From: Umezawaea tangerina
Lineage (GTDB): Bacteria > Actinomycetota > Actinomycetes > Mycobacteriales > Pseudonocardiaceae
DNA: 64,000 nt
Reading direction: 5' to 3'
NCBI RefSeq assembly: GCF_003002815.1
Contig: NZ_PVTF01000015.1
Span: forward strand, 1 to 64,000
Positions within the stretch are counted from its first letter, which is position 1. Every line of letters starts with the position of its first letter. Of the stretch, positions 1 to 64,000 are shown piece by piece. The notes beneath the pieces are model-generated. The model had not been told where the DNA came from, did no database searches, and was given only the letters and a program-made list of their open reading frames with translations. The translations under genes were made by a program, and so were the position numbers.

Positions 1-645
1 CACGGGACCGGAACGAGGCCGGTGTCCGGCACCACCTGCACAAGGTGATACCCGCCCAACTCCGCCGAACTCCGCGGGGCCGACCGGATCGACCGGCCCC
101 GCACGGTCGCGAACTCCTCTCGTACGAGGGCGCCACAGGGGGCGTGACCGGCCCGAGCCCGGTGCGGCCACGGCCGCACCGGCTCCCAGCATCATTGGAC
201 CGCCGACGGTGGAGGCATCCCGTTGGCGGTGATCCTCACCGGCGGCAACGCCCATGACCCCACCCGACCATTACCACCGGTCACCATTACCACCGATCGA
301 AGCAGCACCGGCCGATACACGGCAGACGCGGGTACACGGCAGACGCGGCCACCCGCCACACCACCCGGACACACTGCCCGGAGACCACATCTACGACAGC
401 AACAACACCACCACACGTTGCGGGACCGAGGCATCACAACGGTTCTGGCCCGGCAGCACACCGCGCACGGTCCAGGCCAGGCGACCCGCGCCGGGTCGCC
501 GAACGCATCAACTCCGGGCTACCGGGCTGCACCGGTACCGGCACCTCCGCATCCGCATCCGCTGGGAACACCACACCGACACCCACCAACCGCTCCCCAA
601 ACCGGACTGCGCACTGATCCGCTACCGGGACTTGCCCCAAGGCCA
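1..645 (+). pseudogene. Decayed IS5-family-type transposase remnant
   Basis: Pieces of an IS5/IS427-type DDE transposase can be read in order on the plus strand but not in a single frame. Frame 3 (about 144-165) gives TGPSPV. Frame 1 (172-270) gives GRTGSQHH and IPLAVILTGGNAHD. Frame 2 (about 290-400) gives PDTLPGD and IYDSN. Frame 1 near 420-470 gives RGITTVLARQHTAHGPG. Frame 2 near 535-640 gives LRIRIRWE and CALIRYR. At least four frame changes are needed, so the gene is dead. The 5' end lies outside the window or is lost. No terminal inverted repeat was identified. It lies directly upstream of the first ku gene. Confidence 0.72.
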
Positions 646-864
646 GGTAGTCGAGGATTTCCGTTCTCCTGCAGAGAAAAGGGCAGGGGGCCAAGGGCCC
701 AAGAACCATGACAGGGACGGGGACAGACAGGAAGAGACGGAGGCACACCACACATCGCCACCACACCCACAGAACTCGGGGGTGGTTGGGCAGGTGGAGT
801 AGTAGGTGGTGCGTGCGGGTGACTTGGGTTCGCACGGGCGTTCGGGGGGTGTTTTGTGGGTGGT
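646..864. other. Non-coding stretch between the IS remnant and ku
   Basis: No credible gene is visible. It starts with a purine-rich run (about 665-750) and ends with a GT-rich stretch leading into the first ku gene. No clear promoter was identified; GGTGGT just before 865 is the only ribosome-binding-like motif. Confidence 0.4.
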
Positions 865-1647
865 ATGAGGGCTTTGTGGCGTGGGGCGGTTTCGTTCGGG
901 TTGGTGTCGATACCGGTGCGGGTGTTCGGGGCTACCGAGGAGCACGGGTTTCGGTTTCATCAGGTGCATCGGGTTGACGGGGGGCAGGTTCGGCATCGGA
1001 AGGTGTGTTCGGTGTGTGGGGAGGAGGTTCCGGCTGAGGAGCTGGGGAAGGGGTATCGGTTGGGGGATGGGCGGTTGGTGGTGGTGGAGCCAGAGGATTT
1101 CGAGGGGTTGCCGTCGTCGTCGGATCACACGATCGATGTGGTCGAGTTCGTGTCCGCGGAGCAGATCGACCCGATCTTCCTGCACCGCAGCTACTTCCTC
1201 CGGCCGGATGAGGTGGGGTTGCCGTCGTACGTCCTGCTGCGGGAGGCGTTGGAGCGGTCTTGGCGGATGGCGGTCGTGAAGATCACGTTGAGGCGACGGG
1301 AGACGTTGGCGGTGGTGAGGCCGCGAGGGGATCTGCTGGTGCTGCACACGCTGCTGTGGCCGGACGAGGTGAGGGATCCGGGGTTCGAGCTGCCCGAGGT
1401 CGGGGCGCGGCCGCAGGAGTTGAAGATGGCGTTGTCGTTGGTGAACTCGATGACGACCGAGTTCGACCACGCGGCGTTCACCGACGACTACCGGGACGCG
1501 TTGGAGGCGGTGATCGAGGCGAAGAGCTCGGGGGCGGTGATACCGGCGGCGCGGGGGCCGGAGGAAACGGGTGCGGTGGATCTGGTGGTGGCGTTGCAGC
1601 GGAGCCTGGAGCGGGTGCGGGAGGGGAAGCAGCCGCCGGTGCGTTAG
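865..1647 (+). CDS. ku: Ku-type DNA end-binding protein (copy 1)
   Basis: Bacterial Ku binds double-strand DNA ends as a ring-shaped dimer and recruits LigD for non-homologous end joining. The 260-residue product starts with MRALWRGAVSFGL, the usual Ku opening, so ATG 865 is preferred over the in-frame ATG 856. The core is complete: EEHGFRFHQVH, VCSVCGEEV, VEFVSAEQIDPIF, LLVLHTLLWPDEV and FTDDYRDAL align throughout with the second copy. It lacks the lysine-rich C-terminal tail of copy 2. Codon use differs visibly from the neighbours: more T-ending codons (GTT, CAT, TTT) and many TTG and GGG. Together with the IS remnant just upstream this suggests a separate origin or relaxed selection. The family call is firm; the role split between the copies is unknown. 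Confidence 0.93.
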   Translation: MRALWRGAVSFGLVSIPVRVFGATEEHGFRFHQVHRVDGGQVRHRKVCSVCGEEVPAEELGKGYRLGDGRLVVVEPEDFEGLPSSSDHTIDVVEFVSAEQIDPIFLHRSYFLRPDEVGLPSYVLLREALERSWRMAVVKITLRRRETLAVVRPRGDLLVLHTLLWPDEVRDPGFELPEVGARPQELKMALSLVNSMTTEFDHAAFTDDYRDALEAVIEAKSSGAVIPAARGPEETGAVDLVVALQRSLERVREGKQPPVR

Positions 1648-1702
1648 TCCGTGTGGGTGACGTGGGAGTGCGCTTTCCGCATTTCCGGGGTAGCAAGTTG
1701 CC

Positions 1703-2539
1703 ATGAGGGCGATCTGGCGCGGGGCGATCTCGTTCGGGCTGGTCACGATCGGTGTGCGGTTGTTCTCGGCCACGGAGGAGCACGACTTCCGGTTCCACCA
1801 GATGCACCGCGAGGACGGCGGTCGCATCAAGTACAGGCGTGTGTGCTCCACGTGCGGTGAAGAGGTGGCGTTCGCCGACATCGCCAAGGGGTACGAGCTG
1901 GACGACGGTCGGGTGGTGATGATCGACAACGAGGACCTGGAGACGTTGCCGATCGAGACGGACCGGTCGATCCAGGTGCTGGAGTTCGTGCCCGTGGAGG
2001 AGATCGACCCGATCTACTTCCAGAAGTCCTACTACCTGGAGCCGGACAAGACCGCGGTGCGGCCGTACGTGCTGCTGCGGACGGCGCTGGAGGACGCGGA
2101 GCGGCTGGCGGTCGTGAAGATCACGATGCGGCAGCGGCAGACGTTGGCGACGCTGCGGGCGCGCGACGACGTGCTGGTGCTGCACACGATGCTGTGGCCC
2201 GACGAGATCCGGCGGCCGGAGTTCGACTTCCTGGGCGGCGACGTGGAGGTGCGGCCGCAGGAGCTGCGGATGGCGGCGTCGCTGGTGGAGAGCATGGTGG
2301 GGTCGTTCGAGGAGGAGGACTTCACCGACGACTACCGGGACGCGATGGAGAAGCTGATCACGGCGAAGGCCGAGGGAGCCGTGCTGCCCGCCACCGAGGA
2401 GTCCGAGGAGAAGGGTGAGGTCATCGACCTGATGACGGCGCTGGAGCGCAGTGTGGAGGCGGCCAAGGCGTCCCGTGCGGAACCGGCGAAACCGGGGAAG
2501 AAGAAGGCGGCGGCGGAGAAGAAGGCCAGCTCCGCCTGA
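1703..2539 (+). CDS. ku: Ku-type DNA end-binding protein (copy 2)
   Basis: This second Ku has 278 residues and starts MRAIWRGAISFGL. The Ku core runs to about residue 250. It is followed by a basic tail (AKPGKKKAAAEKKASSA) of the kind that extends DNA binding in actinobacterial Ku proteins. Codon use is the strongly GC-biased type of the surrounding genes. The stop TGA overlaps the start of the LigD-like gene (TGATG at 2537-2541), so the two are translationally coupled. It sits 55 bp after copy 1. The arrangement ku-ku-ligD fragment-ligD fragment is a non-homologous end-joining cluster; the two Ku copies may form homo- or heterodimers, which the sequence cannot decide. Confidence 0.95.
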   Translation: MRAIWRGAISFGLVTIGVRLFSATEEHDFRFHQMHREDGGRIKYRRVCSTCGEEVAFADIAKGYELDDGRVVMIDNEDLETLPIETDRSIQVLEFVPVEEIDPIYFQKSYYLEPDKTAVRPYVLLRTALEDAERLAVVKITMRQRQTLATLRARDDVLVLHTMLWPDEIRRPEFDFLGGDVEVRPQELRMAASLVESMVGSFEEEDFTDDYRDAMEKLITAKAEGAVLPATEESEEKGEVIDLMTALERSVEAAKASRAEPAKPGKKKAAAEKKASSA

Positions 2540-3636
2540 TGGCGGACCTCTCGGAGTACCGGCGCAAGCGGGATCCCGGTCGCACTCCCGAACCCGTGCC
2601 CGATCCCGCCGTGCTCCCCCACGGCGACGACGACACGTTCGTGATCCAGGAGCACCACGCTTCGTCGCTGCACTGGGACGTGCGGTTGGAACGCGGCGGG
2701 GTGCTGGTGTCGTGGGCGGTGCCGAAGGGGCTGCCGCCGGAGCCGGGGACGATCCGGCTGGCGGTGCGCACCGAGGACCACCCGGTGGAGTACGCGGAGT
2801 TCTCGGGGGTGATCCCGAAGGGCGAGTACGGCGGCGGGGAGATGTTCCTGTGGGACCGCGGCCGGTACGAGACGGTGAAGTGGAGCGACCGCGAGGTCGA
2901 CGTGGTGCTGCACGGGGACCGCGTCGAGGGCGAGTTCGTGTTCTTCCGCCGCGAGGGTTCCGGTGGGGCGTCGAAGGACTGGATGGTGCGGCGGCGGCAC
3001 GTGGCGGCGCGGTCGGACTGGGAGTCGCTGCCGGAGGACCTGCGGCCGATGCTGCCGACGGCCGGGTCGCTGCCCGCGGACGACGCGGGGTGGTCGTACG
3101 AGTTCGCGTGGGACGGCGCGCGGGTGCTGGCGCGGGTCGAGGGCGGCCGGGTGACCCTGTCGACGGGGTCGGGTGAGGACGTGACGGCGGCGTACCCGGA
3201 GCTGCAGGGGCTGGGCGCGCGGTTGGGGATGACGCAGGCGGTGCTGGACGGGGTGGTGGTGGCGTTCGACGGCGGACGGCCGAGCGCCGAGGCGTTGCGG
3301 CGGCGGGTCGGGGTGGACTCGACGGCGCGGGCGCGGAAGCTGGCGAAGGCGACGCCGGTGACCCTGCTGGTGGTCGACGTGCTGCACCTGGAGGGGCGGT
3401 CGACGCTGGGGCTGGCGCACTCCGACCGGCGGGTGCTGCTGGAGGAGCTGGAGCTGGCCGGTCGGCACTGGCTGACTCCCCCGTCGTTCCCCGGTGACGG
3501 GGCGGCGGTCGTGGAGGCCGGGCGGGAGCAGGGGTTGTCGGGGGTGGTGGCGAAGAGGTCGGATTCCCCCTACTCCCCCGGTGCGCGGTCGGCGGACTGG
3601 GTGGTGGTGGCCATCGGGCCCGGTGGCGGTCGGTGA
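2539..3636 (+). CDS. LigD-like 3'-phosphoesterase fused to a catalytically dead ligase domain
   Basis: The N-terminal half (about residues 1-155) is a LigD phosphoesterase domain, which trims 3' phosphate/ribonucleotide ends during end joining. Its catalytic set is intact: H39, H45, D47, R49, H81 and Y85 fit the Pseudomonas LigD residues H42, H48, D50, R52, H84 and Y88 with a constant offset. The C-terminal half (about 168-360) resembles an ATP-dependent ligase adenylation domain (RPMLPTAGSL, AVLDGVVVAF, AKRSDSPYSPG). However, the adenylated lysine of KWDG is A190 (EFAWDG), the LDGE glutamate is V, EGVVAKR has become SGVVAKR, and the motif V lysine is gone (WVVVAIG). No OB-fold follows. Sealing must come from another ligase outside the window, if the pathway works. 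The gene is coupled to ku copy 2 and followed closely by the polymerase gene. Confidence 0.88.
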   Translation: MADLSEYRRKRDPGRTPEPVPDPAVLPHGDDDTFVIQEHHASSLHWDVRLERGGVLVSWAVPKGLPPEPGTIRLAVRTEDHPVEYAEFSGVIPKGEYGGGEMFLWDRGRYETVKWSDREVDVVLHGDRVEGEFVFFRREGSGGASKDWMVRRRHVAARSDWESLPEDLRPMLPTAGSLPADDAGWSYEFAWDGARVLARVEGGRVTLSTGSGEDVTAAYPELQGLGARLGMTQAVLDGVVVAFDGGRPSAEALRRRVGVDSTARARKLAKATPVTLLVVDVLHLEGRSTLGLAHSDRRVLLEELELAGRHWLTPPSFPGDGAAVVEAGREQGLSGVVAKRSDSPYSPGARSADWVVVAIGPGGGR

Positions 3637-3648
3637 CGGAGGTGTGGC

Positions 3649-4560
3649 GTGGGTGAGACGGCGACGGTGCGGGTGGACGGGCGGGTGCTGCGGCTGTCGA
3701 ACCTGGGGAAGGTGCTGTTCCCCGAGCACGGGTTCACCAAGGCCGAGGTGATCGACTACTACTCGCGGATCGCGCCGGTGCTGCTGCCGCACCTGGCGGG
3801 GCGCCCGGTGACGCTGCGCCGGTACCCGGACGGGGTGGACGGGCCGTCGTTCTACGAGAAGAACGTGCCGCGGCACGCGCCGGACTGGGTGAGGACGGTG
3901 CGGATCGAGACGCCGGGCAGCGCGCGGGGCCACGAGTACGCGGACTTCGTGCTGGTGGAGGACCTGCCGACGCTGGTGTGGGTGGCGAACCTGGCGGCGT
4001 TGGAGCTGCACGTGCCGCAGTGGGGTGTGGGGCCGCGCGGCGGGCGGCACACCCCCGACCTGCTGGTGTTCGACCTGGATCCGGGGACGCCCGCGACGGT
4101 GGTGGAGTGCTGCCGGGTGGCGATGCTGGTGCGGGCCGAGCTGGAGCGCGACGGGATGGCGGTGTTCGCGAAGACGAGCGGGTCGAAGGGGATGCAGCTG
4201 TACGCGGCGGTCGAGGTGTCGGCGCCGGAGCGGACCGCGGAGTACGCGAAGGACCTGGCGCAGCGGTTGGCGGCGGAGCACCCCGAGCTGGTCGTGTCGA
4301 CGATGGCGAAGGCGGTGCGGCGCGGCAAGGTCCTGATCGACTGGTCGCAGAACAACCGGGGCAAGACGACGGTGGCGCCGTACTCGTTGCGGGCGCGGTC
4401 GCGGCCCGCGGTGTCGACGCCGGTGTCGTGGGCCGAGGTGGAGGCGTGCGCGAGGGCGGAGGACCTGGTGTTCCTGGCCGCCGACGTGGTGGCGCGGGTG
4501 ACCCACGGCGGGGACCTGTTCGCGGAGCTGCGGGACAAGGCGGTCCGGCTGCCGAAGTGA
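3649..4560 (+). CDS. ligD: LigD polymerase-domain protein (NHEJ primase/polymerase)
   Basis: The 303-residue product is a stand-alone LigD POL domain of the archaeo-eukaryotic primase superfamily. It fills gaps with a preference for ribonucleotides during end joining. Metal ligands are present: D142 and D144 in LLVFDLDPG, and D231 in LIDWSQNNRGKT. Other hallmarks are LSNLGKVLFPEHGFTK at the start, PSFYEKNVPRH and the SGSKGMQLY loop. The start is GTG 3649, preceded by GGAGGTG at 3639-3645. It lies 12 bp after the phosphoesterase/pseudo-ligase gene and is almost certainly co-transcribed with the ku genes. The three activities of a canonical LigD are split here over separate genes, with the ligase function missing. 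Confidence 0.94.
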   Translation: MGETATVRVDGRVLRLSNLGKVLFPEHGFTKAEVIDYYSRIAPVLLPHLAGRPVTLRRYPDGVDGPSFYEKNVPRHAPDWVRTVRIETPGSARGHEYADFVLVEDLPTLVWVANLAALELHVPQWGVGPRGGRHTPDLLVFDLDPGTPATVVECCRVAMLVRAELERDGMAVFAKTSGSKGMQLYAAVEVSAPERTAEYAKDLAQRLAAEHPELVVSTMAKAVRRGKVLIDWSQNNRGKTTVAPYSLRARSRPAVSTPVSWAEVEACARAEDLVFLAADVVARVTHGGDLFAELRDKAVRLPK

Positions 4561-4600
4561 CCGCGCTACCCTGGACGGCTGCCTACCGGAGGGGATGGTC

Positions 4601-5170
4601 ATGCCTGAGTCCGCCGAGTCCATGGAGGACCGGTTGCGGAAGGTGTTCGTCGAGGAGCCGCCCAGGCTGGACTCGACGGTGACGCTCGTCGAGTACGACC
4701 CGGCGTGGCCGGGTCTGTTCCGGCGTGAGGAGGAGCGGATCCGGGCGGTGCTGGGCCCGGTCGCGGTGGTGGTGGAGCACATCGGGTCGACGTCGGTGCC
4801 GGGGCTGGCGGCGAAGCCGATCGTGGACGTGGTGCTGGGGGTGCCGGACTCCGCGGACGAGGACGCCTACCTGCCCGCGTTGGAGGCGGCGGGGTACGTG
4901 CTGAGGATCCGGGAGCCGGAGGCCGACGAGCACCGGCTGTTCAAGGGGCCAGACACGGACGTCAACCTGCACGTGTACACGGCGGGGCACCCGGAGATCG
5001 GGCGGTGCCTGCGGTTCCGGGACCGGTTGCGGTCGGTGGACGCCGAGCGCGAGCTCTACGAGGCGACCAAGCGGGGGTTGGCCGCGCGGACGTGGTCCTA
5101 CGTCCAGGAGTACGCGGACGCGAAGACCGAGGTGGTCGAGGGGATCCTGGGGCGTGCGGGGAACCGGTGA
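4601..5170 (+). CDS. GrpB family protein (UPF0157, nucleotidyltransferase fold)
   Basis: GrpB proteins are a widespread nucleotidyltransferase-like family with no settled reaction. The family signature is clear: HIGSTSVPGLAAKPIVDV in the middle, preceded by VEYDPAWPGLF and followed by HRLFKGPDTDVNLHVY. The product has 189 residues, usual for the family. ATG 4601 was chosen over ATG 4595 because GGAGGGG (4588-4594) abuts the earlier ATG but has normal spacing to the later one. The gene follows the NHEJ genes in the same direction but has its own ribosome site, so membership in that operon is not shown. Its stop codon lies inside the loop of a strong hairpin. Confidence 0.87.
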   Translation: MPESAESMEDRLRKVFVEEPPRLDSTVTLVEYDPAWPGLFRREEERIRAVLGPVAVVVEHIGSTSVPGLAAKPIVDVVLGVPDSADEDAYLPALEAAGYVLRIREPEADEHRLFKGPDTDVNLHVYTAGHPEIGRCLRFRDRLRSVDAERELYEATKRGLAARTWSYVQEYADAKTEVVEGILGRAGNR

Positions 5171-5184
5171 GTTCCCCGCACGCC
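5151..5184. terminator. Bidirectional hairpin terminator
   Basis: A perfect 14-bp stem, GGCGTGCGGGGAAC (5151-5164) with GTTCCCCGCACGCC (5171-5184), has a 6-nt loop that contains the GrpB stop codon. It sits between two converging genes, and no U-run follows on either strand. Confidence 0.65.
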
Positions 5185-5191
5185 CTGCGGG

Positions 5192-7330
5192 TCAGCCGAG
5201 GCGGCAGCCGGACAGGATGATCTCCTGGCCCAGCAGGGTGCGGACGCGGATGGCGTTCTGCACGAGCTGGCCGCTCGGGGTGGTGGTGGTCTCGTTGTAG
5301 AAGACCTGGGCGACGCCGGGGATGCCGAGGGATCCGGAGCCGGTGCCGATGGGTGTGCCGTTGATGGTGCCGACGCGGGAAGACCCGAACACGCCGGGCG
5401 CGCCGGACTCGCAGCGGCTCTCGATGTTGGCGATGGTGATGGCGCCGCCCAGCAGGGAGGCGCCGTCCACCTTGGCGGTGGCGACGGTGGTGCCGGTGGC
5501 GGCGTCCAGCGCGCAGTCGGCGTGCAGGGCCTGCACGGTGGCCAGGCCGAGGACGGTCACGGTGGCGACGGTCTTGTCCTCGTTGGGCGGGCAGGTGGCG
5601 TGCGGGGTCTTGGCCACGGTGACCAGGCCGGTGGCGGCCAGGGCGAAGGCCTCGCCGCGCAGGTAGATGACGACCTTGACCACGGCGGTGGCCGAGGCGC
5701 CGTCGTCGTCGGTGACGGTCACCAGGACGTTGTGCGCGCCCAGGGCGGTGAACGGGTGGGTGGTGGCGCAGGTGCCGGAGCCCGGAGCCTGGGTGACGGT
5801 GCCCGCGACGACGGGGGTGCCGTCGGCGAAGTCGACCGTGCAGGTGTGGGTGTCGTTGGTGGCGATGTCGGTGAACGGCGCGGTGAAGGTGACCGGGGTG
5901 CCGCGGGTGACCAGGGCGCCCGCGGTGGGCGCGGTGATCGTGACGGCGGGTGCGACGTTGGTCAGGGTGAGCGTCGTGGTCCTGGCTACGGCGGGGTTGA
6001 TGCCGTCGTTCGCCGTCAGGGTGAGGGTGTAGACGCCGTCGTCGGTGCACTTGACCGTCGTGGACTGGGCGGCGGCGTTGCCGAAGGCGCAGGTGGCCCC
6101 CGCGTCGACCCCCGAGGCCGGGGCGATCGTCCACGCGGTGGTCAGGCTCGGACCGTCGGGATCGGTGACGGTCCCGGCGAGGGTGACGTTCGTGCCCTCC
6201 TGCCCGGCGTACGGGCCGCCGATGACGACGACCGGGGGCGCGTTGATGGTGATCGTGTGGCAGTCGGTCACGGTGCCGTCGCCGCCGCCGTCGGTGCCCG
6301 CGGCGGTGACGCACAGCTGGTGGCTGCCCGCGCCGAGGGCCGCGGTCGTGGTCGTGTAGGTGACCGAGGCGGGCCCGTCCTGCGGCAGGCCGGGGGTGGT
6401 CGCGGTGATCGGGGCCGGGGCGCCGCCGTCGACGCGCAGGGACAGCGCGGTGAGCTTGGCGGAGATGACGCCGGGCAGGATCGACGGCAGCTGGGCGACG
6501 TCGGGGACGTTGGTGCACGTGCCGCCGGTGGCGTCGGCGATCTGCTGGAGGGTGTCCGCGCCGCTGCCGCAGGAGGAGCCGGTGCCGACGGCGAAGGTGA
6601 AGTAGTCGATGTCGGCGGGCACGGCGCCCAGGGGCCCGGCGATGGCGGGGCCGTTGTTCATGCCGTCGGACAGGAACACCACGATGCGCTGCGGTGTGGT
6701 GGTGGCCGCCGCGACGGTCGTGGACTTGCTGATGCCGTCGGCGAAGTTGGTCGAGCCGCCGATGCTGCGGGCGGAGAACCGGGTGAGGCCGCCGGTGGGG
6801 CTGTTGGTGGCGGAGGTCAGGACCTCCTCGACGTCGCGGGTGCCGTTGCCGTTGTCGTCGGTGGCGGGGCCGGTGACCAGCTGGTCTCCCCCGGCGGGCT
6901 TGACGTCGGCGGTGGCGCCGACCTGGCCGAACGCCGCGACGCCGACCTGCCCCACGGTCCCCAGGCCCACGGCCTGCGCGTTGAGGGCGCGGGCCGCGGT
7001 GACCTCGCAGTCGAGGACCTGGTTGGGGGCGCCGTCGCCGTTCTGGTCTCCCCCGCACCCGGCCGCCACCCCGGAGGTGGTGCTGCCGGAGACGTCGAGG
7101 ACGTAGGTGATGGAGGTGTTCGCGACCGGCTGGGCCTGGCCCACCGAGGCGGTGCCGGTGACGGTGACCGGTCCGGCCGGTAAGACGGCGCCGTCGGCGG
7201 GTGTGCTGATGGTCGTGGCGATCCCGGTGCCGCCGGGGAGGTTGCCGTCGACCGCGGAGGCGGGTGGAGCGGTGGTGATCACGAGGGCGATGGTCGCCAG
7301 GGTGGCGGTCGCCGTGGTTCTGAGCGTCAT
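5192..7330 (-). CDS. Secreted von Willebrand factor A protein with PKD-like/Ig-like domains
   Basis: A signal peptide is evident (basic MTLR start, hydrophobic stretch, APPASA at about residues 21-26), so the 712-residue protein is exported. A vWA domain follows (about 70-310) with an apparent metal-ion site: DVSGST at 79-84, the GGSTNFADG threonine and the LSDGMNN aspartate. Next come two or three beta-sandwich repeats (about 370-560). They show PPVVVIGGPYAGQEG and VTDPDG, as in PKD-type domains, and DDGVYTLTLTANDG. The last 130 residues are a separate cysteine-containing beta domain with AKVDGASLLGGAITI, similar to domains in other actinobacterial secreted proteins. There is no LPXTG or membrane anchor. 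It probably acts in adhesion or envelope binding, but no substrate can be named. Confidence 0.82.
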   Translation of the reverse strand: MTLRTTATATLATIALVITTAPPASAVDGNLPGGTGIATTISTPADGAVLPAGPVTVTGTASVGQAQPVANTSITYVLDVSGSTTSGVAAGCGGDQNGDGAPNQVLDCEVTAARALNAQAVGLGTVGQVGVAAFGQVGATADVKPAGGDQLVTGPATDDNGNGTRDVEEVLTSATNSPTGGLTRFSARSIGGSTNFADGISKSTTVAAATTTPQRIVVFLSDGMNNGPAIAGPLGAVPADIDYFTFAVGTGSSCGSGADTLQQIADATGGTCTNVPDVAQLPSILPGVISAKLTALSLRVDGGAPAPITATTPGLPQDGPASVTYTTTTAALGAGSHQLCVTAAGTDGGGDGTVTDCHTITINAPPVVVIGGPYAGQEGTNVTLAGTVTDPDGPSLTTAWTIAPASGVDAGATCAFGNAAAQSTTVKCTDDGVYTLTLTANDGINPAVARTTTLTLTNVAPAVTITAPTAGALVTRGTPVTFTAPFTDIATNDTHTCTVDFADGTPVVAGTVTQAPGSGTCATTHPFTALGAHNVLVTVTDDDGASATAVVKVVIYLRGEAFALAATGLVTVAKTPHATCPPNEDKTVATVTVLGLATVQALHADCALDAATGTTVATAKVDGASLLGGAITIANIESRCESGAPGVFGSSRVGTINGTPIGTGSGSLGIPGVAQVFYNETTTTPSGQLVQNAIRVRTLLGQEIILSGCRLG

Positions 7331-7483
7331 ATGCCTTCCTCACTGGTGGTGACCGTGGCCGCCGGGGTGGGTGACCACGGTGGGAGGAGGGCAGCGCTGT
7401 TCGGACGAATACGGAGCGATCCTCACGTCCGGCAACGCCAGGCACGGGGTGGACGCAACGACCACCCGTTCGGCCCCACGGGT

Positions 7484-8323
7484 TCAGTGCGGGAAGTCGG
7501 CGAGCCGCTTCACCAGGTGGTCCGGGTCGTCGAGCCACGGGAAGTGCCCGCCGCCGGGCTGCACCGAGAGGGTCGCGCCGGGGATCAGGTCGACGAGCTC
7601 GGCGCACCGGTAAGTCGGGGCGATGGGGTCGGCGTCCCCGACGTGCACCAGCAGCGGGACGTCGAGCTCCATCAGGGCGCGCCTGGTGTGCCCCGGGGCG
7701 AAGGCGCCCTCGGCCCAGTACCCGCGCAGCGCCTCCGGCGACCGCTCCCCCGCTTCGGCCTCGGCGTGCGCGCGGGCAGCGGCGTCCCAGCGGCCGTAGA
7801 ACAGGGGCGCGGCGCGGACCCGCGCGGACGGTTCGTCCGCACCGGTGTGCAGCAGCTCCAGCGCCGCGGTCGCGTCGGCGAACCAGGGTTCGCCCGAGCG
7901 GGACGCCAGGTAGCGGGCCCGGTCCTCGGTGGTCGGGGTGAGGTCGACCGCGCGCAGCGCCGGGGAGAGCAGGACGAGGGACCGCAGCCGGTCGGTGTGG
8001 TCGACGGCGTAGGCCATGGCGATCCCGGCACCGGCCGCGTGGCCGAGCACGTCGACGCGGCCCAGGCCCAGGTGCCCGCGCAGCGCCTCGACGTCGTGGG
8101 CGAGGCGGTCGCGGCGGTAGGTGGCCGGGTCGGCGGGGGCGTCGGAGTCGCCGGTCCCCCGGTTGTCCAGCACCACCAGCTGCCGGTGTTCGGACAGCCC
8201 GCCGAGGTCGCCCAGGTAGGAGCCCGCGCGGCCCGCGCCGCCGGGCAGGCACAGCAGCGGCCGCCCGGTGCCGGTCACGCGGTAGGCCAGCTCGGTGCCG
8301 TCGTAGGAGGTGAACCGCGCCAT
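7484..8323 (-). CDS. Alpha/beta hydrolase-fold protein lacking the nucleophile serine
   Basis: The 279-residue product is a proline-iminopeptidase/haloperoxidase-type alpha/beta hydrolase. It has the oxyanion loop LCLPGGAGRAGSY, VLDNRGTGDSDAP, the acid in HVGDADPIAP and the histidine in QPGGGHFPWLDDP. The nucleophile elbow reads GHAAGAG, with alanine 96 (codon GCG) where the family has serine (GHSAGAG). All other parts look intact, so the protein is either a non-hydrolytic binding or sensor homologue or recently inactivated. It is divergent from the PPOX gene downstream in coordinate. No operon partner is visible. Confidence 0.85.
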   Translation of the reverse strand: MARFTSYDGTELAYRVTGTGRPLLCLPGGAGRAGSYLGDLGGLSEHRQLVVLDNRGTGDSDAPADPATYRRDRLAHDVEALRGHLGLGRVDVLGHAAGAGIAMAYAVDHTDRLRSLVLLSPALRAVDLTPTTEDRARYLASRSGEPWFADATAALELLHTGADEPSARVRAAPLFYGRWDAAARAHAEAEAGERSPEALRGYWAEGAFAPGHTRRALMELDVPLLVHVGDADPIAPTYRCAELVDLIPGATLSVQPGGGHFPWLDDPDHLVKRLADFPH

Positions 8324-8450
8324 GCCGTCATCCTGCCGCAGCCGGGGTGCCCGTGCCGCCCCCAGACCCCCAGGCGAGGCGGTCGACCCGAGCCGCGCCG
8401 GCGCGTCCAGGTAACCGCCGTGGCATCCGGCCGCCGATGACCCGGCGGCC

Positions 8451-8456
8451 TAGGGT
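8451..8456 (+). promoter_or_regulatory. -10 box TAGGGT of a leaderless promoter
   Basis: TAGGGT ends 7 nt before ATG 8464, which places the predicted transcription start at or next to the start codon. No ribosome-binding site is present. Confidence 0.55.
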
Positions 8457-8463
8457 GGTCGGT

Positions 8464-8919
8464 ATGCCGAAGATCGCCACCGCCGATGTCGTGGAGCGGG
8501 ACAGCCTGCTCGAGTTCCTCCGGCCGCGCCACCGCGGCCTGCTGATCACCCAGCGCGCCGACGGGCGTCCGCAGGTGTCGCCGGTGTCGTGCGGGGTGGA
8601 CACCGACGGGCGGATCGTCGTGTCGACCTACCCGCGGCGGGCGAAGTCGCGCAACGCCCGCCGTGACGACCGGGTCACGATGTGCGTGCTGTCCGACGAC
8701 TGGGACGGTCCCTACGTGCAGGTCGACGGGCGCGCGGAGGTGCTGGACCTGCCGGAGTCGGTCGAGCCGCTGGTGGAGTACTTCCGGTGCATCGCCGGTG
8801 AGCACCCGGACTGGGACGAGTACCGGGAGGCGATGGTGCGGCAGGGCAAGAGCCTGATCCGGATCACGATCGAGCGGTGGGGCCCGATCGCCACCGGAGG
8901 GTTCCCGCCGGAGCTGTGA
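8464..8919 (+). CDS. PPOX-class (split-barrel, probably F420-dependent) oxidoreductase
   Basis: The 151-residue protein has the pyridoxamine-5'-phosphate-oxidase-like split beta-barrel. Typical pieces are LEFLRPRHRGLLITQRADG, RPQVSPVSCGVDTDGRIV, RAKSRNARRDDRVTM and the C-terminal KSLIRITIERWGPI. In actinobacteria this subgroup commonly binds F420, sometimes FMN or haem; the cofactor here is inferred. Start ATG 8464 has no Shine-Dalgarno sequence but lies 7 nt after a TAGGGT -10 box, fitting leaderless translation. It is monocistronic, ending at a strong hairpin shared with the converging VOC gene. Confidence 0.87.
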   Translation: MPKIATADVVERDSLLEFLRPRHRGLLITQRADGRPQVSPVSCGVDTDGRIVVSTYPRRAKSRNARRDDRVTMCVLSDDWDGPYVQVDGRAEVLDLPESVEPLVEYFRCIAGEHPDWDEYREAMVRQGKSLIRITIERWGPIATGGFPPEL

Positions 8920-8926
8920 ACCGGGA

Positions 8927-8952
8927 CGCGGGCGGTCGCACGACCGCCCGCG
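8927..8952. terminator. Bidirectional hairpin terminator
   Basis: A perfect 12-bp stem, CGCGGGCGGTCG (8927-8938) with CGACCGCCCGCG (8941-8952), lies between the converging PPOX and VOC genes. There is no U-run. Confidence 0.6.
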
Positions 8953-8966
8953 GCACCGGACACGGG

Positions 8967-9653
8967 TCAGGGCATGGCCTCCACAGGACCGGCGGTCGTG
9001 GTGGTGGCCAACGAGCCGCCCCAGCCCGCCGGGGCTTGCAGCACGCCGACGACACCACCGGCGGGCGCGGCGATGGCCGCGGCCAGGCCCGTGTGCGCGG
9101 TGTGCGGTGCGACGACGACCGAGCCGCCCAGCTCCACCGCGATGGCCGCCGCGGCCGCTACGTCGGGCACCGAGAAGTACACCAACCACCCGGCCGCGAG
9201 GTCGCCGTCGGCCGCGCAGCGCCCGGCCACGGCACGGCGGGCCGCGTCGAGCTCGGCCTCGTAGAGCGTGGTCGTGTCCACCTCGCGCACGTGCCAGCCC
9301 AGCTCCGCCGTGTAGTGGTCGTCGGCGTCGGCCTCACCGGCCAGCTCCACCCAGCAGGGTTCCCCCGGCCGGGGTTCGGGCGCCCACGGGCCGTGCAGCA
9401 CCCGACCGCGGTCGGCGGCGGCGCCGTGGTGCAGCGGGCGCGCGGGAGTGCCGCCGAACACCAGCCGCCACCCGCCCTCACCCGGTGAGATGTGGACCGC
9501 GAGCCGGTCGCCCACCCAGCCGCCGAACACGTCGTCCGGCTCGGCGAGCACCGACCAGCCGAGCAGCTGAGAGTAGAAGTCCGCGGTCGCCTCGGGCGCG
9601 TCGGTGCTCAGCTCGATCCGACGCAGCCCTCGGGCCGGGTTTACCTGGGGCAC
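8967..9653 (-). CDS. VOC (glyoxalase/extradiol dioxygenase superfamily) protein, two modules
   Basis: The 228-residue product carries two glyoxalase-type modules. The first has RIELSTDAPEATADFYSQLL and GWSVLAEPDDVFGGWVG; the second has CWVELAGEADADDHYTAELG, LVYFSVPDVAAAAAIAVELG and the AAPAGGVVGVLQ end. Such tandem VOC proteins include enzymes and antibiotic- or metal-binding proteins. The metal ligands are not clearly conserved, so no reaction is assigned. It lies 52 bp downstream of the diguanylate cyclase/phosphodiesterase gene on the same strand and may be co-transcribed with it. Confidence 0.83.
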   Translation of the reverse strand: MPQVNPARGLRRIELSTDAPEATADFYSQLLGWSVLAEPDDVFGGWVGDRLAVHISPGEGGWRLVFGGTPARPLHHGAAADRGRVLHGPWAPEPRPGEPCWVELAGEADADDHYTAELGWHVREVDTTTLYEAELDAARRAVAGRCAADGDLAAGWLVYFSVPDVAAAAAIAVELGGSVVVAPHTAHTGLAAAIAAPAGGVVGVLQAPAGWGGSLATTTTAGPVEAMP

Positions 9654-9705
9654 TTGGTGGTTCCTGTTCTCAGCTGGAATCCCCGAACGCGCCCATCATG
9701 TTGTC

Positions 9706-11724
9706 CTACCGGGTGGAGTTCAATGCCCCGTTCGGCCCCAACGTCCGTTCCGCGAGGACCTCGGCCAGCGGGCGCGGCTTGCCGAGGTGGAATCCCTGGC
9801 CCACGCGGACGCCCAACCGGATGAGCGCCTCGACCTGGGTGGGCCGCTCGACCCACTCCGCGACCGCCGAGAGCCCCAGGCCGCGGGCGATCTCCACGAT
9901 CCCGGACACCAGCACCGCGTCGGTGCTGTGCTCGTCGATGCCGCGCACGAACTCGCCGTCGATCTTGATGCCGGTGATCGGCAGGTGCTTGAGGTGGATG
10001 AAGGACCCGAAGCCGGAACCGAAGTCGTCCAGGGTGATCCGGCAGCCGAACCCGCGCAGCTTCAACGCGAGCGACCGGGCGGCGTCCAGGTTCGTCACCG
10101 CCGCGGTCTCGGTGATCTCCAGCCCCAACCGACCGGGCGCCACCCCCGCACCGGCGAGGCGGTCGAGCACGAACCCGGCGAACTCCTCGTCCTCCAGCGT
10201 GCGGCCGGAGACGTTCACGTTGAACTTCAGGTCCGGGTCCGGGTGCTCGACCAGGGTGTCGATGGCCTTGCTGAGGACCCAGCGGTCGATGTCGTGCACC
10301 AGGTTCGACCGCTCGGCCTCCGGGAGGAACTCCGCGGGACCGAGGTAGGGCTCCTGGCCGTCCTCCAGGCGCAGCAGGATCTCGTGGCCGAGCACCTTGC
10401 CGGAGATCAGCTGCACCATCGGCATCGCGTGCAGCGCGAGGCCTCCGGAGTCCAACGCGGTGCGCAGGCGGTCGTTGACCGACACGCGCTTCACGGTGTC
10501 GGCGTAGTGGCCCGGCTCGTACACGGTGACCCGGTTGCGGCCGGCGGCCTTCGACGCGTACAGGGCGAGGTCGGCGTTGGCCAGCACCATCTCCCAGGCG
10601 TCACCGGCGGTGTAGGCCGCGACGCCGGTGCTGATCGTGATGCGCGCGTTCGGGGCGACCCCGACCAGCGGCAGCGCGGCCACCGCGTCGCGCAGCCCGT
10701 TCGCGACGACCTCGGCCTCGGTCTGGGAGAGTCCGGGCAGCACGACCGCGAACTCGTCGCCGCCGATCCGGCCGATGAGCTGCGGGTCGTCCAGCCGGGA
10801 CCGCAGGGCGGTGGCCAGCGACCGCATCAGCCGGTCGCCCACCGCGTGCCCGCGCAGGTCGTTGACGTCCTTGAAATTGTCCAGGTCCAGCAGCAGCAAC
10901 GCCCCGTCGCCGCCGGTCGCGAGCTGGCGCTCCAGCTCACGGGTGATCGCGCGCCGGTTCGACAGCCCGGTCAGCGGGTCCTGCTCGGCCATCAGCAGCA
11001 GCTCGTCGTGCACCCGCCGCGCGGTGGTGATGTCGTGCGCGGTGCCCATCGCGCGCACCGGGACGCCCTCGTCGTCGTGCACGACCTCGCCGAAGCACTC
11101 GAACACCCGCTCGACGACCTCCCCGGTCCCCTCGTCGGGGCGCACCATGCGGTGGGTGAAGCTGAACCCCGCCGCCGTGCGCATCGCCTCCTCGAGGACG
11201 GACTGGATCATGGCCCGGTCGTCGGGGTGCACCATCGCGATGTACCCGACGAAGTCGAGCTCGCTGTCCTTGGGCATGCCCCACATCTCGAGCAGCGTGT
11301 CCGACCACACCACCCGGTCCTCGGCGATGTGCCACTCCCAGGTGCCCATCCGGCCCAGCACCTGCGCGCGGCGCAGCGCGTCGGCCTCGTGCGTGGCCTC
11401 CAGCTCGCGGTCGCGCCACGCCGACACGTCGACCATCTGGTAGAGCATCTCGTCGGGCGAGATGCGGCGGCAGGACACCTCCAGCCACCGGTGGCCCTGG
11501 GCGCACGTGCTGGGGGTGAGCAGGGTGAGGCCGGAGCGCGGGCGCTCGGGTGTGCCGGGCAGCAGCGCGGGCAGCGACCTGCCGACGACCTGCTCCACCG
11601 GGACGCCCAGCAGCACCGCCAGCGCCGGGTTGGCCCAGCGCAGGATGCCGCGCGGGTCCGTGACTCCGAAACCGACGTTCGCCCGGTCGAGCACCTCGCG
11701 GTACAAGGCGCTGTTGCCGCTCAC
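9706..11724 (-). CDS. PAS-PAS-GGDEF-EAL cyclic-di-GMP signalling protein
   Basis: The 672-residue cytoplasmic protein makes and/or degrades the second messenger c-di-GMP. It has a short PAS domain (about 8-100, NVGFGVTDPRGILRWANP), a PAS/PAC domain (about 120-235), a GGDEF domain (about 245-405, RIGGDEFA with GGDEF at 321-325) and an EAL domain (about 415-665). The cyclase signature is intact. The EAL motif is EIL (448-450), keeping the catalytic glutamate. NVSGRT, LEITET, DDFGSGFGS (566-574) and K587 are also present, while the usual AEGVE reads AEWVE. Both activities are therefore plausible. No transmembrane segment is seen, so the PAS domains probably sense a soluble or redox signal. Confidence 0.93.
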   Translation of the reverse strand: MSGNSALYREVLDRANVGFGVTDPRGILRWANPALAVLLGVPVEQVVGRSLPALLPGTPERPRSGLTLLTPSTCAQGHRWLEVSCRRISPDEMLYQMVDVSAWRDRELEATHEADALRRAQVLGRMGTWEWHIAEDRVVWSDTLLEMWGMPKDSELDFVGYIAMVHPDDRAMIQSVLEEAMRTAAGFSFTHRMVRPDEGTGEVVERVFECFGEVVHDDEGVPVRAMGTAHDITTARRVHDELLLMAEQDPLTGLSNRRAITRELERQLATGGDGALLLLDLDNFKDVNDLRGHAVGDRLMRSLATALRSRLDDPQLIGRIGGDEFAVVLPGLSQTEAEVVANGLRDAVAALPLVGVAPNARITISTGVAAYTAGDAWEMVLANADLALYASKAAGRNRVTVYEPGHYADTVKRVSVNDRLRTALDSGGLALHAMPMVQLISGKVLGHEILLRLEDGQEPYLGPAEFLPEAERSNLVHDIDRWVLSKAIDTLVEHPDPDLKFNVNVSGRTLEDEEFAGFVLDRLAGAGVAPGRLGLEITETAAVTNLDAARSLALKLRGFGCRITLDDFGSGFGSFIHLKHLPITGIKIDGEFVRGIDEHSTDAVLVSGIVEIARGLGLSAVAEWVERPTQVEALIRLGVRVGQGFHLGKPRPLAEVLAERTLGPNGALNSTR

Positions 11725-11791
11725 GCAATCCTCCTCGCCACCTGCGCGCCATGATGGTGGAGATCACCGTCCGTGGGCAAGCCGCCACCGT

Positions 11792-12166
11792 TCAGCGCAG
11801 TCGCTCCAGTCCCCGCGCGGCGTCGACCATGCCCGCGGCCAGTCCGCGCAGCTCCTCGCCGCCCGCACCGTCCTCCGCGGCCGTCATGATGTCCTCCGCC
11901 GCGCACCTGAGCTGGAACAACCTGTCCTGCAGGTCGGCGAGCTCGGTGCTGGAGAGCACCACGGCGTCCTCGGGCAGTCCGCCCCGCTGCACGGCGGCGC
12001 GCCGTTCGTAGGCGCGTTGCCTGCAGGGTTGGGCGCAGTAGCGCCTCGGACGTCCGATCCGGCCGTGGTCGGGCAGTCGCCGACCGCACCAGGCGCAATG
12101 CCGGGCGACCTCGCGGCGTTGGCCGATCACGCCGACGGCGCCCTCGGCCTCGGTCACCAGTTCCAT
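11792..12166 (-). CDS. Small zinc-ribbon protein with C-terminal helical region
   Basis: The 124-residue product has an N-terminal zinc-ribbon-like block, HCAWCGRRL...RYCAQPCRQRAYERR, with four cysteines in a CxxC...CxxxC pattern and a basic end. This resembles a family common in actinobacteria that is assumed to bind nucleic acid. The C-terminal half is predicted to be helical. ATG 12166 was chosen over an upstream in-frame start, which would run into the neighbouring phosphodiesterase gene. The function is not known. The gene is divergent from the GDPD gene and 67 bp from the PAS-GGDEF-EAL gene. Confidence 0.68.
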   Translation of the reverse strand: MELVTEAEGAVGVIGQRREVARHCAWCGRRLPDHGRIGRPRRYCAQPCRQRAYERRAAVQRGGLPEDAVVLSSTELADLQDRLFQLRCAAEDIMTAAEDGAGGEELRGLAAGMVDAARGLERLR

Positions 12167-12233
12167 GGCGCGCGACGGTATCCCGCCACCCGCCGTTCGC
12201 TCCAGCGCCACGCCGCCGGTGCACACTCGTGGC

Positions 12234-13010
12234 GTGAACGAGACGCACCCGTACCTGACCGGCCCGCACCCCAGGGCGTACGCCCACCGGGGGTGGCACC
12301 TCGACGACCTGGCGGGCATGGAGAACTCCCTGGGCGGGTTCCGCCGCGCGGCGGGCGAGGGGTACCGCTACCTGGAGACCGACGTCCACGCGACGTCGGA
12401 CGGGGTGGTCGTGGTGCACCACGACACGACCCTGGACCGCACCACCGACGCGACCGGCGCGGTGGCCGCGCTGCCGTGGTCGGAGGTGCGCAACGCGAAG
12501 ATCGGCGGGCGCGAGCCGATCACCCGGTTGAGTGATCTTCTGGAGGAGCTGCCGGAGGCGTTGTTCAACATCGACGTCAAGGCCGACTCCGCCGTGGAGC
12601 CGGTCCTGGCGCTGCTGCGGCGCGCCGGCGCGATGGGGCGGGTGTGCCTGGCGTCGTTCTCCGACGCCAGGTTGGCCCGGTTGCGCCGGTTGGGCGGCCC
12701 GAGGCTGCTGACGTCGATGGGGCCGCGCTCGGCCGGGGCGCTGTGGCTGGCGGGCCGGGTGCCGGTGGCCGGGCTCGCGGTGCGCGGGGCGCTGGCGCAG
12801 GTGCCCGCCGAGCGGGGGCGGCTGCGGATCGTGGACGACCGGTTCGTGCGGGCCGCGCACCGGATCGGCTCGGAGGTGCACGTGTGGACGGTCGACGACC
12901 GCGCGGAGATGGAGCGGCTGCTCGACCTCGGCGTGGACGGGCTGGTCACCGACCGGCCCGACGTGCTGCGCGAGGTGCTGCGGGAGCGCGCGGAGTGGAC
13001 CGCCGGCTGA
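12234..13010 (+). CDS. Glycerophosphodiester phosphodiesterase family protein
   Basis: GDPD enzymes hydrolyse glycerophosphodiesters to glycerol-3-phosphate and an alcohol. The TIM-barrel metal and catalytic residues are visible: AHRGWH at the start, YLETDVHATSDG (metal-binding E and D), VVHHDTTLDRTT (catalytic H), LFNIDVKAD and VHVWTVDD near the end, then GVDGLVTDRPD. The length of 258 residues is typical. There is no signal peptide, so it acts in the cytoplasm. GTG 12234 is preferred to the in-frame ATG 12165, because the extra 23 residues are not GDPD-like and would overlap the divergent zinc-ribbon gene's start. The next gene, a transporter, begins 76 bp downstream with its own promoter. 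Confidence 0.9.
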   Translation: MNETHPYLTGPHPRAYAHRGWHLDDLAGMENSLGGFRRAAGEGYRYLETDVHATSDGVVVVHHDTTLDRTTDATGAVAALPWSEVRNAKIGGREPITRLSDLLEELPEALFNIDVKADSAVEPVLALLRRAGAMGRVCLASFSDARLARLRRLGGPRLLTSMGPRSAGALWLAGRVPVAGLAVRGALAQVPAERGRLRIVDDRFVRAAHRIGSEVHVWTVDDRAEMERLLDLGVDGLVTDRPDVLREVLRERAEWTAG

Positions 13011-13072
13011 CGTCCCGAAGGCATCTTGGCAACAGGTTGGGGTAACCGTCCTTCGTCCGGTCGGGTGACCAG

Positions 13073-13078
13073 TACAGT
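13073..13078 (+). promoter_or_regulatory. -10 box TACAGT of a leaderless promoter
   Basis: TACAGT ends 8 nt before ATG 13087 and no ribosome-binding site is present, so the MFS mRNA is predicted to begin at or near its start codon. Confidence 0.45.
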
Positions 13079-13086
13079 CCGCCGTC

Positions 13087-14496
13087 ATGAGCGTGGTCGA
13101 CAGCAGCCCCGAGAGTGCGGGCACCACCCCCGACAGACGTCGTGAGCAGCTCGGTTGGTGCTGGTACGACTGGGCGAACTCGGTGTTCCCCACCTCCGTG
13201 GCCACGGTGTTCCTCTCCGGGTACCTGACCGCGGTCGCCAAGGAGGACGCGCGCGCCGACGTCGCCCGCAACGGTGCCGACGCGTGCGCCGACGGGCCGC
13301 TGACGCGGTGCGACATCTCGTTGTTCGGCGCGCACTTCCCCGCCGGGTCGCTGTGGGGCTACCTGCTGTCGATCGCCACCGTGGTGCAGGTGCTCGTGCT
13401 GCCGGTGATGGGCGCGATCGCCGACCGGACGCAGAACAAGAAGCGGATGCTCGGCGCGTTCGCGTTCGTCGGCGCCGCGGCGACCATGGCGCTGGGACTG
13501 GTCAGCGGGGCCGACTGGGGCCTGGGGGTGGGGCTGTTCATCCTGGGCAACATCTGCTTCGGCTCGTCGGTCGTCGTGTACTACGCGTTCCTGCCCGAGA
13601 TCGCGACACCCGACGAGCGGGACGCGGTGTCGGCGCGCGGGTGGGCGTTCGGCTACCTCGGCGGCGGGGTGGCGCTGGCGGTGCAGCTGGCGCTGTTCAT
13701 CGGCCACGACGCGATCGGGCTGACCGAGGGTTCGGCGGTACGGGTGGCGTTCGTGCTGTCGGGGCTGTGGTGGGCGGGGTTCACGCTCATCCCGTTGGCG
13801 CGGCTCAAGCAGCACCAGGCGCCGCACGGCCGCGAGCACGGCGCCGGGGTCATCGGGGCGGGGTTCAAGGAGCTGGGCCAGACGTTCCGGTCGGCGCGGA
13901 TGTTCCCGCTGACGCTGGCGTTCCTGTTCACCTACCTGATCTACACCGACGGCATCTCCACGGTGGCCAACGTGTCGGCGCAGTACGGCCGCGACGAGCT
14001 CAAGCTCGACGAGACGGTGCTGATCTCGACGATCCTGATCGTGCAGTTCGTGGCGTTCTTCGGCGGTGTGCTGCACGGGTGGGGCGCGAAGCGGTGGGGC
14101 GCCAAGCGCACCATCCAGGTCAGCCTCGTCGTGTGGATCGTGGTGATCGGCGCGGCGTTCTTCGTGCAGGCCGGGCAGCAGTTCCAGTTCTACGGGCTGG
14201 CCGCCGGGATCGGGATCGTGCTGGGCGGCACGAACGCGCTGTCGCGGTCGCTGTTCAGCCAGATGGTGCCGCCCGGCCGCGAGGCGCAGTACTTCTCCCT
14301 CTACGAGGTCGGCGAGCGGTCCACGTCGTGGCTGGGCCCGCTGGTGTTCGCGGGCGTCGGCCAGGCGACGGGCTCGTTCCGGCTGGCGATCATCTCGCTG
14401 GTGGTGTTCTTCGTGGTCGGGTTCGTGCTGCTGATCTTCGTGCCGGTGCGCCGGGCCATCGAGGCGTCGGGGAACCCGGTGCCGGTCAAGGTGTGA
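13087..14496 (+). CDS. MFS transporter, UMF1/Atg22-like family
   Basis: The 469-residue integral membrane protein has about 12 predicted helices. It opens with LGWCWYDWANSVFPT, the YDWANS signature of UMF1-type (Atg22-like) MFS permeases. VMGAIADRTQNKKRML is the MFS loop 2-3 motif. An unusually long first extracytoplasmic loop (about residues 55-85) carries two cysteines. Eukaryotic Atg22 effluxes amino acids from the vacuole; the substrate of bacterial UMF1 members is unknown. Translation is probably leaderless. The 3' end overlaps the converging HAAS-like membrane protein gene by 11 bp. Confidence 0.86.
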   Translation: MSVVDSSPESAGTTPDRRREQLGWCWYDWANSVFPTSVATVFLSGYLTAVAKEDARADVARNGADACADGPLTRCDISLFGAHFPAGSLWGYLLSIATVVQVLVLPVMGAIADRTQNKKRMLGAFAFVGAAATMALGLVSGADWGLGVGLFILGNICFGSSVVVYYAFLPEIATPDERDAVSARGWAFGYLGGGVALAVQLALFIGHDAIGLTEGSAVRVAFVLSGLWWAGFTLIPLARLKQHQAPHGREHGAGVIGAGFKELGQTFRSARMFPLTLAFLFTYLIYTDGISTVANVSAQYGRDELKLDETVLISTILIVQFVAFFGGVLHGWGAKRWGAKRTIQVSLVVWIVVIGAAFFVQAGQQFQFYGLAAGIGIVLGGTNALSRSLFSQMVPPGREAQYFSLYEVGERSTSWLGPLVFAGVGQATGSFRLAIISLVVFFVVGFVLLIFVPVRRAIEASGNPVPVKV

Positions 14497-15436
14497 CGGG
14501 CAGCGGCGGTCGTCGGAGGCCTCGGAGTCCGGCGACCACCAGCGCGGCCGCGACGACCACCAGCACGGCGGTGCGCACCGCCAGGAAGACGGTCAGGGCC
14601 GTGCCGCTGGGGTAGCTCAGGTACAAGGTCAGGTACCACAGCTCCACCGGCAGCAGGAGCACCGACCACACGGCGAGTGCGAAGGTCCAGGCGACTGAAC
14701 CGCCGCGCACCAACCGCACCGCACCGGCCGCGATGACGACCAGCGGGACGAGCTCGCCCGCGGTCGCCGACAGGAACACGACCACCGCCGAGCTCGAGGT
14801 GAGCGCCCCGAAGTCCGCCGCGACCACGGCGGCCGGGACGCACGCCCACAGCCACGGCCTGCCCGCCGGGGCGGGCGCGTCGCGGTGGAAGCCGACGAGC
14901 AGCGCGGCGGCGGTCGCCCACATCGGCACCTGCCAGAGCAGGCCCAGGAACGCGACCGGGCCGTCGGTCAACGGGACCACCACCACGCCGTAGAGCGCTG
15001 TCAGCACGGCCAGGACCTTGGCCAGGGTGCGGTGGCCGGTGAACATCGCGAGCGGACCGCCCACCAGGACCAGGTTGACCGCCACCGGCACAGCGGGCGC
15101 GCCCGGCGACTCCACGGCGGTCGAGGTCAGCGCCTGGCCGAACCAGCGGAAGGCGTAGGACAGCTGCACCAGCAGCCCGACCATCGCCACCAGCCGGACC
15201 ACGTCGCCCAGCACGACGGCGCGGTCCGGGGCAGCGGAGGCGGCGAGCCTGGTCCGCACGGCCAGCGCGAGCGTGGCACCGGTCTCGCCCCAGCCCGGCC
15301 GGCCGTGCTCCAGGTCGAGGTCGTCGGTGCGGTCGGCCAGGAACAGCCCGACCATCTCCTCCTCCCGCTCGTCGCGGTACCAGCGGGGCAGCACGCGCAG
15401 GAGGCGCCGGTAGCGGTTCTCCAGGTTGCTCCTCAC
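14486..15436 (-). CDS. PadR-linked multi-pass membrane protein (HAAS-like N-terminus)
   Basis: The 316-residue product starts with a cytoplasmic helical segment, NLENRYRRLLRVLPRWYRDE, the HAAS-like signalling region often encoded next to PadR repressors. About seven to eight hydrophobic segments follow (from about residue 75 to the end, including VFLAVRTAVLVVVAAALVVA). Such proteins are thought to work with the PadR protein as a sensor or permease-like partner, but no substrate is known. The start is GTG 15436. The upstream padR stop overlaps it in GTGA, so the two genes are translationally coupled. Confidence 0.78.
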   Translation of the reverse strand: MRSNLENRYRRLLRVLPRWYRDEREEEMVGLFLADRTDDLDLEHGRPGWGETGATLALAVRTRLAASAAPDRAVVLGDVVRLVAMVGLLVQLSYAFRWFGQALTSTAVESPGAPAVPVAVNLVLVGGPLAMFTGHRTLAKVLAVLTALYGVVVVPLTDGPVAFLGLLWQVPMWATAAALLVGFHRDAPAPAGRPWLWACVPAAVVAADFGALTSSSAVVVFLSATAGELVPLVVIAAGAVRLVRGGSVAWTFALAVWSVLLLPVELWYLTLYLSYPSGTALTVFLAVRTAVLVVVAAALVVAGLRGLRRPPLPVTP

Positions 15437-15762
15437 AACGCCCCCCTCGCCTTGAGCACGAACGCCGCGGCCGCGACGTTCGCCGACAGCCGCACGACCT
15501 CCGCCTGCAGGGCCCGCACCCCGGCGTCGGTCAGCCGGTAGTAGCGGCGCAGCCGCCCCTGGTGGACCTCCTCGCGGTCCCGTTCGGCGAACCCGTCGGC
15601 CACCAGCCGGTCGAGCACCCCGTACAGCGTGCCCACCCGCAGCCGGGTCCGCCCCTCGGACAGCGCCTCGACCGCCTGCACGATCGCGTAGCCGTGCAGC
15701 GGCTCCTCCGCCAGCGCAGTGAGCACCAGGAAGGTCTGCTCGGTCATCACCCGACTGCTCAT
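15433..15762 (-). CDS. PadR family transcriptional regulator
   Basis: The 109-residue protein has the PadR winged helix: TFLVLTALAEEPLHGYAIVQ, then RVGTLYGVLDRLVADGF and YYRLTDAGVRAL. There is a short C-terminal dimerisation helix, as in subfamily 2. It probably represses its own operon with the downstream membrane protein. ATG 15762 lies 7 nt from a TATAAC -10 box inside an inverted repeat, and there is no ribosome-binding site, so the mRNA is probably leaderless and repressor binding would directly block initiation. Confidence 0.9.
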   Translation of the reverse strand: MSSRVMTEQTFLVLTALAEEPLHGYAIVQAVEALSEGRTRLRVGTLYGVLDRLVADGFAERDREEVHQGRLRRYYRLTDAGVRALQAEVVRLSANVAAAAFVLKARGAL

Positions 15763-15764
15763 GG

Positions 15765-15794
15765 GACATGTTATATCGGAAAGCGGTATATGTC
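15765..15794 (-). promoter_or_regulatory. padR promoter with overlapping inverted repeat (probable PadR operator)
   Basis: GACAT (15765-15769) and ATGTC (15790-15794) flank an AT-rich core with TATATC and GGTATA. The -10 hexamer TATAAC lies on the minus strand at 15770-15775, 7 nt before the padR ATG. AT-rich ATGT...ACAT palindromes are typical PadR sites; binding here is inferred. Confidence 0.55.
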
Positions 15795-15814
15795 GGCTAG
15801 TGGCACATCACGAG

Positions 15815-15851
15815 GACGGGGGGCGCCCCACCCTCGTGGGACGCCCCCGTC
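15815..15851 (-). terminator. Hairpin terminator after the PQQ-type protein gene
   Basis: GACGGGGG (15815-15822) pairs with CCCCCGTC (15844-15851). The pairing continues inward as GCG-CCCCA with TGGG-ACGC. It begins 8 nt past the stop codon of the minus-strand gene. Confidence 0.55.
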
Positions 15852-15858
15852 AACGACC

Positions 15859-17448
15859 TCAGAGTCCGAACGCCAGCAGCACGTGCCCGCCGTCGGGGTT
15901 GGGGTAGGCCGGGGCGTAACCGGCCTGGACGTAGACCATCCCGTCGGACACCACCGCTCCCCCGCCCGCGCCGGAGATCGCGCCGCCGCGGCCCGGCAGA
16001 CCGTTCACGCCGGTGAAGTCGCGGACCGTGTCGTAGGTCCACAGCACCCGACCGGTGGTCGCGGAGTAGGCGCGCAGCTTGCCGTCGTTGGCGCCCTCGT
16101 AGACCACGCCCGGACTGCTCGACACCGCCGGGCCGTGGCCCAGGCTGCAGATGTCCGGGTGCTGGGCCGCGCCGCCGGTGGTGCAGCCGTCGGCCGGGTT
16201 CGGGGTCTCCCACAGCACCCGGCCGGTGGCGGGGTCGACGGCGAAGACCTTGCCGGGGTCGGCGAAGTACGTGGCGATGTAGAGGCGCCTGCCGTCGAAG
16301 CTGGAGCCCCACTGGATGCCGGAGACGCCTCCGCTGGGCAGCGGCACGCCGAGCTGCCTGCGCCACACGACCTCACCGGTGCGGGCGTCGAACACGTGGT
16401 ACACACCCACCTTCTGGCCGACCCCGACGAGGGTGCGGCCACCGACGGTGAACACGTTGGGCGTCGCGCCGATGTCGTAGTCCAGGGCCGAGCCGTCCTT
16501 GAGTCCGGGGCAGTAGCCCTCGGGGTCGGGGTCGTTGCACAGCGACCGCCAGGTGTCGGCCTCGGTGACCTGGTTGCGCCACTTCACCGCGCCGGTGCGC
16601 GGGTCCAGCGCCAGCAGCGTGTCGAAGTCGCCCGCGCTGCCGGTGTAGTTCTGCCCGGTGCCGACGTAGAGCGTGCGGGTCTTGGCGTCGATCACCGGGG
16701 AGCTCCACACCCCCGCCCCGGACGGCTCGTACTTCGTGGCGCCGCTGGGCCACGTGCCGACGGCCTGGGGCTGCGGCACGGTGTAGTGCCGCCACGCCAA
16801 CGCTCCGGTGTCCGCGTCCAGGGCGTCGATGTGACCGCGGAAGGTGCAGCACGCGTAGTCCTTGCCCGCGGTGTTCTCGCCGCTGGACGTCCCGACGTAC
16901 ACCCGGCCCTCGAACACGATCGGCGAGCTGGTGACGGTGGCCGAGGGGTGCGCGTCGACCTGCTTGGCCCACACCAGCGTCCCGGTGCGCTGGTCCAGGG
17001 CGTAGACGTAGCCGCGGATGTCGCCGAAGTACACCCGGCCGCCCGCCACAGCCGGGCCGTCCCAGGCGATCGCGGGTCGCGGGCCCGGCTCGACGACGCT
17101 CATGTCGAAAGTCCACCTGGCGGCCCCGGTGCGGGCGTCGCGGGCGTAGAACCTGCCGTCTGGGCCGCCGAAGTAGGCGACGCCGTCGACGATCGCGGGC
17201 TGGCTGCGCACCGGCGCGTCGGTGTGCGGGTAGGCGAAGGCCCACTTCAGCCGCAGCCCGTCGACGTTGTGCTGGGTGATGCGCCGTTCGTCGGCGTTGA
17301 ACCTGGTCCCCGACAGGTCTTTCTGCCACGTCGGCCAGTCGCCGCGGTGCGCGCCCGCGGTCGAGGTGGTGGGATCAGCCGAGGCAACGGCGGCGCCGAA
17401 CAGCGCGAGAGCCAAACCGGTCGCCAGTAACGATCGAATGCCCTTCAT
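15859..17448 (-). CDS. Secreted PQQ-type eight-bladed beta-propeller protein
   Basis: A signal peptide (MKGIRSLLATGLALALFG... ASA) shows export of this 529-residue protein. The mature part has repeated quinoprotein blades of the form DARTGAARWTFD, DQRTGTLVWAKQ, DADTGALAWRHY, DPRTGAVKWRNQ, DARTGEVVWRRQ, DPATGRVLWETP and SATTGRVLWTYD. It resembles secreted alcohol-dehydrogenase-like or polyvinyl-alcohol-dehydrogenase-like quinoproteins. Adjacent cysteines (ACCTFRG) could form the vicinal disulfide found near PQQ in such enzymes. No haem c site (CxxCH) is present. Catalytic PQQ use is therefore possible but unproven. The gene stands alone and ends at a hairpin. Confidence 0.84.
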   Translation of the reverse strand: MKGIRSLLATGLALALFGAAVASADPTTSTAGAHRGDWPTWQKDLSGTRFNADERRITQHNVDGLRLKWAFAYPHTDAPVRSQPAIVDGVAYFGGPDGRFYARDARTGAARWTFDMSVVEPGPRPAIAWDGPAVAGGRVYFGDIRGYVYALDQRTGTLVWAKQVDAHPSATVTSSPIVFEGRVYVGTSSGENTAGKDYACCTFRGHIDALDADTGALAWRHYTVPQPQAVGTWPSGATKYEPSGAGVWSSPVIDAKTRTLYVGTGQNYTGSAGDFDTLLALDPRTGAVKWRNQVTEADTWRSLCNDPDPEGYCPGLKDGSALDYDIGATPNVFTVGGRTLVGVGQKVGVYHVFDARTGEVVWRRQLGVPLPSGGVSGIQWGSSFDGRRLYIATYFADPGKVFAVDPATGRVLWETPNPADGCTTGGAAQHPDICSLGHGPAVSSSPGVVYEGANDGKLRAYSATTGRVLWTYDTVRDFTGVNGLPGRGGAISGAGGGAVVSDGMVYVQAGYAPAYPNPDGGHVLLAFGL

Positions 17449-17615
17449 GGGTCCCCCTTGTGGTTTCGGGCGACCACCACGATGGCAGCGGCGCGAGGCG
17501 CCGGGGATCCGCTGAAGGTCGTCGCCGGGCGAGGAGAAGGTGGACGCCGCGATCAGCCGTTCGGTTGATCCGGGGCCGTCGAAGGGCTCGGTGACCCGAT
17601 CGGGAGGATGGGGAC

Positions 17616-18059
17616 ATGACCAGCACGCACCTCACGGGCGCGACGGAGCTGCCCGACGGCACGTGGATCCGCGGCCGGGGCCTGCGCCACCCCGTGCCGA
17701 CCGGCCCGCTCCCCGAGCAGGGCCTCTACCTGGGCGGCTCGCGGCTGCGGGCCCGCCACGACCACGCGCTGACGTGGCCGCACCACTGGGTCGACTGGCC
17801 GGACTTCCTGCTGCCGCGCGACCGGGCCGACGCCGTGGCCCGGATCCGCGAGCTGCACGACTTCGCCCGCGCCGGGCACCGCGTCGAGGTGGCCTGCTTC
17901 GGCGGCCACGGTCGCACCGGGACCGTGCTGTCGTGCCTCGCGGTGCTCGCCGGGGTCCCGGCCTCCGACGCCGTGGCGTGGACCCGCACGCACTACCACC
18001 GCCGTGCCGTGGAGACGCCGTGGCAGCGGCGGTGGGTCGAGAGGTTCCCGACGTCCTGA
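17616..18059 (+). CDS. Cysteine-based (dual-specificity-type) protein phosphatase
   Basis: The 147-residue product contains the phosphatase P-loop CFGGHGRTG (C94 to R100, CX5R). It is preceded by an acidic region around RIRELHDFARAGHRVEVAC and followed by VLSCLAVLAGVPASDAVAWTR, as in small dual-specificity/tyrosine phosphatases. The general acid may lie in the WVDWPDF segment. It could act on phosphotyrosine, phosphoinositide-like or RNA substrates; the sequence cannot tell. The start at ATG 17616 is supported by GGGAGGA about 8 nt upstream. It converges on a propeller protein gene across a strong hairpin. Confidence 0.82.
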   Translation: MTSTHLTGATELPDGTWIRGRGLRHPVPTGPLPEQGLYLGGSRLRARHDHALTWPHHWVDWPDFLLPRDRADAVARIRELHDFARAGHRVEVACFGGHGRTGTVLSCLAVLAGVPASDAVAWTRTHYHRRAVETPWQRRWVERFPTS

Positions 18060-18061
18060 GC

Positions 18062-18096
18062 CGTGGCGCGGGGCGGTGGTGCCGCCCCGCGCCACG
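18062..18096. terminator. Bidirectional hairpin terminator
   Basis: A perfect 15-bp stem, CGTGGCGCGGGGCGG (18062-18076) with CCGCCCCGCGCCACG (18082-18096), has a 5-nt loop and lies between converging genes. There is no U-run. Confidence 0.68.
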
Positions 18097-18102
18097 TCGG
18101 CG

Positions 18103-19050
18103 CTACCGGTCGAGGTGGGCCAGGAGCATGTTCGGGTCGTCGGCGAGGCTGTAGGCGGCGCTCAGGACGTACACGGTTTCGCCGCGGACCGCGACCGACG
18201 TCGGGTTGCGCAGCCCGTCGGTGGCGTCGAGCACGGTGGAGCGGGTGCCGTCCGGGCGGACCAGGACGACGGTGTTCGGGCTGTCCAGCGTCGCGAGGAT
18301 CTCGTCGCCGCGCCCGGTGAACTCGAAGTCGTCGATCCCGACGAGCCCGGTCGCCGTCGTCCGCACGGTCCCCGGCCGGTCCAGCGGGATGCGCAGGATC
18401 GTGCCCAGGTCCAGGTTGGTGGCCCACAGGGCGCCGTCGCGCACCTTGAGGCCGTTGACGCCGAGGAACCCGGTGGACGCCAGCTCCGGCGCGGTGGACC
18501 ACGCCTTCGGGGTGCCGCCGCGCACCGGGACGCTCCAGATCGTGCCGAGCACGGAGTCCGCGACGTAGAGGGTGCCGGTGCGCGGGTCGAGCGCCAGGCC
18601 GTTGGGCAGCCCGTTCGCGGGCAGCCCGGCGATGCGCTCGGGAGCGCACCCCGGCCGGATCCGCCACAGGCCGGTCAGGTCGGCGGTGCCGGTGGCGTAG
18701 AGGACGTAGAGCGTCCCGTCGTGGGCCCGCACGATGCCGGTGGTCAACGGGAAGCCCAGCACCGGGGTGTGGACGCCGCCGTCGGCCGGAGCGGGCAGGG
18801 TGGCCACGATCCGCGTCGAGCCGTCGCGGGTCACCCGTGCGACCTGGCGGCTCGCGGCGAACGTGATGTTGGCGGTGCCGTCGGGCGACAGCGCGACGTT
18901 CTCCGGCTGACGACCGGCGGCCAGGTCGAAGTGGGCCGCGACGCGGGCGCCGCTCAGCGGTGCCGACGCGGCCTGCGCCGCGGGTGGGCCGAACACGGCG
19001 GTCGCGATCACCGCGGCCGACAGGGTGGCCTTCACACTGTGCTTGGACAT
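18103..19050 (-). CDS. Secreted SMP-30/gluconolactonase-like beta-propeller
   Basis: The 315-residue product has a signal peptide (KHSVKATLSAAVIATAVFG... AQAA) followed by a six-bladed propeller: ENVALSPDGTANITF, IVRAHDGTLYVLY, LPNGLALDPRTGTLYVADS, GVNGLKVRDGALWATN, DDFEFTGRGDEIL and PTSVAVRGETVYVL. This is the SMP-30/strictosidine-synthase-like type. A lactonase function is possible; the metal ligands were not matched one by one. Some database entries of this family carry unrelated enzyme names. ATG 19050 was chosen because MSKHSVKA gives a normal signal peptide. No operon partner. Confidence 0.77.
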   Translation of the reverse strand: MSKHSVKATLSAAVIATAVFGPPAAQAASAPLSGARVAAHFDLAAGRQPENVALSPDGTANITFAASRQVARVTRDGSTRIVATLPAPADGGVHTPVLGFPLTTGIVRAHDGTLYVLYATGTADLTGLWRIRPGCAPERIAGLPANGLPNGLALDPRTGTLYVADSVLGTIWSVPVRGGTPKAWSTAPELASTGFLGVNGLKVRDGALWATNLDLGTILRIPLDRPGTVRTTATGLVGIDDFEFTGRGDEILATLDSPNTVVLVRPDGTRSTVLDATDGLRNPTSVAVRGETVYVLSAAYSLADDPNMLLAHLDR

Positions 19051-19121
19051 GGTTCCTTCACTGTTCGCGGGCATGCGGCAGCCACGTGTGCCGCATGTGT
19101 TCGGAGGAGGACGGAAGGGCG

Positions 19122-19997
19122 CTACGAGCGGTTCGCGGGAACCGGTGCGGGCGCGATCGACCGGGCGAGCAGGCTCAGGGCGGACCGCGCGGGCTCCGAC
19201 TCGGCGGTGGCGACCACGATGTGCGGGCCCTGGGCACCTGGGCTCTGCAGCGTCTGCTGGGTCAGCTGCATCCCGCCGACCAGCGGGTGGTGCATCCGGT
19301 AGTCGGCGACGTCGCAGACCCGCACCCGGTGGTCGGCCCACATCGCCGCGAACTCCGGGCTGCCCATCGACAGCTCGCCGATCAGCCCGGCCAGCAGCGG
19401 GTCGTCGGGGTGCAGGCCCACGGTCACCCGCAGGTTGCCCACGACCGCGCGCGCCTTGGTCGGCCACTCGGTGTACAGCTCGCGGACGTGCGCGTCGAGG
19501 AACACCAGCCGCGCCATGTTCGGCCGCCGCGCCGGGTCGTCGGGGGCCGTCGGGTCCAGGTGCCCGGCGAACACCGCGTGCCCCATCGGGTTCCACGCCA
19601 GCACGTCCGTACGCCGACCCAGCACGATCGCGGGCACCTCGCCCAGCGCGCCGAGCAGGGTCCGCACGGCCGGGGTGACCCGTTCGACGGGAGGCCGCCT
19701 CACCGGGCGGCGGCGCTTGGCCGCTCCGGCCAGCGCGTGCAGGTGGGCGCGCTCGGAGTCGTCGAGCCGCAACGCCCCGGCGATCGCGTCCAGCACCTCC
19801 GGCGAGGCGTGGTGCGACTGCCCCTGCTCCAGCCGCGTGTAGTAGGGCGCGCTCACCCCGGCCAGCAGCGCCAGCTCCTCACGCCGCAGCCCCGGCACGC
19901 GCCGCCGGTCGCCGTAGGTGGTCAGCCCGACGTCGTCGGGCCGCAGCCCCGCGCGGCGGGCCTGCAGGAAGTCGCCGAGCCGCCCCTGTCCGTCCAT
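19122..19997 (-). CDS. XRE-family regulator with MmyB-like ligand-binding domain
   Basis: The 291-residue protein has an N-terminal helix-turn-helix, RRRVPGLRREELALLAGVS followed by YYTRLEQGQSHHAS. The MmyB-like domain (about 105-280) contains AWNPMGHAVFAGH, NMARLVFLDAHVRELYTEW and HHPLVGGMQLTQQTL. This is a very common actinobacterial architecture, in which the C-terminal domain binds a small hydrophobic ligand. The regulator usually controls an adjacent divergent gene, here the SRPBCC gene at 20132. ATG 19997 fits the family start (MDGQGRLGDFLQARR). Confidence 0.9.
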   Translation of the reverse strand: MDGQGRLGDFLQARRAGLRPDDVGLTTYGDRRRVPGLRREELALLAGVSAPYYTRLEQGQSHHASPEVLDAIAGALRLDDSERAHLHALAGAAKRRRPVRRPPVERVTPAVRTLLGALGEVPAIVLGRRTDVLAWNPMGHAVFAGHLDPTAPDDPARRPNMARLVFLDAHVRELYTEWPTKARAVVGNLRVTVGLHPDDPLLAGLIGELSMGSPEFAAMWADHRVRVCDVADYRMHHPLVGGMQLTQQTLQSPGAQGPHIVVATAESEPARSALSLLARSIAPAPVPANRS

Positions 19998-20033
19998 GGC
20001 ATCGAGTATGTGCCGTCCGCGAGGCGGTAGCCC

Positions 20034-20048
20034 GACCCCGTCGGGGTC
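20034..20048. promoter_or_regulatory. Perfect 15-bp palindrome between XRE regulator and SRPBCC gene
   Basis: GACCCCGTCGGGGTC lies in the divergent intergenic region, 37 bp from the XRE start. It is a candidate operator for the XRE protein. A transcription-related hairpin is the alternative. Confidence 0.4.
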
Positions 20049-20131
20049 AGGCTCGGCAGGGTGTGGTTGGAGGGCTCCCGGTGCCCCGAGAGTGGGTGGC
20101 GCCCCACTCGAGCACGAGCCAGGAGAACCCG

Positions 20132-20608
20132 ATGAGCACCACCGCACCCGACGTCACCGCCTACTCCTTCACCCGCCGCGCGTGGGTCGCCGCACCGCCG
20201 GAGCGGGTGTACGAGCTGGTCGGCGACGTGTCGCTGATCGGGACGTGGAGCCCGAGCGCCGACGCGGCCGTCTACGACGAGGGCGACGGCCCGCGGGTCG
20301 GGGCGTGGTTCACCGGCCGCAACCACCGCGGCGACCGCGAGTGGAGCTCGCGGTCGCGGGTCGTGGCCGCCGAGCCCGGTTCGGACTTCGCCTTCGTGGT
20401 CGACGACCTCGTGCGCTGGCACTGGACCTTCCTCCCGCACGGCACCGGCACCGAGGTGCGGCAGTCGTGGACGCTGTTGCGCCCCGACCCGGTCCTGGGC
20501 ACCACGGACGACGACCTGGCCGCGTTGCGCGACCACATGGCCGACAGCGTCGAGACCACGCTGGTGGCGCTGGCCGCGTGGGTGGCGTCCGGTCAGCCCG
20601 TGGGCTGA
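20132..20608 (+). CDS. SRPBCC (START-like polyketide cyclase/dehydrase) family protein
   Basis: The 158-residue product has the helix-grip signature of the SRPBCC fold: VAAPPERVYELVGDVSLIGTW near the N-terminus, GAWFTGRN, VVAAEPGSDFAFVV and a long C-terminal helix with LAALRDHMADSVETTL. Such proteins bind hydrophobic ligands in a deep pocket; the ligand is unknown. The start at ATG 20132 has AGGAGA about 6 nt upstream. It is divergent from the XRE regulator and overlaps the end of the converging MarR gene by 16 bp. Confidence 0.82.
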   Translation: MSTTAPDVTAYSFTRRAWVAAPPERVYELVGDVSLIGTWSPSADAAVYDEGDGPRVGAWFTGRNHRGDREWSSRSRVVAAEPGSDFAFVVDDLVRWHWTFLPHGTGTEVRQSWTLLRPDPVLGTTDDDLAALRDHMADSVETTLVALAAWVASGQPVG

Positions 20609-21069
20609 CCGGTCTGGTCGCGTTCGAGCACGGCGCGCAGCCGCGCGAAGACCACCGCGGCCGCGGACAGCGAGGAGTCGTCGAACGCGGTGTCGAGCAG
20701 CTCGGTCAGCCGTTCGGTGAAGGTGGCCTCCGCCTCGTCGACGAGGCGCGCGCCCTCGTCGGTGAGGACGAGCAGCGACGACCGGCGGTCCGCCGGGTTC
20801 GCCCGCCGCGCGACCCAGCCCCGCGCCTCCAGCCGGTCGACGCTCTTGCTGGTCGCCCCGATCCCGACGGCGAACTCGGCGGCGAGGTCGGCCACCCGCG
20901 ACTCCGGCCGGTCGCGCAGGAGCTTGAGGCATTCGAACTGCGAGGTCACGAGCCCGTGCCGCTCGCGGAGGCGGTCGTTGAGGGCGTTGTAGAGGCGCGT
21001 CTCGCAGCGGACGAGGTCGGAGAAGAAGCCGGGGACGTCGACCGGGCCAGAGCCCGACTTGGATTCCAT
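20593..21069 (-). CDS. MarR family transcriptional regulator
   Basis: The 158-residue protein has the MarR winged helix: GLVTSQFECLKLL, SRVADLAAEFAVGIGATSKSVDRLEARGWV, ANPADRRSSLLVLTDEGARL. It probably senses a phenolic or lipophilic ligand and controls the divergent esterase gene at 21114, since only 44 bp separate the starts and the two -10 boxes overlap. Translation is probably leaderless (TACACT, 7 nt, ATG). Its 3' end overlaps the SRPBCC gene. Confidence 0.88.
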   Translation of the reverse strand: MESKSGSGPVDVPGFFSDLVRCETRLYNALNDRLRERHGLVTSQFECLKLLRDRPESRVADLAAEFAVGIGATSKSVDRLEARGWVARRANPADRRSSLLVLTDEGARLVDEAEATFTERLTELLDTAFDDSSLSAAAVVFARLRAVLERDQTGQPTG

Positions 21070-21090
21070 GACATATAGTGTACTGGCATG
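21070..21090. promoter_or_regulatory. Overlapping divergent promoters with imperfect inverted repeat (MarR site)
   Basis: TATAGT (21074-21079, plus strand, for the esterase) and TACACT (21077-21082 read on the minus strand, for marR) overlap. CAT...AGT and ACT...CATG form an imperfect inverted repeat around them. A repressor bound here would block both promoters. Confidence 0.5.
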
Positions 21091-21113
21091 GACTTCGGCG
21101 GAGGGAACTGGCT

Positions 21114-22028
21114 GTGAGCGGGGAACAACGAGCGAGGGTCGACGCGCTGCTGAGGCAGAACCGGTCCGCGGGGCATCCGACGCTGGAGGAGCTGCGCGCC
21201 CGGTTCAGGGCGCTGATGGCCGGGATGATCGTGCCGGACGGCATCCGCACCCGGACGACGGAGCTCGGCGGCCGGTCCGCGCTGCTCGTCGAGCCGGAGA
21301 CCGGCGCGCGGGCCGGGACGATCCTGTACTTCCACGGCGGCGGCTGGGTGTTCGGCTCGCCGGAGACCGCGCTGTCGCTGACCGGCAACCTCGTGGCCCG
21401 CACCGGGTTCCGCGCGTACTCGACGGACTACCGGCTCGCGCCCGAGAACCCGTTCCCGGCCGCGGTCCAGGACGGGCTGAACGCCTACCGCGCCCTGCTC
21501 GACGACGGGGTGGACCCGACGACCATCGCGTTCGCGGGCGACTCCGCGGGCGGCGGGCTCGCCGTCACGACCTGCCTGACCGCCCGCGACGCGGGCCTGC
21601 CGCTGCCCGCGGCGATCGTGGCGTTCTCCTCCGCGCTCGACGCCACCCTCACGGGCGAGAGCATGGAGACCAAGGCGGGCGTCGACCCCGTGTTCACCCG
21701 CGAGGCGCTCGACGGCATCAGCACCCTGTACCTCTCCGGGCAGGAACCGCTCCAGCCGCTGCTGAGCCCAGCGGTCCTCGCCGACCTGACCGGGTTCCCG
21801 CCCCTGCTGCTGCAGGTGGGCACCAACGAGGTCCTGCTGGACGACTCCACCCGCATGGCCGCCCGCGCGACGGCGCACGGGGTGGACGTGATCCTCGACG
21901 TCACCGCCGACGTCCCCCACGTGTTCCAGTCGTTCGCGGGCGTCCTCGACGAGGCCGACGAGGCGCTGGACCGGGCGGCCCTGTTCCTGGCGCAGCGCGT
22001 CCGCGCTCGGGACACCGCGGCGGCCTGA
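21114..22028 (+). CDS. Alpha/beta hydrolase, hormone-sensitive-lipase-type esterase
   Basis: The 304-residue product carries the HSL-family oxyanion motif YFHGGGWVFGSP and the nucleophile GDSAGGG. The acid is probably in GTNEVLLDD and the histidine in DVPHVFQSF. STDYRLAPENPFPAAVQDG is also diagnostic. It should hydrolyse short- to medium-chain esters in the cytoplasm. GTG 21114 was chosen because GGAGGG (21100-21105) lies 8 nt upstream. The divergent MarR gene probably regulates it. It ends 5 bp before a strong hairpin shared with the converging acyl-CoA dehydrogenase operon. Confidence 0.9.
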   Translation: MSGEQRARVDALLRQNRSAGHPTLEELRARFRALMAGMIVPDGIRTRTTELGGRSALLVEPETGARAGTILYFHGGGWVFGSPETALSLTGNLVARTGFRAYSTDYRLAPENPFPAAVQDGLNAYRALLDDGVDPTTIAFAGDSAGGGLAVTTCLTARDAGLPLPAAIVAFSSALDATLTGESMETKAGVDPVFTREALDGISTLYLSGQEPLQPLLSPAVLADLTGFPPLLLQVGTNEVLLDDSTRMAARATAHGVDVILDVTADVPHVFQSFAGVLDEADEALDRAALFLAQRVRARDTAAA

Positions 22029-22032
22029 ACTT

Positions 22033-22069
22033 CGTCGGGCCCGGACGCGGCGTGCGTCCGGGCCCGACG
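22033..22069. terminator. Bidirectional hairpin terminator
   Basis: A perfect 16-bp stem, CGTCGGGCCCGGACGC (22033-22048) with GCGTCCGGGCCCGACG (22054-22069), has a 5-nt loop and lies between converging genes. There is no U-run. Confidence 0.7.
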
Positions 22070-22078
22070 ACGGTAGGT

Positions 22079-23290
22079 CTAGCGGTACTTCTTGAGCTCG
22101 CGCTTGGCCAGCGACATGCGGTGCACCTCGTCGGGACCGTCGGCCAGCCGCAGCGTGCGGGCCGACGCCCACAGGTTGGCCAGCGGGAAGTCCTGGCTCA
22201 CGCCACCGGCGCCGTGGGCCTGGATCGCCTTGTCCAGCACCCACTCCGCCATCAGCGGGACGCCGATCTTGATCGCCTGGATCTCGGTGTGCGCGCCCTT
22301 GTTGCCCACGGTGTCCATCAGCCACGCGGTCTTGAGCACCAGCAGCCGCGCCTGCTCGATGCGCACCCGCGACTCGGCGATCCACTCCTGCACGACGCCC
22401 TGCGCCGCGATCGGCTTGCCGAACGCCACCCGCTCGTTGGCCCGGCGGCACATCAGCTCCAGCGCGCGCTCGGCCATGCCGATCAGCCGCATGCAGTGGT
22501 GGATGCGGCCGGGGCCAAGACGGGCCTGGGCGATCGCGAAGCCCTCGCCCTCCCCCGCGACCAGGTTGTCCACGGGCACCCGGACGTCGGTGAAGACGAC
22601 CTCGGCGTGGCCGCCGTGCGGGCCGTCGGTGTAGCCGAACACGTGCATGCCGCGCTTGACCTCGACACCGGGGGTGTCGCGCGGGACCAGGATCATGGCC
22701 TGCTGCTGGTGCCGCTCGGCCTCGGGGTTGGTCTTGCCCATCACGATGAAGATCGCGCAGTTCGGGTTCATCGCGCCCGAGGACCACCACTTGGTCCCGT
22801 TGATCACGTAGGAGTCGCCGTCGCGCTCGATGCGGGTGGCGATGTTGGTCGCGTCCGAGGAGGCGACGTCGGGCTCGGTCATGCAGAACGCCGAGCGGAT
22901 CTCGCCGTCGAGCAGCGGCCGCAGCCACTGCTTCTTCTGCTCCTCGGTGCCGAACATCGCCAGCACCTCCATGTTCCCGGTGTCGGGCGCCGCGCAGTTG
23001 AGCGCCTCCGGGGCCAGGTGCGGGCTGCGGCCGGTGATCTCGGCCAGCGGCGCGTACTGCAGGTTCGTCAGCCCCGCGCCGTGCTCGGCGTCGGGCAGGA
23101 ACAGGTTCCACAGCCCGGCCTTGCGCGCCTCGGCTTGGAGGTCGGCCACGATGGGCGTGCGCGCCCACTCGTCGGTGGCCTCCTCCAGCTGCTTCTCCAG
23201 CACGGCCTCGGCCGGGTAGACGAACTCGTCCATGAAGGACAGCAGCCTGCCGCGCAGCTCTTCGGTCTTGGCGTCGTACGCGAAGTCCAT
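22079..23290 (-). CDS. Acyl-CoA dehydrogenase family protein
   Basis: This 403-residue FAD enzyme should oxidise an acyl-CoA to a 2-enoyl-CoA. The signatures are [74 protein letters not shown] and [19 protein letters not shown]. The closest remembered relatives are ACAD10/ACAD11-type dehydrogenases. Those are linked with an APH-like kinase, and such a kinase is encoded directly upstream and overlaps (TGATG). It is the last gene of a HAD-APH-ACAD operon and so probably acts in catabolism of hydroxylated or unusual fatty acids. Substrate chain length is not known. Confidence 0.93.
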
Positions 23291-24291
23291 CAGTACTCCT
23301 TGATCGCGAGGAGGCCCTGGCGCACGAGCGGCAGGGTGAGGGCGCCGAGCTGGGAGAAGCCCGCGCCGACGGTCTTGCCGGTGGTGTAGCGGTAGTGGAT
23401 GCCCTCGAGGATCACCGCGAGCTTGAAGTAGCCGAACGCGATGTACCAGCCGAGCCCCGAGATGTCGGCGCCGGTGCGGGACGCGTAGCGGGCCACCAGC
23501 TCGTCGGCGCTGGGGAAGCCGGGCAGCGAGGGGACGGTGCCGGTGATCGGGTCCTTGGCGAGGCCGAGGCCGTGCCAGTAGACGTGCAGCAGGCCGACGT
23601 CGGCCAGCGGGTCGCCCAGGGTGGCCATCTCCCAGTCGAGCACCGCGCTGATCCCCAGCGGCTCCTGGGTGACGAGCACGTTGTCGAGCCGGTAGTCGCC
23701 GTGGATGACCGTGGCCCGGCTCGACTCCGGCACCCGCTCGGCCAGCCGGTCGCGCAGGTCGTCGATGCCCTCCAGGTCCCGGCTCCGGGAGGCGTCGAGC
23801 TGCTTGCCCCACCGCGCCACCTGCCGCTTGAGGAAGCCCTCCGGGCGGCCGAAGTCGCCCAGCCCCACCGAGTCCGGGTCGACGGCGTGCAGGTCGGCCA
23901 GCACGTCGACCAGCCGCTCGGCCAGCGCCGCGGCGCCCGAGGGAGTGAGCCATTCGCACTGGCCGGGGTCGCGCAGCGCAACGCCCGCGACCTCCTCCAT
24001 CAGGTAGAACGGGGCGCCCAGCACCTCGGGGTCGGTGCACAGCAGCTCCACGGCGGGCACCGGCACGGGCGTGTCGGCCAGTGCCGAGATCACCCTGTGC
24101 TCGCGGGTCATGTCGTGGGCGGTGGCCAGCACGTGGCCCAGCGGCGGGCGGCGCAGCACCCACCGGTCCTGCCCGTCGGTGACCCGGTAGGTCAGGTTGG
24201 AGCGGCCGCCGGGGATGAGCTCGCCGGTCAGCGGGCCCTTGCCGAGGTGGGCGGCGAGCCGGTCGAGGTCGAGGCCGGGCAACTCGGTCAT
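23290..24291 (-). CDS. Aminoglycoside-phosphotransferase-like kinase (ACAD10/11 type)
   Basis: The 333-residue protein is an APH-family kinase. It has [10 protein letters not shown] as nucleotide loop, WVLRRPP, the catalytic [13 protein letters not shown] and metal-binding [11 protein letters not shown]. In eukaryotic ACAD10/11 this domain is fused to a HAD phosphatase and an acyl-CoA dehydrogenase; recent work on those enzymes links them to 4-hydroxy-fatty-acid breakdown through phosphorylation. Here all three are separate adjacent genes. Start and stop overlap both neighbours (ATGA with the HAD gene, TGATG with the dehydrogenase), so translation is coupled. A drug-resistance role is unlikely. 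Confidence 0.9.
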
Positions 24292-24947
24292 GGCTTCACT
24301 CCCAGTCCCGCGAGCGCGGCGCGCGTGCTGTCGGCGTCGGTGTGCAGGAACGCGTGCAGGCCGACGGCCTTCGCGCCCTCCACGTTGATCTGCATGTCGT
24401 CGAAGAACACGCACCGGTCCGCGGGCAGCCCGACCAGGTCCAGGGTGTGCTCGAAGATGGCCGGGTCCGGCTTGCGCAGTCCGACGCGGCCGCTGATCAC
24501 GAGCGTGTCGAACAGCTCCTGGAGCAGGTCCTCGGGATAGCCCTCGCCCCAGCTGTTGGACAGCAGCACCGTGCGGACGCCGGAGGCGCGCACCTCGCGC
24601 ACCAGGTCGACCATGGCCGGGTCGGGCAGCGCGGTGCCGAACATCCGGCGCAGCAGCCCGGCCGCGGCGATCTCGCCGCCGTCGGCGGTGGCCAGCTCGG
24701 CGGCCAGCAGCAGCTCGAACTCCGGCACCGACAGCGCGCCGGTCTCCAGCCGGGCGACCGGGTTGTCCGGGGCGGCGTCGCGCCCCATCCAGCCGCGGAT
24801 GGTCACCCCGTACCGCTCGCGGTCGATGTTCTCGGTCCGCAGCCAGTCCTCGACGAACCGCGGCACCGAGACCGTGAGCACGCCGCCCCAGTCCAGCACC
24901 ACCGCGTCGATCTGCCGTTCATCCTCGTTGCCCACGGCCGCGAGCAT
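24288..24947 (-). CDS. HAD-superfamily hydrolase
   Basis: The product (219 residues from ATG 24947) belongs to the HAD subfamily with a DxGGV motif I ([10 protein letters not shown]), as in the N-terminal phosphatase of soluble epoxide hydrolase and ACAD10. Motif II is [11 protein letters not shown], motif III is in [15 protein letters not shown] and motif IV is VFFDDMQIN. It is the first gene of the HAD-APH-ACAD operon and may remove a phosphate from an acyl-CoA intermediate (inference from ACAD10/11). The start is uncertain: ATG 24971, ATG 24947 and GTG 24932 are in frame. The first would put an operator inside the gene. Confidence 0.85.
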
Positions 24948-24963
24948 ACCGACCAGTTGGTAT
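24946..24963. promoter_or_regulatory. TetR-type operator at the head of the HAD-APH-ACAD operon
   Basis: ATACCGACCAGTTGGTAT is an inverted repeat with 14 of 18 positions paired, of the ACCnACynGTnGGT type used by TetR regulators of acyl-CoA catabolism. It overlaps the ATG at 24947. No TetR gene is adjacent, so the regulator must be encoded elsewhere. Confidence 0.5.
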
Positions 24964-25048
24964 GTCGGCAATGGGAACCCCTATTCCGCACGGGTCAGGT
25001 ATCGGGGAAACCGAGGGGCGCTCTTGTGCTTGCGTGGGGGTGAGCGAC

Positions 25049-26914
25049 ATGTCCGACGTACCCGTGCGGCAGGAGGCCGCGTCGATGGTGGCGGCCGGGG
25101 AGCAGGCGCTGCACGTCGAGGGTGACCTCACGGTCGCGCGCGACCTGTTCGCCAAGGCCTACGGGCTGGCCGAGCAGGCCGCCGACGCCGAGCTGATGGC
25201 GACCGCCGCGATCGGCCTGGGCGGGCTCTGGGTGCACGAGCACCGCACCGCGGCCGACGCGGCCTCCGTCGAGGCCCAGCAGCGCTCGGCGCTGGCCAGG
25301 CTCGACCCCGCGTCCTCGCTCGCGCTGCGGCTGCGGGCCAGGCTCGCCGCCGAGGCCGACTACCGCGCGGTGCGGTCGGACACGGTCCTGCCGATCGTCG
25401 AGGAGGCGCGGCGCGCGGGCGACCCGAGGGCGTTGGCCGAGGCGCTGAGCGTGGCCCACCACTGCCTGCTCGGTCCGCGGGACGCCGACCTGCGGCTGCT
25501 GCTGGCCGAGGAGCTGCTGCGGGCCGGGTCGCGCACCGGCCGCCCCAGCGACGTGGTGATGGGGCTGCTGTGGCGGACGGTCGACCTGTTCCTGCTCGGC
25601 GACCCGCACGCCGAGCGGTCGCTGGCCGAGCTGTCCGGCTCCGAGGCGGCCGAGCGCAACGGGGCCGTCTCGTTCGCCCGCGTCGGGATGCAGGTCATGC
25701 TGCACATCCGCGGCGGACGTCTCGACGAGGCCGAGGCGCTGGCCCACGAGTGCGCCGCGCGCGGCCGGACGACCGGGGACGCCGACTACCTCGGCTGGTA
25801 CGGCGCCCAGCTGGTCGCGGTGCGGTGGTACCAGGGTCGGGTCGGTGAGCTGGTGGGTGTGCTGGCCGACATCGTCAACTCCCCCATGCTCAGCGCCAAC
25901 GACGAGGCGTTCGTGGCCGGGCTGGCCGTCGCCTCGGCCACCGCCGGCGACACCAGGATGGCCCGCGGTGCGCTGGCCAGGCTGCGCGGTCCCGGCCTGG
26001 ACCGGCTGACCCGGTCCAGCACGTGGCTGTGCGCGATGAACGGGGCAGCGGAGGCCGCCTGCCTGCTCGGCGACACCGACACCGCCGCGCAGGTCTACGC
26101 CCTGGTGCTGCCCTACGCGCGGCTGCCCGTCATGGCCAGCCTCGCCGCCGCGTGCTTCGGGTCGGCCCAGCACACCCTGGGGGTGGCCTCGCTCGCGCTC
26201 GGCGAGGTCGACCGGGCGGTGGTGCACTTCCGGACGGCGGTGGAGCACAACAACGCGCTGGGGCACTGGCCCGCGGCGGCGGTGTCGCGGCACCGGCTGG
26301 CCCAGGCGCACGGCCTGCGCGGGGAGACGTGGGCGGCCACGTCGGAACGGGCCGCCGCGACGCGCGAGGCGGCGGCGTTGGGGATGGTGCTGCCCGAGAC
26401 CGAGCGCCGCGCGCTGGTGTGCACCAAGACCGGCAGGCAGTGGATGGTCGAGCTGGGCGGGCGGTCGGTCGTCGTGGACGACTCGGTGGGGATGCGGTAC
26501 CTGGCGACGCTGGTGGCGAACCAGGGCACGGAGATCGCGGCCATCGACCTGACCGAGGGCGGGGTGGCCGAGGAGCGGTCCGCGCAACCGGTGCTCGACG
26601 AGGAGGCGTTGCAGCAGTACCGGCAGCGGCTGCGGGACCTGCGCGAGGAGATCGAGGACGCCGAGGCCGCGCACCAGGAGGTCAGGGCGGCGCAGCTGCG
26701 GGCCGACGCGGAGTGGCTGGCCGACGAGGTGCGGGCGGCGACGGGGCTCGGTGGGCGGACGCGGCGGTTCGCGGACAACCCGGAGCGGGCCCGGATCGCG
26801 GTGGGCAAGGCGATCCGCAGGGCGGTGGACCGGATCGGGGCCGCGGACGCGGTGCTCGGCGAACACCTGCGCGGGTCGGTGCAGACCGGGATGCGGTGCT
26901 CCTACCGGGGGTAG
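25049..26914 (+). CDS. Large TPR-type regulator-like protein of unknown function
   Basis: The 621-residue protein is mostly helical repeats (about 1-430) of the TPR type found in actinobacterial LuxR/BTAD-like regulators, for example ASLAAACFGSAQHTLGVASL and EVDRAVVHFRTAVEHNNALG. The C-terminal part (about 440-615) has VGMRYLATLVANQG, a charged coiled-coil-like region (LRDLREEIEDAEAAHQEVRA) and the ending AVGKAIRRAVDRIGAADAV...TGMRCSYRG. That ending is shared with many actinobacterial TPR/ATPase regulators. No ATP-binding P-loop or helix-turn-helix was found, so it looks like a stand-alone effector half. ATG 25049 is preferred, with GTGGGGG about 8 nt upstream. Confidence 0.75.
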   Translation: MSDVPVRQEAASMVAAGEQALHVEGDLTVARDLFAKAYGLAEQAADAELMATAAIGLGGLWVHEHRTAADAASVEAQQRSALARLDPASSLALRLRARLAAEADYRAVRSDTVLPIVEEARRAGDPRALAEALSVAHHCLLGPRDADLRLLLAEELLRAGSRTGRPSDVVMGLLWRTVDLFLLGDPHAERSLAELSGSEAAERNGAVSFARVGMQVMLHIRGGRLDEAEALAHECAARGRTTGDADYLGWYGAQLVAVRWYQGRVGELVGVLADIVNSPMLSANDEAFVAGLAVASATAGDTRMARGALARLRGPGLDRLTRSSTWLCAMNGAAEAACLLGDTDTAAQVYALVLPYARLPVMASLAAACFGSAQHTLGVASLALGEVDRAVVHFRTAVEHNNALGHWPAAAVSRHRLAQAHGLRGETWAATSERAAATREAAALGMVLPETERRALVCTKTGRQWMVELGGRSVVVDDSVGMRYLATLVANQGTEIAAIDLTEGGVAEERSAQPVLDEEALQQYRQRLRDLREEIEDAEAAHQEVRAAQLRADAEWLADEVRAATGLGGRTRRFADNPERARIAVGKAIRRAVDRIGAADAVLGEHLRGSVQTGMRCSYRG

Positions 26915-26995
26915 CCGACCGCGCCGCGTGGAACGGGGTGGAACGGCCGTGTCACGCCGTACCGGGTGGAAGTGGATCATCCGGAAGGCGGGGGA

Positions 26996-27841
26996 ATGCA
27001 GGGTGGGGACAAGACCGCGCAGGTGCTGGCGGTCACCAGGGGTGGCGGGCTCTACCACGCCGAGGGGTCGTGGGCGGGGTTCGGGAGGATCGGCACGGGG
27101 CACCACGGGCCGGTGGCCGGGACGGTCGGCGCGGTGGTCGCCGACCGCCTGCACGCCGTCGCGGTCACCAGGACCGGCGGTCTGCTGCACGCCGTGCGCG
27201 GGTCGGGCGGGGCGTGGGGGCGCTTCGCCGACGTGAAGAGCTACACGGGCAACCCCGGAGCGGTGGCGGACGTGGCCGCGACCTCGGTGGACGACGGGCT
27301 CGCGCTGGTGGTGCGGACCGCGACCGGCGGGGTCTTCGGCACGACCCGCCGCGACGACGGGTCGTGGGCGGGGCTGGCCTACCTCAAGGGGCTCGCCGGT
27401 GATCCGGGGTTCGTCACGGACCTGGCGGTCGCGGCGGCGGGTGGTGGCCTGCACGTGCTGGTCGCCACCAACCGGGGGCGGCTGTGCCACGCGATCCGCC
27501 TGCCCGACGGCTCGTGGCGGCCGTTCCGCGACGTCGGCCCGCACGACGGGAGGGTGGCCGCGGCCGGGGTGGGCGGCGAGGTGCACGTGCTCGCCCACGC
27601 CGTGGACCGGGTGGGCCACCTGGTGTGGCGGGCGGACGGCACGTGGAGCGACGGCGCCGAGGTGGATCCGGGCGCCCCGGTGGCGGACCTCGCGGCGGCG
27701 GGCGTCGGGGACGACCTGCACGTCCTGGCCACGACCGCCGCCGGGCGCCTGGTCCACGCGGTGCGCTACGCCGACGGGTCGTGGGCCGGGTTCGCGGCCA
27801 CGGGCGAGCCGGACCGGGTGGCCAGGGCGAGCATCACCTGA
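26996..27841 (+). CDS. PLL/tachylectin-like beta-propeller protein
   Basis: The 281-residue product is made of about six similar repeats. Each ends in a G(S/A/T)W...F motif: GSWAGFGRI, GAWGRFADV, GSWAGLAYL, GSWRPFRDV, GTWSDGAEV, GSWAGFAAT. Each has a preceding LHAVAVTRTGGLLHAVR-like strand pair. This is the pattern of sugar-binding PLL-type or tectonin-like propellers. No signal peptide is visible from ATG 26996, which was chosen because a GGAAGGCGGGGGA run precedes it. It may be a cytoplasmic lectin or be released by another route; the ligand is unknown. It follows the TPR gene by 81 bp on the same strand. Confidence 0.72.
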   Translation: MQGGDKTAQVLAVTRGGGLYHAEGSWAGFGRIGTGHHGPVAGTVGAVVADRLHAVAVTRTGGLLHAVRGSGGAWGRFADVKSYTGNPGAVADVAATSVDDGLALVVRTATGGVFGTTRRDDGSWAGLAYLKGLAGDPGFVTDLAVAAAGGGLHVLVATNRGRLCHAIRLPDGSWRPFRDVGPHDGRVAAAGVGGEVHVLAHAVDRVGHLVWRADGTWSDGAEVDPGAPVADLAAAGVGDDLHVLATTAAGRLVHAVRYADGSWAGFAATGEPDRVARASIT

Positions 27842-27862
27842 CGCGGACGGCGGGGCGGGGTG

Positions 27863-29635
27863 TCACCAGCCGTCCGGCGGGGTGATCGCGGTGGCCGAGG
27901 CCAGCGGGTTGGGGACCTCGCCCTTGGGGCGCACCGACCGGTGGTTGGCCTGCTCGGCGTACCCGGTGACCAGCAGCCGGTCGCCGTTGAGGGGGTAGTG
28001 CGGGAACGAGGGGCCGAGCAGGTCGGCGGCGTCGATCCGGTCGGCGTGCCGGGGGAAGCGGCGGCGGTAGGACTCGACCTCGCCGCGCACCCGGTCCCAC
28101 AGCCGCGCCCGCGGCAGCAGCAGGTCCAGCGGCTGGCCGACGCCGACGAGGAAGGCGTTGACCAGGTAGGCGCGCAGCGCGGGCCAGGTGCGGCGGGGCA
28201 GGACGGGGTCGTGCTCGTCGGGTTCCGGGCCGCGTTCGGGCACCGGGGCGAGCGACAGGCTGACGTCGTCGATCAGGTCCTTCACGGCGATCCGCGCGGG
28301 CAGCCCGTCGGCGCCCTCGACGACCATGATGTTCTGGCCGTGCGGGTTGACCGTGATGCCGTAGTGGAACAGCAGGTGCAGCAACGGCCGCAGCAACGCC
28401 TTGAGCAGCGCCGACACCCACTCGCCCTGGTCGACCCCGGAACGCGCCACGAGCTCGGCGACCAGCGCGTGGCCGGAGGAGTCCACGTGCAGCACCGCGG
28501 CCAGCGGCCAGACGCGTTCACCCGCGGCCAGCCGGGGCTCGACGGGTTCGCGCCACACGCAGGCGAGCGTCTCGCGCAGCCGGTAGGGGGACCCGTCGAT
28601 GGCGGACATCCTCGGGTGCTCCACCGCGACCGAGGCGATCTCGCCGAGCAGCTCGGTCCCCCACCGCGCCAGCAGCTCGTCGGAGGCCCACACCCCCTTG
28701 AGCCACTGGGTCACGACGGGGGCGGCCAGCGCGATCTCCGGCAGCACCCCGCGCCACACGGTGGTGTTGAGGATGCGCAGCGGCAGCTTCACCTGGCAGC
28801 GGTCGGCGCGGTCGGTGTTGGACAGGGTGCGGATCGACTGGGTGGGCAGGTACTCGTCGGGGGCCTCCCCCAGCGGCACGATCCGCTCCGCGGCCACCTC
28901 GGGCGCCCACATCGTGCGCACCACGTTGTCCAGCTGCCACGGGTGCGCGGGCATCCACACGTAGGCGTCGGGATCCAGGCCGCGCTCGCGCAGCACGGCG
29001 GTGAACGCGGCGACGGTCTCCGGGCCGAGCTCGGCCTCGCGCAGCCCGTGCTCGGACAGGGACGGGACGGCGCGGAACTCCCCCAGCCCGCGGTGCACCG
29101 CCAGCCACGGCAGCCGCAGCGGTCGCCGAGACTCCGGGGCGTAGGCGGCGACGTCGGCGGCGGAGAACCCGATCCGCCCCTTGTTCGCCACCAGCCGCGG
29201 GTGGCCGGTGAGGTGGCCCTCCAGCTCGCCGTGGTCGAGCTTCGCCAGCTCGGCGACCGGCCGAGCCGACGCCGCGAGGGCGACGTCGGCGGCCAGCGTC
29301 GCGGTGATCTCCACCAGGTAGTTCGCCAACGTCGTGGGCGCCACCCCCAGCACCGGGCCGACCTCGGCCAGGAACAGCTGCACGTCGTCGGCCGGGCGGT
29401 CGGCGCCGAAGCCGTGCGGGCCCACCGGGAGCCTGCGCAGCGACGCCGGGTCCACCGCCCAGCCGCCGAACGCCCCGCGCGCGGCGGCGAAGGCGTACCG
29501 GGCGGCGGGCAGGTCGAGCCGGTAGCCGTCCCCGTCGGGTTCGGGCGCCAGCAGCGACTCGAACGCCAGCTCGCCGACCAGCTTGGCCAGCAGGGCGGTG
29601 GACGCGGTGCTCCACCGCATCGGCACACGGCTCAT
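27863..29635 (-). CDS. IucA/IucC family (NIS) siderophore synthetase
   Basis: The 590-residue product is an NRPS-independent siderophore synthetase, which adenylates a carboxylic acid such as citrate and condenses it with an amine or hydroxyl. Signatures are GHPRLVANKGRIGFS, the ATP site KLPLRILNTTVWRG, WMPAHPWQLDNVV, LFHYGITVNPHGQNIMVV, and AVKDLIDDVSLS. ATG 29635 is supported by GGAGAGG about 6 nt upstream; the GTG at 29641 overlaps that site. It is 64 bp downstream of the peptide-type ABC transporter operon and in the same direction, so it may share transcription. No hydroxylase or decarboxylase partner for a full siderophore route is in the window. Confidence 0.91.
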   Translation of the reverse strand: MSRVPMRWSTASTALLAKLVGELAFESLLAPEPDGDGYRLDLPAARYAFAAARGAFGGWAVDPASLRRLPVGPHGFGADRPADDVQLFLAEVGPVLGVAPTTLANYLVEITATLAADVALAASARPVAELAKLDHGELEGHLTGHPRLVANKGRIGFSAADVAAYAPESRRPLRLPWLAVHRGLGEFRAVPSLSEHGLREAELGPETVAAFTAVLRERGLDPDAYVWMPAHPWQLDNVVRTMWAPEVAAERIVPLGEAPDEYLPTQSIRTLSNTDRADRCQVKLPLRILNTTVWRGVLPEIALAAPVVTQWLKGVWASDELLARWGTELLGEIASVAVEHPRMSAIDGSPYRLRETLACVWREPVEPRLAAGERVWPLAAVLHVDSSGHALVAELVARSGVDQGEWVSALLKALLRPLLHLLFHYGITVNPHGQNIMVVEGADGLPARIAVKDLIDDVSLSLAPVPERGPEPDEHDPVLPRRTWPALRAYLVNAFLVGVGQPLDLLLPRARLWDRVRGEVESYRRRFPRHADRIDAADLLGPSFPHYPLNGDRLLVTGYAEQANHRSVRPKGEVPNPLASATAITPPDGW

Positions 29636-29699
29636 GGACACCTCTCCGGTACGAGACCAAGATCAGTGTTCCCCGCAGGCGCCGGTTTCCGCTACGGGC

Positions 29700-31268
29700 T
29701 CATGGCGTGGTGCTCGGCACTGCCGCGAGCAGCCTGCGGGTGTACTCGTGCCGCGGGTCGAGCAGCACCTGGTCCACCGCCCCCTGCTCGACCAGCACGC
29801 CCTCGTGCATCACCGCGACCCGGTCCGCGATGCTCCACGCCAGCCCCAGGTCGTGGGTGATGATCAGCGCCGCCAAACCCAGCTCGCGGCGCAGTCCCAG
29901 CAGCAGCGCCAGGATCTCGCCGCGCACCGACGCGTCGAGCGAGGCCACCGGCTCGTCGGCCACCAGCAGCCTGGGCCCCAGCGCCAGCGCCCCCGCGATG
30001 ACCACCCGTTGCCGCTGACCGCCGGACAGCTCGTGCGGCAGCACCGGGAAGAACGACTCGGGCGGCCGCAGCTCGGCCTTGGCCAGCGCGTCGGCGACGA
30101 GCGCGGCCTCGTCGCCGGGCACCTTGTGGATGCGCAGGCCCTCGGCGACCGACTCGTACACCGAGTGCCGGGGGTTCAACGCGCTGGTCGGGTCCTGGAG
30201 CACCAGCTGCACCTGCCGCCGGTACTCCCGCAGCCCCTTGGCCGACCTCGGCAGCTCCTCCCCCTCGAACAGCACCCGCCCGGAGGTCGGCGCGCGTAGG
30301 CCGAGCAGCGTGCGGGCGGTGGTCGTCTTGCCGGAGCCGGACTCGCCGACCAGCGCGACGATCTCGCCGGACCCGATCTCCAGGTCCACGCCCTTGACCG
30401 CGTGCACCACGCCGCCGCGGCCGCGGTAGTCCACCGACAGGGCCTCGGCGCGCAGCAGCGGTGAGGACTCGCGCACCTCGTCCGGCTCGACCTGCCGGAA
30501 CGCCGGGTCGCCGACCACGGGGAACGCCGCGGCCAGTGCCCGGGTGTGCGGATGGGTCGGGGAGGCGATCACCTCCCGTGCCGGACCCTCCTCGACGATG
30601 CCGCCGTGCCGCATCACCGCGAGCCGGTCGCACGTGCTCGCGAGCACCGACAGGTCGTGGCTGATCATGACCAGCCCGATGCCCTGCTCGGCGACCAGCC
30701 TGCTGAGCACGCCGAGGACCTGGGCCTGCACGATCACGTCCAGCGCGGTGGTCGGCTCGTCGGCGATCACCAGCCGCGGGTCGCACGCCAGCGCCATCGC
30801 GATCATGATCCGCTGCTTCTGCCCGCCGGACAGCTCGTGCGGGTAGGAGCGCGCCTTCGCGGCGGGCAGCTCGACCTGGTCGAGCAGGTCGGACACCTTC
30901 GCCTTGCCGCCGTGCAGGCGGATCGGCTCGGCGATCTGGTCGCCGACGCGCCGCACGGGGTTGAGCGCGTGCATGGCGCCCTGGAACACCACCGACGCCT
31001 GCGCCCAGCGCACCGCCCGCAGGCGGCCCCACGACATGGTCGTGACGTCCTCGCCGTCGAGCAGGATCTCCCCCTCGACGCGCGCGGACTTGGGCAGCAG
31101 CCGCAGCACGGACATCGCCACGGTCGACTTTCCGCACCCCGACTCCCCCGCCAGCCCGAGGGTCTGCCCCGCCTCCAGGGTGAGGTCGACGTCGCGGACG
31201 GCGGCGACCTCACCGCGGTCGGTGCGGTAGTGCACCCCCAGACCGCGCAGTTCCAGCAGCGGGCTCAC
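29700..31268 (-). CDS. Oligopeptide-type ABC transporter, fused double ATP-binding protein
   Basis: Two ATPase modules are fused in this 522-residue protein. The first has GESGCGKST, LSGGQKQR and VIADEPTTALD. The second has GESGSGKTT, LSGGQRQR and LVADEPVASLD. Each carries the C-terminal oligopeptide-type extension (HPHTRALAAAFP; HEYTRRLLAAVP). It corresponds to DppD plus DppF in one chain and powers import through the two permeases encoded upstream. The start GTG 31268 overlaps the permease stop (GTGA). Last of the four transporter genes. Confidence 0.93.
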   Translation of the reverse strand: MSPLLELRGLGVHYRTDRGEVAAVRDVDLTLEAGQTLGLAGESGCGKSTVAMSVLRLLPKSARVEGEILLDGEDVTTMSWGRLRAVRWAQASVVFQGAMHALNPVRRVGDQIAEPIRLHGGKAKVSDLLDQVELPAAKARSYPHELSGGQKQRIMIAMALACDPRLVIADEPTTALDVIVQAQVLGVLSRLVAEQGIGLVMISHDLSVLASTCDRLAVMRHGGIVEEGPAREVIASPTHPHTRALAAAFPVVGDPAFRQVEPDEVRESSPLLRAEALSVDYRGRGGVVHAVKGVDLEIGSGEIVALVGESGSGKTTTARTLLGLRAPTSGRVLFEGEELPRSAKGLREYRRQVQLVLQDPTSALNPRHSVYESVAEGLRIHKVPGDEAALVADALAKAELRPPESFFPVLPHELSGGQRQRVVIAGALALGPRLLVADEPVASLDASVRGEILALLLGLRRELGLAALIITHDLGLAWSIADRVAVMHEGVLVEQGAVDQVLLDPRHEYTRRLLAAVPSTTP

Positions 31269-32149
31269 CGGTCTCCCCTCAGCCTCGGGTTCAGCACCGT
31301 CTCCAGCGCCCGCCCGACCAACGTGAACGCCAGCACGATCACCACCACGCCCAGGCCGGGCGGCAGCAGGAACCACCACGCCCGCTGCGACACCGCGCCG
31401 TGCAGGTTCGCCGCGCGCAGCATCGACCCCCACGACACCATCGACGGGTCGCCCAGCCCCAGGAACGACAGGGTCGCCTCCGCCACGATCGCGTTGGCCA
31501 CCGTCAGCGTCGTGTTCACGAACACCAGCGGCAGCACCGCGGGCAGCACGTGGCGGCCGATCACGTGGACGTGCCCGCCGCCGAGCACCTTGGCGCGCTC
31601 GATGAACGGCCGCGCCTCCACGCTCAGCGTCTGCGCCCGCACCAGCCGCGCGGTCGACGCCCACGACGTGACGCCGATGGCCAGCACGATCGTCCCGATC
31701 CCCCTGGGCAGCACCGTGGACAGCGCGATGGCGAGCACCAGGGAGGGCAGGACCAGGAAGAAGTTCGTCACCCACATCAGCCCGGCCGACAGCCACCCGC
31801 CGAAGTGCGCGGCGGTGACGCCGACCAGGGTGCCGATCGCCACCGACAGCACGGTCGCGGTCAGCCCGATCAGCAGCGAGATCCGGCTGCCCCACCACGT
31901 CAGCAGCAGCACCGACCGGCCGGTGTGGTCGGTGCCGAACCAGAACTCCGCGCTGGGCGACTGCCACCGCTGCCCCGCGGCCTTCGTCACGTCCAGCCCG
32001 GACGCGTCGGTGACCAGCGGCGCGAGCAGCGCCAGCACCACCACGACACCGAGCACCACCAACCCGGCCAGCCCGCCGCGGTTGCGGGTGAACTCCCGCC
32101 ACGTCGAGCCGACCGCCGCCCGGCGGCGCTGCCACACGATGCTCGTCAC
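31265..32149 (-). CDS. ABC transporter permease, DppC/OppC type
   Basis: The 294-residue inner-membrane permease has an N-terminal FTRNRGGLAGLVVLGVVVVL helix, the periplasmic FGTDHTGRSVLLLTWWGSRI segment typical of OppC, and the EAA-type coupling loop ERAKVLGGGHVHVIGRHVLP. EATLSFLGLGDPSMVSWGSM is the usual C-terminal OppC motif. It should pair with the DppB-type permease. GTG 32149 and GTGA overlaps at both ends show coupled translation. Confidence 0.93.
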   Translation of the reverse strand: MTSIVWQRRRAAVGSTWREFTRNRGGLAGLVVLGVVVVLALLAPLVTDASGLDVTKAAGQRWQSPSAEFWFGTDHTGRSVLLLTWWGSRISLLIGLTATVLSVAIGTLVGVTAAHFGGWLSAGLMWVTNFFLVLPSLVLAIALSTVLPRGIGTIVLAIGVTSWASTARLVRAQTLSVEARPFIERAKVLGGGHVHVIGRHVLPAVLPLVFVNTTLTVANAIVAEATLSFLGLGDPSMVSWGSMLRAANLHGAVSQRAWWFLLPPGLGVVVIVLAFTLVGRALETVLNPRLRGDR

Positions 32150-33156
32150 GACGCACGCACCCTCGGGTCGAGGACCTGGTAGAGCAGGTCGGCCAGCACG
32201 TTCATCACGATCACCGAGCCCGCCAGCACCACGAACGTGCCCTGCAGCAGCGGCAGGTCCGGCCCGGCGAGCGCCTCGTAGGTCAGCAGGCCCAGGCCCG
32301 GCCAGGAGAACACCGTCTCCACGGTGATCGCCCCGGTCACGACCAGGCCGATGTGCAGGAACACCAACGTCACCGTGGGCAGCAGCGCGTTGGGCACCGC
32401 GTGCCTGCGCCGCACCTGGTCGTCGCGCAGGCCCTTGGCGCGCGCGGTCGTCAGGTAGTCGGCGTTCATCTCCTCCAGCAGCGAGGACCGCATCACCAGC
32501 TGGTACTGCGCGTAGACCACGGCGATCAGGGTCAGGCACGGCAGCACCATGTGGTGCGCGACGTCGAGCGCCTGGGACCAGAAGTCCGGCGGGGTGCTGG
32601 AGAACCGCATCCCGCCGCTGGGGAACAGGTTCCCGGTGACCATCGACAGCAGCATCCCCAGCCAGAACGCGGGCATCGCCCACCCGACCAGCGCCACACC
32701 CGTGGACGCCCGGTCGAACGGGCTGTCGCGCCGCCACGCGCCGCGGATCCCCAGCCACAGGCCCAGGGTCACCGCGATCAGCGTCGAGGTGCCGACCAGC
32801 AGCAGCGTCGGGCCGACCCGTTCGCCGATCAGCTCGGCCACCGTGCGCCGGTAGAACAGCGAGGTGCCCATGTCGCCGTGCAGCAGCCCGCCGACGTACT
32901 TGCCGAACTGCTCGACGATGGGCCGGTCGTAGCCGTGCAGCGCCCGCAGCTCGGCGATCTGCGCCTCGTCGACCTGCCGTCCCCTGGTCATCGTGACCGT
33001 CGGGTCGCCGGGGATCAGCCGGAACAGGAAGAACCCCAGCACCACCACGGCCGCGAGGCTGACCAGGGCGCCGCCGACCTTCCCCGCGACGTGGCGCAGC
33101 AGACCGCTGCCGCCGCCCCGTCGCGGGGAGGGCCGGACCAGGGGTGGAGCCGTCAC
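32146..33156 (-). CDS. ABC transporter permease, DppB/OppB type
   Basis: The 336-residue permease has the OppB order of features: first helix with VVLGFFLFRLIPGDPTVTMT, YDRPIVEQFGKYVGGLLHGDMG, the EAA loop NADYLTTARAKGLRDDQVRR, VTGAITVETVFSWPGLGLL and a final LLYQVLDPRVR. It forms the translocation path together with the DppC-type protein. The start GTG 33156 overlaps the stop of the binding-protein gene (GTGA). Confidence 0.93.
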   Translation of the reverse strand: MTAPPLVRPSPRRGGGSGLLRHVAGKVGGALVSLAAVVVLGFFLFRLIPGDPTVTMTRGRQVDEAQIAELRALHGYDRPIVEQFGKYVGGLLHGDMGTSLFYRRTVAELIGERVGPTLLLVGTSTLIAVTLGLWLGIRGAWRRDSPFDRASTGVALVGWAMPAFWLGMLLSMVTGNLFPSGGMRFSSTPPDFWSQALDVAHHMVLPCLTLIAVVYAQYQLVMRSSLLEEMNADYLTTARAKGLRDDQVRRRHAVPNALLPTVTLVFLHIGLVVTGAITVETVFSWPGLGLLTYEALAGPDLPLLQGTFVVLAGSVIVMNVLADLLYQVLDPRVRAS

Positions 33157-34943
33157 TCGCGGTCCCCTGCGGTCGCGCCGCGGCGCCTGGCCAGCAGCAA
33201 GACCCCGCCGACCACCAGCAGGACCACGACCACGATCCCGGCGATCAGCAGCCCGCTCGGACCGGACGAGGCCGCGCCCGCCGCCGCGACGGGCACCGCG
33301 CCGTAGTAGCCCCACATCCCGTTCTGGGCCATGATCACGCCACCGGGGTCGGGCTGGATCGTGAAGCTCGCGAACGTGTCGTTGCGGTAGGCCTCCAACG
33401 AGTTGTCGTGCCCGAGGATGATCGCCGGGACCTCGTCGTAGAACCGCTGCTGCATCTGCTTGACCAGCGCCGACCGCTTGGCCGGGTCCAGCTCGGCGCC
33501 CTGCTTGGCGTAGAGCTCGTCGTAGGTCTTGTCGCAGAAGAAGGTGTCGGTGGTCCCGCTCGTGGTCGGCGACTCGGGCCGCGAGTCGCAGGTGTGCAGC
33601 GACAGGATGAAGTCCGGGTCGGGGTTGGTGCCCCAGCCGGAGAAGATCAGGTCGAACTTGCCCGCGACGCCCTGCTCGTCGAGCAGCGTGTCCGCCACCA
33701 GCTGCACGTCCACCGCGATGCCGATGTCGGCCAGCGAGCTCTTGATGTACTCACCCGCCTGCTCGTCGTAGGCGCGGCTGGTGTGCCCGACCAGCCTGAG
33801 CTTCAACGGCTTGCCGTCCGCGCCGACCCGGATCCCGTCGGACCCCTTGGGGTAGCCCGCCTGGTCCAGCTCGGTGTTGGCCGCGGCCGGGTCGAACGGG
33901 CGCACCTTCTCCGGGGTGAGGTGGTAGTCGGGGAACACCGGCGGGATCGGGCCGGTGCCGCGCTCGGCGTACCCGCCGTTGACCCGCGCGATGATCGCGT
34001 CCTGGTCGATCGCCTTGGCGATCGCCTGGCGCACCTTGACGTCCTTGAGCGCCGGGTGCCCGTCGCCGATCGGCTCACCGGTCTTCGTCGCGGCGCCGGA
34101 GTTGAGCACCAGCTCGTTGAAGCGCCGCCCCTGCGCCTTGTTCAGGGTGATGCCGGACTTGCCCTTGAGCGAGTCGAACTGCGCCGGGCCCATCCGGTTC
34201 ACCAGGTCCAGCTCGCCCTTGTCCAGGGCCTGCACCGCCGCGTCCACGGTCTTGTAGTAGATGAAGTGCAGCTCGTCGTACTTCGGCGCGCCGCGCCAGT
34301 ACTCCTTGTTGGCCTTGAACTTGATGAACTCGTTGGCCCGGTACTCCGAGAGCACGAACGGGCCGCTGCTCACGCTCGGCGTCACGTCGTTCTTGTAGTC
34401 GGCGATCTTCCCGACGCCCTTCCACACGTGCTCGGGCACGATCGGGACGTCCAGCGCCAGCATGCTCGCCTGCGGCACCTTGGTCTTGATCACCACCGTC
34501 CGGTCGTCCGGCACGGTCACCGACTCGAAGTTCGCCACGAAGCTGCCGTTCGCGGTGGCGGCGTCCTTGTCGGTCATCATCAGGTTGTAGGTGAACCCGA
34601 CGTCCTTGGCCGTGATCGGCTGGCCGTCGGACCACTTCTTGCCGTCCGGGACGGTGAACGTCCAGGTCAGGTTGTCCGCCGACTTCTCCCACGACTTCGC
34701 CACCCCCTCGACGGGGCGCTGGTCCTTCGCGTCGTAGGCGGTCAGGTAGTCGTACATCAGCCGCCCGACCTCGGTGCTCGCCTGGTAGGTGGCGAGGAAC
34801 GGGTTGAGCGAGTCGACCTGCTGGATGATGGCCACCCTCAGGGTGACCGGCTGCTGGGCCTGGGCCGCCGGGGCCAGCGGCGACGCCACCAGTCCCACCG
34901 CCCCCACGACCGAACCGAGACGTCGCAAGATCCCCACTGGCAC
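33153..34943 (-). CDS. Peptide-type solute-binding protein (SBP family 5), C-terminally anchored
   Basis: The 596-residue binding protein has a signal peptide (GAVGLVASPLAPAAQAQ) and the SBP_bac_5 fold: LNPFLATYQASTEVGRLMYD, WTFTVPDGKKWSDGQPITAKDV, SSGPFVLSEY, VRQAIAKAIDQDAII. No lipobox cysteine is present. Instead, the C-terminus has a small-residue linker, a hydrophobic span (GLLIAGIVVVVLLVVGGVLLL) and ARRRG, so it is predicted to be tethered by a transmembrane helix. It should bind a peptide-like ligand. GTG 34943 fits the GGGGAGAGG ribosome site. First gene of the transporter operon and divergent from dppA. Confidence 0.91.
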   Translation of the reverse strand: MPVGILRRLGSVVGAVGLVASPLAPAAQAQQPVTLRVAIIQQVDSLNPFLATYQASTEVGRLMYDYLTAYDAKDQRPVEGVAKSWEKSADNLTWTFTVPDGKKWSDGQPITAKDVGFTYNLMMTDKDAATANGSFVANFESVTVPDDRTVVIKTKVPQASMLALDVPIVPEHVWKGVGKIADYKNDVTPSVSSGPFVLSEYRANEFIKFKANKEYWRGAPKYDELHFIYYKTVDAAVQALDKGELDLVNRMGPAQFDSLKGKSGITLNKAQGRRFNELVLNSGAATKTGEPIGDGHPALKDVKVRQAIAKAIDQDAIIARVNGGYAERGTGPIPPVFPDYHLTPEKVRPFDPAAANTELDQAGYPKGSDGIRVGADGKPLKLRLVGHTSRAYDEQAGEYIKSSLADIGIAVDVQLVADTLLDEQGVAGKFDLIFSGWGTNPDPDFILSLHTCDSRPESPTTSGTTDTFFCDKTYDELYAKQGAELDPAKRSALVKQMQQRFYDEVPAIILGHDNSLEAYRNDTFASFTIQPDPGGVIMAQNGMWGYYGAVPVAAAGAASSGPSGLLIAGIVVVVLLVVGGVLLLARRRGATAGDRE

Positions 34944-35014
34944 TACCTCTCCCCAGAGCTGCCGCACGAAAGTAACCGTTTACCCCAATATCTCGACAAA
35001 GACCACCCACCCAA

Positions 35015-35020
35015 TAGCCT
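35015..35020 (+). promoter_or_regulatory. -10 box TAGCCT of the dppA-M20 operon
   Basis: TAGCCT ends 7 nt before ATG 35028. The intervening GGGGGGC could also help ribosome binding, so the leaderless reading is less certain here. Confidence 0.4.
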
Positions 35021-35027
35021 GGGGGGC

Positions 35028-35843
35028 ATGCGGATCATGATCTCGGCGGACATGGAGGGCGCCACGGGCGTCACCTGCCCCGCCGACGTCCAGCCCGGTA
35101 CCGAGCAGTGGCAGCGCTTCCGCCGGCTGTTCACCGGCGACGTCAACGCCACCATCGCCGGACTCGCGACCGACGTGCTGGTCAACGAAGCCCACTCCTC
35201 CCAGCGCAACCTCCTGCTGGAGGACTTGGACACGCGTGCTCGCATGCTCACCGGTCGTCACAAACCGCTGTCGATGATGCAGGGTATCGACACCGGTGTT
35301 CACGGTGTGGTGTTCCTCGGTTACCACACGGGAGCGGGCGAGGACGGCGTGCTGGCCCACACCTACCTGGAGAACTCGATCACCCAGGTCCGCCTGGACG
35401 GGGTGCCCGCGAGCGAGGGCAGGCTCAACGCCGCGATGGCCGCCGAGCACGGCGTGCCGGTGCTGCTGGTGACCGGTGACGACAAGACCTGCGAGGACGC
35501 CGCCGACTACGCGCCGCAGGCCGAGCTGGTCGCCGTGAAGGAGTGCGTCAGCCGCTACGCCGCCATCTGCGACCCGCCCGAGGTCACCGCCGAGCGGATC
35601 ACCGCGGCGGCGAAGCGGGCCGTCCTGCGGGCCGGGCGCGTCGAGCCGGTGACCGGTGAGCACTGGGTCGAGGTGGACTTCGACGCCACCCACCTGGCGC
35701 ACGCCGCCGCGGTCATCCCTACGGTGGAGCTCATCGGTGTCCGCACGGTCGGGTTCGACGCGGCCACCATGACCGACGCCATGAAGGCGTTCAAGATCGT
35801 CACCAACGTCGCGGCGGGTGCCGTGGAGGATGTGTATGGCTGA
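35028..35843 (+). CDS. dppA: M55 family D-aminopeptidase (DppA-like)
   Basis: DppA-type zinc peptidases release N-terminal D-amino acids from small peptides. The 271-residue product opens MRIMISADMEGATGV, with the metal-binding D and E of the family. It continues with VNEAHSSQRNLLLEDLD, VVFLGYHTGAGEDG (histidine) and LVTGDDKTCEDA. Length is standard and the protein is cytoplasmic. It shares a divergent 84-bp promoter region with the peptide transporter operon, as dpp genes do in Bacillus. The last 8 bp overlap the M20 peptidase gene, so imported peptides are probably degraded by the two enzymes together. Confidence 0.93.
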   Translation: MRIMISADMEGATGVTCPADVQPGTEQWQRFRRLFTGDVNATIAGLATDVLVNEAHSSQRNLLLEDLDTRARMLTGRHKPLSMMQGIDTGVHGVVFLGYHTGAGEDGVLAHTYLENSITQVRLDGVPASEGRLNAAMAAEHGVPVLLVTGDDKTCEDAADYAPQAELVAVKECVSRYAAICDPPEVTAERITAAAKRAVLRAGRVEPVTGEHWVEVDFDATHLAHAAAVIPTVELIGVRTVGFDAATMTDAMKAFKIVTNVAAGAVEDVYG

Positions 35844-37122
35844 GGACGTCGTCGACCTGTGCGCGTCGCTGATCAGGCTCGACACCACCAACCGCGGTGG
35901 CGGCGACGCCGAGGGCGAGCGCGAGGCCGCCGAGTTCGTGGCCGGGCACCTGTCCTCGCTCGGCGTCGAGCCGACCCTGGTCGAGCCCGCGCCGCGCCGG
36001 ACCAACGTGGTGGCGCGCGTGCCCGGCTCCGACCCGGCGCTGCCCGCGCTGCTGGTGCAGGCGCACCTGGACGTGGTGCCCGCCGACCCGGCCGAGTGGG
36101 CCGTCCACCCGTTCTCCGGCGAGCTGCGCGACGGCTACCTGTGGGGACGCGGCGCGGTCGACATGAAGGACATGGTCGCGATGGTGCTCTCGGTGCTGTC
36201 GACCTGGTCGCGGGAGGGCAGGGGGCCTCGCCGCGACGTCGTGCTGGCGTTCGTCGCCGACGAGGAGGACCAGGGCGAGTTCGGCGCGCAGTGGCTCGTC
36301 GACCACCACCAGACCCTGTTCGCCGACTGCGGGGCCGCCATCAGCGAGTCCGGCGGCTACTCCTACCGGGTCGGCGACAAGCGGGTCTACCCCGTCGGCA
36401 CCGCGGAACGCGGCACGTCCCACCTCAGGCTCACCGCCCGCGGCCGGGCGGGCCACGGGTCGCGGCGCAACGACGACAACGCCGTGGTCACCCTCGCCAA
36501 CGCCCTGTCCCGGCTGGCGGCCCACCGGCACCCGGTCCGGCTGACCCCGACCGTGCGGGCGTTCATCGAGCGGACCGGCGAGGCGCTGGGCGTCGAGGTC
36601 GACCTCGACGACGTCGACGGCACCCTGGCCAGGTTCGGGCCCGCGGGCGCGCTGGCCGAGTCGACGGTCCGCAACAGCACCACGCCGACCATGCTGTCGG
36701 CCGGGTACAAGGTCAACGTCATCCCCGGCACCGCGACCGCCCAGGTCGACGTGCGCACGCTGCCGGGCACCGTGGACGAGCTGATGAGCACGATCGACGA
36801 CCTCATCGGCCCGAACGTCACCCGCGAGTTCCTGGAGCACCTGCCGCCCGTGCAGGCCCCGATCGACTCGCCGTGGTTCACCGCGATGGCCGACGCGCTG
36901 CGCGCGGAGGACCCGGAGGCGATCGTCGTGCCGTACTGCATGGGCGGCGGCACCGACGCGAAGGCGTTCAGCACCCTGGGCATCGACTGCTACGGCTTCG
37001 CCCCGCTGCTGCTGCCCGAGGGCTACGACTACCGCGCCATGGCCCACGGGGTCGACGAGCGCGTCCCGGTGGAAGGGCTGCGGTTCGGCGCGCGCGTCCT
37101 GGACCACCTCCTGTCCCGTTAG
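35836..37122 (+). CDS. M20 family metallopeptidase
   Basis: The 428-residue M20 peptidase has the two-zinc site: LVQAHLDVVP, WGRGAVDMKDM, FVADEEDQGEFGA (catalytic EE) and a final FAPLLLPEGYDYRAMAHGVDE. The lid domain contains RGRAGHGSRRN. It may cleave dipeptides or N-acyl amino acids. ATG 35836 is preceded by GGAGGA at 35824-35829. The stop codon TAG (37120-37122) is completed by the first two bases of an 18-bp terminal inverted repeat, so the present C-terminus may have been set by an insertion. Confidence 0.93.
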   Translation: MAEDVVDLCASLIRLDTTNRGGGDAEGEREAAEFVAGHLSSLGVEPTLVEPAPRRTNVVARVPGSDPALPALLVQAHLDVVPADPAEWAVHPFSGELRDGYLWGRGAVDMKDMVAMVLSVLSTWSREGRGPRRDVVLAFVADEEDQGEFGAQWLVDHHQTLFADCGAAISESGGYSYRVGDKRVYPVGTAERGTSHLRLTARGRAGHGSRRNDDNAVVTLANALSRLAAHRHPVRLTPTVRAFIERTGEALGVEVDLDDVDGTLARFGPAGALAESTVRNSTTPTMLSAGYKVNVIPGTATAQVDVRTLPGTVDELMSTIDDLIGPNVTREFLEHLPPVQAPIDSPWFTAMADALRAEDPEAIVVPYCMGGGTDAKAFSTLGIDCYGFAPLLLPEGYDYRAMAHGVDERVPVEGLRFGARVLDHLLSR

Positions 37123-37138
37123 ACCTGGTCTCAAAACT
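37121..37138 (+). repeat. Left terminal inverted repeat (18 bp)
   Basis: AGACCTGGTCTCAAAACT is identical to the reverse complement of 38419-38436. The first 11 bases (AGACCTGGTCT) are themselves palindromic. It overlaps the M20 stop codon. Confidence 0.8.
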
Positions 37139-37335
37139 TAAGGGTGCGTCACTGCGTAACCTGCCGGTCCTGGTCGTCGATCGTGGGCGGTCATGGCGAA
37201 GACGACGCAGCAGCGGCGGGTCGAACGCACCACGCCGGCCGCAGGAGGCCGCAGCCGCGTTGCCGACGGCACCGTCGACGGGGATGGACGAGCACTCTCG
37301 TCGGGAAGTGATCAGCCATCGGTGGGGCCGCCTCG

Positions 37336-38286
37336 TCAGAGGCGTTCGACGCGGTCGGCCTGCGGGCCCCGGTCGCTCTGGCGCACCGCGTACCGGACCC
37401 GGTCACCCTTCTGCAGCGGCTCCGACCCCATGATCACGGACACGTGGGCGAAGAGATCGTCGCCGCCCGCGTCCGGGGTGATGAAGCCGAAGCCGCGGTC
37501 GCCGTCGTAGCGCGCGACGACGCCCTCGCCGCCTCGTACGGGCACGTCCCGCGCGGCCGGCCCCGCGGCCGCGGCAGGTGCCGACCGCCGCGGCGCCGTC
37601 GTCCGGGGCTCGGCACCCCGGACCAGCTGCACGTCACGGGCCTGCGGGCCCTTGTCTCCACTAGCAACCTCGTAGGCGACGCGGTCACCCTCCGCGAGCC
37701 ACGTCAACCCCTCGGCCAGGGCCCGGACGTGGACGAAGACGTCCCCGGCGCCGGAGTCGGGGTTGATGAAGCCGAAGCCCTTGTCCTCGTCGTACCAGGC
37801 CACCGTGCCGTCGGCACCGTCCGAGATACCAGCCGCAGCGGGCGAGCCCGCCCCTGCTCCCAGCGGGATCACGTGCCCGGCCTGCGGGCCGCGCTCGCCT
37901 TCGACGAGCAGGAAGGCAACCCGCTGCCCCTCGGTGACCACGCCGCCGGTCACGATGGCGGAGCTGTGCACGAAGACGTCGGCGCCGCCGCCGTCCGGCG
38001 ACGCGAAGCCGTAACCCTTGCCCGGCTCGTACCAGTTGACGGTGCCGAGCAGGCCCACGGCGCTGCCGGTGGCCGCATCGGCGGTGACGCGAACGCGCAG
38101 CGCCTGGGGCCCGCGGTCGTTCTCGCCGACCTCGAACACGACGGCCTGACCCTCGCGGAGCACTTTCGCGCCGCCGTCCCCGACGATCTCGGAGGCGTGC
38201 ACGAACACGTCCGGCGAGCCGTCCTCGGGCGCGAGGAAGCCGAAACCCCGTTCGGCGTCGAACCAGCGGACGGTCCCTTGCGGCAT
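37336..38286 (-). CDS. Protein with four tandem cold-shock domains
   Basis: The 316-residue protein contains four complete cold-shock (OB-fold) domains in a row, at about 3-68, 80-141, 159-222 and 254-316. Each has an RNP1 motif (RGFGFL, KGYGFA, KGFGFI, RGFGFI) and an RNP2 motif (VFVH three times, LFAH in the last), and each ends with a GPQA segment. Usual bacterial Csp proteins have one domain of about 67 residues. Linkers are short except between 3 and 4, where there is an Ala/Pro/Arg-rich linker (about 225-250). It should bind single-stranded RNA or DNA, with multivalent contacts. ATG 38286 has AGGAG about 8 nt upstream. It is the only gene inside an inverted-repeat cassette. Confidence 0.93.
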
Positions 38287-38418
38287 CAATGGCTCCTGGT
38301 CGAGAGGGCGGGCACTGGCCCCCAGTCTCTCTGATCGACTTCCGGTCCGTCGGGCCGGGCCCACAGGCGGGCGGTGCGGAGCCAGGGGCGGGCCGTTGGT
38401 CCACCTGGCGACACGCCG

Positions 38419-38436
38419 AGTTTTGAGACCAGGTCT
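38419..38436 (-). repeat. Right terminal inverted repeat (18 bp)
   Basis: On the minus strand this reads AGACCTGGTCTCAAAACT, a perfect match to 37121-37138. Confidence 0.8.
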
Positions 38437-38729
38437 TGGGACGGGCTCCCCGACTCGGCCTTCCAGTATGCGGAAACACCACCTGCGACGCGGTGTACCC
38501 GTATGCCGTAATGACGCCTCGCCGCACCGACCGGTCCGCGGCGCGCCGTGACCTGGACGTCACCGGATCCGGGCCGCGTCCGGACGGCCACCCGGTGTCA
38601 TCCGACCGAGGGAGGTAGGCCCGAAAGGGTGACCAGAGCGGTCCGAATCGTGCCCGGTTGATCTCACTATCCGCACACGCTGTCCGACCAGCGGAGGACG
38701 TAACCCCTGCAATACCGCCAATCACCCAC
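38437..38729. other. Gene-free stretch after the cassette
   Basis: No gene, RNA or clear repeat is visible in these 293 bp. Only the last bases belong to the promoter of the SMI1-type gene. Confidence 0.5.
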
Positions 38730-38735
38730 TATAGT
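38730..38735 (+). promoter_or_regulatory. -10 box TATAGT of a leaderless promoter
   Basis: TATAGT is part of the palindrome ACTATAGT and lies 7 nt before ATG 38743. No Shine-Dalgarno sequence is present. Confidence 0.5.
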
Positions 38736-38742
38736 GATCACG

Positions 38743-39273
38743 ATGAGTCACGTTTCGGAAGGCCTCGAGCTGCTCGGCAGAGCCGCGACCGAGGGTCTGA
38801 TCGACCTCGTCGTGACCGAACGGGCACAGCAGGCGCCGGCGTGGACCGGCCCTGCCGACTACGCCGAACTGCTCGCGGTCCACGGCTCGCTGAGCTGCCA
38901 CCGCGACTACGCGGGACGCACCCCGCGGTTCGCCGTGCTCGACGAGAAGGGCTTCGTCGCCCTCAACCGCGACCTGGTCCACCAGCAGCGCTTCGGCCTG
39001 TCGACCGACCACTTCGTCGGCTTCGCCGAGGCGGGCGACGACGCCGCCTGGTGCTTCGACGTGACCACCCCGGACTACCCGGTGTACTACGTGCACCGCG
39101 AGGAGCCGCGCTCGCGCCACCGGAACACCGGCGAGTGGGAGAACCCCGCCGACAGCACTCCGGACTTCCCCTCGTTCACCGCCTGGTTCACCGCCATGTG
39201 CGAGGCCTTCTCGTCCCCGCACCCTCCCCGGTGGTTCCCCTACCTCGGCGAACCGGGGCTCTCCTTCCCCTGA
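38743..39273 (+). CDS. SMI1/KNR4-like small protein
   Basis: The 176-residue protein resembles the SMI1/KNR4 superfamily: PADYAELLAVHGSLSC, a barrel with FAVLDEKGFVALN and DHFVGFAEAGDDAAWCFDV, and PDYPVYYVHREEP, ending TPDFPSFTAWFTAMCEAF. In bacteria this fold is common among immunity proteins of contact-dependent toxin systems, but also occurs alone. No toxin gene is next to it here, so an immunity role is not supported by context. The start ATG 38743 is fixed by the leaderless promoter, not by a ribosome site. Confidence 0.68.
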   Translation: MSHVSEGLELLGRAATEGLIDLVVTERAQQAPAWTGPADYAELLAVHGSLSCHRDYAGRTPRFAVLDEKGFVALNRDLVHQQRFGLSTDHFVGFAEAGDDAAWCFDVTTPDYPVYYVHREEPRSRHRNTGEWENPADSTPDFPSFTAWFTAMCEAFSSPHPPRWFPYLGEPGLSFP

Positions 39274-39294
39274 CCCCTGCCCCGCGTTGCGAAA

Positions 39295-39333
39295 CGGAAC
39301 GTGTTCCGCTTAACTGAAACGGAACACGTTCCG
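39295..39333. promoter_or_regulatory. Two tandem 14-bp palindromic operators upstream of the SDR gene
   Basis: CGGAACGTGTTCCG (39295-39308) and CGGAACACGTTCCG (39320-39333) are perfect palindromes, apart from the central dinucleotide of the second half-site pair differing in order. Both are set in the same GAAA...CTT flanks, 25 bp centre to centre. This is the form of a TetR-type double operator. No regulator gene is adjacent. Confidence 0.65.
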
Positions 39334-39356
39334 CTTTCCCGTGAGACAGGACCGCC

Positions 39357-40292
39357 ATGCCCTCCCGCGTCACCACCCCGTTCACCCGCCACTCCACCGC
39401 GTCCGACGTGGTCGAGGGCGTCGACCTGACCGGCCGCCGGATCGTCGTCACCGGCGCCGCCGCGGGCATCGGCGTCGAGACCGCCCGCGCGCTGGCCGCC
39501 GCCGGAGCCGAGGTCACCCTCGCCGTCCGCGACACCCTGGCGGGCGCCCGCGTGGCCGCGGACATCACCGCCACCACCGATGCCACCGAGGTGCACGTCG
39601 CCCCGCTCGACCTCGTCGACCTGGACTCGGTCGCCGCCTTCGCCTCCGCGTGGACCGGACCGCTGCACGTCCTCATCGCCAACGCGGGCATCATGGCGCC
39701 GCCGGAGACCCGCACGCCGCGGGGCTGGGAGCTGCAGTTCGCCACCAACCACCTCGGCCACTTCGCCCTGGCCCTCGGCCTGCACGACGCGCTCTCGGCG
39801 GCGGACGACGCGCGGGTCGTCTCCGTGAGCTCCGCGGGCCACCAGCGGTCACCGGTCGTCTTCGACGACATCCACTTCCAGCACCGCCCCTACGACGCCC
39901 TGGGCGCCTACGGCCAGTCCAAGACCGCCAACGCGCTCTTCGCCGTCGAGGCCACCCGCCGCTGGGCGGCCGACGGCATCACCGCGAACGCCCTCATGCC
40001 CGGCGCCATCGACACCGACGTCCTGCGCAACATGAGCCCGGAGATGGCCGAGGCGATGCGCGCGCACGTCGGCACCGGCGGGTTCTGGAAGACCCCGGCC
40101 CAGGGCGCGGCCACCTCGGTGCTGCTGGCCACGAGCCCGTTGCTCAAGGGCGTCGGCGGCCGCTACTTCGAGGACTGCCAGGAAGCCCTGCCCGCGACCG
40201 AGCGGCTCCGCGAGGGCGTCGCGCCGCACGCGCTGGACCCGGAAGCGGCGGCCCGGCTCTGGGAGGTCTCGCTGGACCACGTCCTGTCCTAG
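39357..40292 (+). CDS. Short-chain dehydrogenase/reductase
   Basis: The 311-residue SDR has the nucleotide loop VVTGAAAGIG, ANAGIMAPPE, SVSSAGHQRS (catalytic serine), and GAYGQSKTANALF (YxxxK variant spaced Y-G-Q-S-K). The size and the N-terminal 25-residue extension resemble retinol-dehydrogenase/light-dependent-protochlorophyllide-reductase-like SDRs of actinobacteria. NAD(P)H specificity is not certain. It is probably repressed from two CGGAAC palindromes just upstream. It converges with the aminotransferase gene, with only 7 bp between stops. Confidence 0.9.
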   Translation: MPSRVTTPFTRHSTASDVVEGVDLTGRRIVVTGAAAGIGVETARALAAAGAEVTLAVRDTLAGARVAADITATTDATEVHVAPLDLVDLDSVAAFASAWTGPLHVLIANAGIMAPPETRTPRGWELQFATNHLGHFALALGLHDALSAADDARVVSVSSAGHQRSPVVFDDIHFQHRPYDALGAYGQSKTANALFAVEATRRWAADGITANALMPGAIDTDVLRNMSPEMAEAMRAHVGTGGFWKTPAQGAATSVLLATSPLLKGVGGRYFEDCQEALPATERLREGVAPHALDPEAAARLWEVSLDHVLS

Positions 40293-40299
40293 GACCTGC

Positions 40300-41733
40300 C
40301 TACCGCCGAGGCCGCAGCCCGTCCACGTCCGGCACCCGGTCGCGGTACGCGCCCTCCAGGAACGCGACGGCCCGCTCGACGTCCCCGATCGTCGACGCGA
40401 CGCCGAACGACACCCGCACCGCTCCGCCCGTGGGCAGCCCGACGACGCCCAGGTACTCGTCCAGCGTCCGCACCTTCCGCAGCCGCCGCACCGACCGGAC
40501 GTCCACCCCCAACGCGTCCTCCCCGGCTCCGGGGTTGCAGAAGCAGCCGGTGCGCAACGAGATCCCCGCCGCGGCGGACTCCACGGCCACCACCCGTTCG
40601 TCTACCACGCCGCCCGCGGGCGTCAGCACGTTGAACGCGACGGTGCCGCCGCGCCCGCGCACCTCCGACGGCCCGTAGATCCGCACCATCGGCTCCCCGC
40701 CGCTGTGCCGCAGCCCTTCCAGCCGCTCCAGGAACCACCCGGTCAGCGTCCGGACCCGCGCCCCGATGGTGTCAACGCCGATCCCGGACACCCACTCCAG
40801 CCCCACCTCGACGTCGGGGATGCTCAGGAAGTTGACCGTCCCGTCCTCGAACGCCTCCACGCCCTCCGCCATGGCGTGCCACCGCGCCCGCACGCCGACC
40901 GCCGTGATCGTCCCTCCCGAGAACCACGGCCTGCGCAGCCGTGCCAACGCCTCCCGCCGGGCGACCAGGCAGCCGACCCCGGTCGGATAACCGAACACCT
41001 TGTACCAGCTGGCGACCACGAAGTCCGGCTTCACCACCGCCAGGTCCAACGGGTTGGTCGGCAGGAACGCCGCGGCGTCGAGCAGCACGTCGTACCCGCG
41101 CCGCCGCGCCAGGTCCACCCACTCCAGCGGGTGCCGCACCCCCGTGAAGTTGCTCTGCGCCGGGTACGCGAACAGCCCACGGCCGCCGCGCAGCGCGTCG
41201 TCGACGGCCTCGGTGGACACCCGCAGGTCCGGGACCCGCAACGGCACGTAGGTCGTGCGCGCGTGCCGGGCGCGGGCGAACTCCCGCACCCCGTTGATCG
41301 AGTTGTGGTTGTCCGATGTCAGCACCAGCCGCCTGCGCGGCCCGAACCGGTAGCCCTCCCCGACCAGCCGCGCGGCCGCCGTGGCGTTCGCGGTGAACAC
41401 CACGGCGTACTCCGCGGGGTCGGCGCCGAAGTGGCGCAGGACCCTCGCCCGCGCGCTCTCCACGAGCCCGGTCGACGCCAGCGAGGTGGGGTTGACCGAG
41501 TGCGGGTTGCCGAACACCCCGTCGCGCAGCCGTTCCTGGTGCGCGCGGAGCTGGGCGCGCGCCGCCAGGCCGGAGCCGGTGTAGTCGAGGTAGGTGTGCC
41601 CGTGCTCGTCGAGGTAGTCGTACTCGGTGGCGCGCAACCGGTCCAACGTGCGGGTGCGCTCGTAGTCCGGGTACCGCCGGAGGAAGTCCAGTGGCTCCGA
41701 CGGGCCCTGCGGACCGGTGCGGTCGGCTGCCAT
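40300..41733 (-). CDS. Class-V aminotransferase (cysteine-desulfurase/molybdenum-cofactor-sulfurase-like)
   Basis: The 477-residue PLP enzyme has TYLDYTGSGLAARAQ, FGNPHSVNP, VVFTANATAAARLVGEG, the histidine stack SDNHNSINGVREFAR and VLLDAAAFLPTNP. The PLP lysine is in ASWYKVFGYPTGVG, and GISLRTGCFCNPG carries a reactive-type cysteine. This order matches MOSC-less Mo-cofactor-sulfurase-like and SufS-like proteins. Sulfur mobilisation from cysteine is likely, with no acceptor known. ATG 41733 is favoured by GGAGGTGG 5 nt upstream over the ATG at 41748. Apparently monocistronic. Confidence 0.88.
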   Translation of the reverse strand: MAADRTGPQGPSEPLDFLRRYPDYERTRTLDRLRATEYDYLDEHGHTYLDYTGSGLAARAQLRAHQERLRDGVFGNPHSVNPTSLASTGLVESARARVLRHFGADPAEYAVVFTANATAAARLVGEGYRFGPRRRLVLTSDNHNSINGVREFARARHARTTYVPLRVPDLRVSTEAVDDALRGGRGLFAYPAQSNFTGVRHPLEWVDLARRRGYDVLLDAAAFLPTNPLDLAVVKPDFVVASWYKVFGYPTGVGCLVARREALARLRRPWFSGGTITAVGVRARWHAMAEGVEAFEDGTVNFLSIPDVEVGLEWVSGIGVDTIGARVRTLTGWFLERLEGLRHSGGEPMVRIYGPSEVRGRGGTVAFNVLTPAGGVVDERVVAVESAAAGISLRTGCFCNPGAGEDALGVDVRSVRRLRKVRTLDEYLGVVGLPTGGAVRVSFGVASTIGDVERAVAFLEGAYRDRVPDVDGLRPRR

Positions 41734-41820
41734 GCCCACCTCCGCCACGACGGGAACTCGATGTCGCCATGCTCATCAGGACCCGTGCGCGCGGACAACA
41801 CCGGCGGCGATCAATGGCGT

Positions 41821-42447
41821 CTATTGGCCTGCCCGCGGCCGGTCCGGGTGCGGGCGGAGCGCGTCCACGACCAGCTCCAGGAGCGCGCCGGTCCGCTCCT
41901 GCTCGCCGCTGGCCGTCGTGGAGAGGAACACGCCGAGGAGCATCGCGCTGACGTCCTGGGCCGTCACGTCCGCGCGGAGCGTCCCCGTCCGCGCCCCCTC
42001 GGCCAGGATCAGGGCGATGGCGCCGTTGACGCGCTCCCGCGTGACGGGTGTCGCCATGCTGCCCGACTCCCAGCCCGCGCGCAGCGTGGTGATCATCCCC
42101 CGCTTGGTCGCGACGAACGCCGCGTAGCGCTTCATCCACGCGCGCAGGGCGGCCTCGGGCGGGAGCTCGGCCAGCAGGGCGGGGGCGGTGGCGGCGACGT
42201 CGTCGATCTCGGTGGCGTAGACGGCCTCGACCAGTGCCTCCCTGGTGGGGAAGTGCCGGTAGAGGGTGCCGATGCCGACACCGGCGTCGCGGGCGACCGA
42301 CTCCAGCGCGACGGTGTCGTCGGTGGCCGTGAAGGCGTCCCTGGCGGCGGCGATCAGCTTCTCGCGGTTGCGCTTGGCGTCGGCGCGGGGCGCGCGGGCG
42401 GCGGCCGTCGTCCGGGCGCCGGAGGGCGGCGGTTCGGGCGGACTCAA
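41821..42447 (-). CDS. TetR family transcriptional regulator
   Basis: The helix-turn-helix is clear: NREKLIAAARDAFTATDDTVALES, VARDAGVGIGTLYRHFPTREALVEAVYATE. The C-terminal ligand domain (LRAWMKRYAAFVATKRGM) matches TetRs usually found next to oxidoreductases. The product is about 208 residues from TTG 42447. No ATG or GTG is available in the right place, and GGAGGTG on the minus strand overlapping the operator gives a ribosome site. It is divergent from the aldo-keto reductase gene, and two CGGAGG palindromes lie between them, so it probably represses both genes. Confidence 0.87.
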   Translation of the reverse strand: MSPPEPPPSGARTTAAARAPRADAKRNREKLIAAARDAFTATDDTVALESVARDAGVGIGTLYRHFPTREALVEAVYATEIDDVAATAPALLAELPPEAALRAWMKRYAAFVATKRGMITTLRAGWESGSMATPVTRERVNGAIALILAEGARTGTLRADVTAQDVSAMLLGVFLSTTASGEQERTGALLELVVDALRPHPDRPRAGQ

Positions 42448-42449
42448 AG

Positions 42450-42498
42450 CGGAGGCACCTCCGGTAGTGCTACAGTCGGACAAGCGGAGGAACCTCCG
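42450..42498. promoter_or_regulatory. Paired CGGAGG palindromic operators with embedded promoter
   Basis: CGGAGGCACCTCCG (42450-42463) and CGGAGGAACCTCCG (42485-42498) are 35 bp apart centre to centre. TACAGT at 42471-42476, between them, is a good -10 box for the aldo-keto reductase. The first palindrome overlaps the tetR ribosome site. They are probably bound by the divergent TetR. Confidence 0.68.
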
Positions 42499-42531
42499 CC
42501 TTCCCCATCATCCCACGAGGACAGGACATCC

Positions 42532-43467
42532 ATGCCTTCCACCGGTACCTCCTCCCCCGAGACGACCGCCACCGGCGCCCCGCGTCCCGGCGGTCCCGGC
42601 CTGCTCGCGGGCCGCACCGTGTCCCGCGTCGGCTACGGGGCGATGCAGCTGCGCGAGAACACCGACCTGGCCACCGGCGTCGCGATGCTCCGGCGCGTGG
42701 TCGAGCTGGGCGTCGACCACATCGACACCGCCGAGTTCTACGGCCCCGCCAACGAGTTCATCCGCGAGGCGATCCGCCCCGAGGACGGCGTCCTGGTCGC
42801 CAGCAAGGTCGGCGCGGACCCGGACCCCGGCGCGCCCGTGCCGCTCCGCCTCGCCCAGCGGCCCGAGGAGCTGCGGGCCAGCGTCGAGGCGAACCTCAAG
42901 AGCCTGGGCATGGACAGGATCCCGCTGGTCAACCTGCGCCGCACGGACGCCGGTCCCGGTGTGCGGGCGAAGGGCGACCAGGTCGTCGACCTCGACGACC
43001 AGCTGGCGACCATGGTCGCGCTGCGCGACGAGGGCAAGATCGGCGCGATCGGGCTCAGCGGCGTGTCCCTGGACGTCCTGCGCCGCGCGCTCCCGGCGGG
43101 CATCGCGTGCGTGCAGAACGCCTACAGCCTCGTGTCGCGCGACGACGACGAGATCCTTGCCCTCTGCACCGCCGAGGGCATCGCCTGGGTGCCGTTCTTC
43201 CCGCTCGGCGGCGACATCCCCGGCCTGCCGAAGGTGACCGACGAGCAGGTCGTCCTGGACGTGGCCGCGTCGCTGGGCAGCACGCCCATGCAGGTCGGCC
43301 TCGCCTGGCTGCTGCACCGCGCGCCGAACGTCCTGCTGATCCCCGGCACGTCGAACGCCGACCACCTCCAGGCCAACGTCGACGCGGGCGCGATCCAGCT
43401 CGACGCCGAGACCCTTGCCGCATTGAACGCCGTGCCCAGCCGCTCCGGGAACATCGTCCTCGGGTGA
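42532..43467 (+). CDS. Aldo/keto reductase family protein with altered catalytic tetrad
   Basis: The 311-residue AKR barrel shows RVGYGAMQLRE, VDHIDTAEFYGPANEFI (D65 and Y70), VASKVG (K92), IGLSGVSLDVLRRAL, VQNAYSLVSRDDDEIL, and IPGTSNADHLQANVDA (cofactor phosphate loop). The usual catalytic histidine (LHRPD) is arginine 136 in VNLRRTD. Relatives with the same NLRR pattern are known in actinobacteria, so it may still be active on carbonyls using NADPH. ATG 42532 has AGGACAGGA upstream. Probably induced when the divergent TetR releases the twin operators. Confidence 0.88.
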   Translation: MPSTGTSSPETTATGAPRPGGPGLLAGRTVSRVGYGAMQLRENTDLATGVAMLRRVVELGVDHIDTAEFYGPANEFIREAIRPEDGVLVASKVGADPDPGAPVPLRLAQRPEELRASVEANLKSLGMDRIPLVNLRRTDAGPGVRAKGDQVVDLDDQLATMVALRDEGKIGAIGLSGVSLDVLRRALPAGIACVQNAYSLVSRDDDEILALCTAEGIAWVPFFPLGGDIPGLPKVTDEQVVLDVAASLGSTPMQVGLAWLLHRAPNVLLIPGTSNADHLQANVDAGAIQLDAETLAALNAVPSRSGNIVLG

Positions 43468-43532
43468 CGGGGGCACTTCGAGTCGGTCGCGTTCATGCGG
43501 GAACCGGCCACGGGTGAGACCGCTCCCAAAAT

Positions 43533-43578
43533 CTTGCCAAATCGGAAATTTTGCAAACTTGGCAAGTTTGGCTAGGGT
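43533..43578 (+). promoter_or_regulatory. TetR autoregulatory site: inverted repeats ahead of a TAGGGT -10 box
   Basis: CAAACTTGGCAAGTTTG (43554-43570) is a perfect 17-bp palindrome immediately before TAGGGT (43573-43578). A distal half-site CTTGCCAA (43533-43540) repeats its core. The -10 box is 6 nt from the tetR ATG. Confidence 0.65.
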
Positions 43579-43584
43579 GGTGGC

Positions 43585-44193
43585 ATGGCGACAGAGGACG
43601 GCGGGCTGCGTGAGCGCAAGAAGCGCGAGACCCGTCTCGCGTTGAGTCATGCCACCATCCGGCTCTCGTTGGAACGCGGGTTCGACAGGGTGTCGGTGGA
43701 GGACATCGCGGCGGCGGCGAACGTCTCCGAGCGCACGTTCCGCAACTACTTCGCCAGCAAGGCGGAGGCCGTCGTCGCCACGCACGTCGAGCGCGGGCAG
43801 CGCATCGCCGAGGTGTTGCGGGACCGGCCTGCCGACGAGCCGCTGTGGGACTCGCTCGTCGTCGCCGTCACGGCGCAGTTCGAGCAGCCGACCGGCGACG
43901 GTGGCGACGAGCGGTTCCCCCCGGCACTGCGGGAGCTGCTCGCCGAGCCCGCGATCCAGCACGAGGTGTTCCGCGCCCACGCCCTGGCGCAGGACGAGCT
44001 GACCACCGCCATCGCCGACCGCACCGGCACCGACGCCGCGGCCGACCTGTACCCGCAGGTCGTCGCCGCGGTCGTCAGCACCGCGCTCGGCACGGCGATG
44101 GCGCACTGGAGCCGCGACCCCACCCGGTCGCTCGTCGCGTTGCTGCACGAGGTCTTCGACCAGGTGCGCGCCGGGCTGCCCGACCCGCGCTAG
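43585..44193 (+). CDS. TetR family transcriptional regulator
   Basis: The 202-residue regulator opens ERKKRETRLALSHATIRLSL and has the helix-turn-helix FDRVSVEDIAAAANVSERTFRNYFASKAEA, typical of actinobacterial TetRs beside FAD monooxygenases. The C-terminal domain is of the TetR_C type with ALGTAMAHWSRDPTRSL. Leaderless translation is likely (TAGGGT 6 nt before ATG). The downstream FAD monooxygenase begins 69 bp later on the same strand, so the two probably form an autoregulated operon. Confidence 0.9.
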   Translation: MATEDGGLRERKKRETRLALSHATIRLSLERGFDRVSVEDIAAAANVSERTFRNYFASKAEAVVATHVERGQRIAEVLRDRPADEPLWDSLVVAVTAQFEQPTGDGGDERFPPALRELLAEPAIQHEVFRAHALAQDELTTAIADRTGTDAAADLYPQVVAAVVSTALGTAMAHWSRDPTRSLVALLHEVFDQVRAGLPDPR

Positions 44194-44261
44194 TCCTACC
44201 CCTCGAACACCGAGCCCGCTCGACGGGCTGTTCGGCATGCCGGAAAACGGAGGACCACCCA

Positions 44262-45770
44262 ATGGATGTCGTCATCGTCGGCGGCGGACCCAACGGCATG
44301 ATGCTCGCGTGCGAGCTCGCGCTCGGCGGGGTCCGCCCGGTCGTGCTGGAACGCCTGACCGAGCCCAGCGCGGAACCGCGGTCCAACGGGCTCGTGGGAC
44401 AGGTCGTCCGCATGGTCGACCGGCGCGGGCTGTTCGAACGGCTCAGCGGTCAGCCCGGCCCGCCGCGGGCCAACAACGGCTACTTCATGTTCGCCGCGCT
44501 GCCGCTCGACCTGAGCCTGCTGGACGACAGCCCCGTCCACAACCTGCCCGTGCCCGAGCTCAGGACCGTGCAGGTGCTGGAGGAACGCGCGGTGGAGCTC
44601 GGGGTCGAGATCCGCCGCGGCCACGAGCTGACCGGTCTCATCCAGGACGACGACGGCGTCACCCTCACCGTCCGCGGCCCCGGCGCGACGACCTACGAGC
44701 TGCGGACCGGCTACGTCGTCGGCGCCGACAGCGCGCACAGCCCGGTGCGCAAGGCCGCGGGCATCGGGTTCCCCGGCGTGACGTACGACCGGAGCACCAG
44801 CCGCACCGTGCACGCCACCGTGCCCGCGGACCGGCTCGACCCCGCGACGGGCGCGCTGATCGTGCCCGGCCACGGCCCGGTCCTGCCGTTCCTGCCCGTC
44901 CGCACGGCGCGCGGCGGCTTCTCCTACGCGCCGCTGCCCGGCCGTCCGCCGCTGGTCGCCACAGTCGAGTGGGACGAGCCGGGGACCGACGAGCCGATGA
45001 CCCTCGACGAGATGCGGGCCAGCGTCGCCCGCGTGCTCGGCGCCGACGTCCCGCTCGGCCCGCCACCCGGCGACGGTCCGCACCTGCTGCGCCGGATCAA
45101 CGGCGGCAACACCCGTGTCGCCGACCGGTACCGGGACGGCCGGGTGTTCCTCGTCGGCGACGCGGCGCACGTGTTCGCCGCGGGCGGCACCGGGCTCAAC
45201 GTCGGCATGCAGGACGCCGTCAACCTGGGCTGGAAGCTCGCGGCCGCGGTCACCGGCGGCGCCGACGTGCTGGACACCTACGAGACCGAGCGGCGTCCGG
45301 TCGCCGACCGGACGGTCACCTTCTCCCGCGCCCAGGCCGCGCTGCTCTCCCCCGGCGACGACGTCACCGGCCTGCGCGAGCTGTTCGGCGGGCTGCTCAC
45401 CCAGCCGGGCGTGGTGCGGGTGCTCGCGGACCTCGTCGCGGGCGCGGACGTCCGCTACCCGGTCGACGAGGGCGCCCACCCGCTCGCGGGGTGGCCCGCG
45501 CCCGACCTGGACCTCCGCACGGCCGACGGCGCGGTCCGGCTCGCCAAGCTGGTCCGCCGCGCGACACCGCTGCTGATCGACCTCACCGAGGACGGTGGCC
45601 TCCACGTGGACGGCGTGGAGGTCGTCCGCGCCAAGGCCGACACCGAGGTCACCGCGCTCCTGCTCCGCCCGGACTCCTACGTGGCGTGGGCGTCGTCCGA
45701 GGCGCGCCCCGACCGGGACGGGCTGCGCGACGCCGCCCGGAGGTGGTTCGGCGTCCCGGTCAGCTCGTGA
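44262..45770 (+). CDS. FAD-dependent aromatic-type monooxygenase
   Basis: The 502-residue flavoprotein hydroxylase has the dinucleotide fold VIVGGGPNGMMLACELAL, the second motif VVGADSAHSPVRKAAG (DG-type), and GRVFLVGDAAHVFAAGGTGLNVGMQDAVNLGWKL, split around the FAD phosphate and ribityl sites. A C-terminal thioredoxin-like domain (LDLRTADGAVRLAK...LLRPDSYVAWAS) is typical of phenol-hydroxylase-like and polyketide-type enzymes. It uses NAD(P)H and O2; the aromatic or antibiotic substrate is not known. GGAGGA lies 7 nt before ATG 44262. Its end overlaps the converging DHFR-like gene by 11 bp. Confidence 0.9.
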   Translation: MDVVIVGGGPNGMMLACELALGGVRPVVLERLTEPSAEPRSNGLVGQVVRMVDRRGLFERLSGQPGPPRANNGYFMFAALPLDLSLLDDSPVHNLPVPELRTVQVLEERAVELGVEIRRGHELTGLIQDDDGVTLTVRGPGATTYELRTGYVVGADSAHSPVRKAAGIGFPGVTYDRSTSRTVHATVPADRLDPATGALIVPGHGPVLPFLPVRTARGGFSYAPLPGRPPLVATVEWDEPGTDEPMTLDEMRASVARVLGADVPLGPPPGDGPHLLRRINGGNTRVADRYRDGRVFLVGDAAHVFAAGGTGLNVGMQDAVNLGWKLAAAVTGGADVLDTYETERRPVADRTVTFSRAQAALLSPGDDVTGLRELFGGLLTQPGVVRVLADLVAGADVRYPVDEGAHPLAGWPAPDLDLRTADGAVRLAKLVRRATPLLIDLTEDGGLHVDGVEVVRAKADTEVTALLLRPDSYVAWASSEARPDRDGLRDAARRWFGVPVSS

Positions 45771-46356
45771 CCCCGCGCTCGCGGCGGTAGGTCAGCGAGA
45801 CCGAGCCGGTCGCCATCGTGTTGGCGCCGTCCAGCTTCCACGACGACGCCGGGACGCCCTCGTCGAAGAAGCGCAGGCCCTCGCCGAGGATCTCCGGCGC
45901 CAGGTGGACGCGCAGCTCGTCGACCAGGTCGGCCTTCAGCAGGGCGCGGATGACCGAGGCGCTGCTCAGCACGATGATGTCGCGGCCCGCCGCGGCCTTG
46001 AGCTCCCGGACCTCGCTCTCCAGGTCCTGCTTGGCGATCCGCGCGTTCTGCCAGGCCGCCTCGGTCAGCGTCGTGGAGAAGACGACCTTCTCGACCTGGT
46101 CCAGCCACAGCGCCATGTCGTGGCTGCGGCCCGACCCGTTCGGGTCCGCGGCCACCGACGGCCAGAACCCGAAGAACCCCTCGTAGTTGGAGCGGCCGAG
46201 CAGCACCGTGTCGGCCCCGCTCCAGACCCCGGCGAAGTACGTCGTCATCTGGTCGTGCACCGAGTGCTCGACCAGCCAGCCCATGTCCCCGCCGGGGCCT
46301 GCCGAGAAGCCGTCGATCGAGAGGGTCACGTTCGCGATGAGCTTCCGCTCGGTCAT
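45760..46356 (-). CDS. Dihydrofolate-reductase-like (RibD C-terminal domain) protein
   Basis: The 198-residue product has the DHFR/RibD-C fold: LIANVTLSIDGFSAGPGGDMGW, ADTVLLGRSNYEGFFGFWP, DIIVLSSASVIRALLKADLVDEL and HLAPEILGEGLRFFDEG. Such stand-alone RibD-C proteins are NADPH-binding reductases of unknown substrate, common in actinobacteria. Folate reduction itself is not implied. It is separated by 115 bp from the SnoaL-like gene upstream on the same strand. Confidence 0.87.
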   Translation of the reverse strand: MTERKLIANVTLSIDGFSAGPGGDMGWLVEHSVHDQMTTYFAGVWSGADTVLLGRSNYEGFFGFWPSVAADPNGSGRSHDMALWLDQVEKVVFSTTLTEAAWQNARIAKQDLESEVRELKAAAGRDIIVLSSASVIRALLKADLVDELRVHLAPEILGEGLRFFDEGVPASSWKLDGANTMATGSVSLTYRRERGVTS

Positions 46357-46471
46357 GTCGTCTCCAGTGCTCGTCGTCCGCTGTCGCCACGGGGACGAAG
46401 GCGGGTCGACGTTCTCGACATGACCGGGCGGATCTCCCGGAACTTTTTTCCGGCGAACTCCCGATGGCGGC

Positions 46472-46810
46472 TCAGGCCACGAACCAGACCCGCTGGATCT
46501 TCTCCTCGCCCACCTCGTACATGGCCACGGCCGAGCGGACGCCGCCGGAGCTGAGACCCGTCACCAGCTCCTGGTCGACCACGATCCGGCCGTGCACCAT
46601 CCGCGACACGAGCTTGACGTGGAGGCCGGGGTTGGCGGTGAACAGCTCCTGGCACTTCACCCGGAACGCGGGTCCCGAGCGGTCGGCCATCACCTCGTTG
46701 CCGGGGAAGGTGAGCACCGGTACGTCGTCGACGAAGTGCTCGAGGAACCGCTCCAGGTCGAGGGCGTTGTAGGCGTCCAGCTGGCCAGCCACGATCTCCT
46801 CCGGCGACAC
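46472..46810 (-). CDS. SnoaL/NTF2-like small protein
   Basis: The 112-residue protein has a cone-shaped NTF2-like fold: EEIVAGQLDAYNALDLERFLEHFVDDVPV at the start and VHGRIVVDQELVTGL and RSAVAMYEVGEEKIQRVWFV at the end. Such proteins are isomerases, hydrolases or ligand binders; this one is not assignable. The start GTG 46810 has AAAGGGG a few nt upstream. No catalytic aspartate or histidine pair could be fixed with confidence. Confidence 0.78.
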   Translation of the reverse strand: MSPEEIVAGQLDAYNALDLERFLEHFVDDVPVLTFPGNEVMADRSGPAFRVKCQELFTANPGLHVKLVSRMVHGRIVVDQELVTGLSSGGVRSAVAMYEVGEEKIQRVWFVA

Positions 46811-46932
46811 ACGACCCCTTTCGGCAACCGACCGTCGTCAGCGCGCGGCGGTATCTCAACTCGGTTGGACAGAGCGAGCCTGCCAGGCCGACCGGCCCCA
46901 CGATGTGTGCCAAATGGACCTAATCGGCCGCC

Positions 46933-46958
46933 GCGGGGCCGGTGCGCACCGGCCCCGC
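46933..46958 (-). terminator. Hairpin terminator after the Ddn-hemerythrin gene
   Basis: GCGGGGCCGGTGC (46933-46945) and GCACCGGCCCCGC (46946-46958) form a perfect 26-bp palindrome, 10 bp past the stop codon. As a hairpin it needs a few unpaired central bases; there is no U-run. Confidence 0.55.
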
Positions 46959-46967
46959 GACCGGTAG

Positions 46968-47843
46968 TCAGGCCACCGGGGGCCAGGGCACCTCGGCGAG
47001 CACGGGGAGCAGCAGCTCCTCCTCGTGGTCGAGGTGCGCCCGCAGCTCGTCGGACAGCGTCGCCAGTGCCGCGCGGAACGGCTCGGGGTCCGCGGTCGTG
47101 ATGTCGGCGAGCAGGGCGAGCAGGTCTGCCTGGACACGGGCCACCACGCGGTGCTCGGCGCCGAGCCGATCGAGCGCCCGCCCCAGGTGGGGGTGGTGTT
47201 CGCGGACGCCGGGGAAGACCGCGCCGTCCTCGCCGGTGTGGTGGAACGCGAGCGCGTCGCAGAACTCCAGGCAGTGCTTGCGCAGCTGCAGACCGAGTCC
47301 CAGTGCCGCGGTGGAGCCAGGAACGTCCCGTGCGGTGAAGTAGGCGTCGGCCTCGACGCGCACCTCGGCGAGCTGCGCGCGCAGCCGGCCGTGGACCTCG
47401 ACCAGCTTCCCGGCGAACGTGGTGACCTCCGCCCTCGCCGGTTCGGAACGCCGAAGGACCACGACGGGCAGCGTGCGGCTCGTCTTGCCCTGGTAGTCGG
47501 CGTAGCCGGGCGCTACCGCGGTGACCCGCCCGAACAGCAGGTCGCGGCGGTCGTCCCCGGCGGCGGTCGCGACGGCGTCGAACACCTCGGTGCCGACCTC
47601 CACCCGCACGGTCGGGTGGGCGAGCAGGTTGTGGAACCAGGCGGGATGCCGGTCGGCTCCCCCGGCGGAGGCGACGACCAGCAGGTCGTCGCCGTCGCGG
47701 ACGTAGCCGAGCGGGACGGTGTGCGCGGCGCCGGACCTGGCGCCGGTGGTGGTGAGCAGCAGCAGGTCGCCGCCGGCGAAGAAGCCGCCGACCTGGCCGC
47801 AGTTGGCGCGGAACTCGTCGATGACAGCGTGGTTGAAGGACAT
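46968..47843 (-). CDS. Fusion of Ddn-like F420-type nitroreductase and hemerythrin domain
   Basis: The first 135 residues are a deazaflavin-dependent nitroreductase (Ddn) family domain: GGDLLLLTTTGARSGAAHTVPLGYVRDGD, WFHNLLAHPTVRVEVG, and GYADYQGKTSRTLPVVVLRR. The rest is a hemerythrin HHE domain with di-iron-type histidines and acids: LRKHCLEFCDALAFHHTGED, LGAEHRVVARVQ, LRAHLDHEEELLLPVL. The fusion combines an F420H2-using redox module with a di-iron module that may bind O2 or NO, which suggests oxidative or nitrosative stress protection. The 290-residue gene is alone, with a long leader and a strong promoter candidate. Confidence 0.9.
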   Translation of the reverse strand: MSFNHAVIDEFRANCGQVGGFFAGGDLLLLTTTGARSGAAHTVPLGYVRDGDDLLVVASAGGADRHPAWFHNLLAHPTVRVEVGTEVFDAVATAAGDDRRDLLFGRVTAVAPGYADYQGKTSRTLPVVVLRRSEPARAEVTTFAGKLVEVHGRLRAQLAEVRVEADAYFTARDVPGSTAALGLGLQLRKHCLEFCDALAFHHTGEDGAVFPGVREHHPHLGRALDRLGAEHRVVARVQADLLALLADITTADPEPFRAALATLSDELRAHLDHEEELLLPVLAEVPWPPVA

Positions 47844-47940
47844 GTGGTGCGGGTGCTCCTGGGATGCGTCGTGACGTGGCTGACCGGAGGCGCGCGCCAG
47901 CTCGCCTACTGCACGAGGCGAGGGGTGCGCGCTGCGACGG

Positions 47941-47976
47941 TTACGTCGGACGCTGGGAGCTGAGTGCGGAACTCAT
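47941..47976 (-). CDS. Possible short upstream ORF (11 codons) in the Ddn-hemerythrin leader
   Basis: ATG (minus strand, 47976) opens MSSALSSQRPT followed by TAA. GGGGA lies about 9 nt before it. It would be translated from the predicted 5' leader. Nothing else supports expression, and the alternative is chance. Confidence 0.25.
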   Translation of the reverse strand: MSSALSSQRPT

Positions 47977-48057
47977 GGCTGATCCCCGGGTGAAGGTGTC
48001 CGCCCGACGGCCGGCCTGCCCACAGCTCTTGGCCGGGGTCACGCGAACACGCGCCCA

Positions 48058-48086
48058 TTAGAACGATCACCGGACCGCGCTGTCAA
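48058..48086 (-). promoter_or_regulatory. Sigma70-type promoter of the Ddn-hemerythrin gene
   Basis: On the minus strand TTGACA (48086-48081) is followed after 18 nt by TCTAAT (48063-48058). The -35 box is a perfect consensus. This leaves a leader of about 210 nt before ATG 47843. Confidence 0.5.
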
Positions 48087-48102
48087 ACGGGTCCGACCCC
48101 GG

Positions 48103-48546
48103 TCAGGTCGACGCGGGTGCGACCACGAGGGCGAGGATGCGGTCGAGCTCGGCGCGGTCCGCGGGCGACAGGGAGGCGAAGAGCTCGTCCTGCACGGCCC
48201 GGAACGAGCTGTCGAGGCGGGCGAGGACGTCCCGGCCCGCCGCGGTGATCTCCAGCCTGTTGCGGCGCGAGTCGGCGGGGTCCGGTCCGCGGCTCACGAG
48301 CCCGGCGTGCTCCAGCCCGACCGCCTCCTCGGAGACGCTCCTGCGGTCCATCCCGAGTCGGCGCCCCAGGTCGGCCTGGCTCGACGGCCCGAACTCCTCG
48401 ATGACCGCCAGCACGCCGTAGGCGGCCTTCGACACGCCGAGCTCCGCCACCCGGTCCACCACGAGCTGGCCTGCTCGTGCCGCCGCCAGGGTGATCGCGT
48501 AGCTGGGCAGCGCGCGAAGCCGTGCGGGGGCCTCGCGGAAGTCCAT
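48103..48546 (-). CDS. MarR family transcriptional regulator
   Basis: The 147-residue MarR has LGVSKAAYGVLAVIEEFGPSSQADLGRRLGMDRRSVSEEAVGLEHAGLV with the winged-helix LVSRGPDPADSRRNRLEITAAG, followed by a C-terminal dimerisation helix (LSPADRAELDRILALVV). The ATG 48546 is 6 nt from TAGTCT, so it is probably leaderless. It is divergent from the NTF2-like gene at 48644, with three CGTTGA-type boxes in the 97-bp gap, so it probably controls both. Confidence 0.9.
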   Translation of the reverse strand: MDFREAPARLRALPSYAITLAAARAGQLVVDRVAELGVSKAAYGVLAVIEEFGPSSQADLGRRLGMDRRSVSEEAVGLEHAGLVSRGPDPADSRRNRLEITAAGRDVLARLDSSFRAVQDELFASLSPADRAELDRILALVVAPAST

Positions 48547-48581
48547 GCGGCGAGACTAGACGACCGCTTCCGCGACGGCTA

Positions 48582-48630
48582 CGTTGAGAACTCAACGTTG
48601 ATTTCTCAACGCTGCGTTGCACACTCAACG
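48582..48630. promoter_or_regulatory. Triple CGTTG/CAACG inverted-repeat operator (MarR)
   Basis: CGTTGAGAACTCAACG (48582-48597), CGTTGA-TTTC-TCAACG (48596-48611) and CGTTG-N6-CAACG (48615-48630) follow each other, the first two sharing two bases. The dense repetition between divergent marR and its neighbour marks a multi-site operator. Confidence 0.7.
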
Positions 48631-48643
48631 AAGGACTGACGAC

Positions 48644-49057
48644 ATGGCGCACTCCCCCGACCTGGTGATCCCGCGGATCTTCGCCGCGATCGACGACCAC
48701 CGCTTCGACGACCTCCCCGCCTTCTACACCGCGGAGGTCCAGGCCGAGACCGCGGTCGGACCCATCTCCGGCCGCGACCGGCTCGTCGCCACGCTGAAGG
48801 CGATCCACGAGCCGGTCCCCGTGCTCCAGCACCTCGTGACCGGCGTGATCGTCGACCAGGACGGGGAGGAGGCCGACGTCCGCGCCAACGTCGTGGCGAC
48901 CTTCTGCGACGAGGAGCACCACCCCACCCTGGAGGGCGCCAGCGTCTGGCGCGGCCGCCTGAGCCGCGCCGACGGCGACTGGCGGGTGTCGGCGTTCAGC
49001 CTCGACCTCGTCTGGACCCGCGGCGCGATGCCCGCCGACTGGGGTGTGTCGGCCTAG
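48644..49057 (+). CDS. NTF2/SnoaL-like protein, MarR-linked
   Basis: The 137-residue protein has the NTF2-like fold: VIPRIFAAIDDHRFDDLPAFYTAEV, PISGRDRLVATLKAIHEP, LVTGVIVDQDGEEADVRANVVATF and DGDWRVSAFSLDLVW. Members are ligand-binding or catalytic in ring systems. Its tight pairing with a MarR repressor suggests induction by a small aromatic compound. ATG 48644 follows AAGGACTGAC. It is followed by a gap of 90 bp and the SRPBCC-YCII-sigma operon. Confidence 0.78.
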   Translation: MAHSPDLVIPRIFAAIDDHRFDDLPAFYTAEVQAETAVGPISGRDRLVATLKAIHEPVPVLQHLVTGVIVDQDGEEADVRANVVATFCDEEHHPTLEGASVWRGRLSRADGDWRVSAFSLDLVWTRGAMPADWGVSA

Positions 49058-49079
49058 CCGGAAAAATCTTCGCCGCCGT

Positions 49080-49106
49080 TGTCGATTTCCCCGGATCCCG
49101 TGTGTC
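49080..49106 (+). promoter_or_regulatory. Candidate ECF42-type promoter of the SRPBCC-YCII-sigma operon
   Basis: TGTCGA (49080-49085), 17 nt, then TGTC (49103-49106). The TGTCGA box with the same spacing recurs before the second YCII-sigma pair (59001). ECF42 regulons described in Streptomyces use TGTCGA-type -35 elements. Confidence 0.5.
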
Positions 49107-49146
49107 GGAGGAGTGGCGGAAGTGCGCACGACGGAGGTGGAGGATC

Positions 49147-49869
49147 ATGGTCGAGCAGTTCGAGGTGACCTGGGACGGCGTGCTGCCGGGCAGTCCGGGG
49201 CAGGTGTGGGACGCGCTCACCGCGAACACGGCGGGCTGGCTGTGGGAGATCCGGTACGAGCCGCGGCTCGGCGGTTCCGAGAGCGGCCTGACCGGTGCGG
49301 GCGGTGTCGTGACGGCGTGGGACGTGCCGGAGCACTTCGGCACGCGGGCGCCGGACGGCGACGGGGTCAACGACCTCGACTGGGTGCTGCGACCGCACGC
49401 CGAGGGCACGGCGCTGGGCATGCGGCACCGCGGGGTGTTCACCTCGGACGAGGACCTGCACGCCTGCCGGGTGCACACCGACTTCTACTACCACTCGCTC
49501 GGCCAGTACGTGGGCCACTTCGCCGGTCGCGCCGCGCGCTACGCGTCGGCCACCAAGCCGGTGACCGCGGGCGGGCTGGCGGTGGTGCGGTCGGCGTTGG
49601 GACTGGCCGACGTGGAGGTCGGTGAACGGGTGCGCCTGGCGCCCGCGGGGATGAAGCCGATCGACGGCGTGCTGGACTACGCCACCGACGTGTTCCTGGG
49701 AGTGCGGTCCGCCGACGCCCTCTACCGCGTCTTCGACCGCGGCGCGTGGGGCGAGGGCGTCTCGGTGGTGTGCCACCTGTTCGGCGAGGATGCCGACCAG
49801 GACGTGAGCGGCCGGGCCTGGACGGCCTGGCTGGACGAGGTGTTCCCGACCGGAGAGGTGGAGGGCTGA
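49147..49869 (+). CDS. SRPBCC family protein in an ECF sigma operon
   Basis: The 240-residue product is a START-like protein with VTWDGVLPGSPGQVWDALTANTAGW and RYEPRLGGSESGLTGAGGVVTAW, the Aha1/SRPBCC type. It is longer than the usual 150 residues because of a C-terminal segment (about 150-240) that looks like a second partial module. ATG 49147 is preceded by GGTGGAGG. Its stop overlaps the YCII gene start (TGATG), placing it first in a three-gene operon with an ECF sigma factor. Function unknown. Confidence 0.77.
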   Translation: MVEQFEVTWDGVLPGSPGQVWDALTANTAGWLWEIRYEPRLGGSESGLTGAGGVVTAWDVPEHFGTRAPDGDGVNDLDWVLRPHAEGTALGMRHRGVFTSDEDLHACRVHTDFYYHSLGQYVGHFAGRAARYASATKPVTAGGLAVVRSALGLADVEVGERVRLAPAGMKPIDGVLDYATDVFLGVRSADALYRVFDRGAWGEGVSVVCHLFGEDADQDVSGRAWTAWLDEVFPTGEVEG

Positions 49870-50219
49870 TGGCCCGGTACGCGGTGCTCATCTTCGAGCA
49901 GGAGACCCCCAACGGCGTCGCCGACATCCCGCCGGAGGTGATGCGGGCGCACCTGGACCTGCCCGACCGGATCGCCGCCGAGGGCGGTCGGGTCGTCGCG
50001 GGGCTGGCGTTCGAGCCGACCTCGACGTCGACCTCCATCCGGGGTGACCTGGTCACCGACGGGCCGTTCGTGGAGACGAAGGAGGCGCTCGGGGGCGTGT
50101 TCCTCATCGAGGCGCGCGACCTGGACCACGCGTTGGCGCTGGCCGCGCTGACGCCGATCGTCAACGGCGGTGTCGAGGTGCGCCCGCTGGTGGACTTCCA
50201 GGTCGTGGAGCCGAGCTGA
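49869..50219 (+). CDS. YCII/DGPF-domain protein (ECF42-linked)
   Basis: The 116-residue protein belongs to the YCII (DGPF) family with a ferredoxin-like alpha-beta fold: ARYAVLIFEQE, LVTDGPFVETKEALGGVFLIEA and GGVEVRPLVDF. These proteins are characteristic partners of ECF42 sigma factors, and the DGPF motif is intact. The role is not known; enzymatic and regulatory roles have both been proposed. It overlaps its neighbours at both ends. Confidence 0.88.
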   Translation: MARYAVLIFEQETPNGVADIPPEVMRAHLDLPDRIAAEGGRVVAGLAFEPTSTSTSIRGDLVTDGPFVETKEALGGVFLIEARDLDHALALAALTPIVNGGVEVRPLVDFQVVEPS

Positions 50220-51445
50220 ACGCGGTCGGGACGGCCGTCGCCGACGCGCACCGCCGCGAGTGGGCCTTCGTGCTCGCCGCGACGGTGCGCGTCACGCGCG
50301 ACCTGGACACGGCCGAGGAGTCGGTGCAGGACGCGTACGTGGAGGCGCTGCGGGCGTGGACGCGCGACGGCGTGCCCGACCGGCCGGGCGCCTGGCTCAC
50401 GACCGTGGCACGGCGCAAGGCGTTGAACGCGGTCCGCGGCCGCGAGACGTTGAAGGCGAAGCTGCCGCTGCTGCTGGAGCCCGAGGAGGCGGTGGTGGAG
50501 GCCGGTGACCCGGAGGTGATCCCGGACGACCGGCTGCGGCTGGTGTTCACCTGCTGCCACCCGGCGCTGTCGCGGGAGGCCCAGGTCGCGCTCACCCTGC
50601 GGCTGGTGTGCGGGGTGGCGACGGCCGACGTGGCGCACGCGTTCCTGGTGTCCGAGTCGACGATGGCCGCGCGGCTGACCAGGGCGAAGAAGAAGATCGC
50701 CGCCGCGCGCATCCCGTACCGGGTGCCGTCGGCCGAGGAGCTGCCCGCGCGGGTGGACGTGGTGCTGACCGTGATCCACCTGCTGTTCGCCACCGGGCAC
50801 ACCGCGCACTCCGGGCGCGACCTGGTGCGCGACGAGCTGACCGGCCGGGCGCTTGACCTGGCCCGGATGCTGCGCCACCTGCTGCCCGGCGAGCGGGAGG
50901 TCGGGGGTCTGCTGGCGCTGCTGCTGGTGCACCAGGCGCGACGGGCGACCAGGACCGACGCGGCGGGCCGGTTGCTGCGGCTGGAGGACCAGGACCGGTC
51001 GGCGTGGGACCGCGACCTGATCGCCGAGGCGGACCGGCTGGTGGTCGCCACCCTCAGCGCCGGGCCGCCCGGCCGGTTCGCCGTGCAGGCCGCGATCGCC
51101 GCGCTGCACGCCCAGGCGCCGAGCTACCCGGAGACGGACTGGCCGCAGATCCTCACCCTCTACGACGTCCTCGCGCGGCTCTGGCCGTCCCCGGTGGTGG
51201 CGCTCAACCGGGCGGTGGCGGTGGCGTTCGTGGCCGGGCCCGAGGCCGCGTTGGCCGAGGTCGAGGCACTGGAGCGGGACGGTCGGCTGGCCGGGTACCG
51301 GTACCTGCCCTCGACCAAGGCCGACCTGCTGCACCGGCTGGGCCGCGACGCCGAGGCGGTCGAGGCCTACCGGGCGGCGCTGGCGTTGAGCGACAACGCC
51401 GCCGAGCAGGAGTTCCTGGCCGACCGGATCGAGCGGATCGGCTAA
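50216..51445 (+). CDS. ECF42-type RNA polymerase sigma factor with TPR-like C-terminal extension
   Basis: The protein has sigma region 2 (RREWAFVLAATVRVTRDLDTAEESVQDAYVEAL, ending PGAWLTTVARRKALN) and region 4 (LSREAQVALTLRLVCGVATADVAHAFLVSESTMAARLTRAKKKI). A long helical extension (LLFATGHTAHSGRDLVRDE... NRAVAVAFV) is characteristic of ECF42. This extension is needed for activity in studied members. The only ATG/GTG/TTG in frame, GTG 50270, would remove the N-terminal ADAHRREWAF stretch. CTG 50216, which overlaps the YCII stop and follows GTGGAG, is the better start by homology. 409 residues. Confidence 0.85.
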   Translation: MNAVGTAVADAHRREWAFVLAATVRVTRDLDTAEESVQDAYVEALRAWTRDGVPDRPGAWLTTVARRKALNAVRGRETLKAKLPLLLEPEEAVVEAGDPEVIPDDRLRLVFTCCHPALSREAQVALTLRLVCGVATADVAHAFLVSESTMAARLTRAKKKIAAARIPYRVPSAEELPARVDVVLTVIHLLFATGHTAHSGRDLVRDELTGRALDLARMLRHLLPGEREVGGLLALLLVHQARRATRTDAAGRLLRLEDQDRSAWDRDLIAEADRLVVATLSAGPPGRFAVQAAIAALHAQAPSYPETDWPQILTLYDVLARLWPSPVVALNRAVAVAFVAGPEAALAEVEALERDGRLAGYRYLPSTKADLLHRLGRDAEAVEAYRAALALSDNAAEQEFLADRIERIG

Positions 51446-52302
51446 CGGCCCGCGCTCCGGACCGCGCCGATCCCGGCGACGACCACCAGCACGATCGCGG
51501 CGACGTCCGGGAGCGCGAGGCCCTGGCCGAGGACGACGTACCCGGCCAGCGCGGCGACGGCCGGGGCCAGGCTCATCAGGACGGCGAACGTGGACTGGCG
51601 CAGCGTGCGCAGCGACAGCAGCTCCAGCGTGTACGGCAGTGCGGAGGACAGCAGGGCGACGGCGGCGCCGAGCGCCAGCGTGACCGGGTGGAACAGGGCA
51701 CCGCTCAGGCCGAGCGGGAGGCTGATCACCGCGCTCACGGCCATCGCCAGCGCGAGCCCGTCGGCCTTGGGGAAGCGGCTGCCCGCGCGGGCCGAGCACA
51801 CGATGTAGGCGGCCCACAGCGCCCCGGCTCCCAGCGCGAACGCGGTGCCTACCAGGTCGAGGCCGTCGAACCCGCCGCGGCCGAGCAGCACGACCCCCAC
51901 CAGCGCCAGGCCCGCCCACAGCCAGCTGGACGCGCGCCGGGACGTGACGACCGAGAGGACCAGGGGTCCGAGCACCTCCAGGGTGACCGCGGCGCCGAGC
52001 GGGATCCGGGCGATGGCCTGGTAGAACATCATGTTCATCACGGCCAGCGCCACGCCGAACACCACGACCACGGCCCAGTCCGCGCGCCGGTAGCCGCGGA
52101 CCGCCGGGCGGCACACCGCGAGCATGACCACCGCGGAGATCGTCAGCCGCAGCGCCACCACGCCCAGCGCGCCCGCGAGCGGGAAGACCATCGCGGCCAC
52201 CGCGGCCCCGAACTGCTGGGACAGGATGCCGCCGAACACCAGCCCGACGGAGGCGGTGCGGGGTGCGGCGGGGGCGGTCGGGCGGAGCGCGGTCGTGGTC
52301 AC
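51442..52302 (-). CDS. EamA/RhtA-type drug-metabolite transporter
   Basis: The 286-residue DMT-superfamily protein has about 10 transmembrane helices and two EamA repeats. Landmarks are AGALGVVALRLTISAVVML, FYQAIARIPLGAAVTLEVLGPLVLSVVTSRR and SALPYTLELLSLRTLRQSTFAVLMSLAPAVAALAG. Similarity to RhtA suggests export of amino acids such as threonine or homoserine. The substrate is not known. GTG 52302. It is divergent from a LysR gene, its likely regulator, and overlaps the sigma gene's stop by 4 bp. Confidence 0.9.
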   Translation of the reverse strand: MTTTALRPTAPAAPRTASVGLVFGGILSQQFGAAVAAMVFPLAGALGVVALRLTISAVVMLAVCRPAVRGYRRADWAVVVVFGVALAVMNMMFYQAIARIPLGAAVTLEVLGPLVLSVVTSRRASSWLWAGLALVGVVLLGRGGFDGLDLVGTAFALGAGALWAAYIVCSARAGSRFPKADGLALAMAVSAVISLPLGLSGALFHPVTLALGAAVALLSSALPYTLELLSLRTLRQSTFAVLMSLAPAVAALAGYVVLGQGLALPDVAAIVLVVVAGIGAVRSAGR

Positions 52303-52337
52303 AACGTCACGCTATGGACGTCGCAGTGTCGCGTGAA

Positions 52338-52364
52338 ATGCTTGTTCTCCAGCGGTTATGCTTG
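52338..52364. promoter_or_regulatory. Direct repeats ATGCTTG in the EamA/LysR intergenic region
   Basis: ATGCTTG occurs at 52338-52344 and 52358-52364, 20 bp apart (about two helix turns). The second overlaps TATGCT, a -10 box 8 nt before the lysR ATG. Candidate LysR contact sites. Confidence 0.4.
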
Positions 52365-52370
52365 CCGGAC

Positions 52371-53216
52371 ATGACCGTCGAGCTGCGTCACCTGCGCTGC
52401 TTCCTCGCGATCGCCGAGGAAGCCAACATCACGCGCGCCGCGGCCCGCCTGCACGTCGGGCAACCCGCCCTGTCGCGCACGCTGCGGCAGCTCGAGGAGC
52501 ACCTCGGGGTGCGGCTGGTCGACCGGTCCACCCATCACCTGCACCTCACCGAGGCCGGGCACGCGTTCCGCACGAGGGCGATCACCGCCGTCGCCGCGGT
52601 GGACGACGCGCTCGACCCGACCCGCGTGGGCACGTGGCCGTTGCGGCTGGGGCACGCCTGGGCGGCGCTCGGTGACCACACGACCGCGTTGCTGCGGCGG
52701 TGGCGCGAGACCCACCCGGACACACCGCTGGAGCTGCTGCGCATCTCCGAGCCGACCGCGGGCCTCGCCCGCGGCAGGACCGACGCCGCCCTGGTCCGCG
52801 GTCCGGCGCGCGGTCCGCACGCGCTGCTGCTGAACGAGCCGCGGCTGGCGGCCGTGCCGACCGGGAGCGACCTCGCCGGACGCGCGGAGCTGGCGCTGGC
52901 CGACCTGACCGACCGGGTGATCATCCTGAGCCCGCCGACCGGCACCACGACGGTGGCCCTCTGGCCCGCCGCGATCCGGCCTTCGGCGACCGCGGTCGTC
53001 GACAACACCGACGACTGGCTGGCCGCCATCGCCTCCGGTCGTGGTGTCGGCGTCACGACCGCGGGCACCGCCGGGATCCACGCCTACCCCGGCGTCACCT
53101 ACGTCCCGCTCACCGACGCGCCACCCGTGCCAGTGCACCTGGTGTGGACCGACCCGCCCCGACACCCCGCCATCCCCGCCCTGCTCGCGCTCGCCCGCGA
53201 GGTCGTGGCGGGCTGA
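52371..53216 (+). CDS. LysR family transcriptional regulator
   Basis: The 281-residue LysR opens with ELRHLRCFLAIAEEANITRAAARLHVGQPALSRTLRQLEEHLGVRLVDRSTHHL, the standard winged helix. The effector domain runs from about 90 to the end, with a short substrate loop. It lies divergent from the EamA transporter gene and probably controls it. Leaderless translation is likely (TATGCT, 8 nt, ATG). The C-terminal GVTYVPLTDAPPVPVHLVW is typical of the class. Confidence 0.92.
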   Translation: MTVELRHLRCFLAIAEEANITRAAARLHVGQPALSRTLRQLEEHLGVRLVDRSTHHLHLTEAGHAFRTRAITAVAAVDDALDPTRVGTWPLRLGHAWAALGDHTTALLRRWRETHPDTPLELLRISEPTAGLARGRTDAALVRGPARGPHALLLNEPRLAAVPTGSDLAGRAELALADLTDRVIILSPPTGTTTVALWPAAIRPSATAVVDNTDDWLAAIASGRGVGVTTAGTAGIHAYPGVTYVPLTDAPPVPVHLVWTDPPRHPAIPALLALAREVVAG

Positions 53217-53259
53217 AACCCGGTTGCCCCTGACTAGGGCGCTCTGGTCAGCTTCGCCG

Positions 53260-54027
53260 ATGGATGAACAAGCGGTACTCGCCGCGTTCGACGAGCAGGT
53301 CCGCAGGCATCCCAGCACCGACGGCCGCGTCGAGCACGACACCGACGTCATCCGCTCCTTCGGGCAGGGGTGGACCGGCGTGGAGTGGTCCTCCCTCGAC
53401 GCCGCACGGGCCGACGGCGTCATCGCCGCGCAGATCACGGCGTTCGGCGCGCGCCCGTGGGAGTGGAAGCACTACGACTACGACGAGCCCGCCGACCTGC
53501 CCGCCCGACTGGTCGCCGCGGGCCTCACCCCGCAACCACCGGAGACCCTGCTCGTCGCCGAGATCGCCGACATGCCGTCGGACACCACCCCGCCCGACGG
53601 CGTGACCCTCGTGCCGGTCGTCGACCGGACCGGGATCGACGACCTGGTGGCCGTGCACGACGCCGTGTTCGGCGGCGACCACTCCCCCGTCGGCCGCGCC
53701 CTGCTGGACGGCATCACCAGCTCACCCAGCACGGTCGCCGCCGTCGTCGCCATGGCCGGAGCGACCCCGGTGTCCGCCGCCCGCGTCGAGTTCCACCCCG
53801 GCACCGACTTCGCGAGCCTGTGGGGCGGCGGCACCCTCCCGTCGTGGCGCGGCCGCGGCGTCTTCCGCGCCCTCGTCGCCCACCGCGCCACCCTCGCGGC
53901 CGCCCGCGGTTACCGCTACCTCCAGGTCGACGCCACCCCCGACAGCCGTCCCATCCTGCGCCGCCTGGGCTTCGTCGAGCTCGCCACCACGACCCCGTTC
54001 ACCCATCCCGGTACGGGTGCTGCCTGA
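53260..54027 (+). CDS. GNAT family N-acetyltransferase
   Basis: The 255-residue protein has an N-terminal part unlike GNAT (about 1-110) and a C-terminal GNAT domain: GIDDLVAVHDAVFG, PVSAARVEFHPGTDFASLWGGGTLPSWRGRGVFRALVAHRATLAAARGYRYLQVDATPDSRPILRRLGF (split by short gaps). The acetyl-CoA loop reads SWRGRGVFRAL, somewhat like the Q/RxxGxG/A motif. The substrate is unknown. ATG 53260 lies 13 nt after a CTAGGG-type -10 sequence. Confidence 0.85.
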   Translation: MDEQAVLAAFDEQVRRHPSTDGRVEHDTDVIRSFGQGWTGVEWSSLDAARADGVIAAQITAFGARPWEWKHYDYDEPADLPARLVAAGLTPQPPETLLVAEIADMPSDTTPPDGVTLVPVVDRTGIDDLVAVHDAVFGGDHSPVGRALLDGITSSPSTVAAVVAMAGATPVSAARVEFHPGTDFASLWGGGTLPSWRGRGVFRALVAHRATLAAARGYRYLQVDATPDSRPILRRLGFVELATTTPFTHPGTGAA

Positions 54028-54033
54028 CCGCGC

Positions 54034-54074
54034 TAGGGTGAAGACCATGCGGTCAGAAAAAATACCGATCGGTA
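54034..54074 (+). promoter_or_regulatory. tetR promoter with perfect operator inside the first codons
   Basis: TAGGGT (54034-54039) ends 7 nt before ATG 54047. TACCGATCGGTA (54063-54074) is a perfect 12-bp palindrome in codons 6-9 of the tetR gene itself. A repressor bound there would sit just downstream of the transcription start. Confidence 0.6.
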
Positions 54075-54681
54075 AGTCGGAGCGGACGTTCGTCGACGTC
54101 GCGCGGCGTGCCCAGCTGGTGGAGTGCGCGATCGACGCGATCGCCGAGTTGGGTCTGCCCAAGGCGTCCCTGGCGGAGGTCGCGAGGCGGGCGGGCGTCA
54201 CCAAGACGACGATCTTCTACCACTTCGCCAACCGCGAGGAGCTGATCCTCGAGGTGTTCGCGTCGACCCTGGCGCAGGGCGGCGAGTTCATGGCGGCGCG
54301 AACCGGTGGTGCGGAGAGCGCCGCCGCGGAGCTGCGGGCCTACATCGAGGCGAACGTCCAGTACATCGGCACCCACCGCAAGCACGTGCGGGTGCTGACC
54401 GAGATCGCGATGAACTTCACCGACGAGGACGGCCGGACCCGGCTGACGCACGACGCGTCGGTCTACGGCACCAGCCTCGCGCCGTTGCAGGACCTGCTGG
54501 AACGCGGTCAGCGCGCGGGCGAGTTCCGCGACTTCACCACCCGCACCACCGCCATGACGATCCGCGCGGCCATCGACGCCATCGGTCCCCAGCTCACCGT
54601 CATCCCGGATCTCGACCTCGACGCCTACGCGGCGGACCTGGTGTCCCTCTTCCGCCACGCGACGGAGAGGCAGGCGCGCCC

Positions 54682-54685
<4 letters not shown>
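54047..54685 (+). CDS. TetR family transcriptional regulator
   Basis: The 212-residue regulator has RRAQLVECAIDAIAELGLPKASLAEVARRAGVTKTTIFYHFANREELILEVF, a clear TetR helix-turn-helix, and a C-terminal domain (AAAELRAYIEANVQYIGTHRKHVRVLTEIAMNF) of the TetR_C type that often binds lipophilic ligands. It is translated from a leaderless mRNA. It overlaps the membrane protein gene by 4 bp (ATGA), so the two form an operon that it probably represses itself. Confidence 0.9.
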
Positions 54686-56999
<2,314 letters not shown>

Positions 57000-57002
57000 G
57001 CG

Positions 57003-57032
57003 GGGTGGGGCCCGGTGCGCCGGGCCCCACCC
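57003..57032. terminator. Bidirectional hairpin terminator
   Basis: GGGTGGGGCCCGG (57003-57015) pairs perfectly with CCGGGCCCCACCC (57020-57032), with a 4-nt loop, between the converging rox and rraA-like genes. Confidence 0.68.
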
Positions 57033-57033
57033 G

Positions 57034-57696
57034 TCATACCGTGAAGCCCAGCTTGCTCGGGGTGCCGGTGCGGACGTTCTCGCGGTGGGCGTGGAAGTTC
57101 ATCGAGTCGAACAGGCTCGTGCCCTCGGCGAGCCGCGCCAGCACGGCCTCCTCGCGCCGGTCGATCGCCTCGGCGGCGTCGAGGACGGCGGCGAGCTGGT
57201 CGGCCGTGGCGACGAGCACGCCGTCGTCGTCGCCCAGGACGAGCGCGCCGGGCGTGATGTCGACGCCGCCGCAGCGGATCGGGAGCTGGGTGCGCGGGAC
57301 GGCGACGGCCGGGCCGGAGCGGGGGCAGGTGCCGCGGGCGTAGACGGTGAACCCCAACGGGCGCAACGTCTCCAGGTCGCGGACCAGGCCGTCGACGACG
57401 ATCGCGGACAGTCCCCTGCGGCGGGCCTCGGTGGCGAACAGGCCGCCCGCGACGGCGACACCGGGGTTCGCCGACGCGTCGACCACGAGCACGTCACCGG
57501 GCTGGGCGATCTCCAGGCCCTCCATCACCGGCAGCAGGTCGCCGTCGGACCGGACGGTCACCGCGCGACCGGCGATCGTGCCCCCGCCCGCGAGGCGGCG
57601 GATGCCGTGGTCGAGGGTCGGGAGGCTCTTGTCCGCGTCGCTGACCACCGACACCGGCAGCAGGCGGGCGCGGGTCAGGAGGCTGTCGTGTTCCAT
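57034..57696 (-). CDS. RraA-like family protein (HMG/CHA-aldolase type)
   Basis: The 220-residue product has the RraA/aldolase fold: AGRAVTVRSDGDLLPVMEGLE, PGDVLVVDASANPGVAVAGGLFATEARRRG, SAIVVDGLVRDLETLR (metal and substrate R/D), and ITPGALVLGDDDGVLVATAD. Family members are divalent-metal 4-hydroxy-4-methyl-2-oxoglutarate/oxaloacetate aldolases or RNase E inhibitors. The VVDG(x)VRD motif favours an aldolase. Its -10 box TAGGGT (57703-57708 on the minus strand), 6 nt before ATG 57696, overlaps the end of a palindromic insertion. Confidence 0.86.
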   Translation of the reverse strand: MEHDSLLTRARLLPVSVVSDADKSLPTLDHGIRRLAGGGTIAGRAVTVRSDGDLLPVMEGLEIAQPGDVLVVDASANPGVAVAGGLFATEARRRGLSAIVVDGLVRDLETLRPLGFTVYARGTCPRSGPAVAVPRTQLPIRCGGVDITPGALVLGDDDGVLVATADQLAAVLDAAEAIDRREEAVLARLAEGTSLFDSMNFHAHRENVRTGTPSKLGFTV

Positions 57697-57704
57697 GGCC
57701 GCAC

Positions 57705-57875
57705 CCTAGGGCGTGTATCGAAGTCCGTGTTCGCGGTAGCCGGGCCTGAGGCGGCCCCTGGGGGCACGGCCGACTGGCCCGCATACAACAGCGGTATGCG
57801 GGCCAGTCGGCCGCACCGCCAGGAACCACCTCAGGCGCGACTCCCATCGAACGAGACTTCGACACACGCCCTAGG
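57705..57875. mobile_element. Palindromic MITE-like element flanked by CTAG
   Basis: The 171-bp segment has 21-bp inverted ends (57705-57725 and 57855-57875) with a single mismatch, both beginning CCTAGGGCGTG. Inside, CGGCCGACTGGCCCGCATAC (57767-57786) is perfectly repeated in inverse at 57794-57813 around a 7-nt loop. It can therefore fold into a long hairpin. CTAG at 57706-57709 and 57871-57874 may be a 4-bp target duplication. It contains no transposase gene. It joins the 3' end of the TetR gene to the promoter of the rraA-like gene. Confidence 0.8.
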
Positions 57876-58913
57876 AGCCCCGACCGCGGCCGCGCGGCAC
57901 GCGCCGTAGCCCTCGGCGCGGCGGACGACGCGGCCCGACTCGACGCGGATCGCGGCCTCGGTGTCGTCGTCCGCGGTCGGCACGCCCGCCGCGGCGGCGA
58001 GGAACCCGCGGTCGTCGCACACGACCCGCAGCCGCGGCCACGCCGACCTCGGCACGGCCTGGCGCAGGCACGCGCGCAGCTCCGCGACGGTCAGCCGGGC
58101 CAACGGCGCCAGCTCGTCGGGGTGCGCGGTGACCAGGACCGCCGTCACGTCCGAGCCCGCGCGCACGGCCTGCTCGACGGCGGCGAGCCGGTGCAGGCCG
58201 ACGACGGCGACCACCCCGTCACCGGTCAGCGGCGCGGGCGCGCCGGTCAGCAGGTCGGTCGGGGTCGTCGGCGGGGCCCACGGCTCGTCGACGGACGCCG
58301 GCACGAGGTCGATCATCGACTCCGGCCAGTGGTCCCCGGTGTCCAGGTCGGCGAGCTGTTCGCACGCGCCGACCACGTGGAAGATCTCGCCGAAGCCGGG
58401 CGCGGCGGTGGCCAGCGCGGTCGCCCCGTGCAACGTGGTCAGCGCGGCCTCGGCGACCCGCACGAGTCGTCCCGCGGCCGGGTCCAGCCGTTCCAGGGCG
58501 AGTCCGAGCAGGATGGCGTCCAGCGCCATGAGCTGCGCGAACGGTCGCCTGGTCAGCTCGTCGGCGGCGACCTCGGGGATCAGGTCGACACCCAGCCCGC
58601 GCCGGTCCCCGGTGGCCATCGGGAGCCGGGCGACCCACGCGCGGGCGAACACGCCGAGCGCCTCGCGGACCGTGAGGCCGGGCTCCACCTCCGGGGTCGG
58701 CTCGTGCTCGGCGGCGTCCGCGAGGACGGTGAAGTAGAGGGCGCGCTTGCCGGGGAAGTTGGAGTACACGGCGCCGCGGGTCAGCTCGGCGCGGTCGGCG
58801 ATGCGGTCGATCCTGGCCTCGCGGAACCCGTGCTCGGCGAACTCGGCCCTGGCCGCGACCAGCACCTTCGCGCGGTTGCGCTCCTGCGCCTCCGCTCTGG
58901 TGAGCCGGGCCAT
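57831..58913 (-). CDS. TetR family regulator with long C-terminal domain and element-encoded tail
   Basis: The 360-residue protein starts MARLTRAEAQERNRAKVL and has the helix-turn-helix ARIDRIADRAELTRGAVYSNFPGKRALYF. A TetR ligand domain follows to about residue 205, then an extra domain (about 215-340, GDGVVAVVGLHRLAAVEQAVR and RLTVAELRACLRQAVPRSAWPRLRVV) that ordinary 200-residue TetRs lack. Its last 14 residues (PRACVEVSFDGSRA) and stop are encoded by the MITE-like element, so the original C-terminus has been replaced. ATG 58913 has GGAGGA upstream. Target genes are unknown. Confidence 0.85.
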   Translation of the reverse strand: MARLTRAEAQERNRAKVLVAARAEFAEHGFREARIDRIADRAELTRGAVYSNFPGKRALYFTVLADAAEHEPTPEVEPGLTVREALGVFARAWVARLPMATGDRRGLGVDLIPEVAADELTRRPFAQLMALDAILLGLALERLDPAAGRLVRVAEAALTTLHGATALATAAPGFGEIFHVVGACEQLADLDTGDHWPESMIDLVPASVDEPWAPPTTPTDLLTGAPAPLTGDGVVAVVGLHRLAAVEQAVRAGSDVTAVLVTAHPDELAPLARLTVAELRACLRQAVPRSAWPRLRVVCDDRGFLAAAAGVPTADDDTEAAIRVESGRVVRRAEGYGACRAAAVGAPRACVEVSFDGSRA

Positions 58914-59000
58914 GGACGGTCCTCCTACCGGCGTCGGGGCGACCAAGATACCGCGACCACGCGCATGCCCACGTCATCCGGAAATTCCCCCGCGCCGGGT

Positions 59001-59027
59001 TGTCGATCCGGGAGGGCGGTGTTCGTG
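59001..59027 (+). promoter_or_regulatory. Candidate ECF42-type promoter of the second YCII-sigma operon
   Basis: TGTCGA (59001-59006), 17 nt, then CGTG (59024-59027). The -35 box and spacing match those before the first YCII-sigma operon. Confidence 0.5.
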
Positions 59028-59062
59028 TAAGCGGTGACAAGCCGGAACGAGGAGGAGATCCC

Positions 59063-59410
59063 GTGAAGCAGTACCTGCTCAGCATCTACCAGCCCGACGG
59101 TCCCACCCCCAGCCCCGAGTTCCTCGCGCCGATCATGGCCGACCTCGCGGTGTGGAACGACGACCTGCGGGCGGCCGACGCGTGGGTGTTCGGCGCGGGG
59201 CTGTTCCCGCCGAGCACCGCGACCGTCGTGCGCGCCGACGCCGACGGGGTGCTGACCACCGACGGCCCGTTCGTCGAGGCCAAGGAGCACATCGGCGGGT
59301 TCACCGTGGTCCGCGCGCCCGACCTGGACGCCGCCCTGGAGTGGGGTCGGCGGCTGTCGCTGGCGACCACCCTGCCCGTCGAGGTCCGGCCCATGCAGGA
59401 CAACGGCTGA
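59063..59410 (+). CDS. YCII/DGPF-domain protein (ECF42-linked), second copy
   Basis: The 115-residue product is a paralogue of the YCII protein at 49869, with [32 protein letters not shown] and [12 protein letters not shown]. The DGPF motif is intact. GTG 59063 is preceded by AGGAGGA. It ends in TGATG, shared with the sigma gene start, so translation is coupled. Its function is unknown, but the pairing with an ECF42-type sigma is the standard context. Confidence 0.88.
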
Positions 59411-60753
59411 TGTCCGACGTCGCGCGGATCTTCACCGAGGAGTACGGCCGCGCGGTGTCCGTCCTGGTCCGGGTGTTCGGCGACATCGACGTCGCCGAGG
59501 AGGCGGTGCAGGAGGCGTTCGCCGCGGCCGTGCTCCGGTGGCCGGTCGACGGCCCGCCGCCGAGCCCGGCCGGGTGGATCATCACGACCGCCCGCAACCG
59601 GGCGGTCGACCGGCTGCGCCGGGAGGCCGCCCGTGCCGACAAGCACTCCCAGGCCGTCCTGCTGCACGCCCGCGACGACGTGGTGGAGGAGGGTCCGGTG
59701 CGCGACGACCGGTTGAGGCTGATCTTCACCTGCTGCCACCCCGCGCTCGGGCAGGCCGCACGGGTCGCGCTGACCCTGCGCCTGCTCGGCGGGCTGGGCA
59801 CCGCGGAGATCGCGCGGGCGTTCCTGGTGCCCGAGGCGACCATGGCGCAACGGCTGGTGCGGGCCAAGGGGAAGATCCGCGACGCGGGCATCCCCTACCG
59901 GGTGCCCGCCGAGGCCGAGCTGCCCGAACGGCTGCGGGCCGTGCTGGCGGTGGTGTACCTGGTGTTCAACGAGGGCTACTCCGACGTGCAGCGCGACGAC
60001 CTGTGCGTGGAGGCGATCCGGCTGGGGCGGCTGCTGGTCGAGCTGATGCCGGACGAGCCCGAGGCGGTGGGGCTGCTCGCGCTGATGCTGCTGGTGCGGT
60101 CGCGGCAGGGCGCTCGGGTCACGCCGTCCGGCGACCTGGTGCTGCTGGCGGACCAGGACCGCGGGCTGTGGGACGCGGGGCTGGTGGCCGAGGGGCGCGC
60201 ACTGGTGCGGGAATGCCTGCGTCGGGGACGGCCGGGGGCCTACCAGATCCAGGCGGCGATCAACGCGGTGCACAGCGAGGAGCCGACCGACTGGTGGCAG
60301 GTGGTGGCGCTGTACGACCAGCTGATGCTGGTGGCGCCCAGTCCGGTGGTGGCGCTGAACCGGGCGGTGGCCGTGGCGGAGGTGGAGGGTCCCGGTGCGG
60401 CGCTCGGGCTCGTGGACGGGTTGGATCTGGGCGGGTACTACCTGTTCCACGCCGTCCGAGGCGACCTGTTGCGGCGGCTGGGGAAGGTCGAGGAGGCCGA
60501 CGCGGCCTACGGGAGGGCGTCGGAGGGCGGGGCGAGTCGGGGCGAGCGGGAGCTGCTGGCGAGGAAGCGCTCAGCCCTCCGCCAGATCCAGCCCCAACGC
60601 GGCCAGGTCGCGGCGGATCGGGCCCAGGGCCTTGGGGCCGAAGCCGTGCAGGGCCAGCAGTTCGCGCCGGGTGGCCGAGGCCAGCTGTTCGACGGTGGTG
60701 TAGCCGGCGCCGACCAGGGCGCGGCGGGCAGGAGCGGAGAGGTCGGCCGGTAG
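59410..60753 (+). CDS. ECF42-type sigma factor, second copy, with unusual C-terminal extension
   Basis: Region 2 ([46 protein letters not shown]), region 4 ([40 protein letters not shown]) and the ECF42 helical extension ([37 protein letters not shown]) are all present. The homologous part ends near [15 protein letters not shown] (about residue 394). The frame then continues for about 53 codons to 60753, antisense to the whole HhH gene, with a low-complexity sequence ([14 protein letters not shown]). This tail is unlikely to be a conserved domain. The original stop was probably lost. Confidence 0.85.
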
Positions 60754-60759
60754 GTCCAT
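60571..60759 (-). CDS. Small helix-hairpin-helix DNA-binding-like protein, nested antisense
   Basis: The 62-residue protein has a Pol-alpha-type helix-hairpin-helix: [40 protein letters not shown]. The FGPKALG hairpin is conserved in small actinobacterial HhH proteins. It probably binds DNA or RNA non-specifically. The whole gene lies opposite the 3' end of the ECF42-type sigma gene, whose frame stays open across it. The start ATG 60759 is clear. The coding signal is stronger on this strand than in the sigma tail. Confidence 0.8.
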
Positions 60760-60934
60760 GGGAGTCCTCGGTGGGCTGGTGGGACGAAGCGGGTGTCGGG
60801 GTCCGCGTTACCGGCGAGTGCCGGAGCCACGAGGCCGGTCCCGTTCCCGGCCGGGCTGTCGCGGTCGTCGGACCGCGGCGGGTCGTGGTCGGGGCGCCGT
60901 TCTCCGGGACACGCGGCCATCGTGGCACGGCCCG

Positions 60935-62059
60935 TCAGCCGACCAGCGCCTCCACCCTCCGGATCAGCGCGGCGGGTGACGGCATGGCGGCCATCTCGGC
61001 TCGCACCTCGGCCGCCGCGACGCGCAACCGGTGGTCGCCGATCAGGTGCCGGACGACACCCGCGTCCACGTCGTCCGGGGAGCACGCGAGGCCGATGCCG
61101 CGGGTGACGACCGCGGCGGCGTTGATCGGCCGGTCGGTGGCGCCCTCGTTGGGCAGCAGCAGCTGGGGGATGCCCGCGTCGATGGCCGCGCACATCGTGC
61201 CGGAGCCGCCGTGGTGCACGACGGCGGCGCACGTGGGCAGCAGCGAGCTGAGCGGCAGCCAGTGCCCGCCGCGCACGTTCGGCGGCAGGTCGCCGAGCTT
61301 CGCCCGGTCGTGGGAGTCCACGGCGAGCACGAACTCGGCGTCGACCTTGCGCGCGAGCGCGATGATCCGTTCGACGACGCCCATCCCCTGGAGCTTCCCG
61401 ACCAGCGTGCCGACGGTGACGGCGACGCGAGGCCGGTCGGTGGGCGCGACCAGCCAGTCCGGGAGCACCGCGCCGCCGTTGTAGGGCACGGGGCGCATGG
61501 GCCAGCCGTCGCGGTCCGCGGGCGCGAGGCTGGGCGGCACGATGTCGATCCACGGCGAGTCGTCCACCAGCCCCGGCACGCCGTGGCGGGCCAGCGCGGG
61601 GGCCATGTGCCGGAGCTGCCCGGCGAGCGCGCCGGGTTCGATGCCGAGGTCGTGGCGCACGCACGGCACGCCGAGCGCACCGGCGACGAGCCTGCCGAAC
61701 GGCGCCATCCGCTCGTGCACCACGACGTCGGGCCGCCACGACCGGGCGTGGGCGACCGCGCTGTCGGCCAGCCACTCGCCCCAGATCCCGAACCGCGCGC
61801 CCTCCATGTACTCCGAGTCGTCGCCCGCCTCCATCCGCGCGACCAGGTCCGGGTGCCCGGCCACGAAGTCGACGAACAGGCTGCGCCCGGTGCGGTCCGG
61901 GGCGATGTCGACCACCGGCAGACCGGCCCGCGTCGCGTCCTTGCCCTCGCCGAACGTGGCCACCAGCACCTCGTGGCCCGCGGCTCTGGCGGCCCAGGCG
62001 ATCGGGATCAGCGGGTACAGGTGGCCGATGTATGGCAGGGTCGCGAACAGCACGCGCAC
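60935..62059 (-). CDS. GT1-family glycosyltransferase (macrolide/antibiotic type)
   Basis: The 374-residue GT-B enzyme opens MRVLFATLPYIGHLYPLIPIAW and has the C-terminal nucleotide-sugar site WLPLSSLLPTCAAVVHHGGSGTMCAAIDAGIPQLLLP, similar to natural-product glycosyltransferases and macrolide- or rifamycin-glycosylating enzymes. No RAE was seen upstream, so assignment as a rifamycin glycosyltransferase (Rgt) is not supported. Donor and acceptor are unknown. It lies 12 bp after a GNAT gene on the same strand and is probably co-transcribed. Confidence 0.88.
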   Translation of the reverse strand: MRVLFATLPYIGHLYPLIPIAWAARAAGHEVLVATFGEGKDATRAGLPVVDIAPDRTGRSLFVDFVAGHPDLVARMEAGDDSEYMEGARFGIWGEWLADSAVAHARSWRPDVVVHERMAPFGRLVAGALGVPCVRHDLGIEPGALAGQLRHMAPALARHGVPGLVDDSPWIDIVPPSLAPADRDGWPMRPVPYNGGAVLPDWLVAPTDRPRVAVTVGTLVGKLQGMGVVERIIALARKVDAEFVLAVDSHDRAKLGDLPPNVRGGHWLPLSSLLPTCAAVVHHGGSGTMCAAIDAGIPQLLLPNEGATDRPINAAAVVTRGIGLACSPDDVDAGVVRHLIGDHRLRVAAAEVRAEMAAMPSPAALIRRVEALVG

Positions 62060-62071
62060 GCGGGGCTCCGT

Positions 62072-62521
62072 TCAGCGGGCCAGCAACGTCATCGTCACGC
62101 CCGGCGCGAGCTGTCGCGTCCCGGTCGGCAGGAACCCGCGGCTCCGGTACAGCTCCATGGCGGGCAGGTTCGCGGTGCCGGTGGAGACGACGGTCCGGTC
62201 GGACGGTTCGAGCGTATCGAGGGCGTCGAGCAGAGCGCGCGCGATCCCGGACCGGTGGTGGGCCGGGTGCACGACCAGTCGGCAGATGTCGAGCACGCCG
62301 TCGTCCAGCCGCACCCACGACACCGCGCCGGTCAGCCCCTCGGTGCCCAGGAACGACTCCCCGCACGCGCGCAGCTCGTCGGGGGTCTCGTGCAGCGGCG
62401 GGATCGCGTCGAACCCGATCAGCCGCGCCTCCACCGCGTAGGCCGCGCGTTGCAGCTCCCACAGGCCGCGCAGGGTGTCGTCGTCGGACAGGTCGAGCCG
62501 GTGGATCGGAGGTGTCGCCAC
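62072..62521 (-). CDS. GNAT family N-acetyltransferase
   Basis: The 149-residue protein has the GNAT core: VSWVRLDDGVLDICRLVVHPAHHRSGIARALLDALD (acetyl-CoA loop HRSGIA), VSTGTANLPAMELYRSRGF and the C-terminal strand LAPGVTMTLL. The substrate is not known. The GTG 62521 is 6 nt from TAGGTT on the minus strand and is probably leaderless. It forms a likely operon with the glycosyltransferase. Confidence 0.87.
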   Translation of the reverse strand: MATPPIHRLDLSDDDTLRGLWELQRAAYAVEARLIGFDAIPPLHETPDELRACGESFLGTEGLTGAVSWVRLDDGVLDICRLVVHPAHHRSGIARALLDALDTLEPSDRTVVSTGTANLPAMELYRSRGFLPTGTRQLAPGVTMTLLAR

Positions 62522-62707
62522 GGGGCGAACCTAGTGCGGCGCGCCCGGTTCCCGCCGGGATTCTCCGCTCGGGACAAGGGAACCACCCGCCGTTCGGCCC
62601 AAGCGGCTCGACGACCTTGGTGATTGCCGCCCACCGGGGCCGCCGATACGCTCCGGGATGCCGGTGGCGGACCCGTCCCGCCACCGTCGACCTGGGGGGA
62701 TCCACTC

Positions 62708-63226
62708 GTGAAAGCCTTTTCCCGGCTCAGCCGCGCCCTTTTCGCCCTCACCCTCGGCCTGTCGTTCACGGCGGTCGCCACGGGGACCGCGGGCGCCGAC
62801 CCCGAGCTGTCCACCGCCGAGGGCGACAACGCGCCGCTGCGGGCCGCCGCCGTGTGCCCGCGGCCGGGGCAGCGGGTGAAGACGTCCACCGCGCCGAACG
62901 TCTACCTCGTCAACCCGGAGCGCAGGCTCCTCCTGCTCCCGGACGAGGCGACGTACTTCGCGCTGTGGGACAGCTGGGAGGGGATCGTCGTCGACGACCG
63001 GGTCGCCGACTGCTACTCGCACTACGACATCTTCGACGGCCCGCACCTGGTCCGGCAGAACGGCGGCGTGAACGTCTACATCTGGGACAACTCCCCCGGC
63101 TCCTACCGGCTGATCCCGTCGCTCGAGGTGTTCGAGCAGTACGGCTTCGCCTGGAGCCGGGTCAAGGCGACGCCGTACAACGAGATCCACCCCGTCTCCT
63201 ACCGCGACTGGGCGAACTACCCGTAG
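62708..63226 (+). CDS. Small secreted protein with two internal repeats, function unknown
   Basis: GTG 62708 opens a signal peptide (KAFSRLSRALFALTLGLSFTAVATGTAGA). The mature part (about 142 residues) has two similar segments, VYLVNPERRLLLLPDEATYFALW and VYIWDNSPGSYRLIPSLEVFEQYGF, each a short strand pair followed by an aromatic-rich helix. Similar repeats occur in actinobacterial exported proteins. Two cysteines (CPRPGQ and ADCYSHY) may form a disulfide. No anchor is visible. I do not recognise a specific function. Confidence 0.72.
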   Translation: MKAFSRLSRALFALTLGLSFTAVATGTAGADPELSTAEGDNAPLRAAAVCPRPGQRVKTSTAPNVYLVNPERRLLLLPDEATYFALWDSWEGIVVDDRVADCYSHYDIFDGPHLVRQNGGVNVYIWDNSPGSYRLIPSLEVFEQYGFAWSRVKATPYNEIHPVSYRDWANYP

Positions 63227-63227
63227 C

Positions 63228-64000
63228 TCACGCGGGCGTCCCGACGTCGGAGACGTGGTCGAAGCCGAGCCCGCGGTTGAGCCTGCCGACCAGTGAGGTC
63301 GTGGTGCGCCGCGGGAGCAGCCTGGGCACCAGGGTGCCGACGCGGTTGACCACCCGACCGGGGTAGGAGACGTGCCTGCCGCGGGCGAAGTCGTCCAGCG
63401 TCCGCGCGGCGACCCGCTCCGGGGTGTCGGCGGCGCGCGGGTCGATGGTGGCGGTCGTGCCGTCGAAGAACCCGGTGGCGACGGCACCGGGGTGGGCGGC
63501 CATCACGGTGACCCCGGACCCGCGCAGCTCCGCGGCCAGCGCCTCGCTGAAGGACAGCACGAACGCCTTCGAGGCCGCGTAGGACGACTGGTAGGGCATG
63601 GGCTGGAACGCGGCCGTCGAGGCCACGTTGACGATCCCGCCGCTGCCGCGGGTGAGCATCCGGCCGCCGAGCAGGTGGGTGAGCGCGAGCAGCCCGTTCA
63701 CGTTGACGTCCACCGAGAGCAGGTGCCCCGCCAGCGGCCGGTCGAAGAACGGGCCCACGCTGCCCAGGCCCGCGTTGTTGAGCAGCAGGTCGATCGCGAT
63801 CCCGCGCTCGTCCAGCCCGGCCACGACGTGCGCCGGGCCGTCGGCGGCGCCGAGGTCGGCCGGGATCACGGCCACCTCGACCCCGTGCGCCTCCCGGAGC
63901 CGCACGGCCAGGTCCTCCAACGCATCGCGGGAGCGGGCGACCAGGACGAGGTTCGCTCCCCTGCGGGCCAGTTCGGTGGCGTAGGCGACGCCGAGGCCTT
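63228..64000 (-). CDS. Short-chain dehydrogenase/reductase, 5' end outside the window
   Basis: Reading on the minus strand from 64000, the sequence begins GLGVAYATELARRGANLVLVARS, just past the TGASxGIG nucleotide loop, so only the first few residues are missing. NAGLGSVGPFF, VNVASTAAFQP (serine), and YAASKAFVLSFSEALAAEL (YxxxK) are intact. The C-terminal half with RVAARTLDDFARGRHVSYPGR matches the DltE-like group of actinobacterial SDRs. It converges on the secreted protein gene, with 1 bp between stops. Confidence 0.88.
   Translation of the reverse strand, partial: GLGVAYATELARRGANLVLVARSRDALEDLAVRLREAHGVEVAVIPADLGAADGPAHVVAGLDERGIAIDLLLNNAGLGSVGPFFDRPLAGHLLSVDVNVNGLLALTHLLGGRMLTRGSGGIVNVASTAAFQPMPYQSSYAASKAFVLSFSEALAAELRGSGVTVMAAHPGAVATGFFDGTTATIDPRAADTPERVAARTLDDFARGRHVSYPGRVVNRVGTLVPRLLPRRTTTSLVGRLNRGLGFDHVSDVGTPA

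Follow-up and report, generated by a model that had tools for sequence, protein, structure and literature searches.

Insertion sequences (IS) with passenger genes are a known kind of mobile element. Transporter IS (tIS) are described as elements in which passenger genes with no part in transposition also lie between the terminal repeats of the IS itself (PMC3129680, PMC9330008), and mobile insertion cassettes (MICs) as IS ends with a gene and no transposase (PMC3281130, PMC3129680). The IS1031 group is characterized by a single ORF and a 3-nt insertion site (PMC2516522), and bacterial cold-shock proteins (Csps) are said to comprise, as a rule, one cold-shock domain (CSD) (PMC7825780). The element described here, a copy of which was found in the window (the whole 64,000-nucleotide stretch of Umezawaea tangerina DNA that was analyzed), is a tIS with a four-CSD passenger. 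As in other tIS, IS terminal repeats enclose a passenger, but in this case the passenger is a four-CSD protein, is present in nearly one copy per genome and outlives the IS. In titles and abstracts of the open-licence PMC literature, no paper was found with a cold-shock gene as an IS passenger. The window copy is best read, with a probability of roughly 0.87, as a decayed IS5-family transporter IS of Pseudonocardiaceae whose passenger was kept and which has spread between genera.

Regarding the window copy, the sequence AGACCTGGTCTCAAAACT is present at 37121-37138 on the forward strand and at 38419-38436 on the reverse strand as an inverted pair with no mismatches around a single gene, as an earlier note on this DNA had reported. 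Allowing up to three mismatches, AGACCTGGTCTCAAAACT has two matches in the window, where 100 shuffled versions gave 0.00 on average, and these two are the only ones in the whole U. tangerina genome (10,683,033 bases), which agrees with the view of the earlier note that a chance 18-bp pair is very unlikely. The repeat on the transposase side (37121-37138, forward strand) overlaps the left target duplication TTA (37119-37121), and the element proper starts at 37122 (GACCTGGTCTCAAAACT); the right target duplication, TTG (38436-38438), has one mismatch to TTA. The TAG stop codon of the adjacent peptidase gene consists of the TA of the left target and the next G, and the peptidase gene of genome G383 matches the window through 37122 inclusive, with the TAG included; the stop thus predates the insertion, which spared the peptidase gene. 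The start of an IS5-family transposase frame, MAKTTQQRRVE, survives at 37193-37225 on the forward strand and is the same as in full-length relatives; it is followed by a deletion scar and spacer reaching from the transposase remnant to the stop codon of the passenger (37226-37335, limits approximate). The passenger gene (37336-38286, reverse strand) encodes a protein of 316 aa, and its leader within the element (38287-38418, reverse strand) places the ATG 149 nt from the repeat. On the passenger side, the inner bases adjoining the terminal repeat (38419-38436, reverse strand) resemble the left end of a related IS. In an alignment with 27 further elements, the window copy has 96.0% identity to the consensus; missing from it are consensus columns 1214-2141 (MAFFT) or 1192-2136 (BLAST), which hold most of the transposase. 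The absence of a transposase between the repeats that had been noted earlier thus holds, though its first codons survive a loss of about 930 bp that took nearly all the rest. When 36900-38900 was scanned with Rfam for an RNA regulator, the sole match was to M23; it was below threshold and lay outside the element.

The repeat was searched for with up to two mismatches in 390 Pseudonocardiaceae genomes, U. tangerina included, and was matched in 89, of which 37 have an inverted pair within 3 kb and never more than one pair. The four-CSD gene was present in 37 of the 41 loci then read (window included) and absent from L037, L059, L062, and L063. The longest form, of 2,242 bp, has the same ends, an IS5-family transposase and the four-CSD gene convergent to it, so that the full-length IS proposed as a check in the earlier note does exist in other genomes. 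Such relatives, with their own transposase and the passenger within one repeat pair as in tIS, include L058, L064, L039, L107, L112 and others. The transposase, of the IS5-type DDE class, is encoded in two overlapping frames of about 120 and 203 aa; the overlap is at TCGAAAAGGGGGG, which we take to be a typical frameshift site. In L073 and L105, a change in the frameshift run has fused the frames into a single long one. Both frames of L058 score above the cut-off of the NCBIfam model NF033580 'IS5 family', and PF13340 and PF01609 are present. The DNA of 28 elements from eight genus codes is 94-99.5% identical to the consensus. In common with IS1031-like members of the IS5 family, the element has a DUF4096 and DDE transposase with a match to NF033580, a core of about 0.9 kb and a 3-bp duplication; it differs in having a passenger between a right-end relic and an extra terminal repeat, and in a transposase that is mostly divided between two frames, with a frameshift site, where that group has a single ORF.

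Regarding the layout of the intact element, a near-copy of the terminal repeat (up to three mismatches) is found at the transposase stop codon in 22 of the 41 copies with both ends called, and in L062, which has no passenger and 795 bp between its repeats, as well as in L329, it is the right repeat itself that lies at the transposase end. The element can therefore be seen as an IS of about 0.9 kb followed by a passenger and an additional terminal repeat. The intact plan would thus comprise the IS (terminal repeat, two-frame transposase and right-end relic), the convergent four-CSD gene and the second repeat, with the transposase presumably acting on the shared terminal repeats. The bases adjoining the outer repeat resemble the left end of a related IS, which suggests that two IS copies once flanked the gene and that one has since been reduced to its tip; alternatively, the passenger may have been captured through a distant surrogate end.

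The target of the IS1031 group is TNA. Among 38 copies of the present element with both ends, 24 have identical 3-bp flanks, all of the form TNA (14 TAA, 7 TTA, 2 TGA, and 1 TCA), and a further 12 are one base off, like the window copy; with flank partners shuffled, the mean was 10.3 identical pairs and the maximum 18. An empty site was sought by joining the flanks of L109 (apparently A. decaplanina) with one target copy and searching 80 genomes of its genus. The site is uninterrupted in 13 of the 79 other genomes (at least 655 of 660 bases aligned), all of which carry their own four-CSD gene elsewhere; among 12 of these empty loci that were read, five have exactly GGTTAAGGCG, two have base changes and five are short of a few bases. 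These target duplications and the one empty site show that the element inserts at TNA and duplicates 3 bp. The two congeners searched share the peptidase and the next gene with the window site but are without the element there, and their own four-CSD genes sit elsewhere in the genome. Neither offers an empty site for the window copy that is clean on both sides, since 2.2-2.8 kb of other genes lie between the peptidase and the next conserved gene in both congeners. The right flank of the window copy has 83% and 75% identity in the two congeners, and its matches in 57 further genomes do not exceed about 80 bases. This is well below the 94-99.5% of the element DNA across eight genus codes, an identity which shows that the element has spread between genera. 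The comparison of empty and filled sites that had been suggested thus gave an answer for L109, and for the window site to the extent that both congeners lack the element. Together with the transposase-bearing relatives, the target duplications and the empty site support the claim of the earlier note that the four-CSD gene is the passenger of a transposable element, which, read from sequence, would be mobile.

The passenger protein matches PF00313 in four stretches (E 2.3e-82), in line with the four domains in one chain claimed earlier, with limits by eye at roughly aa 3-67, 78-141, 157-221, and 253-316. RNP1 ([KR]G[FY]GF) is kept in all four domains and RNP2 reads VFVH in three and LFAH in the fourth, which places the protein by sequence in the CSD family with RNP1 and RNP2. 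Like CspA, CspB, and CspE, it matches CSD and Csp models, here four times, and has RNP1- and RNP2-like motifs in each domain; it differs from them in having four domains in one chain. Its 47 matches among solved structures are mostly single-domain Csps, the rest including YB-1 and Lin28. The eukaryotic UNR/CSDE1 has five domains and is, as a chain of several CSDs, a loose architectural parallel. Among NCBIfam models, that of the retron Se72 family effector is also matched by the protein encoded at 37336-38286. An uninterrupted passenger frame is present in 144 of 147 copies; of the other three, one is truncated by the end of its contig and two belong to a type with 63% identity. Over 800 sampled pairs each, dN/dS is 0.33 for young and 0.30 for old copies, and it is 0.28 in six Actinomycetospora copies; mean dS between young copies is 0.045. 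The passenger is under purifying selection, and values near 0.3 indicate that this is moderate. In 29 old copies without the 5' end of the element, similarity peaks in the last 40 nt or so before the ATG. Four linked CSDs with RNP motifs would be expected to bind single strands tightly, and since the passenger is kept after the IS dies, a host-beneficial RNA chaperone is the simplest reading; most likely the protein is a multivalent chaperone of single-stranded RNA/DNA and of benefit to its host.

At 79% identity or more, with up to five candidates scored per genome, the four-CSD gene is present in 115 of the 390 Pseudonocardiaceae genomes, of which 112 have one copy and three have two; two of the 115 (G384 and G224) additionally hold a 63% homolog. 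The hosts are soil actinobacteria and include members of Umezawaea, Amycolatopsis, Saccharothrix, Actinokineospora, Pseudonocardia, Crossiella, Kutzneria, Allokutzneria, Labedaea, Solihabitans, and Actinomycetospora. Outside the family, the best 80 of 201 loci include copies with 77-82% identity in Micromonosporaceae and Kineococcus and copies with about 70% in Actinotalea, Cellulomonas and one Frankiales genome; other lineages thus also have homologs, at 63-82%, without this IS. Of 394 genomes sampled evenly across the class, seven had a match at E 1e-60, two of these genomes being from Pseudonocardiaceae. Among 147 passenger-bearing copies, a set which includes the 63% and outside-family copies, both flanks are common to only three groups (of two, six, and three copies), further groups sharing one flank only; the threshold was 300 aligned bases and both flanks were long enough in 139 of the 147, so that diverged or cut shared sites could be missed. 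The group of six consists of the Actinomycetospora copies, which adjoin a tRNA-Leu. The gene tree is star-like and most of its branches are unsupported (16 of 140 inner branches starred, 80 open), with the Pseudonocardia copies near the base of the copies of the family. Genus labels are clustered on it (23 changes, against a least possible 18 and a shuffled mean of 87), and Amycolatopsis, Allokutzneria, Actinokineospora, Umezawaea and others do not form single clades. Given the strong clustering and the unsupported branches, transfers across genera may be few, and with the low divergence of the young copies the tree reads as an element that circulates mostly within genera and has spread between them by some transfers. 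Neither a plasmid nor a phage was retained as vehicle: plasmids gave a single archaeal match at 29%, and none of 26 phage records covers 80% of the protein, the 20 matches listed covering 21-28% of it, about one domain.

Regarding the fate of the element after insertion, 10 of 123 copies have both frames of the transposase open. When 117 copies of the family were classified, these 10 (eight with both ends) had a median identity to the window protein of 96.5%, compared with 95.7% for 30 copies with both ends and a broken transposase, 95.6% for 35 with one end and 91.0% for 42 with neither end recognizable. The end-less copies are the more diverged ones (P 5.5e-11 for the difference from the open-frame and both-ends classes). 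Only five of them keep any similarity in the transposase half, and the link of the other 37 to the IS is therefore through the identity of the passenger alone. The pattern is one in which, after landing, transposase and ends decay while the passenger stays, and the passenger may become an ordinary host gene. The window copy is thus most likely a remnant that lost its transposase in place.

An alternative for the window copy, put forward in the earlier note, is that the transposase-free form is itself mobile as a MIC, with a helper transposase acting in trans. It has the structure of one, with perfect IS ends, a passenger gene and no transposase inside; the 30 copies with both ends and a broken transposase fit such a form, and related elements with similar ends exist (L062, L037, and L059). 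There is, however, no clear sign of the window form moving, as nearly all deletions differ between copies: 79 internal gaps of at least 25 bp fall at 77 distinct positions, as called by BLAST, by which some may be diverged rather than deleted. At two positions, the deletions of two copies from different genomes coincide exactly, and in four more pairs they are no more than 6 bp apart, as would suit a spreading deleted form, but one of the shared deletions has a short repeat near its ends, seen by eye, and may have arisen twice. The scatter of the deletions is what decay after landing would give and favors decay in place over a spread of transposase-free forms. In addition, the U. tangerina genome has no transposase at E 1e-45 or better among the best 8 of 55 candidates, and no second copy of the element. 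The helper-dependent cassette was accordingly not supported and is regarded as improbable. It is far less credible still that the gene is an ordinary chromosomal one with repeats that arose by chance or serve as terminators. Many old copies are indeed without repeats, some sit at a fixed place, such as those beside the tRNA-Leu, and the repeat is partly self-complementary, but this explanation meets the matching target duplications, the empty site, the transposase between the same repeats in relatives and flanks that are mostly unrelated. For young copies, a fixed gene with chance repeats is ruled out by the duplications, the empty site and the unrelated flanks. The earlier note had named a fixed position, or neighbors shared without the repeats, as what would speak against mobility; neither is the case for young copies, and 42 of the 117 copies of the family, on the whole the older ones, lack a recognizable repeat.

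A further explanation concerns the role of the passenger, which could serve the element rather than the host as a regulator that holds it at one copy per genome, perhaps through control of transposase translation or by binding single-stranded transposition intermediates. Single copies in 112 of 115 positive genomes are consistent with this, as is Amycolatopsis, where the gene is present in 50 of 80 genomes and none has two copies against 20.6 expected from a Poisson model (P 3e-12); two copies were found in 1 of 29 Pseudonocardia genomes against 8.2 expected (P 8e-4), and some IS relatives without the four-CSD gene are multicopy (at least eight each in G309 and G297). The Poisson model ignores kinship, however, and is a rough yardstick; the other four of the six genera tested have no significant shortage, two of the 10 Actinokineospora genomes having two copies, other IS relatives are single-copy as well, and selection against a second copy would give the same picture. 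Transposase-less copies moreover keep the passenger under similar constraint, which points to host use. A regulatory role for the element is therefore held to be unlikely. Its fuller form, a self-limiting IS in which the four-CSD protein binds the single strands of the element itself, imposes one copy per genome and, after the IS has spread across genera, is left behind as a host gene, is doubtful, and equally doubtful are the targets that it would have, the transposase mRNA with its frameshift site or the transposition intermediates. Under the preferred reading of a tIS that decays around a host-beneficial passenger, a minimal transposon would have spread an RNA-chaperone-type gene, which the host then kept once the vehicle was dead, with the stages visible in living species; the copies could then serve as a natural series for measuring the domestication of transposon cargo. 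Copy number remains a puzzle, the gene being nearly always present once per genome and seldom in the same place.

Other members of this IS group have different contents. The element at 1895-4761 of L037 has the same terminal repeats (one to two mismatches), a TTA duplication, a related transposase and the same plan, with a TetR regulator and a mycothiol maleylpyruvate isomerase domain protein as cargo, while a 614-bp form at 2932-3545 of L059, with similar ends, a TTA duplication and no transposase match, contains a mycothiol S-transferase (PF04978). This suggests that the group takes up different small gene sets, here four-CSD, TetR plus mycothiol-isomerase-like, and mycothiol S-transferase genes. 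Relatives with about 70% transposase identity (L314-L331; G309, G297, G295 and others) have no four-CSD gene; they are multicopy in some Pseudonocardia genomes, and no ends of the four-CSD element were found within three mismatches at the multicopy loci. In G309, G275, and G276, the repeat that has TNA flanks is another one, GACGTCGTTTCAGAAGT or a close variant, and they are thus relatives and not the direct parent. In L326 and L330, a different repeat pair is 1.6 kb apart, about twice the transposase length, so these too may carry something.

A four-CSD gene with 63% identity was detected in 20 of the 24 genomes of genus g26. The 16 loci of this lineage that were read (13 from g26, namely L184-L193 and L195-L197, together with L194 from G384, L198, and L199) contain copies that are 91-98% identical from about position -50 to just past the stop codon and have mostly unrelated flanks, so to judge by sequence they are perhaps a second mobile lineage, which, if true, would be a parallel case to a self-limiting IS.

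Regarding the surroundings of the window copy, the interval from the M20 peptidase to the next conserved gene (37123-38733) differs among the three genomes of the genus (L378 and L379 being the others) and is a variable spot; its contents, named by eye, are the element, TetR-, epimerase-, and esterase-like genes, and LysR- and binding-protein-like genes. Further along the window, at 39291-39336 and just 5' of a short-chain dehydrogenase gene at 39357, there are two near-identical 20-nt palindromic repeats, AAACGGAACGTGTTCCGCTT and AAACGGAACACGTTCCGCTT, which look like candidate operator sites.
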